32,833 nt of DNA, from contig QIGT01000483.1 in the NCBI GenBank assembly GCA_003230835.1, positions 1 through 32,833 of the forward strand, written 5' to 3'. Both the position numbers and the translations under genes were made by a program. This DNA comes from Gammaproteobacteria bacterium (GTDB lineage Bacteria; Pseudomonadota; Gammaproteobacteria; Pseudomonadales; Azotimanducaceae). This document shows, piece by piece, positions 1-32,833 of this stretch. The notes below the pieces were generated by a model that ran no database searches, had not been told where the DNA came from, and saw only the letters and a list, made by a program, of their open reading frames with translations. Every line of letters begins with the position of its first letter. Position 1 is the stretch's first letter.

Positions 1-100
1 GTGTATCCAGCACAACAGGTTCAATCCCCGTCCTAAGCAAGTATCGCGCCACGGATTGTCCGGTAACTCCAAAACCTAAAACTGCAACACGCTCTTTCAT
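1..100 (-). CDS. murD: MurD, UDP-MurNAc-Ala:D-Glu ligase, N-terminal fragment cut by the window edge
   Basis: Reading leftward from an ATG at 100-98, the 33 visible codons give a Rossmann-like start (MKERVAVLGFGVTGQSVARY), typical of the MurD N-terminal nucleotide-binding domain with its G-x-G-x-T/S-G loop. MurD adds D-glutamate to UDP-MurNAc-L-alanine in the cytoplasm. The start lies one base after the mraY stop (TGA-G-ATG), so it is translationally coupled to mraY, the usual order in the division and cell-wall cluster. The remainder lies outside the window; identity rests on this short N-terminus plus position. Confidence 0.85.
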   Translation of the reverse strand, partial: MKERVAVLGFGVTGQSVARYLLRTGIEPVVLDT

Positions 101-101
101 C

Positions 102-1184
102 TCACCTCAGCTTCAGCGTTGACAGACCGATGATCACGAGTACCAAAGTCACAATCCAGAAACGCACAATCACCTTGGGTTCTGGCCACCCCTTGAGCTC
201 AAAATGATGATGTATCGGCGCCATGCGAAATATCCGTTTACCGGTGAACTTAAACGACGCCACTTGAATAATTACGCTGGCAGTTTCGAGTACAAATAGC
301 CCACCCATGATCAGCAATACGATTTCATGTCGAACTATAATTGCAATCACACCTAGCGCCGCCCCCAACGCGAGTGCACCCACATCTCCCATGAATACTT
401 GAGCGGGATAGGTGTTAAACCAAAGAAAACCCAGCCCCGACCCAATCAACGCACCGCAAAAAATGGAAAGCTCGCCCGCGCCAGGTATATAGGGTATCTG
501 TAGGTAGGCAGCAAACTCTACATTACCAGCCACATAGGCAATCAATCCCAGCGCCGCGCTCACCATAACCGTAGGCAAAATGGCCAAACCATCCAACCCA
601 TCCGTTAGGTTCACCGCGTTACTCATACCCACTATCATCAAGTAGCTGAGCAAGACAAACCCGCTACCTAAAGGTATGGCGACGGATTTAAAAAAGGGCA
701 CAATCAAAGCAGTTTCAGCAGGCAATTGCGCAGATGAATACAAAAATACCGCTGCAGTTAGACCAGCGACAGACTGCCAGAAATATTTCCACCTGCTAGC
801 CAATCCGGCACTGTCCTTACGCGAAATTTTCAGATAATCATCTACCCAGCCGATGATTCCAAAAGCCATAGTGACAGACAAAACCACCCATACATGACGC
901 GAGGTTAAATCGCCCCACAATAACGTCGTAACAAAAATTACAATTAGAATCAGCGCCCCACCCATAGTGGGGGTTCCAGCTTTACTGAGATGAGTCTTTG
1001 GACCATCACTGCGCACTGTCTGACCAATTTGAAGCTGGGCCAGTTTGTTAATCACATACGGTCCGATAAGTAACGACATCATCAGCGCAGTCATCACACT
1101 GACCATGGTGCGGAAAGTCAGGTATTGGAATACCGCAAACCCACTGATGGAGGAAGACAGATAGTCAGTTAACCACAACAACAT
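102..1184 (-). CDS. mraY: MraY, phospho-MurNAc-pentapeptide translocase (lipid I synthase)
   Basis: Integral inner-membrane enzyme that transfers phospho-MurNAc-pentapeptide from UDP to undecaprenyl phosphate, making lipid I. The 360-residue length equals the family norm. Visible signatures are the cytoplasmic loop [18 protein letters not shown] near residue 60, the Asp-rich motif [11 protein letters not shown] near 190, the [18 protein letters not shown] segment near 257, and the His-rich [14 protein letters not shown] loop near 325. The rest is about ten hydrophobic segments. Its ATG overlaps the murE stop by one base (TAATG) and murD follows one base later. In the canonical cluster murF would lie between murE and mraY; here nothing does. 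Confidence 0.98.
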
Positions 1185-2632
1185 TAGTGCATCTCCACCA
1201 AAACACTTTGCGCAACCTGCCGATCATCGAACGCAAACCGCTGACCTTCTACTTCTTGATAATCTTCATGGCCCTTGCCAGCGATAAGGACAATATCGTT
1301 AGCGCCCGCCGCATGAATGCTGCGACAAATCGCCTCAGCACGATCTACGCATTCCCACACCACACCTTGGGTTATTCCTGCACGGATATCGGCAATAATT
1401 TGCACGGGATTCTCACTTCGAGGGTTATCTGACGTCAGCCAAACCAAATCAGCATGCGTCGCAGCAGCTTTACCCATCAGTGGACGCTTGCCGGCATCTC
1501 TGTCACCACCACAACCCACTACACAAACCAAACGTCCGACACAAACACGACGAAGACCCTGCAATACCTTCTCCAACGCATCTGGTGTATGCGCATAATC
1601 AACAATAACCAATGGCTGGTTGCTGCGCTGATCGCCAACAATTTCCATACGCCCTGGAACACCAGCCAAGTTTTCAACCACCGCCTGCAACTCTTCCAAG
1701 GCGTGCCCCATCTCGCTCAACACTGCAAGAGAGGCTGTAATATTTGCCAGCGCATAGTCGGCAACCACATGTACAGTAGCTTTTATTTCCCCGACCGGGC
1801 TTCTCCAAACTACGGTATCTTTAACGGCTGCCGACGGAATAATTTCCCAACTCCAATCCCCTTGCTCACCATAGGTAACTGTTTTACAACTTATACTTGT
1901 GGCCAGCCCCCGCCCAAATTCATCATCAATATTCACCACCGCACATTTCAGCGGCCATTGTGTGAACAGTTTTGTTTTTGCCGCAGCATACGCCTCATAG
2001 GTATGATGATAGTCGAGGTGATCGCGGGTTAAATTGGTAAACACGCCATAGTCGAATCGCACAGCTGCTGCCCGATCTTGATCCAACGCATGCGAACTGA
2101 CCTCCAGAACGACGCGGTTCATTCCTTGCGACTTCATCTCAGCAAGCCGCCGTTGTAATGAAACTGCATTACCCGTCGTCAGGTTTGGGTCTTGCAGATT
2201 CTCTAAGCTACCCCAGCCGAGTGTACCGCTGTAGCCTATGGATACTCCAAGGCGCGCACTCAAGTCTGCAATGTGGTAACCAATGGACGTCTTGCCGTTG
2301 GTTCCTGTGATGCCTACGCATATCTGATCGCGCGAAGGGTCACCATAAAAATGTGCGGCCAGCTCCCCGCGTTTTTGCGCCAGATCAGCAAATTTAACTA
2401 CCGGCACATCAAACTGCTCGATATCTATGTCTGTGCGATTATCAACTAAACAAATCAACGCACCTTGCTGCTGGGCCGTTAAACAATGTTGAGTAAGAAT
2501 CTGGGAATCTTGCGCAACGCCAATAAAACCGTAGCCAGGCTGGACTTCTGCGGTGTGCTCACTCAAACCAGCCAACTCGATATCAGCCAGACCTAACGGC
2601 GCCACATCACCAATGAATTCACCTAGATTCAT
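1184..2632 (-). CDS. murE: MurE, UDP-MurNAc-Ala-D-Glu:meso-diaminopimelate ligase
   Basis: Cytoplasmic ATP-dependent Mur ligase that adds the third stem-peptide residue. The ATP loop [10 protein letters not shown] is at residues 107-116. EVSSHALDQ (near 177-185) and [10 protein letters not shown] (near 200-209) are Mur-ligase core motifs, and K219 in AAAKTKLF is the likely carbamylated lysine. DYAHTPDAL near 345 and [15 protein letters not shown] near 373 belong to the C-terminal half. DNPR at 402-405 is the signature for meso-diaminopimelate rather than lysine, as expected of a Gram-negative. 482 residues is close to the E. coli length, so this is not a MurE-MurF fusion. The ATG overlaps the ftsI stop by four bases (ATGA). 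Confidence 0.98.
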
Positions 2633-4329
2633 CCTTGCTCACGCCCTCCTTTAACAGCAGGCACCGTTGAGACATCGGCCATCAACTGTTTATCTGGGGC
2701 GACCCCCAGCAACGGTAAGCTTCGCTGCGCAATCCGAGCAAAAATTGGGCCCGCAACTACCCCACCACCACTGAGTCCGGCCTTGGGTTCGTTGATTAAC
2801 ACGACGATGACCAAGCGTGGATCTGACACCGGCACAATTCCAGCGAACCATGCAACATGCCGCTGATCATCGTATCCATCAGGGCCCAACAGACGTGAGG
2901 TGCCGGTTTTACCCGCTACCCGGTAGCCATTGATAGCAGCGCCGGGGGCAGTACCGTCTTTGGCTGTAACCCCTTCCATCATCAGCAAAACTTCTTCTAC
3001 AATAGAAGCGTCAAACACCCGTTCGTTGTGGATTCGCTCACTGTCACGCTTGACGATGGAAAGTGAAATTTTGTTGCCCTTTGTTGCGAGCGTCGTGTAC
3101 GCATGCGCAAGCTGTAGCGGTGTTACCGACAAACCGTAGCCATAGGCCATAGACGCCCGCACAATCGGAAGACGCAACTGCACACTGTCAAGGTAGCCCA
3201 AACCCTCACCCGGCAATCCGGTGCTTAGCGCATCTCCTACCCCGGCTCGACGCAACACATCGAATACTGCTTCTTGTTCAAGATCTAAAGCAATTTTGGC
3301 GATGGCCACCTGACTCGATTTTGCAAGCGCATGGCTAAGCGTGAGTGTCTTTCTGTTCACAGGATCTTCAATCAGCTTCCTACCGATATGAAAATAGCCC
3401 GGCGCGGTATCAATAGGTGTATTGCTTTCGTATCGTCCAGATTCCAGAGCAGCCAATGCAGTAAACGGCTTGATCGTGGAGCCAGGCTCAAACGGGTCTG
3501 TTACCGCCCTATTGCGCATACCACTGAGATGCCCAGAAATATCGTTAGGGTTGTACGAAGGCTGGTTGACCAAGGCTAAAATTTCGCCATTGCGAACATC
3601 AATCATGACCACTGACCCAGACACAGCACTGTGACTGGCCACCGCAGATTTCAGTTCTCGATAAGCCGTATATTGCAAACTTAGATCAATACTCAGCCTG
3701 AGGTCTTGCCCATATACAGGCGCAGACAAATACTCTAAATCGCGAATGGTGGTGCCGCGCTCATCCTTCAACACCACCTTAGCGCCCGGGCGACCTTGCA
3801 ACTGGCTTTCGAAGGCATATTCAATACCCTCAATACCCATATCATCTAGATTAGTTAACCCCACCACGTGCGCGGCTGTTTCTGCCGCCGGATAATAACG
3901 ACGATATTCCGGCTTCAAATACACATGCTCCAAGCCAGCCGCCAACAAACCTTCGGCAACTCGATAACTCACACGACGTTTAAGGTAAACAAATTCACGT
4001 GATCGATACGCTTTCAAACGAGCTTGCAAGGTTTGCACAGGTACATCCAAATGATCCGCAAGCACCTGCAGATCCTTGCTTTCGAATGTAGCTTCACTGG
4101 GGTCTGTCCACACAGCATATACCGGAGTGCTGATCGCTAACGGCTCTCCCTGCCGGTCGGAAATAATCCCCCTCATGGCGGGGATATCTTCTGCCCGTAC
4201 CGACCGGGCATCACCTTGTTTCTGCAGGAAGTCGTGCTGCGTAACTGATAGATATATAATCCGTCCACAAACGCCAGCTATACAGCCACCGAACACAAAC
4301 AACAGCACATAGTGGCGCCAAGGACTCAT
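2629..4329 (-). CDS. ftsI: FtsI (PBP3), septal peptidoglycan transpeptidase
   Basis: Class B penicillin-binding protein of the divisome that crosslinks septal peptidoglycan. One N-terminal membrane anchor (about residues 7-27) precedes a PBP-dimerisation domain (about 45-200) and the transpeptidase domain (about 235-545). The nucleophile motif STIK is at 284-287 and KTGT at 474-477. The middle motif is SSQ at 338-340, where FtsI normally has SXN; I checked the codon on the DNA and it is CAG. The 566 residues are near the family norm, and I see no frameshift. The ATG overlaps the ftsL stop (ATGA), and the TGA overlaps the murE ATG. Confidence 0.97.
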   Translation of the reverse strand: MSPWRHYVLLFVFGGCIAGVCGRIIYLSVTQHDFLQKQGDARSVRAEDIPAMRGIISDRQGEPLAISTPVYAVWTDPSEATFESKDLQVLADHLDVPVQTLQARLKAYRSREFVYLKRRVSYRVAEGLLAAGLEHVYLKPEYRRYYPAAETAAHVVGLTNLDDMGIEGIEYAFESQLQGRPGAKVVLKDERGTTIRDLEYLSAPVYGQDLRLSIDLSLQYTAYRELKSAVASHSAVSGSVVMIDVRNGEILALVNQPSYNPNDISGHLSGMRNRAVTDPFEPGSTIKPFTALAALESGRYESNTPIDTAPGYFHIGRKLIEDPVNRKTLTLSHALAKSSQVAIAKIALDLEQEAVFDVLRRAGVGDALSTGLPGEGLGYLDSVQLRLPIVRASMAYGYGLSVTPLQLAHAYTTLATKGNKISLSIVKRDSERIHNERVFDASIVEEVLLMMEGVTAKDGTAPGAAINGYRVAGKTGTSRLLGPDGYDDQRHVAWFAGIVPVSDPRLVIVVLINEPKAGLSGGGVVAGPIFARIAQRSLPLLGVAPDKQLMADVSTVPAVKGGREQG

Positions 4330-4682
4330 TGCGCGACCTGTTCAAACTGCGAAGGGAAGAGCATGTCCAAGTCGTTTTGCGCAACTTCTTCAATGGTTTG
4401 CAAACTGGATAACGTACTGCGCTCGAGCTGTAATCGACTATTTTCTTCCCACAGCCCGTCTAACTCTTTTTGGGTATTGCCTAGCGCACCGTATAAAGTG
4501 CGCATAGTTTGAGCGCCATCAACCACCTGCAAGCCCGTTGCGACCAACACAACAAGCAACCCAACAAAACATAGGTAGGGTGCAATAACAGCCCGTGCAC
4601 GGATTACTTCCCCATAGCCTTTACCTTTACCTTTACCCTTTCCTTTTCTGGCTTTCGCCGGCTTGTTCTTAGCCACTTTCAC
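4326..4682 (-). CDS. ftsL: FtsL, bitopic divisome protein
   Basis: Small single-pass protein that with FtsB and FtsQ activates septal synthesis by FtsWI. It has a basic cytoplasmic tail, one membrane segment (around residues 33-55, YLCFVGLLVVLVATG) and a periplasmic coiled-coil-like region rich in Leu and Glu. Length (about 118 aa) and position between rsmH and ftsI support the call, since FtsL sequences diverge strongly. The start is uncertain: GTG at 4682, TTG at 4685 or GTG at 4676 are all possible, and all lie inside the end of rsmH, so the genes overlap. The tail holds a run of five Lys-Gly dipeptides encoded by a hexanucleotide repeat. Confidence 0.93.
   Translation of the reverse strand: MKVAKNKPAKARKGKGKGKGKGYGEVIRARAVIAPYLCFVGLLVVLVATGLQVVDGAQTMRTLYGALGNTQKELDGLWEENSRLQLERSTLSSLQTIEEVAQNDLDMLFPSQFEQVAQ
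4618..4647 (-). repeat. Hexanucleotide tandem repeat encoding (Lys-Gly)5 in FtsL
   Basis: On the plus strand three perfect CCTTTA units (4618-4635) are followed by two degenerate ones (CCCTTT, CCTTTT). On the coding strand they give alternating Lys and Gly codons in the FtsL cytoplasmic tail. A six-base unit keeps frame if it expands or shrinks. Confidence 0.85.
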
Positions 4683-5634
4683 CAACTTTTTCTATCACGC
4701 GCAAGGTGGCACTACGTGCTCGTGGATTTCTAGCCAGTTCGGCCATACCTGCCTTTATGGGTCCTGCGATTGCCTTGGCTTGGACTTGCATAGATGCATT
4801 TGCGATAGGTAACCGACGCGGCATAGGGGGCGGATTGCATAACTCGCGAAAGCGCTGTTTCACAATGCGATCTTCCAACGAGTGAAAGCTAATCACGGCT
4901 AATCTACCGCCTTGGCACAGCACCGAAAACGCAGATTCAATACCTTCCTTGAGTTCATCTAACTCGCGATTTATAAATATACGAACGGCTTGAAAAGTCT
5001 TGGTTGCCGGATGTTTCGCTGGTTGCGCTCGCCGAGGAATGACGGCGCTGACCACATCAGCGAGTTCAGCGGTAGTTTGTAATGGTCGATTGGCTACAAT
5101 GTTGCGGGCAATTCGCTTGGCAAAGCGCTCCTCGCCAAACTCTCTTAGCACACGCACGATATCTGCTTCGAATGCCGTGTTCAGCCATTGTGCGGCACTC
5201 TCGCCTTGCTGTGGATCCATTCTCATATCTAACGGACCAGATGTTTTGAAGCTAAAACCTCGCTGTGGATCGTCCAACTGCGGCGACGACACCCCAACAT
5301 CCAACAGCACGCCAACCACGGATTCAATTCCCATCGAGTCAAGCGTGCGTGCCAGATCTGAAAAACGACCTTTAACCACAGACAATCTTTGATCTTCTTT
5401 GGCCATGGATTCACCGGCCGCGACTGCCTGAGCATCTTGATCAATAGCAATGATTCTTGCATCAGGGCCTATTCTTTCGAGCAAACCACGGCTATGGCCG
5501 CCGCGACCAAAGGTGGCATCCACAAATATTCCCGCTTGCGCCTCGACTAACCCAGACTGAGTTAACCAATTCAGTGTTTCATCCAATAACACGGGAATGT
5601 GCTGAAGGTCTGGCTGTTGGGTTTGATGGGTCAC
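4669..5634 (-). CDS. rsmH: RsmH, 16S rRNA m4C1402 methyltransferase
   Basis: SAM-dependent enzyme that N4-methylates C1402 in the 30S P site. The N-terminal HIPVLLDETLNWL, the SAM-loop VDATFGRGGHSRGLL (near residue 38), IAIDQDAQAV (near 62), LLDVGVSSPQLDDPQRGFSF (near 113), HPATKTFQAVRIFIN (near 210) and ISFHSLEDRIVKQRFRE (near 250) are all family signatures. The length of 321 aa is slightly above the 313 of E. coli. The start is GTG, overlapping the mraZ TAG by one base (TAGTG), so translation is probably coupled to mraZ. Its 3' end overlaps the ftsL start. Confidence 0.98.
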   Translation of the reverse strand: MTHQTQQPDLQHIPVLLDETLNWLTQSGLVEAQAGIFVDATFGRGGHSRGLLERIGPDARIIAIDQDAQAVAAGESMAKEDQRLSVVKGRFSDLARTLDSMGIESVVGVLLDVGVSSPQLDDPQRGFSFKTSGPLDMRMDPQQGESAAQWLNTAFEADIVRVLREFGEERFAKRIARNIVANRPLQTTAELADVVSAVIPRRAQPAKHPATKTFQAVRIFINRELDELKEGIESAFSVLCQGGRLAVISFHSLEDRIVKQRFRELCNPPPMPRRLPIANASMQVQAKAIAGPIKAGMAELARNPRARSATLRVIEKVGESG

Positions 5635-6092
5635 TAAACGGACAAGCCGGTGAATGCATCACCATTGTCGAGAAGCCCTTTGGTGTCTCGATCTAACCAT
5701 GACTCCATTCTTTCCCGCCAAATATCGTCCGACCAAATTTCAATTTTATTTCCCTGACCCAACAGCACCAATTTTTTCTTGAGATTTGCATAATCTCGGA
5801 GCAAAGTAGGCAGTAGTATTCGACCATTGCTATCAAGCTCTAGATCAGTGGCATGACCTATCAACAGCCTTTGCAGCAAACGCGCTTGGGGATTAACGTT
5901 GGAAAGACTCTCTAATTTTCTTTGTACCACTTCCCACTCGGGCAAGGGATACAGCAGCAAACAACGCTCACGCATGTCGATGGTGACGACAATTTTGCCG
6001 TGGCTAGCCAACAGCACCATCTCGCGACTGCGAGACGGAAGTGCCATACGACCTTTGTTATCCAAGGTTGCATTGTTGATACCACGAAACAT
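5634..6092 (-). CDS. mraZ: MraZ, transcriptional regulator of the dcw cluster
   Basis: DNA-binding protein with two AbrB-like swapped-hairpin repeats; E. coli MraZ forms a ring and represses its own operon. The two D-x-x-G-R motifs are visible: DNKGRMALPSRSRE at residues 11-24 and DSNGRILLPTLLRDYA near 87-102. The 152-residue length and MFRGINNATLD start match the family. It is the first gene of the cell-wall cluster, followed without a gap by rsmH. The ATG at 6092-6090 has only a weak Shine-Dalgarno sequence. Three candidate MraZ boxes lie about 50-80 bp upstream. Confidence 0.97.
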   Translation of the reverse strand: MFRGINNATLDNKGRMALPSRSREMVLLASHGKIVVTIDMRERCLLLYPLPEWEVVQRKLESLSNVNPQARLLQRLLIGHATDLELDSNGRILLPTLLRDYANLKKKLVLLGQGNKIEIWSDDIWRERMESWLDRDTKGLLDNGDAFTGLSV

Positions 6093-6140
6093 CGATCCAA
6101 AGAGGGAAACCTACGCATATATCCGTTGGCGGAAAGCATA

Positions 6141-6169
6141 AATATCCACATTTCTCCACAATTACCCAA
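6141..6169 (-). promoter_or_regulatory. Candidate sigma-70 promoter of the mraZ operon
   Basis: On the minus strand TTGGGT (complement of 6164-6169) and GATATT (complement of 6141-6146) are separated by 17 bp. Match quality is modest (3/6 and 4/6). It coincides with the MraZ-type boxes, which would explain repression by promoter occlusion. Other promoters further upstream, between 6171 and 6330, cannot be excluded. Confidence 0.4.
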
Positions 6170-6170
6170 C
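6141..6170 (-). promoter_or_regulatory. Three direct repeats resembling MraZ-binding boxes
   Basis: On the coding strand, TTGGGT, TGTGGA and TGTGGA fall at exact 10-bp steps (plus strand AACCCA-type cores in the decamers 6161-6170, 6151-6160 and 6141-6150). E. coli MraZ is known to bind TGGG-type direct repeats separated by 5 bp, giving the same 10-bp period, upstream of mraZ. The third G is replaced by A in two copies. Assignment as autoregulatory operator is inference from spacing, core sequence and position. Confidence 0.65.
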
Positions 6171-6337
6171 TCCCCTACTATATCCCTGGTTTCAGTCGAG
6201 TCAAGCCAAGAGGCGCCATAACCTACGGAAATATAAGGACTTTTTGACTAATCAGCAGGTGTTTTCCACAACATATTCATGTAATGCCGGTGCATACGCT
6301 CGATATCTAGAATTTACTTTAAGATTTGGAGTGTTTG

Positions 6338-6363
6338 GGAATATAGGAGGGAGTTTATATTCC
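6338..6363. repeat. AT-rich inverted repeat downstream of rnpB
   Basis: GGAATATA (6338-6345) and TATATTCC (6356-6363) form a perfect 8-bp stem around a 10-base loop, just past the 3' end of the RNase P RNA. No T tract follows it on either strand, so I do not call it an intrinsic terminator; it may help define the rnpB 3' end. The surrounding stretch 6171-6372 holds no gene I can support. Confidence 0.4.
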
Positions 6364-6372
6364 ATATATATA

Positions 6373-6740
<368 letters not shown>

Positions 6741-6745
6741 CCGCA

Positions 6746-6774
6746 AGGGTAGGTCCAGACCCATCTACTTACAA
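6746..6774 (-). promoter_or_regulatory. Candidate rnpB promoter with GC-rich discriminator
   Basis: Minus-strand TTGTAA (complement of 6769-6774), a 17-bp spacer and TACCCT (complement of 6746-6751) precede the predicted 5' end at about 6740 by the expected distance. The discriminator TGCGGGC is GC-rich, as in promoters of stable RNAs under growth-rate or stringent control. The -10 match is weak (3/6); support comes mainly from spacing to the P1 helix. Confidence 0.45.
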
Positions 6775-6830
6775 GCACAGTGTTTAATTTTACTCATCAT
6801 CAAATAGTGGCCTAGCTATCTGATAGAACA

Positions 6831-7661
6831 CTAGTACCCTAACTTAATCGCTAAGTCATACATCAATGACTTGCTGGTGTCACAGATATTCGCAGCAATC
6901 TTTGCCGCTTGTGCGGGTGACAGTTCCTTTAATAGCGCTTCCAAAACCTTCACTTCATCGATGCCAACAGCAATTTGAGAAGTGGCTGCAACGATAACCA
7001 CAATCTCACCTCTGGGGTTGTTGCCTAGTCGTTCAAGAACTTGCTGCGGTGTACCCACTAAAAGAGTTTCGTATTGCTTTGTCATCTCCCGCGCTAGCAT
7101 CAATTTCCGCGGGGTTAATGCAGCCAAATCTTCTAACGTTTGCAGTATTCGATGCGGTGCTTCCAAAAATACCAATGCATCAGCAGTGATCAGACTGCGC
7201 CTCAGCAGTTCACGCCGCGCCTTCGACTTTGCTGGTAAAAAGCCAATGAATCGAAAAGGATGGCTTGGTAACGGACACACACTCAGTGCCGCAGTGATAG
7301 AACAAGCTCCGGGCACAGGAATGGCGGCTATGCCTTGCTCATGAGCCCGTGCAATGAGCGTGAACCCAGGGTCATTGATTAATGGCGTTCCAGCATCGCA
7401 AACCAGCGCCACATCAGCCCCAAGTTTTAGCTTGTCGATTAGCTTTAGACTCACATAATCTTCATTGTGCTCATGCAAGCTAAGCAGCTCCGGAACTCGG
7501 TGATCAATATGGTCTAACAGCACTCGGGTCCGTCTGGTATCCTCTGCCGCAATTATCCGCACCGATTTGAGGACATCTTCTGCTCGACGCGTAAGGTCGC
7601 CGAGATGCCCAATGGGCGTTGCGACGACATATAATTTTCCCGTGTTGAGAACCACTGACAT
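6831..7661 (-). CDS. rsmI: RsmI, 16S rRNA 2'-O-methyltransferase (C1402)
   Basis: SAM-dependent tetrapyrrole-methylase-fold enzyme that 2'-O-methylates C1402, the same base that RsmH N4-methylates; both genes lie within 3 kb here. Motifs are GKLYVVATPIGHLGDLTRRA near the start, AAEDTRRTRVLLDH, SLHEHNE, ALVCDAGTPLINDPGF, FLPAKSKARR and the C-terminal basic region. I chose the ATG at 7661 because the homologous region begins about eight residues later; an in-frame ATG at 7706 would run deep into lpoA. The predicted protein is 276 aa. This start codon overlaps the lpoA start codon on the opposite strand. Confidence 0.96.
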   Translation of the reverse strand: MSVVLNTGKLYVVATPIGHLGDLTRRAEDVLKSVRIIAAEDTRRTRVLLDHIDHRVPELLSLHEHNEDYVSLKLIDKLKLGADVALVCDAGTPLINDPGFTLIARAHEQGIAAIPVPGACSITAALSVCPLPSHPFRFIGFLPAKSKARRELLRRSLITADALVFLEAPHRILQTLEDLAALTPRKLMLAREMTKQYETLLVGTPQQVLERLGNNPRGEIVVIVAATSQIAVGIDEVKVLEALLKELSPAQAAKIAANICDTSKSLMYDLAIKLGY

Positions 7662-9432
7662 GCCTATGCGTTTCCTTATTTCAATCATTTTGCCATGCTT
7701 GCTCATTTTGACAATGAATGGCTGTCAGAGCACCTCTGATCTATCCAATAGGGCAGCAGATATCATCGGCTCCGATCCTGCAGAATTACTCGCCCAAGCA
7801 GATTTAGCGCCAAATTCAACACGTTCCCATACCTTGCGCTTGGCGGCGGCGAATCAATATCGCACGGACCAAGCATGGCAATATGTCTTAGATGCCCTTG
7901 CCCCTTTACGAATCACCAGCTTAACCACACCCCAGGCTGATCAAACTTCCCGCTTGCGGGCTTCGGCCTGGCAAGGTTTGCAGGACTATGGGCTGGCTCA
8001 AGAAGCGCTTGCGGCACTCTCAGAATGGACGACTGTGGACTATTTACTGATCGCAGACCTCTGTAATGCATACAAAAACTATCGCTGCGCGGCAGACGGC
8101 TTGATTCAAGCAGCCCTCATAGCGGGCTTCGGTTCAGCCCAACTCCCTGCAGATATTCATGACCAAGTATGGGCTGCGCTTAGCCTTGCGCAATCAGGTC
8201 CTACAGTATTCAGCCATCGCTATCACCAAGGTTGGTGGTCGTTGCAACAACAACTCCAGGCGGCCCAATCTGTTGCCGTACAAAAAGACCTATGGGCAGA
8301 CTGGCGAGAACGTAACCCGAGCCACCCAGCCAATCTTTCACCCCCGCAAGCGTTACTCAAGCTGGCAGACTATGAAATTCCAAGCGTTGGTCTGATGCTG
8401 CCCCTAACCGGCCCCTATGCAAGCGCGGGCGTAGCCCTACGCGACGGCTTCATTGCCGCTTACCTCGAAGCCCAAGTAGACAAAAGCCCAGTTGTTCGAA
8501 TCCCCGCCGTTCACATCTATGATACCGGCTCAACCGACATTGCCCAACTATGGGAGCGTGTGCTGGTCGATAATGTGGATGTGGTGGTGGGTCCATTGCT
8601 AAAACCCAACGCTGAGCGATTCGCCGCCTTGTCAGAACATTCTACCAAACCGCGACTGCTGCTTAACTATCGTAAAAACGAGACACCAAAACCTCTTCCA
8701 GTAACAAACCATAACCTCTTCCAGCTCGGCATAGCCATTGAAGATGAAGCCCAATCTCTCGCACAACACGTACTGCGTGCAGGTCATGAGCGAGTGCTCA
8801 TCGTGCGAAGTGACGCGAATTGGTCAGTTCGCGCCTCAACCGAGTATCAAAAACATTGGCCATACTTTGCCTCTACTGCGATTTTTGCCGACATTAAAAC
8901 CTTAACCGAAGCTGTCGGGGAGGCTATGCAGGTCAGCAATAGCCAGCAACGACATCGCGAATTAGAAAATTTCCTCGGTAAGAAAGTTGAGTTCCAAGCC
9001 AGAGCCCGCAAAGATTTAGATGCCGTCGTGGCTTTCGTTTCTAACACAGAAGCACGCGCATTAGTTCCCGCTCTGCGCTACCACTATGCAGATAAATTAC
9101 CTGTGTACGCCACCTCGCAAACTGCTCGTGGACAAGTATCATCGGTGCTTAAGGGTTTTAATATCACCGAGCTACCCGTATTCGTTTCTCACCACGCTAG
9201 TTTGGAATCGCTGCGCCGTACCTTTGATTTAGACAACACGCCATTTTCCGAGTTATACGCTTTGGGTTTCGATGCATACACCGTTTCGACTTGGCTACCC
9301 ATTTTACAAGCCCAGTCACAGTTCACCCTAGCTGCCGCCAGCGGCAGGTTATGGCTGCAAGAAAATGGTCGCTTTCGCCGCCAACTAGACCTGGTCCAAC
9401 TGACCGTATCTGGAAGTAACGCGCCAGACTAA
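7660..9432 (+). CDS. lpoA: LpoA, outer-membrane lipoprotein activator of PBP1a
   Basis: Lipoprotein that reaches through the periplasm to stimulate the PBP1a transpeptidase. The N-terminus is a lipoprotein signal with Cys22 (hydrophobic stretch then TMNGC; Met at -3 is unusual but tolerated). Residues about 30-240 are helical and TPR-like. From about 243 the periplasmic-binding-protein-like LppC domain begins with VGLMLPLTGPYASAGVALRDG and runs to the end. At 590 aa it is shorter than E. coli LpoA (678), mainly in the N-terminal half. Starts at 7660 or 7666 are both possible. It heads lpoA-yraN-dolP and diverges from rsmI with no spacer, so its promoter must lie inside rsmI. Confidence 0.93.
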   Translation: MPMRFLISIILPCLLILTMNGCQSTSDLSNRAADIIGSDPAELLAQADLAPNSTRSHTLRLAAANQYRTDQAWQYVLDALAPLRITSLTTPQADQTSRLRASAWQGLQDYGLAQEALAALSEWTTVDYLLIADLCNAYKNYRCAADGLIQAALIAGFGSAQLPADIHDQVWAALSLAQSGPTVFSHRYHQGWWSLQQQLQAAQSVAVQKDLWADWRERNPSHPANLSPPQALLKLADYEIPSVGLMLPLTGPYASAGVALRDGFIAAYLEAQVDKSPVVRIPAVHIYDTGSTDIAQLWERVLVDNVDVVVGPLLKPNAERFAALSEHSTKPRLLLNYRKNETPKPLPVTNHNLFQLGIAIEDEAQSLAQHVLRAGHERVLIVRSDANWSVRASTEYQKHWPYFASTAIFADIKTLTEAVGEAMQVSNSQQRHRELENFLGKKVEFQARARKDLDAVVAFVSNTEARALVPALRYHYADKLPVYATSQTARGQVSSVLKGFNITELPVFVSHHASLESLRRTFDLDNTPFSELYALGFDAYTVSTWLPILQAQSQFTLAAASGRLWLQENGRFRRQLDLVQLTVSGSNAPD

Positions 9433-9441
9433 GGGGCTATC

Positions 9442-9825
9442 TTGGGCAGTCCCACGCAAAATCGCGGCCAACTCATCGAGCAGCTATCACTTGAATTTCT
9501 ACGCCGCAAAGGGCTGACTCTTATCACTCAGAACTATCGCTGTAAGTTGGGCGAAATCGATCTCATCATGCTCGACCATTCCGCAATACAAGGCAATATT
9601 CTAGTCATAGTTGAAGTGCGTTATCGCCACAGTACTCAATTTGGTGGTTCTGCGGCAAGTGTCAATAAGGCCAAACAACACCGCATCATCGGTGCTGCAA
9701 AACACTTCAATAAATGCCAGCCTCGCTACCAACACTTGCCCGCTCGGTTTGATGTTGTCGCTGTGTCTGGGCACACACAAAGTGCAGAATTTCGATGGAT
9801 AAAGTCCGCATTCACATTGACCTAA
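9442..9825 (+). CDS. yraN: YraN family (UPF0102) predicted endonuclease-fold protein
   Basis: Small protein of the UPF0102 family with a PD-(D/E)XK-like nuclease core. GEIDLIM at residues 37-43 and VEVRYR at 57-62 supply the acidic and basic residues (Glu38, Asp40, Glu58, Arg60), followed by FGGSAASVNKAKQHRI and FDVVAV. Its cellular role is not established. The start is TTG at 9442 with a good AAGGGG Shine-Dalgarno five bases upstream, partly inside the lpoA stop; no in-frame ATG would preserve the conserved N-terminus. 127 aa is normal. In E. coli and Pseudomonas diaA follows yraN; here dolP does. Confidence 0.93.
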   Translation: MGSPTQNRGQLIEQLSLEFLRRKGLTLITQNYRCKLGEIDLIMLDHSAIQGNILVIVEVRYRHSTQFGGSAASVNKAKQHRIIGAAKHFNKCQPRYQHLPARFDVVAVSGHTQSAEFRWIKSAFTLT

Positions 9826-9869
9826 CCCAGGCAACTACGGAAACTACGCCCTTCAATCAAACACGGTAA
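9795..9869 (+). other. 24-codon ORF overlapping the yraN 3' end, possible diaA start remnant
   Basis: ATG at 9795 inside yraN opens a 24-residue reading frame beginning MDKVRIHIDLTQATTET and stopping at 9867-9869, five bases before dolP. It sits exactly where diaA would begin, and residues such as R-I...Q-A..T recall the DiaA N-terminus (MD..RI...FQAS..T). The match is short and could be chance. It might instead only couple translation of yraN to dolP, which lacks a clear ribosome-binding site. Confidence 0.25.
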
Positions 9870-9874
9870 ATCAC

Positions 9875-10417
9875 ATGCTTATGACCCGAGTCGCTTTTTT
9901 CATGACCGCCTTGGTTTTTCTTTCTGCATGCAATCTCACCAACGATCCAGGACGCCGCACCCCAGGTGTCGTCATTGACGATACTGTACTGGAAAGATTA
10001 GTTGAGCGCGAAATTCGTGCTTCGGACCAAAACTACAGAGGCTCACATATCGTCATTGTTGCCTACAATGGAATCATATTGATCGTCGGGCAGGTGGCCA
10101 CAGATACGCTACGAGAAAATGCCAGCACGGTGGCGCAAAAATTACGTCGCGTAAGAAAAGTACACAACGAACTCAGTGTCAGCGGTCCCACCTCATTGCT
10201 GGCGCGCTCCAATGATGGCTGGTTAACCACCAAGGTTAAAAGTCGACTGTACGCCACCGGAAATGTCGCTGGAACAAAAATCAAAGTCCAGACAGAGAGT
10301 GGCATAGTCTACTTGATGGGTTTAGTAACGCGATCACATGCCGACAACGCCGTCGCCGCAGCACAAAAGGTTTATGGCGTAGAAAAAATCATTAAGGTAT
10401 TCGAATACTTAGACTAG
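9875..10417 (+). CDS. dolP: DolP (YraP), dual BON-domain outer-membrane lipoprotein
   Basis: Outer-membrane lipoprotein involved in envelope integrity; in E. coli it acts at division sites and binds anionic phospholipid. The signal peptide ends in the lipobox LSAC with Cys19. Two BON domains follow: residues about 40-108 (the IVIVAYNGIILIVGQV core) and about 110-180 (the IKVQTESGIVYLMGLV core). 180 aa is slightly shorter than E. coli (191). ATG at 9875 or 9881 could be the start; neither has a strong Shine-Dalgarno. It is the last gene of lpoA-yraN-dolP and converges on sspB. Confidence 0.93.
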   Translation: MLMTRVAFFMTALVFLSACNLTNDPGRRTPGVVIDDTVLERLVEREIRASDQNYRGSHIVIVAYNGIILIVGQVATDTLRENASTVAQKLRRVRKVHNELSVSGPTSLLARSNDGWLTTKVKSRLYATGNVAGTKIKVQTESGIVYLMGLVTRSHADNAVAAAQKVYGVEKIIKVFEYLD

Positions 10418-10447
10418 GCAGCTTCTGACTAGTCGGCCCTGATTAAA

Positions 10448-10480
10448 GTCTAGCGAAGGGTTTTTTAGGGCGAACTAGAC
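10448..10480. repeat. Inverted repeat GTCTAG/CTAGAC between convergent dolP and sspB
   Basis: GTCTAG (10448-10453) and CTAGAC (10475-10480) flank a segment with a T6 run at 10461-10466. The right arm overlaps the sspB stop codon. It lies in the only gap between convergent genes here, so a termination role is possible, but the T tract is in the loop rather than after the stem, so this is not a standard intrinsic terminator. Confidence 0.35.
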
Positions 10481-10891
10481 TAGACGCAGCGTTGGCTTAT
10501 TAGGATCGGGGTCGGAGCTCAGCACAGCTTCTACTGGGGTGGGTTTTTGTTCAACATCTGACGATCCCTGCGCTGCCGCTGAAAGCCCTTCAGGAAACAC
10601 CATCCCGGCACCAGTATCCTTACAGTAAATCGCTTTGACACTCTCTATTGGCAACACCAATTCGAAGGTCAGCCCATCGAAACGGCTACTGCACATGACA
10701 AATTCATCTCCTAGAACCAAATCACGCACAGCGTTAGGGCCCAGATTGAGGACAATTTGTCCGTCTTCAATATGCTTCTGGGGAACTTGCACCCCAGATA
10801 TTGATGCATCGACCAACACATACGGCACTTCGTCGCAGTCGAGTACCCATTGATACAACGCCCTTAATAAGTAAGGACGTTGCGACTTCAT
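10475..10891 (-). CDS. sspB: SspB, ClpXP specificity adaptor for ssrA-tagged proteins
   Basis: Adaptor that delivers ssrA-tagged peptides and other substrates such as RseA to ClpXP. The folded domain (residues 1 to about 105) starts with RPYLLRALYQWVLD and includes VLNLGPNAVRDL and the Phe-rich strand around RFDGLTFEL. A flexible acidic/Pro linker leads to the C-terminal PTLRLV, the short ClpX-docking peptide. 138 aa. The ATG overlaps the sspA stop by four bases, the standard sspAB operon. The adaptor's link to RseA turnover is notable because degS, which starts RseA cleavage, is 5.6 kb away. Confidence 0.96.
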   Translation of the reverse strand: MKSQRPYLLRALYQWVLDCDEVPYVLVDASISGVQVPQKHIEDGQIVLNLGPNAVRDLVLGDEFVMCSSRFDGLTFELVLPIESVKAIYCKDTGAGMVFPEGLSAAAQGSSDVEQKPTPVEAVLSSDPDPNKPTLRLV

Positions 10892-11520
10892 TCCTGCATC
10901 TCTATTTCAGTTTCAGTCAAGCTTGCCCGAAAGGCTTCTCGCTCAAACATGGTTTGCATGTATTTGTGTAGTGGTCGGGTAGATTTTTCTGGCAACGTGA
11001 TGTCGACTTCTTTTAATCGCCACAGTATTGGCGCCACACAACAGTCAACCAAGGAGAATTCTTCGTTCATAAAAAATGGCTTTTCACCAAATATCGGCGC
11101 TATCGCAATGATACTTTCTCGCAGTTCCTTGCGCGCCTTGGTCAAGGCTGTTTCCCGACCCTTACCTGCCATGAGCAAATCAAGCTTGGCACTCCACTCT
11201 TTCTCAACCCGGGTGATCCACAGTCGCGACAGCGCACGCTGAACGGGATAAACCGGAAGTAGGGGTGGATGGGGAAAGCGCTCATCAAGATACTCCATGA
11301 TGACGTTAGCCTCGTACAACACCAACTCTCTATCCAACAGCGTAGGCAAAGAATTGTAGGGATTAATTTCTGACAAATCTTCAGGTTTCTTACCTGGCTC
11401 GACATCGACTATTTCTACCGTGACCCCTTTTTCCGCCAGTACCATTCTGACCCGATGGGAGTAATGATCTCGTCCGTCTGAAAATAGGGTCATAGATGAT
11501 CGTTTGGTCACAATGCTCAT
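10888..11520 (-). CDS. sspA: SspA, stringent starvation protein A
   Basis: RNA-polymerase-associated protein with a glutathione-transferase fold but no GST activity; in E. coli and relatives it supports acid and stationary-phase survival. The thioredoxin-like N-terminal domain (MTLFSDGRDHYSHRVRMVLAEKG, residues 10-32, and NPYNSLPTLLDRELVLYEA near 53) is followed by a helical domain. The ATG at 11520 has GAGG nine bases upstream; Met10 is an alternative. 210 aa. It shares an operon with sspB and lies downstream of petABC, separated by 83 bp with competing hairpins. Confidence 0.95.
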   Translation of the reverse strand: MSIVTKRSSMTLFSDGRDHYSHRVRMVLAEKGVTVEIVDVEPGKKPEDLSEINPYNSLPTLLDRELVLYEANVIMEYLDERFPHPPLLPVYPVQRALSRLWITRVEKEWSAKLDLLMAGKGRETALTKARKELRESIIAIAPIFGEKPFFMNEEFSLVDCCVAPILWRLKEVDITLPEKSTRPLHKYMQTMFEREAFRASLTETEIEMQE

Positions 11521-11539
11521 AGTAGCAATCCTCGAGAGT

Positions 11540-11578
11540 CAGCCCTCGCAACTGGAGGGCATAAGATTAAGCGGGCTG
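11540..11578. promoter_or_regulatory. Overlapping, mutually exclusive hairpins upstream of sspA
   Basis: GCCCTC (11542-11547) pairs with GAGGGC (11555-11560), and CAGCCC (11540-11545) can instead pair with GGGCTG (11573-11578). The two helices share bases, so only one can form. They lie between petC and sspA, close to the sspA ribosome-binding site. There is no T tract, so a simple terminator is unlikely. Confidence 0.35.
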
Positions 11579-11603
11579 AAAGTGGTTTAGTGTCTGCAAG
11601 ACG

Positions 11604-12326
11604 CTAATGAATGTCCTTCCAATATTCCCGATTCAAAAGATAGGTAAAGCACCCTAAAATTACCAGGAACAACAATACGAAAATGCCGATTCGATGCCGT
11701 TCTAAACGACTCGGATCACCAACGTAGTAGAGAAAATTGGCAAGATCATACGCAGCGGTATCGAATTGCGCAGCAGAATACAGACCCGAATCCTCTTCCA
11801 GAATAAGGTCGCTACAGTGCTCTTGCGAACCACACGGGCTATGTTGAATACCTTGGAGTTGCACCAGCACGTTTGGCATCCCCACATTAGGGAAGACTTT
11901 ATTATTTACCCCAAATGGCCGGGACTCATCCACATAAAAGGTTTTCAGATAGTTGTAAACGTACTGCGCACTCTTGGCTCGAGTGATCAATGTCAAATCT
12001 GGTGGTGCAGCACCGAACCAATTTTTAGCTTTTTCCTCAGCCATAGCCGTGGTCATGAGTTCACCGATCTTCTGTCCCGTGAACACTAAATTCTCGAGCG
12101 CAATGTCGTGGGGAATACCCAGGTAGTCTACGGTTTGTTCGTAGCGTTGATATTCCAAGCTATGGCAGCCAATGCAATAGTTCATGTACAAGCGCATACC
12201 ATTTTGCAGGGATGGAAGGTTCTCCAAATCGCCCGCAAAAGGTTCCATCTCGTAGGTAACTTCCGCAGCACTAATCCACGTAAGACTGGGTAAAAGCAAT
12301 AATGTAGCCAACAATATTTTTTTCAT
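11604..12326 (-). CDS. petC: Cytochrome c1 subunit of the bc1 complex
   Basis: Haem c subunit of ubiquinol:cytochrome c reductase, passing electrons from the Rieske protein to a soluble cytochrome c. A signal peptide (residues 1 to about 20) precedes the haem motif CIGCH at 51-55; NVGMPNVL near 148 supplies the methionine ligand. A Cys pair (SPCGSQEHC) in a loop may form a disulfide. One C-terminal membrane anchor (about 213-231) ends in NREYWKDIH. I chose the ATG at 12326, which overlaps the petB TGA (TGATG), rather than the TTG one codon upstream; 240 aa. Confidence 0.97.
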   Translation of the reverse strand: MKKILLATLLLLPSLTWISAAEVTYEMEPFAGDLENLPSLQNGMRLYMNYCIGCHSLEYQRYEQTVDYLGIPHDIALENLVFTGQKIGELMTTAMAEEKAKNWFGAAPPDLTLITRAKSAQYVYNYLKTFYVDESRPFGVNNKVFPNVGMPNVLVQLQGIQHSPCGSQEHCSDLILEEDSGLYSAAQFDTAAYDLANFLYYVGDPSRLERHRIGIFVLLFLVILGCFTYLLNREYWKDIH

Positions 12327-13594
12327 CAAAACGTTACCCGCTCAGGTTCTGGCTTCGTCTTCTCAATTCGCGTGTACCAGGGCATTAACACAAAATAGGC
12401 AAAATAGAGCACGGTACAGATTTGCGCGACCGCTGTTCTTGCTTCCGTTGGACCCTTAGTACCCAAGTAACCCAAGATAAAGAAGCTCACAACGAAGATC
12501 CCTAACATGCTTTTCGACCACATCCCCTTATAGCGAATCGACTTAACCGGGCTGCGGTCAAGCCAAGGTAAAGCCGCCGGGATGATAATGGCACCCGCCA
12601 TGACGACGAGACCCCAGAATTTCGCTGTCATGCCAAACAAGGGAAATGTTGAAGCCCGCAACATCGAATAAAAGGGGGTGTAGTACCACACCGGCACAAT
12701 AAGGTCTGGCGTCGCCAGCGGGTCTGCAGGAATAAAGTTCGGTTTTTCTATGAAATAGCCGCCCATTTCAGGTGCAAAAAATACCGCCGCTAAAAACACG
12801 ATGAAGAACAACACCATCGCATGGATATCATGCACAGTATAATAAGGGTGGAAGGGAATGCCATCCAACGGAATTCCGTCTGGCCCTTTGTTTTTCTTGA
12901 TCTCGATACCATCTGGGTTATTCGATCCCACATGATGTAATGCAACCAGGTGAACAAAGACCAATATAACCAATACCAATGGCAGCGCCACAACGTGTAA
13001 CGCAAAGAATCTGTTCAGCGTCACACCAGACATAAGGAAGTCGCCCCGCACCCATTCCATGAGATCAGGCCCCACCACTGGAATCGCCCCGGCTAATGAA
13101 ACAATCACCTGGGCACCCCAATAGGACATGTTGCCCCAAGGCAGCAGATAGCCAAAGAAACCTTCAGCCATCATGGCAATGAAGATCGCCATACCAATTA
13201 ACCACAGTAATTCACGCGGTCCACGATACGAGCCATACAGCAGGGCTCTATACATGTGTAAGTAGACTACGATAAAGAAGAACGATGCACCGGTAGAATG
13301 CAGATAACGTATCAACCAGCCATATTCCACGTCACGCATAATGTATTCGACAGATGCGAACGCCTCTTCACCACTGGGCGTATAACTCATCGTGAGCCAA
13401 ATACCCGTTACAAGCTGGTTGACCAGCATGACGATGGCAAGAACACCAAAGTAGTACCAGAAATTGAAATTCTTCGGCGCGTAGTACTTCGACATATGGT
13501 ATTCGAATGTTTCCGTGGCTGGAAAGCGCTCATCTATCCAGCTCATGAAACCTTTCGATACGTCCACTTTGCCTGGGGAATTAGTCGGTTCCAT
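12326..13594 (-). CDS. petB: Cytochrome b subunit of the bc1 complex
   Basis: Membrane subunit holding haems bL and bH and the quinol sites. Haem ligands are visible as His99/His113 and His200/His215; the 15-residue step in the second pair is, from memory, usual in beta- and gammaproteobacteria. The Qo motif reads PVWY (in IVPVWYYTPFYSMLRAS, near residue 310) rather than mitochondrial-type PEWY, also recalled as common in these groups. Glycines and LLPWGNMSYWGAQV near 150 mark the Qo region. About eight membrane segments, 422 aa. The ATG overlaps the petA stop (TAATG). Confidence 0.98.
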   Translation of the reverse strand: MEPTNSPGKVDVSKGFMSWIDERFPATETFEYHMSKYYAPKNFNFWYYFGVLAIVMLVNQLVTGIWLTMSYTPSGEEAFASVEYIMRDVEYGWLIRYLHSTGASFFFIVVYLHMYRALLYGSYRGPRELLWLIGMAIFIAMMAEGFFGYLLPWGNMSYWGAQVIVSLAGAIPVVGPDLMEWVRGDFLMSGVTLNRFFALHVVALPLVLVILVFVHLVALHHVGSNNPDGIEIKKNKGPDGIPLDGIPFHPYYTVHDIHAMVLFFIVFLAAVFFAPEMGGYFIEKPNFIPADPLATPDLIVPVWYYTPFYSMLRASTFPLFGMTAKFWGLVVMAGAIIIPAALPWLDRSPVKSIRYKGMWSKSMLGIFVVSFFILGYLGTKGPTEARTAVAQICTVLYFAYFVLMPWYTRIEKTKPEPERVTF

Positions 13595-14220
13595 TAGGCA
13601 GTTCCTTCTTCGCCGATAACAATCACTGTATCTGTCACATATCGATGAGGCGGTACCTCAAGGTTTGTTGGCGCGGGCATTCTGGCAATCACTCTGCCAG
13701 CAAAGTCAAAGCGAGAGCCGTGACAAGGACAGAAAAAACCACCCTGACCGGTACTCTCAAAATTGTCTGTGGTAACAAATTTAGGCGAGCACCCTAAATG
13801 AGTGCAAATACCTAGATAAATTCCAATTTCTGGTCGTCGAGATCTAGTGGCATTTTGCGCGTAGGCTGGCTGTTGCTCGATAACTTCGGAATTGGGGTCT
13901 GCGAGATCGAGAGTATTTGCCTCCAGCGCAGATATAGAATCGGCACTGCGATATACAACAAAGACCGGCTTGCCGCGCCAACCCTGTATTGGGCTGAGCA
14001 ATTCACCTGGTCTTAATTTGCTGAAATCGATGGTAACTGGCGCACCCAATGCTTTTGCCTTAGCACTTGGATTCCAGAACTTAACGAAAGGCACCGCTGC
14101 ACCGACTACACCAACACCTGCCACAGCAGATGTGGCACAAATCAAGAAGTAGCGTCGATTCGTATTAACGCTATTTTGATCATCGGCTGCGGGGGCTTCA
14201 TGACTTGCATCGCTGCTCAA
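13594..14220 (-). CDS. petA: Rieske iron-sulfur subunit of the bc1 complex
   Basis: Carries the 2Fe-2S cluster that takes the first electron from quinol. Cluster ligands are in CTHLGC (139-144) and CPCHGS (164-169): Cys139, His141, Cys164 and His167, with Cys144/Cys166 as the likely disulfide. The N-terminal NRRYFLIC followed by a hydrophobic segment (about 26-46) is an uncleaved twin-arginine-type anchor. The only start matching the family is TTG at 14220, eight bases after GGGAG. Between them an ATG-CCT-TGA mini-ORF ends on the TTG. It is the first gene of petABC, 208 aa. Confidence 0.96.
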   Translation of the reverse strand: MSSDASHEAPAADDQNSVNTNRRYFLICATSAVAGVGVVGAAVPFVKFWNPSAKAKALGAPVTIDFSKLRPGELLSPIQGWRGKPVFVVYRSADSISALEANTLDLADPNSEVIEQQPAYAQNATRSRRPEIGIYLGICTHLGCSPKFVTTDNFESTGQGGFFCPCHGSRFDFAGRVIARMPAPTNLEVPPHRYVTDTVIVIGEEGTA

Positions 14221-14333
14221 GGCATCGTGCTCCCAATAGTTTAACTTATGGCTTGTAAACCGCGCGCGAGTTTATCACAACGCAGACTGTTTCCGCGATT
14301 TCAAACGCGCTAATTGGCTTGTTTGTTCCCAAA

Positions 14334-14723
14334 TTACCGTTTGGAGAACTGTGGACGCTTGCGCGCTTTACGCAAGCCAACTTTCTTGCGCTCCACTTCA
14401 CGCGCATCACGCGTGAGAAATCCGGCCGCTCGCATTGGAGCGCGTAGATTTTCATCATATTCTACCAATGCTCGCGCAATACCATGACGAATCGCACCCG
14501 CTTGACCTGAATTTCCACCACCTTTTACGGTAATTTTTAAATCAAGCTTCGACGTGAGCTCAGCAACCTCCAAAGGTTGTCGGACTACCATGCGCGATGT
14601 TTCACGACCAAAAAATTCGTCCAGAGACTGCTTATTCACAGTGATCTGACCGGATCCGCTGGCTAGGAAAACACGCGCGGCTGAGGTCTTGCGGCGACCC
14701 GTTCCATAACTATAGTCGGTCAT
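14334..14723 (-). CDS. rpsI: 30S ribosomal protein S9
   Basis: Small-subunit protein whose C-terminal tail reaches the P-site tRNA. The family start [52 protein letters not shown] and the basic end [16 protein letters not shown] are all present, finishing with the conserved Ser-Lys-Arg. 129 aa, normal. The ATG overlaps the rplM stop by four bases, so S9 is co-translated with L13. The 113-bp gap to petA contains no gene; a pet promoter may lie there but I could not assign one. Confidence 0.99.
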
Positions 14724-15154
14724 GCGTTAATCTCCAGGATGGTCGGTTGCTGGGCAGCATGAGGGTGTTGCGCACCCGCATAGACTTTCAGTTTTCTAAA
14801 CATGGCGCGGCCGAGTGGATTGCGTGGCAACATACCTTTCACAGCTTTTTCTATGATGCGCTCAGGGTGAGTTTCACGCATGGCTGCAACACTGGTGCCC
14901 TTAATGCCACCCGGATAGCCACTGTGCCGCCAATAAATTTTGTCGGTTTCTTTTTTACCGGTAACGCGGACCTTTTCGGCATTAACAACAATTATAAAAT
15001 CGCCGGTATCCACATGCGGAGTATACTCTGGCTTATGCTTCCCACGCAGACGATGCGCTATTTCCGTCGCTATTCGTCCGAGTGTTTTACTCTCTGCATC
15101 AACCACCCACCATGTCCTTTCGACATCTTGGTCACGCATGCTTACTGTTTTCAT
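14720..15154 (-). CDS. rplM: 50S ribosomal protein L13
   Basis: Early-assembly large-subunit protein. [20 protein letters not shown] near residue 14, [19 protein letters not shown] near 36, [14 protein letters not shown] near 74 and [19 protein letters not shown] near 98 identify it. 144 aa against 142 in E. coli. The ATG has a good AGAGG Shine-Dalgarno. It is the first gene of rplM-rpsI with its own promoter and a leader of about 77 nt. L13 is known to repress this operon in E. coli, so the structured leader here is a candidate target. Confidence 0.99.
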
Positions 15155-15177
15155 TCTGTGCCTCTAGCTTCTTTTTT

Positions 15178-15207
15178 AACCATTTGTGCGCGAACCATTT
15201 GTGCGCG
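15178..15207 (-). repeat. Perfect 15-bp tandem duplication in the rplM leader
   Basis: The 15-mer AACCATTTGTGCGCG occurs twice in direct succession (15178-15192 and 15193-15207, plus strand). It lies 24 bp upstream of the rplM start codon and contributes both arms of the hairpin described separately. Confidence 0.95.
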
Positions 15208-15213
15208 CACAAA
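15183..15213 (-). promoter_or_regulatory. Strong hairpin in the rplM mRNA leader
   Basis: In the mRNA UUUGUGCGCG (complement of 15204-15213) pairs perfectly with CGCGCACAAA (complement of 15183-15192), a 10-bp stem around an 11-nt loop. A competing perfect 16-bp palindrome covers 15198-15213. A smaller CCCA/UGGG hairpin lies just upstream (about 15219-15231). The stem ends about 29 nt before the start codon and is not followed by a U tract, so it looks like a translational control element rather than a terminator; the link to L13 is inferred. Confidence 0.6.
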
Positions 15214-15238
15214 AGTCCCCCCATTTTTGGGAGCGCGA

Positions 15239-15267
15239 ATGATAAATTAGCCATCGGGTCATTACAA
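15239..15267 (-). promoter_or_regulatory. rplM-rpsI promoter
   Basis: Minus-strand TTGTAA (complement of 15262-15267), a 17-bp spacer and TATCAT (complement of 15239-15244; 5/6 match) form a good sigma-70 promoter. The TCGCGC that follows is a GC-rich discriminator typical of ribosomal promoters under ppGpp control. Predicted transcription start is about 15232, giving a leader of about 77 nt. It lies between the zapE stop and rplM, so rplM need not depend on zapE transcription. Confidence 0.65.
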
Positions 15268-15308
15268 CACCGGTTTAGTCTTCATTTGCCGCTAGCTCAT
15301 GCCTGCGC

Positions 15309-16433
15309 TCATGTCTGCTGAAGAGGATGGGAAGCCGCCTGATGAGACCTACCCAAATACTCGTGCGACTGCATTTCCAGTAATCGACTTTGGGTGCGTT
15401 CGAATTCAAAACGCAATCGCTCGCCTTGATAAAGACTCAAAATAGGCTCCGCGGCACTGATGATGAGTTTTACGCCATGATCATAAAACTCATCCACAAG
15501 GCTGATGAACCGGCGCGCAGCATCTTCGTTGCTGGCGGTCAGTCTCGGAACGTTACTCAATACCACCGCGTGGTAGATCATAGCCAGTTCAATATAGTCA
15601 TTTTGGCTGCGCGGACCTTCACACAAATCGGTAAAATCAAACCAAACCACGTCATCTGCTACTTGGCGCGCGCGAATATCTCGTCCCTCAATATTCAACA
15701 TCACTTCAATTTGTGGTTGTTCGGGTGCAAGTGCTGTAAAACTACGGCTCAAGCTTTGTTCTGCCGCTGCATCCAATGGCCAATGGTAAATTTCTGCCTG
15801 TTCCAGGGTACGCAGCCGAAAATCTACACCTGCTTGTATGGCATGCACAAAGGTGTGTTCATACAAAAGATCAATGGCGGGAAGGAAACGCCGCCTTTGC
15901 AAACCGTTCTCATATAACCGCCTAGGCTCTACATTAGAGGTAGCCACTAAGGTAACACCTAATGCGAAGAGCTCAGCCATGACCTCTGCGAGGATCATCG
16001 CATCGCCAATGTCTGCAACAAAAAATTCATCGAAACACAATACTTGCGTCTCCTGGGCAAATTCTTGTGCAACTTTGCGCAGTGGGTTGGCGGTACCCGA
16101 CCAACGTGTCAAACCCTCATGAACACGACGCATGAAGCGGTGGAAGTGCATCCGCAACCTGGTCTGGGGTGGCAGAGTGTCATAAAAAAGGTCCATCAGC
16201 ATGGTCTTACCCCGCCCAACACCACCCCAAATATACAAGCCCTCGATAGGTTTCTCAGGCTCTTTACGACCCAGGCGTGACCACCATTTTAACCAACCCT
16301 GGGGCTTGCGCGGGCGATTTTGCAATCGCTGATACAGATCTTCGAACAAAGACACCACTTGCGCTTGCGCGGCGTCTTGAAGAAACTCACCGGTCCCAAG
16401 TTTCTCGTAATATTTTTTTGCAGGAGATTGCAC
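15309..16433 (-). CDS. zapE: ZapE (AFG1-type ATPase), cell-division-associated
   Basis: P-loop ATPase of the AFG1 family; in E. coli ZapE associates with the Z-ring late in constriction. Walker A GGVGRGKT is at residues 70-77, then LRMHFHRFMRRVHEGL, Walker B VLCFDEFFVADIGDA, LVATSNVEPRRLYENGLQR and the C-terminal DEFYDHGVKLIISAAEP. I propose the GTG at 16433 (MQSPAKKYYEKLG) because it gives 374 aa, equal to the E. coli protein (375), and aligns with its N-terminus; the open frame continues upstream to 16583 inside degS. The Shine-Dalgarno is weak, so the start is uncertain. Divergent from degS. Confidence 0.93.
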   Translation of the reverse strand: MQSPAKKYYEKLGTGEFLQDAAQAQVVSLFEDLYQRLQNRPRKPQGWLKWWSRLGRKEPEKPIEGLYIWGGVGRGKTMLMDLFYDTLPPQTRLRMHFHRFMRRVHEGLTRWSGTANPLRKVAQEFAQETQVLCFDEFFVADIGDAMILAEVMAELFALGVTLVATSNVEPRRLYENGLQRRRFLPAIDLLYEHTFVHAIQAGVDFRLRTLEQAEIYHWPLDAAAEQSLSRSFTALAPEQPQIEVMLNIEGRDIRARQVADDVVWFDFTDLCEGPRSQNDYIELAMIYHAVVLSNVPRLTASNEDAARRFISLVDEFYDHGVKLIISAAEPILSLYQGERLRFEFERTQSRLLEMQSHEYLGRSHQAASHPLQQT

Positions 16434-16500
16434 GGCGCGGGACTTTAGCGAGTCGCTTAATTCAAAGCAATACAGTTTAATTCCAATCAATGAAAAAGAT

Positions 16501-17550
16501 ATGAGCCAATTGACCAGATTCATCCTGATACCCGCAGTAGTGGGGGCATTCCTTGGCATTGCGATAATCGGGTTACAAGCCACTCAAACAGACAAACCCG
16601 GTTATGCCAGCGCCGTATCCAAAGCAGCACCAGCAGTCGTCAATATTTACGCATCCAAACTTTCTCGAAGCGGCCTGCCTTGTCGCAACCCTAACTATCG
16701 AAGCTTATGCGAGCGCTTTCCAGGCAACGCACAGGTTCAAAACTCGCTGGGATCCGGGGTCATTATTCGCAACGACGGCTACATATTGACCAACGAACAC
16801 GTCATCAAAGAAGCCGATGAAATTTTGGTCATGTTCGCGAATAACCAAACTGCCATCGCACAAGTTATCGGTAGCGATCCACACACAGACTTAGCTGTGG
16901 TTAAGGTGGCTGCGCAAAATCTACCGGTCATTTCACAGTTGCACGGAGATTTGCCAGAAGTAGGCGATGTTGCGCTCGCCATAGGTAACCCTTTCGGGCT
17001 GGGTCACAGCGTCTCACAAGGCATCATCAGTGCTTTTTCCCGCACGGTGATTACCGACAGCCCCTATGACGACTTCATCCAAACAGACGCTGCCATCAGC
17101 CCAGGCAGCTCTGGGGGCGCATTGATAGACTATGAGGGGCGCCTACTGGGCATCAACACTCTAATCTTTTCACAAACCGGCGGTAACGAAGGCATAGGCT
17201 TTGCGATTCCCGCCCACATCGCTTTGTATGTCATGAGGGAAATCGTTGAACATGGTCGTGTGATACGCGGTTGGCTTGGTGTCAGCTTAGCACTACAACC
17301 GCTAGCAGACACAACCACTGGGCTACGCGTGACCCGGGTAGCGAATCAAGGTCCTGCCGACCAAGCAGGCATCAAAGCAGGTGATATTGTTTTGTCGGTA
17401 AATGAGGTATCCGCCAACAATGCCTATGCGATTACGGACGTCATCGCACGATCTCGTCCTGGTGAAGAAATTCAAATAGAAATTATGCGTAAACAACAAC
17501 GCTTTCACGCCATAGCAGTGGCTGGCGATCTGCCTAACCCCAGTCGTTAA
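16501..17550 (+). CDS. degS: DegS/AlgW-type periplasmic serine protease, membrane anchored
   Basis: Inner-membrane-anchored HtrA protease that senses misfolded outer-membrane proteins and starts the cleavage cascade freeing sigma-E/AlgU. An N-terminal membrane anchor (about residues 5-26) is followed by the protease domain with the triad His100 (TNEHVI), Asp130 (HTDLAV) and Ser204 (GSSGG), and a single PDZ domain (about 255-345). One PDZ and the anchor fit DegS rather than DegP/DegQ. The loop before the GSGV strand has Cys61 and Cys70, reminiscent of the DegP LA-loop disulfide. Neighbours zapE, his and murA match algW in Pseudomonas. 349 aa. Confidence 0.92.
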   Translation: MSQLTRFILIPAVVGAFLGIAIIGLQATQTDKPGYASAVSKAAPAVVNIYASKLSRSGLPCRNPNYRSLCERFPGNAQVQNSLGSGVIIRNDGYILTNEHVIKEADEILVMFANNQTAIAQVIGSDPHTDLAVVKVAAQNLPVISQLHGDLPEVGDVALAIGNPFGLGHSVSQGIISAFSRTVITDSPYDDFIQTDAAISPGSSGGALIDYEGRLLGINTLIFSQTGGNEGIGFAIPAHIALYVMREIVEHGRVIRGWLGVSLALQPLADTTTGLRVTRVANQGPADQAGIKAGDIVLSVNEVSANNAYAITDVIARSRPGEEIQIEIMRKQQRFHAIAVAGDLPNPSR

Positions 17551-17560
17551 CCCAGTCGTT
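17539..17560. repeat. 12-bp-period tandem repeat at the degS/hisD convergent junction
   Basis: CCCAGTCGTT occurs at 17539-17548 and 17551-17560. The first copy runs into the degS stop and the second into the hisD stop, which read toward each other only nine bases apart. No terminator hairpin is visible in this gap. Confidence 0.8.
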
Positions 17561-18867
17561 TAACTATTGATTTGTTGGGCCCTCGCCGCGGCAGCGTTAG
17601 CGTGAGCTTGGAAACCTTCGGCTGTAGCAATCGGTACGCTGATAGCAGCCAATTGCGCCGCGCCTGCGGCCGACACACGCATGACAGAGCTGCGTTTTTG
17701 AAAATCATAAACACCTAAGGGAGAGGCAAATCGCGCAGTTCCAAAGGTAGGCAATACATGCGAAGGGCCCATAGCGTAGTCACCTAGCGCCTCACTGGCC
17801 AATGCCCCGCAAAAAATGGCACCGGCATGTTTGATCTTTGCTAAGTACTGATCAGGATCGCTAACATGCAACTCCAGATGCTCAGGCGCAACCCGATTAG
17901 AAATGGCGACAGCTTCATCAAGGTCTCTGGTCAAAATCAGCGCACCACGATTCTCCAATGATTTTGCAATGATGTCCTTGCGTTGCATTGTCGGCAGCAG
18001 TTTTTGCATGTGATCTGCGACCTCATCAAGATACTCGCGCTGCGTACACAACAGTATCGCTTGAGCAGACGCATCATGCTCTGCCTGCGAAAAAAGATCT
18101 AAAGCAATCCACCGCGCATCTGTAGTGCCATCTGCGATGACCAACACTTCGCTAGGCCCAGCTATCATATCGATGCCCACATGCCCAAATACTTGTCGCT
18201 TGGCTGCAGCCACATACGCGCCTCCAGGCCCGACAATTTTGTCTACCCGCGATATTGTCTGCGTACCGTAAGCGAGAGCACCAATAGCCTGTGCCCCTCC
18301 TATGGTGAACACGCTGTCCACTCCAGCAATGGCGAGCGCGGCCAATACCATATCGTTACGCTTACCATTTGGTGTCGGCACAGTAACAATTAACTGTTCG
18401 ACACCGGCAACTTTTGCCGGCAACAGAGTCATCAACACGCTCGAAGGATAGCTTGCTTGACCACCGGGAACATAAACCCCCACGCGCTCTAGCGGAGATA
18501 TTTTCTGCCCAAGCTGGTTACCCATCTCATCTTCGTAAGACCAAGAGCTTTCTACTTGATGCTCATGGTAAGTGGTAATCCTCTTGGCTGCGGCCTCTAA
18601 CGCCCGCCGATCACCGGCATCGATTCGTTTCAATGCCTGTTGTAAGTCTTGCTGGGATAACTCCAATTCGGCAACGCTATCGGCTGCCAACCGATCAAAC
18701 TTTTGCGTGTAGCTCAACAGAGCTTTATCACCATCGGATCGTACGGCTTGCAGCACCTCAAACACAGTTCGCTCAACCTCACTGTCACGGCCCATTTCCC
18801 AGTACAGCAACCTGTCTAGGCTGGCATTAAACCCACCATCGCTAGAATCTAGCCGCGCAATTTTCAC
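17560..18867 (-). CDS. hisD: HisD, histidinol dehydrogenase
   Basis: Zinc- and NAD-dependent enzyme that oxidises L-histidinol to L-histidine, the last two steps of histidine synthesis. Signatures are [17 protein letters not shown] near residue 131, [17 protein letters not shown] near 220, [15 protein letters not shown] near 240, [13 protein letters not shown] near 265 and the C-terminal APEHLELHV and [14 protein letters not shown] zinc/substrate region. 435 aa, normal. It starts with GTG at 18867, overlapping the hisG stop (GTGA). In Pseudomonas hisC would follow; here the gene ends against degS. Confidence 0.97.
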
Positions 18868-19493
18868 GCTTGAACGACATCGCGAAGGTCTGCTACAAAT
18901 TTTTCTACTGCATCATATTTTGTTTTCATAGAAGCCCGATTAGCAATCACTCGAGTACTGATATCACAGATGGTCTCACGAGCTTCCAACCCATTGGCTT
19001 TTAGGGTGTTGCCGGTGTCTACAATATCGACTATGCAGTCTGCTAAGCCCAACATAGGCGCGATTTCTATCGCACCAGACATTTTAATCAACGACACCTG
19101 GCGACAGCGGCTGTGGTAGTAATTACGTGCAATGTTAACGAACTTTGAAGCCACTCGAAGCACACCTTCTGGTTCTTCTACACCTACCGGACCCGCGGTC
19201 ATCATCCGACATTTACCGATATGTAGATCCAGCAGCTCATAGAAATCAAGATTGCTACCGTACTCTAGAATCGTGTCTTTTCCTGTGATGCCAATGTCTG
19301 CCACACCATGCTCAACATAGGTGGGCACATCTGCACTGCGGGTAATGATCAACTGGTGCTCACCCGTGGTCGTACCGAATATCAGCTTCCTTGATTCATT
19401 CGGGTTTTCACTCGGCTCGATGCCACACTTGGCTAGGAGTGGTAAACTCTCCGCTAAGATGCGCCCCTTATTAAGCACAATTACTAATCCCAT
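18864..19493 (-). CDS. hisG: HisG, ATP phosphoribosyltransferase, short (HisZ-dependent) form
   Basis: Catalyses the first committed step of histidine synthesis, joining ATP and [19 protein letters not shown] near residue 11, [22 protein letters not shown] near 53, and the PRPP loop [15 protein letters not shown] near 161 are visible. At 209 aa it lacks the C-terminal regulatory domain of the E. coli type, so it belongs to the short class that needs the HisZ paralogue of HisRS as regulatory subunit; no hisZ lies in the window. ATG with AAGAGG Shine-Dalgarno five bases upstream. Coupled to hisD; murA is 22 bp upstream. Confidence 0.97.
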
Positions 19494-19515
19494 TTTAGCC
19501 TCTTGTTGACATCAA

Positions 19516-21017
<1,502 letters not shown>

Positions 21018-21030
21018 TTATAAAACTCGA

Positions 21031-21324
21031 CTAGTCACGGCTTAACAGTGTATCTGTCAGCCCGGAAAATTCGATGATGTTACGCAGTTCGGGAGAGAGA
21101 TTCACAAATTCAATGGTCTTATTTTGCTGCGAGGCACATCGATACCACGCCGACATAACAGCAATTGTGACACTATTTGCCTTCACAAGATGCTGAAAAT
21201 CAACCGTGATGGGGGTATCAGCGGTACCGATCAATGTCATACCTTCTGCTTTAATCTGCTCAGCCGAATCAAAACTGAGTTCTACTCCACGGAGCATAAA
21301 CTCGGCACTCAATTCAACCGACAC
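21031..21324 (-). CDS. mlaB: MlaB, STAS-domain subunit of the Mla lipid transporter
   Basis: Cytoplasmic STAS protein that binds MlaF and stabilises the MlaFEDB complex, which moves phospholipids between outer and inner membranes. The STAS core is ITVDFQHLVKANSVTIAVMSAW at about residues 39-60 (with the conserved Ser after Asn), then FVNLSPELRNIIEFSGL. 97 aa. The start is GTG at 21324 with AGGA upstream; only two bases separate it from the mlaC stop. It is the last mla gene. Confidence 0.94.
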   Translation of the reverse strand: MSVELSAEFMLRGVELSFDSAEQIKAEGMTLIGTADTPITVDFQHLVKANSVTIAVMSAWYRCASQQNKTIEFVNLSPELRNIIEFSGLTDTLLSRD

Positions 21325-21326
21325 GG

Positions 21327-22016
21327 CTATTGTCCTGCATTGGTGGCGGTCTTTTCACTTGCGCCGATAAAATTCGTCCAAGCGCTAATCACCGCGTCAA
21401 GGTCACCAGCGTATTCGGTTTTTTTCATGGCTGCAGAAAACTGACTCTTATAATTTAGGCCTATATTAACGCCTTCAATAATGAGGTTCTGCATTTTCCA
21501 GACATCGTCTTTTCGTTGCATGACATACACTGCAGAATACGAACTACCTTGCAGTTTTATCTCCATGGAAACATTTACCTTGTTGGGATTGCGTGATTTA
21601 CGTCTGGGCGGAAGTACATTTACCTCACCCGAGTGAAATTCTGTCAAAGCCAAGGCGTAGGTTCGCACCAAACTCCACTTAAAGGATTCGGCAAACCGCT
21701 CGCGCTGTTCGGGGCTCGCCCTTTTATAATGTACGCCCATCACATTGCGGGCGAATCTCGGAAAGTCTATAACCGGTCGCAATAAGACTTCGGCCTCGGT
21801 ATAAAATCGCTCTGGGTCTGAGTTCGCATACTCTCGGCTTGTCTCAATCAGACTCAAAACTTCATTTGTCGCCAGTTCGACCGCCTCTTGCGCGGTGACC
21901 GCGCTAATCGCTTGGGCTATTTTGGGGTTTACATCTTGCGCATACACATTGCCCAAGCTGACAATTCCAATCATCAACAGGCATCTAACATGATTAAAAT
22001 ATCGCGTGAGCTTCAT
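21327..22016 (-). CDS. mlaC: MlaC, periplasmic phospholipid shuttle
   Basis: Soluble periplasmic protein (Tol-Ttg2/Ttg2D family) that carries phospholipid between outer-membrane MlaA and the MlaFEDB complex. A signal peptide is visible at residues 1 to about 26, ending NVYAQD. The mature protein shows typical features: LLRPVIDFPRFARNVMGVHYKRASPEQRERF, then strands such as VNVSMEIKL and VYVMQRKDDVWKMQNLIIEGVNIG. 229 aa. The ATG overlaps the mlaD stop (ATGA). C-terminal Ala/Thr-rich tail is not conserved. Confidence 0.96.
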   Translation of the reverse strand: MKLTRYFNHVRCLLMIGIVSLGNVYAQDVNPKIAQAISAVTAQEAVELATNEVLSLIETSREYANSDPERFYTEAEVLLRPVIDFPRFARNVMGVHYKRASPEQRERFAESFKWSLVRTYALALTEFHSGEVNVLPPRRKSRNPNKVNVSMEIKLQGSSYSAVYVMQRKDDVWKMQNLIIEGVNIGLNYKSQFSAAMKKTEYAGDLDAVISAWTNFIGASEKTATNAGQ

Positions 22017-22474
22017 TTAGAACCTCCTAAGTTGGTCAAAAACTCGCCAATCAAATTTTCCAATACAAGCGCACCTTGGGTATCTGTGATTTCATCGCCT
22101 GCTTGCAAAGTTTCTTCATCTGCACCCGGGAGCAAGCCGATATATCGAGTACCTAAAATCCCCTCAGTGAGAATTTTGGCACCCGTATCAGTGGTGAGTT
22201 TGCCCGGGCTGCCAAACATTTGCATGGTGACGACGGCATCACCCCACTCCATATCGACCTCAATACTTTTCACTCGGCCGATGGTGACGCCAGCCATGCT
22301 CACTTTGCCACGTGTTCGCAAGCCTGCAACATCGTTGAAACGAGCTGTGATCTGGTAGCTTTCTTCGCCACGCGAAAAATTGACACCACTGACTTGTATC
22401 GCAAGAAAGACAAGTCCAAGCATGCCTGCGAGCACAAACACTCCCACGCTGATCTCAATTGTCCGCATACGCAT
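22013..22474 (-). CDS. mlaD: MlaD, MCE-domain inner-membrane lipid-binding subunit
   Basis: Hexameric ring protein of the Mla complex, anchored by one N-terminal helix (residues about 8-28, VGVFVLAGMLGLVFLAIQVSG). The MCE domain follows: YQITARFNDVAGLRTRGKV SMAGVTIGRVKSIEVD at about 40-74, then ILTEGILGTRYIGLLPG near 101-117, containing the pore-loop region. 153 aa compared with 183 in E. coli; the C-terminal extension is shorter. The ATG overlaps the mlaE stop (TAATG), and its TGA overlaps the mlaC ATG. Confidence 0.97.
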   Translation of the reverse strand: MRMRTIEISVGVFVLAGMLGLVFLAIQVSGVNFSRGEESYQITARFNDVAGLRTRGKVSMAGVTIGRVKSIEVDMEWGDAVVTMQMFGSPGKLTTDTGAKILTEGILGTRYIGLLPGADEETLQAGDEITDTQGALVLENLIGEFLTNLGGSK

Positions 22475-23253
22475 TACAAGTCTCCATACAAAACTAGAGT
22501 TAACAAAAAGTCTGTGGCCAGAATAAGCACTGAGGAAATCACCACAGTTCGTGTAGTGGCCATCGACATGCCTGCAGCCGTCGGCAGCGAATCATAGCCT
22601 TGGAATACCGCTACCCAAGTAATCAATAGGGCAAATATCACACTTTTCAGCATGCCTTTACCGACGTCTTCCCACCATTCAACTTGTTCCTGCATGCCGG
22701 TCCAAAATCCACCGGAGTCTGCGCCCAGCCATTCAACAGCTACCAACATGCCGCCGTAAATAGCCACCATATTAAAAATCGCAGTGAGAATAGGAACACT
22801 GATGATGCCAGCCCAAATTCGTGGTGCAATAATACGACGAAGTGGGTCAACGCCCATCATTTCCATGGCCGACAATTGCTCGGTTGTTTTCATTAACCCG
22901 ATTTCTGCGGTGATGGCAGAACCCGCACGACCGGCAAACAACAACGCTGTGACGACTGGACCCAGCTCGCGCAGAACAACCAGGGCTAAGCCGATACCCA
23001 CCGCTTCTTGGGCTCCAAAACTGGAAAGTTGGGTGAAAAACTGCAAAGCAAGCACTGCGCCTATGGAAAAGGCCGACAGCACAATAATAATAAGAGACAA
23101 AAAACCGACTTTGTAAATCTGCTGCACAACCAAGGCAAGGTCAGACAAGCGAGGCCAACCGGTCATCGCATCTACCCACAACATGCTCGCGCGGCCGAGT
23201 GAGTTCATCCAAACGTTGAAGCGCATTCCCAGGCGCCTGAGTAAAATCAGCAT
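22474..23253 (-). CDS. mlaE: MlaE, permease of the Mla phospholipid transporter
   Basis: Integral inner-membrane permease, two copies of which form the core of the MlaFEDB ABC transporter. Signatures are GAVLALQFFTQLSSFGAQEAVGIG near residue 65, VLRELGPVVTALLFAGRAGSAITAEIG near 92 (the coupling-helix region), and EQLSAMEMMGVDPLRRIIAPR near 128. About five to six membrane segments, 259 aa, family length. ATG at 23253, three bases after the mlaF stop; its TAA overlaps the mlaD ATG. Confidence 0.97.
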   Translation of the reverse strand: MLILLRRLGMRFNVWMNSLGRASMLWVDAMTGWPRLSDLALVVQQIYKVGFLSLIIIVLSAFSIGAVLALQFFTQLSSFGAQEAVGIGLALVVLRELGPVVTALLFAGRAGSAITAEIGLMKTTEQLSAMEMMGVDPLRRIIAPRIWAGIISVPILTAIFNMVAIYGGMLVAVEWLGADSGGFWTGMQEQVEWWEDVGKGMLKSVIFALLITWVAVFQGYDSLPTAAGMSMATTRTVVISSVLILATDFLLTLVLYGDL

Positions 23254-23256
23254 GGA

Positions 23257-24069
23257 CTAATCGCGGACGCCGGGACCGGCAAGCAAATCGAATTGATACT
23301 CATCTGCGGGGTAGTGAAAGGGTACCGGACCATCCGACTCACCGTGCATAAACTGGTGCACGCGACGGGAATTGCTCTCGCGCAACTGGGCCGGCGAGCC
23401 TGCGCCAATGACATGACCATCAGCAATGATGAAAATGTGGTCGGCAATGCTAACTGTCTCATGAATATCGTGGGAAACCAACAAACTAGTCGTACCCAAC
23501 GCTGCATTGAGCCCTTTGATCAATCCTACCAAAACCGCCATCGCAATAGGGTCTTGACCGGTAAAAGGTTCATCGTACATCAATAGTGCCGGATCTAAAG
23601 CAATGGCTCGGGCTAATGCCACACGGCGCGCCATGCCACCGGACAACTCTGCCGGCATCAAGTCTCTTGCACCCCTCAAACCGACTGCGTTTAGTTTCAT
23701 GAAAACCAGATCTCGGATAAGTTCTTCCGAAAGATCAGTGTGTACACGCATAGGAAAGGCAACATTTTCGAATACCGACAAGTCAGTAAACAAAGCAGAA
23801 CTTTGGAACAACATGCCAATCTGGCGGCGAACAGCAAACAACGCTTTGCGATTCATCCGGCTCACATTCTGTCCATTGACCAGTACTGTGCCCGCATCCG
23901 GTTTAATTTGCCCACCGATAATTTTCAACAATGTGGTCTTACCACTACCGCTGGGGCCCATGATGGCTGTTATCTTACTCCGCGGTATTGCCATATCGAT
24001 ATCATCGAAGATGACGCGGTCACCGCGTGAATAATTTAACCCTTTGATTTCAATCAAATTATCTGACAT
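23257..24069 (-). CDS. mlaF: MlaF, ATPase of the Mla phospholipid transporter
   Basis: ABC ATPase that powers MlaFEDB. Walker A GPSGSGKTT is at residues 38-46, the Q-loop at FQSSALF, signature LSGGMARRVALARA near 145, Walker B LLMYDEPFTGQDP near 164 and the H-loop VSHD near 200. 270 aa from the ATG at 24069; a TTG one codon upstream is a less likely start. First gene of mlaFEDCB, all coupled by spacings of 3 nt or less. The upstream gap is shared with the divergent yrbG. Confidence 0.97.
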   Translation of the reverse strand: MSDNLIEIKGLNYSRGDRVIFDDIDMAIPRSKITAIMGPSGSGKTTLLKIIGGQIKPDAGTVLVNGQNVSRMNRKALFAVRRQIGMLFQSSALFTDLSVFENVAFPMRVHTDLSEELIRDLVFMKLNAVGLRGARDLMPAELSGGMARRVALARAIALDPALLMYDEPFTGQDPIAMAVLVGLIKGLNAALGTTSLLVSHDIHETVSIADHIFIIADGHVIGAGSPAQLRESNSRRVHQFMHGESDGPVPFHYPADEYQFDLLAGPGVRD

Positions 24070-24140
24070 CAAATAACCAATATCGCCCTTCTATCGTCCA
24101 CCAACACCAAACACTCCTAAGGTACTCTTGTCCGTGTAAC

Positions 24141-24149
24141 AGTATAACA
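24141..24149 (-). promoter_or_regulatory. Candidate extended -10 promoter of mlaFEDCB
   Basis: The minus strand has TGTTATACT (complement of 24141-24149), an extended -10 element (TGn then TATACT, 5/6 match), about 70 bp before the mlaF ATG. No good -35 is found at 16-18 bp, which extended -10 promoters tolerate. Confidence 0.45.
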
Positions 24150-24206
24150 CCGCACCTGAATCGAGCCTGAAAATAGTCTAACAATCACAACAAGAGATCT
24201 AAGCAG

Positions 24207-24235
24207 TTGGCTCAAGCCCCATGAACGACTAAAGT
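24207..24235 (+). promoter_or_regulatory. Candidate promoter of yrbG
   Basis: TTGGCT (24207-24212), a 17-bp spacer and TAAAGT (24230-24235), each 4/6 to consensus, lie about 47 bp upstream of the yrbG ATG in the divergent mlaF/yrbG gap. It could also serve the downstream kdsC-lpt genes, since no other promoter is obvious before lptB. Confidence 0.4.
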
Positions 24236-24282
24236 GCAGTTTGGTAACACTCGGGTAGGCGCAGTCAGACCACGAAATCTTC

Positions 24283-25245
24283 ATGTGGGTTCCATTATTA
24301 TTACTTATTTTTGGCTTTATCGCGCTTGTTTGGAGCGCTGATCGATTCCTGTCTGGGGCCGCCGCCTGTGCCTTAAATTTAGGTATCTCAAAAATGCTCA
24401 TAGGACTCACCGTAGTCTCTGTAGGCACTTCTGCTCCTGAAATCATGGTCGCCGTATTCGCATCCCTTGACGACAAACCACTCCTCGCTGTCGGCAATGC
24501 AATAGGCTCCAACATTGCAAATATCGGTCTGGTACTTGGCATCACTGCAATCGTGGCTCCATTGCCGTTTTCAAAATCAGTTCGACAAACAGAACTTCCA
24601 TGGCTAATAGGTGCCACCTTACTGGCCATAGTACTCCTGTTTGATCGAGAGCTCTCGGTCATGGATGGCTGTATATTGTTGCTGGGGCTGGCAGCCATTC
24701 TTTGGCGGCTGGTAAAAACTCAGAGAAACCCCAGTCATGAAGTATCAACGGCACTACAAGACGAACTAAACGAATTACCAACCATGACCACTACGCAAGG
24801 TGTAGCTTGGGCAGTTGTTGGTCTCATTGTTCTGCTCATATCGGCTCAAGTACTGGTGTATGCCGCGACCTCCATAGCCCGAGAGTTGGGTGTGAGCGAC
24901 ATGATCATAGGCCTAACCATAATTGCGGTGGGTACCAGCCTACCGGAATTGGCCGCCACCATCGGCTCTGCATTGAAGGGACATCCCGACATCGCCATAG
25001 GCAACATCGTAGGTTCCAATATTCTCAACATACTCGCCGTGCTCGCCGTTCCTGGCTTGCTGGCGCCAACCCAAATTGACACCGTGGCACTGTGGCGTGA
25101 CTGCGGCATGATGTTGGCACTCACCCTGATGTTGGCACTGTTTGCCTATGGAGTTAATTCTCGAGCAGTGATTACCCGCTTTGAAGGAGCAGTGATGTTA
25201 CTTGCGTGGATTGGCTACAACGTTCTTTTGGTACAGCAGTCCTAG
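24283..25245 (+). CDS. yrbG: YrbG-type calcium/sodium antiporter (CaCA family)
   Basis: Inner-membrane exchanger of the K+-dependent Na+/Ca2+ family; its physiological role in bacteria is unclear. The internal duplication is plain: the first alpha repeat TVVSVGTSAPEIMVAVFASL with GNAIGSNIANIGLVLG (about residues 43-90) and the second TIIAVGTSLPELAATIGSAL with GNIVGSNILNILAVLA (about 210-255). About ten membrane segments, 320 aa. Its TAG overlaps the kdsC GTG (TAGTG). In E. coli yrbG is followed by kdsD, which is absent here. Confidence 0.94.
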   Translation: MWVPLLLLIFGFIALVWSADRFLSGAAACALNLGISKMLIGLTVVSVGTSAPEIMVAVFASLDDKPLLAVGNAIGSNIANIGLVLGITAIVAPLPFSKSVRQTELPWLIGATLLAIVLLFDRELSVMDGCILLLGLAAILWRLVKTQRNPSHEVSTALQDELNELPTMTTTQGVAWAVVGLIVLLISAQVLVYAATSIARELGVSDMIIGLTIIAVGTSLPELAATIGSALKGHPDIAIGNIVGSNILNILAVLAVPGLLAPTQIDTVALWRDCGMMLALTLMLALFAYGVNSRAVITRFEGAVMLLAWIGYNVLLVQQS

Positions 25246-25760
25246 TGGTCATCGACCCGGGACTTGCAACACTGGCGGCTTCCATCCGAGGTGTCATCTT
25301 TGATGTCGATGGTGTACTTACCAATGGTCAGTTAATTTATAGCGATGATGGCCACGAGCTCAAGCACTTCAATGTGCAAGATGGCGCCAGTATTAAACTT
25401 CTCATCGAACACAATATAGCCGTGGGCATCATTACCGGTCGTCGCTCATCAATGGTGGCACGTCGGGCTCGTGAACTTGGCATCCAATTTGTCCAGCAAG
25501 CTGCCGACGCAAAGCTCGATGCCCTGGATAGGCTCATCGATGCAGGATTCCCTCCAGATCACTTGTGTGCCATAGGCGATGATCTACAAGATTTACCTCT
25601 GTTTGACAGCCCCAAGGTGGCGCTCGCAGTGACCGTCCCCAATGGCCATCCTGTTGTACTTGAACGCGCTCAATTTATTACGACTCGTCGCGGCGGTGAT
25701 GGCGTCGCAGTGGAGATTGCTCAACTGATTCTCAGCGCCCAAAATCGGTGGCCTTATTGA
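25245..25760 (+). CDS. kdsC: KdsC, KDO-8-phosphate phosphatase
   Basis: HAD-superfamily phosphatase that releases KDO for lipopolysaccharide core. GVIFDVDGVLTNG contains the nucleophile Asp20 and acid/base Asp22; ITGRRSSMVARRARELGI gives the Thr of motif II, and IGDDLQDLPLF the distal acidic motif. 171 aa, the short cap-less C0 type. The start is GTG at 25245, overlapping the yrbG stop; the open frame extends to 25206 but that part is yrbG coding. Its stop overlaps the lptC start. Confidence 0.96.
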   Translation: MVIDPGLATLAASIRGVIFDVDGVLTNGQLIYSDDGHELKHFNVQDGASIKLLIEHNIAVGIITGRRSSMVARRARELGIQFVQQAADAKLDALDRLIDAGFPPDHLCAIGDDLQDLPLFDSPKVALAVTVPNGHPVVLERAQFITTRRGGDGVAVEIAQLILSAQNRWPY

Positions 25761-26368
25761 TCGCGCGAACAGTTGCACTGAGCGTCACGGCTATGCTCGG
25801 ATTGGCCTCTCTCTATTACTATGCACAGCAGCCAGCACCCACCACCGACAATTTCGAAGACATCATTGAGCGTGATGAACCCGACTTATTAGGCGAAGGG
25901 GTTTTGTACAACCAAATGCACGAAGATGGATCTCTCCACTATCGGCTGAATGCCGATAGCATCCGTCAATATAACGACAGCCAAATCACTCGCATGACTC
26001 TACCCATACTCCATCTCAATACCCCGAATCAGCCGCCTTGGGAGATTGCGTCTAAACATGGCTACATTCGTAAACACCCAAACCCCCAAGGTGTGGCAGA
26101 GGATGTGGTGTATTTGCGAGAAGATGTACAAATGGTGCAAATTCACCCCAGTAAAGGTCAAATAACACTGCGATCTGAGAGTTTTTATATATACCCCGAC
26201 CGACAATTCGCGCAAACCAATCAAAATGTTATGATCGATACAAGCGTCGGGCGCACCACGGCTGCGGGCTTGGTAGCTGACTTGGCATCGGGTGTACTAA
26301 AACTTTCCTCGAATAAGAATCAAAGGGTCCATACCATTGTTCTACCTCAGCAGTTCAAAAATTCGTAA
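25748..26368 (+). CDS. lptC: LptC, inner-membrane LPS export protein
   Basis: Bitopic protein that receives LPS from LptB2FG and passes it to LptA. One N-terminal membrane helix (about residues 5-22) is followed by a beta-jellyroll periplasmic domain with motifs such as HYRLNADSIRQYND, AEDVVYLREDVQMVQ and LRSESFYIYPDRQFAQTNQNV. 206 aa. Two starts are possible: GTG at 25748, or TTG at 25757, which has GGTGG five bases upstream and overlaps the kdsC stop as TTGA. I list the longer form. Its 3' end overlaps lptA. Confidence 0.93.
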   Translation: MALLIARTVALSVTAMLGLASLYYYAQQPAPTTDNFEDIIERDEPDLLGEGVLYNQMHEDGSLHYRLNADSIRQYNDSQITRMTLPILHLNTPNQPPWEIASKHGYIRKHPNPQGVAEDVVYLREDVQMVQIHPSKGQITLRSESFYIYPDRQFAQTNQNVMIDTSVGRTTAAGLVADLASGVLKLSSNKNQRVHTIVLPQQFKNS

Positions 26369-26921
26369 GTCATCTTTCCACGGCGATATCCACGGCGACA
26401 AATTCCGAACAACCACCAAATATCTTGCCGCCAGCATGATATTGACGCTGCTTTGTGCGCACAGTTTTGCACTGACTTCAGACGCTGCGCAACCCATTCA
26501 CATAGAGGGTGACAGCGCAGAAATAGACCAGCATAACGAGACCATTGTTTACACAGGCTCTGTGGAAGTTGTTCAAGGCACATTGCGTGTTGCAGGCGAC
26601 AGCATGGTTGTGAAGATCAAAGGCGATCAAGTCGAGCGCATCATCACGCTGGGTTCACCTGCTCGATATAGCCAGCAATTGGAAGACGATCAGGGCGAAG
26701 TTGTCGCCCATGCCGATTCGATTATTTATCATACTGGGCAGGAGCGTATCTACCTTAGAGGTGGTGCTTCATTGCAGCAACTTGGCAACCATCTGAGTGG
26801 CGAATCCATTCGCTACGACATAGTGAAGGGAAAGGTGGATGCCAATTCTGGCGACCAGCCTGGTCGTGTGCGCATGGAATTTAGCCCACAAGACACGAGC
26901 ATACAGAAGCCGGCTCAGTAA
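26337..26921 (+). CDS. lptA: LptA, periplasmic LPS bridge protein
   Basis: Oligomerising periplasmic protein linking LptC to outer-membrane LptD. The OstA/LptA core starts at [20 protein letters not shown] (about residue 52) and continues [40 protein letters not shown] and [15 protein letters not shown]. The signal segment is [18 protein letters not shown] (28-45). Start uncertain: TTG at 26337 has AAAGGG nine bases upstream and leaves a long N-region; the first ATG (26436) leaves no positive N-region. HGD is repeated (residues 15-17 and 19-21) from a 12-bp local duplication. Overlaps lptC by 32 bp. Confidence 0.92.
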
Positions 26922-26928
26922 TCATCCT

Positions 26929-27690
26929 GTGCCAAGCCCCTCCAAAACCACTGTAAAAGCACCCAATGCAACTCTCCGGGCCAATGCTTTACGCAAAGCG
27001 TATCGCAGCAAAGTTGCCGTTGAAAACGTTTCTCTGACGGTGAACAGCGGCGAAATTGTGGGTCTGTTGGGTCCCAATGGCGCTGGCAAAACCACCTGCT
27101 TTTACATGGTAGTGGGTCTGCTAAAAGCCGACTCTGGGACAATATTCATCGATGATCGAGAACTAACCCACGCACCTGTACATGCAAGAGCAGACGCCGG
27201 CATCGGCTATTTGCCCCAAGAAGCCAGCGTGTTTCGCACCCTCAGCGCGCAAGATAATTTGCGCGCAATCTTGGAACTACGAAAAGACCTATCTAAAAGC
27301 CAACAGCTCGCACTGCTCGAACAGCTACTCAACGAATTTCACCTGACGCACGTACGCCACAATCTCGGCCAAACGCTGTCCGGCGGTGAACGCCGCCGTC
27401 TAGAAATAGCCCGAGCCTTGGCAAGTGAGCCAGCTTTCATTCTGTTAGACGAACCCTTCGCTGGTGTAGACCCGATATCGGTCAGCGACATCAAGAGCGA
27501 AATCCGAGATTTAGCCGCTCGAAATATTGGTGTGCTGATCACCGATCACAACGTAAAAGAGACATTAGATATTTGCGATCGCGCCTACATTGTTCATGAA
27601 GGGCATTTAATCGCCGAAGGAAATGCCGAGGCCATTTTAGCCAACGACGTGGTCAAACAGGTTTATTTGGGAGATGGGTTTTCAATATAG
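26929..27690 (+). CDS. lptB: LptB, ATPase of the LPS export transporter
   Basis: ABC ATPase that drives LPS extraction by LptB2FGC. Walker [10 protein letters not shown] at residues 48-56, Q-loop [18 protein letters not shown], signature [16 protein letters not shown], Walker [20 protein letters not shown] and H-loop [10 protein letters not shown] are all present, with YLGDGFSI at the end. I take GTG at 26929 ([10 protein letters not shown]) as start, just after the lptA stop, giving 253 aa, about 12 more than E. coli; the frame extends back into lptA but that part is not LptB-like. The Shine-Dalgarno is weak. Confidence 0.97.
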
Positions 27691-27702
27691 GGTGTGTGGT
27701 AT

Positions 27703-27717
27703 TTCACAGTTTGTGAA
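27703..27717. repeat. 15-bp dyad TTCACA-GTT-TGTGAA upstream of rpoN
   Basis: Perfect 6-bp arms around GTT in the 120-bp gap between lptB and rpoN. It has no T tract and looks like a protein-binding dyad rather than a terminator. CRP half-sites are in the opposite orientation, so it is not a CRP site. Confidence 0.35.
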
Positions 27718-27810
27718 CAATAGTCCGCGTTTTATGGGGACAACATGATAGATTGGCATGGTTCTTATTTTATACCCGCCTAATCTAAAAGGCATGACCA
27801 CTAGGTTTGT

Positions 27811-29328
27811 ATGAAGCAAACGCTCTCACTAAAGCTAGGACAGCAACTGACCATGACGCCACAGTTGCAGCAGGCTATTCGGCTGTTACAACTTTCGGCA
27901 TTAGATCTCCAGCAAGAAATACAAACCACACTCGAATCCAACCCCATGCTCGAAATGAGCGAAGACGCTGATGCCGAACTCACACCAACCAAAGCAGAGG
28001 ATGAACCCTCTGAGGCAGACCCAGCAGACGGCACATCTACTACGCCCGATGCAGCAGACATTGCAAACGCCGAAGTCGATTCCCTGGACGAAGCCGATGT
28101 CATCGAACAAATCGCGCAACCGCTGACCGAAGAGTTACCCGTGGATTCATCCTGGGAAGACGTATACCCCACCTCATCCAATTTAAGCAGCGGTGATGCA
28201 GACTTTGACCCACTTGCCAATCGCTCTTCTCAACAGTCGCTAAATGACCATCTAGAGTGGCAACTCAACTTAATGCCACTTGCAGACTCGGATCGCGTGA
28301 TCGCAATGGCCCTGGTCGATGCCATCGATAACAACGGCATGTTGGCCAGTCCCCTGGATGAGATTTGCGCCAGCCTAAACCAACAACAGATCGACGACCA
28401 TTTGGAAGTAGAGGATGTCGAAGAAATACTCAAGATAGTGCAACGCATGGACCCATGTGGCATTGGCGCTCGAGATCTGAGTGAGTGCCTGGGTCTTCAA
28501 TTGAATCAACTAGACGCACAAACACCGTGGCTGGTCGAAGCAAAACACCTGGTTGATCATCATCTGGATTTATTGGGCGCGAAGGATTTCAACACCCTCA
28601 AACGAAAAACCAAACTCAACGAACAAGACCTGGCAGAAATAGTTGTCCTGATCCAAACGCTAAATCCGCGACCCGGCTCTGCCATAGCAGAAGAAATCTC
28701 AGACTATATAATTCCGGATGTGGTGGTTCGAAAGTTCGAGGGACGATGGCTCGTAGAGCTGAATTCCGACGCAACACCACAAATTCGAATTAATCCCCTG
28801 TATGAGAGCTTCGCTAAAGACTCTAAAAATTCGCCGGACAAAAGTTATCTACGAGATAATTTGCAGGAAGCGCGTTGGTTTTTGAAGAGCCTGCAAACCC
28901 GCAACGACACCTTGCTTAGGGTGGCTGCTCGCATAGTGGAAGTACAAAGAGGATTTCTCGAGTATGGCCCAGAGGCAATGAAACCGCTGATTCTAGCCGA
29001 CGTTGCAGATGCAGTTGAACTGCATGAGTCGACCATCTCACGGGTTACCAGCCGCAAATACATGTCTACGCCTAAGGGTGTATTCGAGCTGAAATACTTC
29101 TTCTCATCTCATGTGGGCACTCACACCGGCGGAGAAGTATCCAGCACAGCTATTCGCGCGTTAATCCAGAAGCTTACCGCGGAAGAAGATACTAAGAAAC
29201 CGTTGAGTGACAACAAAATCGCGGCAATACTTAAAGACCAGAACATTAATGTAGCAAGGCGTACGGTTGCAAAATATCGAGAGTCGCTTTCCATTCCTCC
29301 TTCAAACGAGCGCAAACAGCTTGTTTGA
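27811..29328 (+). CDS. rpoN: RpoN, RNA polymerase sigma-54 factor
   Basis: Alternative sigma factor for enhancer-dependent promoters. Region I is the Gln/Leu-rich N-terminus (QQLTMTPQLQQAIRLLQLSALDLQQEI), region II a long acidic Ser/Thr/Asp linker (about residues 45-110), followed by the core-binding domain and the DNA-binding part with the helix-turn-helix around VADAVELHESTISRVTSRKYM. The RpoN box ARRTVAKYRE is at 482-491 and reads the -24 element. 505 aa. Followed by hpf, ptsN and rapZ as in E. coli. Confidence 0.98.
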   Translation: MKQTLSLKLGQQLTMTPQLQQAIRLLQLSALDLQQEIQTTLESNPMLEMSEDADAELTPTKAEDEPSEADPADGTSTTPDAADIANAEVDSLDEADVIEQIAQPLTEELPVDSSWEDVYPTSSNLSSGDADFDPLANRSSQQSLNDHLEWQLNLMPLADSDRVIAMALVDAIDNNGMLASPLDEICASLNQQQIDDHLEVEDVEEILKIVQRMDPCGIGARDLSECLGLQLNQLDAQTPWLVEAKHLVDHHLDLLGAKDFNTLKRKTKLNEQDLAEIVVLIQTLNPRPGSAIAEEISDYIIPDVVVRKFEGRWLVELNSDATPQIRINPLYESFAKDSKNSPDKSYLRDNLQEARWFLKSLQTRNDTLLRVAARIVEVQRGFLEYGPEAMKPLILADVADAVELHESTISRVTSRKYMSTPKGVFELKYFFSSHVGTHTGGEVSSTAIRALIQKLTAEEDTKKPLSDNKIAAILKDQNINVARRTVAKYRESLSIPPSNERKQLV

Positions 29329-29404
29329 ATTTCTGCGCGGAATAAACCCAGGTCAAACTGTGAATTCCCAGTCACTACATCCACCGATAAAATAAGGAGC
29401 TTGT

Positions 29405-29734
29405 ATGCAATTAAGCATCTCTGGACACCACGTCGACTTAACAGAATCATTGAACACCTACATCGAACAAAAATTCCAAAAGCTGGACCGCCACTATGAC
29501 CACATAACCCAGGTACATGTGGTACTGAATGTAGAAAAGTTGCTGCATCTGGCAGAGGCAACAGCACACATCAGCGGAGGAGAACTTTTCGCCAACGTAT
29601 CTGCCGATGACATGTACGCAGCCATCGATTCTCTAGTAGCCAAACTTGACCGACAGCTGATTAAACACAAAGAAAAAACCACGGCGCGGCACAACGGCAG
29701 CAAAGAACGCCACGCCCATCATCCAACTCAATAG
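29405..29734 (+). CDS. hpf: HPF, short ribosome hibernation promoting factor
   Basis: Ribosome-associated factor (S30AE family) that promotes 100S dimer formation together with RMF. The conserved start MQLSISGHHVDLTESL, then YIEQKFQKLDRHYDHITQVHVVL, ISGGELFANVSADDMYAAIDSLVAKLDRQL and a basic His-rich tail. 109 aa, the short form lacking the C-terminal dimerisation domain of long HPF. It has the best Shine-Dalgarno of the block (AAGGAG, 5 bases from ATG), consistent with strong expression. Lies 76 bp after rpoN. Confidence 0.97.
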   Translation: MQLSISGHHVDLTESLNTYIEQKFQKLDRHYDHITQVHVVLNVEKLLHLAEATAHISGGELFANVSADDMYAAIDSLVAKLDRQLIKHKEKTTARHNGSKERHAHHPTQ

Positions 29735-29745
29735 TATTTGAATTA

Positions 29746-30222
29746 ATGCCGAGCCTTGAACAGCTTCTTATTGCACCGCACGTGCACTGTCATTGTGCGG
29801 CAGGAAGTAAAAAGCGCATCATTCAATTTGTTGCGCAAACACTGTCCAGCCCCACTCTCAGTGAAGATACCTTGTTCGACGCATTGATGGAACGTGAGCG
29901 CCTAGGCAGCACAGGCTTGGGAGATGGCGTTGCCATACCCCACTGCCGAATGGAGTGCGACGAAATGCAGGTGGCCCTTGTAAGCACTACTAGCCCGATA
30001 GATTACGAAGCCATCGACGGCATCGATGTCGATCTATTTTTTGTGCTCATTGTACCTACCAACGAACAACACGCTCACCTCGAGGCATTGGCATTATTAT
30101 CTGAGATTTTTGTGGATCAAGCTAACCGCCAAGCACTTCGTGCCTGTGCAGCAGACGATGAGCTACATGCACTTATGTTGCGTCTACTCCAAAAAAACAC
30201 TCCTAAATCGAAGTTTGCGTGA
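29746..30222 (+). CDS. ptsN: PtsN, EIIA-Ntr of the nitrogen phosphotransferase system
   Basis: Regulatory PTS protein at the end of the PtsP-NPr-PtsN phosphorelay; in other bacteria it modulates potassium uptake and envelope functions. The phosphorylated His66 is in GDGVAIPHCR, and the PTS EIIA type-2 core continues as VDLFFVLIVPTNEQHAHLEALALLSEIF. 158 aa. Cys residues at 15, 17 and 67 near the active-site side are unusual extras. ATG 11 bases after hpf; its TGA overlaps the rapZ GTG. Confidence 0.97.
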   Translation: MPSLEQLLIAPHVHCHCAAGSKKRIIQFVAQTLSSPTLSEDTLFDALMERERLGSTGLGDGVAIPHCRMECDEMQVALVSTTSPIDYEAIDGIDVDLFFVLIVPTNEQHAHLEALALLSEIFVDQANRQALRACAADDELHALMLRLLQKNTPKSKFA

Positions 30223-31076
30223 AACTCATTGTTATCAGCGGGCGATCTGGTTCTGGCAAGTCTACAGCTTTAGACGTTCTCGAAGACAGTGGCTATAACT
30301 GTATCGATAACTTTCCAACAAACTTATTGCAATCGTTGGTACATAATACTCTACGCGAACAAGCAGACAAGAATAGTCACCTTGCAGTTTGTATCGACGC
30401 GCGCGGCCAAGATCTGCATCGTTTTTCGGAAATACTCCTATCCATAGATCGCATGGATGTTGATTGCCAAATTATTTATCTCGACGCGCGCAGCCCTACC
30501 TTAGTTCAACGCTTTAGCGAGACCCGTAGGCGTCACCCTTTAACAGATGCGCAAACAGATCTTAGACAAGCCATTGATGCCGAAACGGTAGTACTAGAGA
30601 GTATTTCTGACTTAGCAGATCTAACAATCGACACCACGCAACTCAGCTCGCAAGAACTACGCTCTACAATCGAGAGCCGAGTGATCAATAAATCCAGCAC
30701 GGGGATCAACTTGTTGTTCCGGTCCTTTGGGTTTAAATACGGCGTGCCGGTAGATGCCGACTTAGTATTTGATCTTCGATGCCTGCCCAATCCTTACTGG
30801 CTACCTGAACTTCGCGCCTTGAACGGAAAAGATCAAGCCGTACAGGACTATCTCTCGCAGCAACCTCTTGTGGGCAAAATGCTGGGTGATATATCGAAGT
30901 TTCTAGAAGACTGGATCCCCCAGTTTGAAGCTAATTCCAGAATGTATATGACCGTCGCCTTAGGCTGCACCGGCGGACAACACCGCAGCGTCTACGTCGC
31001 ACAAACACTCTCCAAGAAATTCGCAACGCGCCTAGAAAGCGTGCTGGTACGCCATCGAGAACTAGGGAACCTCTGA
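30219..31076 (+). CDS. rapZ: RapZ, RNase adaptor / nucleotide-binding protein
   Basis: In E. coli RapZ binds the small RNA GlmZ and directs RNase E to it, controlling GlmS and so amino-sugar supply for the envelope. Walker A GRSGSGKS is at residues 8-15, YNCIDNFP near 26, FSETRRRHPLT near 104, FRSFGFKYGVP near 168 and the C-terminal RNA-binding part with GCTGGQHRSVYVAQ near 251. 285 aa, as in E. coli. Start GTG at 30219, overlapping the ptsN stop as GTGA. I see no glmZ-like RNA in the window. Confidence 0.97.
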   Translation: MKLIVISGRSGSGKSTALDVLEDSGYNCIDNFPTNLLQSLVHNTLREQADKNSHLAVCIDARGQDLHRFSEILLSIDRMDVDCQIIYLDARSPTLVQRFSETRRRHPLTDAQTDLRQAIDAETVVLESISDLADLTIDTTQLSSQELRSTIESRVINKSSTGINLLFRSFGFKYGVPVDADLVFDLRCLPNPYWLPELRALNGKDQAVQDYLSQQPLVGKMLGDISKFLEDWIPQFEANSRMYMTVALGCTGGQHRSVYVAQTLSKKFATRLESVLVRHRELGNL

Positions 31077-31113
31077 ATAATTCTCATATGCTGTCTCTCG
31101 GTAATCAACAGCA

Positions 31114-31126
31114 GCCTAAATTAGGC
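31114..31126. repeat. 13-bp palindrome GCCTAA-A-TTAGGC upstream of ptsH
   Basis: Perfect 6-bp arms around a single A, in the 112-bp gap between rapZ and the NPr gene. It is the only notable structure there and may be an operator; no T tract follows directly, so terminator function is unlikely. Confidence 0.35.
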
Positions 31127-31188
31127 AATTATTGCGGACAGGATGCTTATATAGTCGCTACACTGCGCGTCAATCGACAATCTGTTAA

Positions 31189-31464
31189 ATGATGCTGAGT
31201 AAGACCATTAAGTTGATCAATCCGTTAGGACTACATGCCCGAGCCGCGTCCAAATTTGTTGACCTGACAAAGGGCTTTGCAAGCCACATAACCTTGACCA
31301 AAGATGACAAAGCGGTGGATGGTAAAAGTATCATGAACCTGCTCATGCTTGGCGCTCCTGTAGGTACCGAACTCCAGCTTACCGTCGAAGGTGACGACGA
31401 AGATGAAGCCTTCGCCAGCATCAATGACCTGGTCGAAGCAGGTTTTTATGAACTAGATGACTAG
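31189..31464 (+). CDS. ptsO: NPr, HPr-like phosphocarrier of the nitrogen PTS
   Basis: Phosphocarrier relaying phosphate from PtsP to PtsN. NPLGLHARAASKFV holds the active His16, and GKSIMNLLML the Ser47 region of HPr-type proteins; 91 aa with an acidic C-terminal half. Position after ptsN-rapZ identifies it as the nitrogen-branch NPr (ptsO/npr) rather than sugar HPr. ATG at 31189 or the next codon. MgtE follows six bases after its stop. Confidence 0.94.
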   Translation: MMLSKTIKLINPLGLHARAASKFVDLTKGFASHITLTKDDKAVDGKSIMNLLMLGAPVGTELQLTVEGDDEDEAFASINDLVEAGFYELDD

Positions 31465-31470
31465 TGCCCT

Positions 31471-32823
31471 ATGGCAGCAAACCAAGAACAACAAAGCGAC
31501 CGCTTAAATACACTCATCGCAGGCTACGGTGCACACACCGCCAATGAAACGAAGATTTTACTTGCATCGTTGCGTCCCGCGGAAGTTGCCACTGTGCTGG
31601 AGTCTTATCCTCACAAGGTAAGACATGTCATTTGGGAGCTACTTGAGGAAGAAGCTCGCACCCAAACCTTGCAACATCTGCACGAAGATGTGCGCGCGGA
31701 TTTTCTTGAAGATATGGACACCGCGCAACTGGTAGCCGCAGCGGTCGATTTAGATACCGACGACTTTGCCGACATACTTCAACAGCTACCCCAGTCCATC
31801 TCCGGACAAGTGCTAGAGTCGCTGGATACTAGAGACCGTGCCCGAGTTGAAGCGGTATTGTCTTATGACGAAGAAAGCGCCGGTGGGCTCATGAACACCG
31901 ACACCATAACCATTCGCCCTCGACACGCTCTAGATTTGGTATTTCGTTACCTTCGCCTACGCAAAGATTTACCGGAAACTACAGACGCATTGATCGTGGT
32001 CAACTCCAAAGATGAGTACTTGGGCATCTTGCCATTCAGCAAACTCCTCACTTCAGACCCAACAGTGACGGTACGAGAAGTGATGGACACTACCGCACCG
32101 GCGATTTCAGTTCACACACCAGACACTGAAGTTGCACGACTTTTCTCCGCTGAAGATTTGATATCTGCCGCAGTTGTCGATGCGAACGGCAAGCTACTAG
32201 GACGCATCACCATTGACGATGTGGTTGATGTGATTATCGAAGATGCAGATGAGGCTGTACTGATCCGGGCGGGTTTAGATGCGGACGAAGACACTTTCGC
32301 GCCGATTCGAAAATCTGTTCGTCGCCGTGCAGTATGGTTGGGTATAAACCTCATCACGGCTTTTATCGCCGCTGCTGTTATCAACGTGTTCGAAGCAACC
32401 ATTGTTAAAGTGGTCGCGCTGGCAGTACTGATGCCAATTGTTGTCAGTATGGGGGGTATTGCCGGAACTCAGACCCTGACGTTAATTATTCGTGGCGAAG
32501 CGTTAGGACACATCGGGCCATCTAACTTAATGTGGCTGTTGAATCGCGAGTTCATTGTGGCGCTACTCAATGGCCTGCTCTGGGCTACCTTAGTCGCGAT
32601 CACCGCCGCCATTGCCTTTCAAGACATAAGTTTAGGGTTAGTCATTGCAGCAGCGATGATAATAACCATTGTCGTCGCTGCTGTTGCAGGCAGTTTGTTA
32701 CCCACAGTTTTACGTAAGCTCAACATAGACCCTGCGATTGCCGGCGGGGTAATTCTCACCACCATCACAGATGTCACCGGCTTCTTTGTTTTTCTAGGCT
32801 TGGCAACCTGGGTGTATATTTAG
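31471..32823 (+). CDS. mgtE: MgtE, magnesium channel/transporter
   Basis: Mg2+-gated Mg2+ channel of the inner membrane. The cytosolic MgtE_N helical domain (residues 1 to about 130, LLASLRPAEVATVLESYP and similar repeats) is followed by YDEESAGGLMNTD and a pair of CBS domains (about 138-255, ending GRITIDDVVDVI), the plug helix, and five membrane segments from about 285. Pore-region motifs VSMGGIAGTQTLTLIIRG and GGVILTTITDVTGFFVFLGLA are intact. 450 aa, complete, ending ten bases before the window edge. Immediately after the NPr gene. Confidence 0.97.
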   Translation: MAANQEQQSDRLNTLIAGYGAHTANETKILLASLRPAEVATVLESYPHKVRHVIWELLEEEARTQTLQHLHEDVRADFLEDMDTAQLVAAAVDLDTDDFADILQQLPQSISGQVLESLDTRDRARVEAVLSYDEESAGGLMNTDTITIRPRHALDLVFRYLRLRKDLPETTDALIVVNSKDEYLGILPFSKLLTSDPTVTVREVMDTTAPAISVHTPDTEVARLFSAEDLISAAVVDANGKLLGRITIDDVVDVIIEDADEAVLIRAGLDADEDTFAPIRKSVRRRAVWLGINLITAFIAAAVINVFEATIVKVVALAVLMPIVVSMGGIAGTQTLTLIIRGEALGHIGPSNLMWLLNREFIVALLNGLLWATLVAITAAIAFQDISLGLVIAAAMIITIVVAAVAGSLLPTVLRKLNIDPAIAGGVILTTITDVTGFFVFLGLATWVYI

Positions 32824-32833
32824 ACAAGCCATT

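Follow-up and report, generated by a model that had tools for sequence, protein, structure and literature searches.

The rplM leader in this stretch of gammaproteobacterial DNA contains a short tandem duplication, a palindrome that overlaps it and a strong predicted hairpin, and the question that it raises is whether the hairpin serves ribosomal protein L13 as a site for repression of its own operon, perhaps by switching between two alternative folds, as the first-pass annotation of the sequence had proposed, or whether it is a spacer left by a local duplication. The stretch analysed, which we refer to as the window, is one whole contig of 32,833 nucleotides (G000:C4) from a 4.05-Mb assembly of 534 contigs with a completeness of 92.67%.

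The genes at the locus are those first assigned from the letters alone, Pfam confirming L13, S9 and an AFG1 ATPase upstream, and the order zapE-rplM-rpsI on the minus strand is the same as in E. coli. The gap between zapE and rplM is 154 nt long, and the duplication, the hairpin and the promoter all lie within it. Elsewhere in the window, a full-length class A RNase P RNA (348 bits) is found at 6372-6738 on the minus strand. The features of the rplM locus, in window coordinates, are the following.

14334-14723, minus strand: rpsI, ribosomal protein S9 (PF00380), with a 4-nt overlap with rplM
14720-15154, minus strand: rplM, ribosomal protein L13 (Pfam PF00572), with its ATG at 15154
15161-15165, minus strand: likely Shine-Dalgarno sequence AGAGG, 6 nt before the ATG and outside the long hairpin
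15178-15192, minus strand: tandem repeat copy 2, the 3' arm of the long hairpin (exact sequence match)
15193-15207, minus strand: tandem repeat copy 1, the palindrome's right part and the loop (exact sequence match)
15178-15217, minus strand: long hairpin of 14 pairs with one bulge, plus two weak loop pairs (predicted fold, -18.4 kcal/mol alone)
15198-15213, minus strand: 16-bp palindrome TTTGTGCGCGCACAAA, exact, its own hairpin weak (-3.3 kcal/mol alone)
15219-15232, minus strand: small hairpin UCCCA-AAAA-UGGGG at the predicted mRNA 5' end (predicted fold)
15233-15238, minus strand: GC-rich discriminator TCGCGC (from the sequence; conserved in the genus)
15239-15244, minus strand: -10 hexamer TATCAT (promoter scan)
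15262-15267, minus strand: -35 hexamer TTGTAA (promoter scan)
15309-16583, minus strand: zapE/AFG1-like ATPase frame upstream of the promoter (PF03969), its true start possibly inside the frame

The duplication consists of two exact copies of CGCGCACAAATGGTT, at 15207-15193 and 15192-15178 on the minus strand, and the tract that they form (15178-15207) overlaps the palindrome. For this 15-nt duplication, as for the paired arms and the 16-bp palindrome, the first-pass annotation is exact, coordinates included. In the 4.05-Mb assembly CGCGCACAAATGGTT has exactly two exact occurrences, both of them the tandem copies, and within the whole window this is the sole perfect tandem duplication with a unit of 10-40 nt. 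A chance origin is ruled out by 20 mononucleotide shuffles of the window, which gave no such duplication, and by an expectation of about 3e-5 for a 15-nt unit. The arms of the long hairpin, UUUGUGCGCG and CGCGCACAAA, are paired over 10 bp, and four more pairs below the bulge bring the stem to 14. The earlier suggestion of a stem built by local duplication is supported, the duplication not being a matter of chance, and on the sequences compared here the hairpin's probable origin by duplication is well supported.

To place the stem among relatives we used 40 genomes of the genus, the window's own included, 38 of which have an rplM match (none in G022 and G060). With one near locus, L084, these 38 loci make up 39 upstream regions, which were surveyed for the best duplication and the longest stem of each. 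Among the 39, the CGCGCAC duplication and the 10-bp core stem are found in the window and its sister G031 only. The duplication and hairpin are in this way lineage-specific, as first suspected, being present in 2 of the 38 genus genomes with rplM, the window included; conservation of the stem in relatives, on which the first-pass annotation had staked its proposal, is absent beyond the sister. A BLAST search of the 40 genomes with the 151-nt leader region matched five, the window itself among them. The G031 match spans nearly the whole region at 91% identity, and the matches in G009, G027 and G008 are shorter parts that include the -10 hexamer. In G031 the tandem copies differ from one another at 3 of 15 positions, all 14 pairs of the hairpin are kept and the palindrome is intact at 16 of 16 positions. 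Two of the pairs are altered one-sidedly, as wobbles, and none on both sides, so that the covariation that had been looked for across relatives does not appear between the window and G031, a comparison of two sequences that are too few for covariation or selection to be read from them.

A single GTGCGCTCAC stands at the corresponding place in G009 and looks like the unduplicated state of a relative, or the precursor state, and G014 carries a near match to its core. Tandem duplications of at least 80% identity occur in 9 of the 39 upstream regions (window and G031 included), a few of them short enough for chance; other examples are one of 16 nt in G018 (15/16 identical) and an exact one of 10 nt in RHO1_bin_72. 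Local duplication therefore seems to be a usual mode of change in the rplM leaders of the genus. At locus L022 (G016), six tandem copies of the octamer CAAAGAAT lie 172-219 nt before rplM, at the far end of the examined stretch.

The promoter has a different history from that of the leader. TTGTAA-N17-TATCAT (15267-15239) scores 9/12, with one match found against 0.4 expected in shuffles, and as a scan match alone this putative sigma70-type promoter is weak; it becomes convincing because it is conserved across the genus. A -10 element TAnnAT followed by (T/G)CGC is present in 37 of the 39 genus or near-genus rplM loci, the exceptions being G013 and G016 (for G016 the upstream stretch examined is 219 nt only), and 35 of these 37 have the -35 element TTGTAA at 16-18 nt from the -10. 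A looser pattern, TTG-spacer-TAnnnT-GC, is likewise found at 37 of the 39 loci and at 93 of 119 loci overall, a wider set that comprises 38 of the 39, E. coli and 80 loci from a genome collection (L084 included), among which are a repeat of G008 (L083) and probably also one of G001 (L085). A number of other Gammaproteobacteria have similar promoter elements, TAGTATTCGCGC for example, mostly some 35-65 nt ahead of rplM.

A transcription start 7 nt beyond the -10 would make the leader about 78 nt long, close to the 77 nt first estimated, and the promoter with a GC-rich discriminator that had been placed upstream of it is borne out by its conservation in 37 of 39 loci. The distance from predicted start to ATG ranges from 29 to 359 nt across these 37 loci, with a median of 158; the promoter, then, is fixed and the leader is not, and on these alignments the predicted rplM promoter with its discriminator is far better conserved than the leader that follows it. 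GC-rich discriminators mark stringent-type ribosomal protein promoters. The window promoter, with TATCAT followed by TCGCGC, conserved in the genus and similar in other Gammaproteobacteria, resembles these and has no evident difference from them, and control by ppGpp may be predicted for it. In E. coli, rplM-rpsI is reported to be under negative stringent control (PMC10931766).

The leader itself is predicted to be well structured. The 95-nt stretch of leader and gene start has a predicted fold of -29 kcal/mol (z -3.46), and against shuffles the leader gives z -3.23 in the window (78 nt) and z -4.00 in G031. An uninterrupted stem of at least 10 bp, G-U pairs allowed, is present in 13 of the 39 leaders, and a 10-bp stem is thus not rare as such. 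Between the long hairpin and the Shine-Dalgarno sequence lies an A-rich linker, and in the predicted fold the GG of AGAGG is paired with early rplM codons. A small hairpin with a CCC-A/T loop-GGG design, placed at the predicted 5' end of the mRNA, recurs genus-wide with varying pairs. Its stability exceeds that of shuffles in the genus with a Wilcoxon p of 0.0013 (n=35), or 0.078 (n=22) when near-duplicates are removed, and in other Gammaproteobacteria with p=0.0005 (n=54), or 0.11 (n=37) after thinning, in a test that took a wrong promoter match in at least two rows (L025, L026). As a conserved element this 5'-terminal hairpin is only suggestive, being only weakly stabler than shuffles.

The proposed switch between two folds supposed that the palindrome competes with the long hairpin. 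The palindrome is exact, as claimed, but the hairpin that it forms by itself has far less stability than its supposed competitor. When the copy-2 arm is prevented from pairing, the best fold weakens from -29.1 kcal/mol to -17.4 in the window, a gap of 11.7, and from -24.7 kcal/mol to -15.7 in G031, a gap of 9.0, and both gaps are too large for a two-state switch. In the window, moreover, the GG of the Shine-Dalgarno sequence (AGAGG, 15165-15161) and the start codon are paired alike in both folds, and a switch is unlikely because of this together with the gap of about 12 kcal/mol. One result does lean towards the two-fold idea: in the window's alternative fold the freed copy-2 tail, UGGUU, pairs with 5 nt of which the last is the first A of AGAGG. 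The two folds of G031 likewise differ somewhat in their pairing around the Shine-Dalgarno sequence. The folding model leads us to expect one hairpin at equilibrium and no switch, and a transient palindrome hairpin during transcription would be possible.

Control of rplM by its own product has a clear precedent. E. coli uL13 is described as repressing its own operon by binding a structured 157-nt 5'UTR, the leader having three hairpins and the Shine-Dalgarno sequence GGGU (PMC10931766), and the rplM-rpsI leaders of Firmicutes and Bacteroidetes are described as structured and structurally distinct from one another (PMC7247131). Papers on rplM leaders found in the open-licence literature concern only E. 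coli, Firmicutes and Bacteroidetes. With the E. coli leader the window shares its place in the zapE-rplM-rpsI order, a GC-rich start region after the -10 and a structured 5'UTR, and with those of Firmicutes and Bacteroidetes it shares being a structured leader of rplM-rpsI. It differs from the E. coli leader in having about 78 nt, two hairpins and AGAGG where E. coli has 157 nt, three hairpins and GGGU.

From E. coli-type leaders we took two sequence blocks, CCCACGTTAC close to the 5' end and TCGAAGGGG in mid-leader, and searched for each with at most one mismatch. Both occur together at 10 of the 119 loci, E. coli among them, whereas the window leader has neither and 0 of the 39 genus or near-genus loci has either, and the motif test for an E. 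coli-type L13 leader is negative. A covariance model of eight E. coli-type leaders left the window and 37 other genus loci unmatched at E up to 1, a result to be read with the short reach of the model, which recovered 2 of 6 left-out related-order loci at E<1. At that threshold it finds L117 and L147 and misses L115 and L139 despite both blocks, and with 0 of 6 matches in loci of other Gammaproteobacteria it is uninformative at distance. The Rfam collection includes the Firmicutes L13 leader. Positions 14900-15500 of the window had no match to any Rfam family at E up to 5, and the rplM loci of three relatives had none at E up to 1.

These results bear most directly on a lineage-specific L13 operator, in which excess L13 would bind the hairpin and block rplM initiation, the role known from E. 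coli being played by an unrelated RNA structure. Repression of the E. coli operon through a structured 5'UTR (PMC10931766) lends this some plausibility, and the unrelated leaders of Firmicutes and Bacteroidetes (PMC7247131) imply that new ones do arise; the hairpin lies just before the Shine-Dalgarno sequence and is kept in G031, and other subgroups of the genus have Shine-Dalgarno-proximal stems of their own. The absence of E. coli-type motifs from all 39 loci and of any Rfam match at E up to 5 speaks against it, as do the 36 of 38 genus genomes with rplM in which the duplication and stem were not found, the lack of compensatory change between the window and G031, and a Shine-Dalgarno sequence that the long hairpin does not cover. 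The L13 autoregulatory element of the first-pass annotation is thereby left with neither E. coli-type motifs nor an Rfam family nor compensatory change, and we consider such an operator unlikely. The evidence does not support an L13 switch in the window hairpin, which is a possible regulatory element of its lineage.

The leaders of the other species offer a second view of the same question. With the window and its sister excluded, the segment of 45 nt at -60..-16 has a more stable fold than its dinucleotide shuffles (mean z -0.83, n=20, p=0.012; with stricter thinning n=16, p=0.039), p-values that are optimistic, the segment having been picked after a scan of nine positions. The controls gave a mean z of -0.11 on the reverse strand and -0.08 for a segment of the same length ahead of the -35 box, and in several species the z of the segment itself is positive or near 0. 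There is perhaps selected structure in the rplM leaders of the genus, which may not be purely neutral spacers.

In subgroup A, which consists of five species (G020, G015, G016, G005 and G058), the last 110 nt before rplM and 12 nt of the gene have a mean column identity of 91%. Four of the five have a full leader, and among these the mean identity is 88% over the final 100 nt, compared with 54% and 49% for the two 100-nt stretches that precede it. The last 73 leader nt (L018 1930-2002, minus strand; L021 1419-1491; L022 1930-2002, minus strand; L025 1419-1491; L169 1419-1491) reach a mean column identity of 93%, and further upstream the leader differs. These leaders are predicted to form a 10-bp stem whose 3' arm can also pair with a nearer partner in an exclusive inner hairpin, at -14.0 to -17.1 kcal/mol for the stem against -7.7 to -10.1 for the nearer pairing. 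Two-sided changes in the stem are absent across the five species, in which its pairs hardly vary. A covariance model of subgroup A, searched against 38 sources, recovered its five members and gave no other match below E 4.5, the window being unmatched. As a candidate regulatory RNA, the subgroup A leader is stronger than that of the window.

Six further species (L014, L015, L016, L023, L029 and L065) form subgroup B and have a stem CCA..CUCGGA/UCCGGG.UGG before the Shine-Dalgarno sequence, within about 70 nt of rplM, as well as a conserved AAGCG(C/T)T block. Two pairs of this stem are changed on both sides across the six species, a count that is equalled by 72 of 500 shuffles. GCGTTGA-like words recur in several subgroups, among species that are related and under a shuffle control that ignores kinship. 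A common leader motif for the whole genus is rejected, the subgroup A model finding only its own members and the GCGTTGA-like words coming from related species. From what the alignments suggest, the stems of the subgroups would have in common with the window hairpin their position and not a demonstrable ancestry.

A broader form of the L13 hypothesis would take the rplM leaders of the genus to be fast-evolving, non-homologous L13 operators downstream of a fixed promoter, each sub-lineage building its Shine-Dalgarno-proximal stem out of nearby sequence, which in the lineage of the window happened through a tandem duplication. In the window and in subgroup A, an arm with a near or a far partner would then give two exclusive hairpins, which might form one after the other as the RNA is transcribed and be recognised by L13. 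We regard this as quite improbable.

The E. coli rplM leader also provides a model in which the hairpin acts on transcription, since its hairpin hp3, which has no U-run, is reported to terminate transcription and to be counteracted by the helicase SrmB (PMC6736130). By analogy the window hairpin, which is strong and likewise has no U-run, might pause or partly terminate transcription in the leader. It is UGGUUAAAAAAG, however, that comes after the 10-bp core, the scan for terminators picks out the small 5' hairpin and not the long one, and nothing points to homology with the E. coli leader, so that we hold an hp3-like role to be highly improbable. Least probable of all is that the palindrome acts as DNA, as the site where a dimeric repressor would bind just past the transcription start: it is kept at 16 of 16 positions in G031, stands some 20-35 nt beyond the predicted start and, with at most two mismatches, has six places in the assembly against one for a reversed control pattern, but the four examined of the five other places all fall within open frames that exceed 300 codons from stop to stop and hence give no sign of a regulon, which leaves an operator regulon unsupported, and upstream of rplM the palindrome (at most two mismatches) occurs at just 2 of the 39 loci, G000 (the window) and G031.

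The reading that we prefer, with a probability of roughly 0.6, is that of an ordinary rplM-rpsI operon with a conserved sigma70-type promoter and a passive, lineage-specific spacer hairpin derived from a slippage duplication. The GC-rich discriminator would fit growth-rate control of rplM-rpsI of the ppGpp/DksA type. Before the window species and G031 diverged, slippage may have duplicated 15 nt that took in the right part of the palindrome, whereupon the left part could have paired with the new copy to form a strong stem-loop upstream of the A-rich linker and the Shine-Dalgarno sequence. The effect of this stem-loop would probably be passive, in that it would space the start site from the 5' end and keep the leader from pairing with the Shine-Dalgarno sequence, and it might also slow decay from the 5' end. 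Several findings count against a passive hairpin. All 14 pairs and the palindrome are kept in G031, whose leader is 91% identical, and this could reflect selection; the leader folds well below shuffles in both the window and G031; the -60..-16 segment folds better than shuffles across the genus; and the copy-2 tail pairs beside the Shine-Dalgarno sequence when the arm is open.

If the stem is regulatory, it would be a case of a ribosomal protein leader made by one small duplication, with G009 seemingly keeping the single-copy state. If it is not, the case is a warning that slippage may incidentally leave a strong and tidy hairpin before a ribosomal protein gene. What is conserved in the control of rplM across this genus is the promoter with its discriminator, and not one common leader fold.
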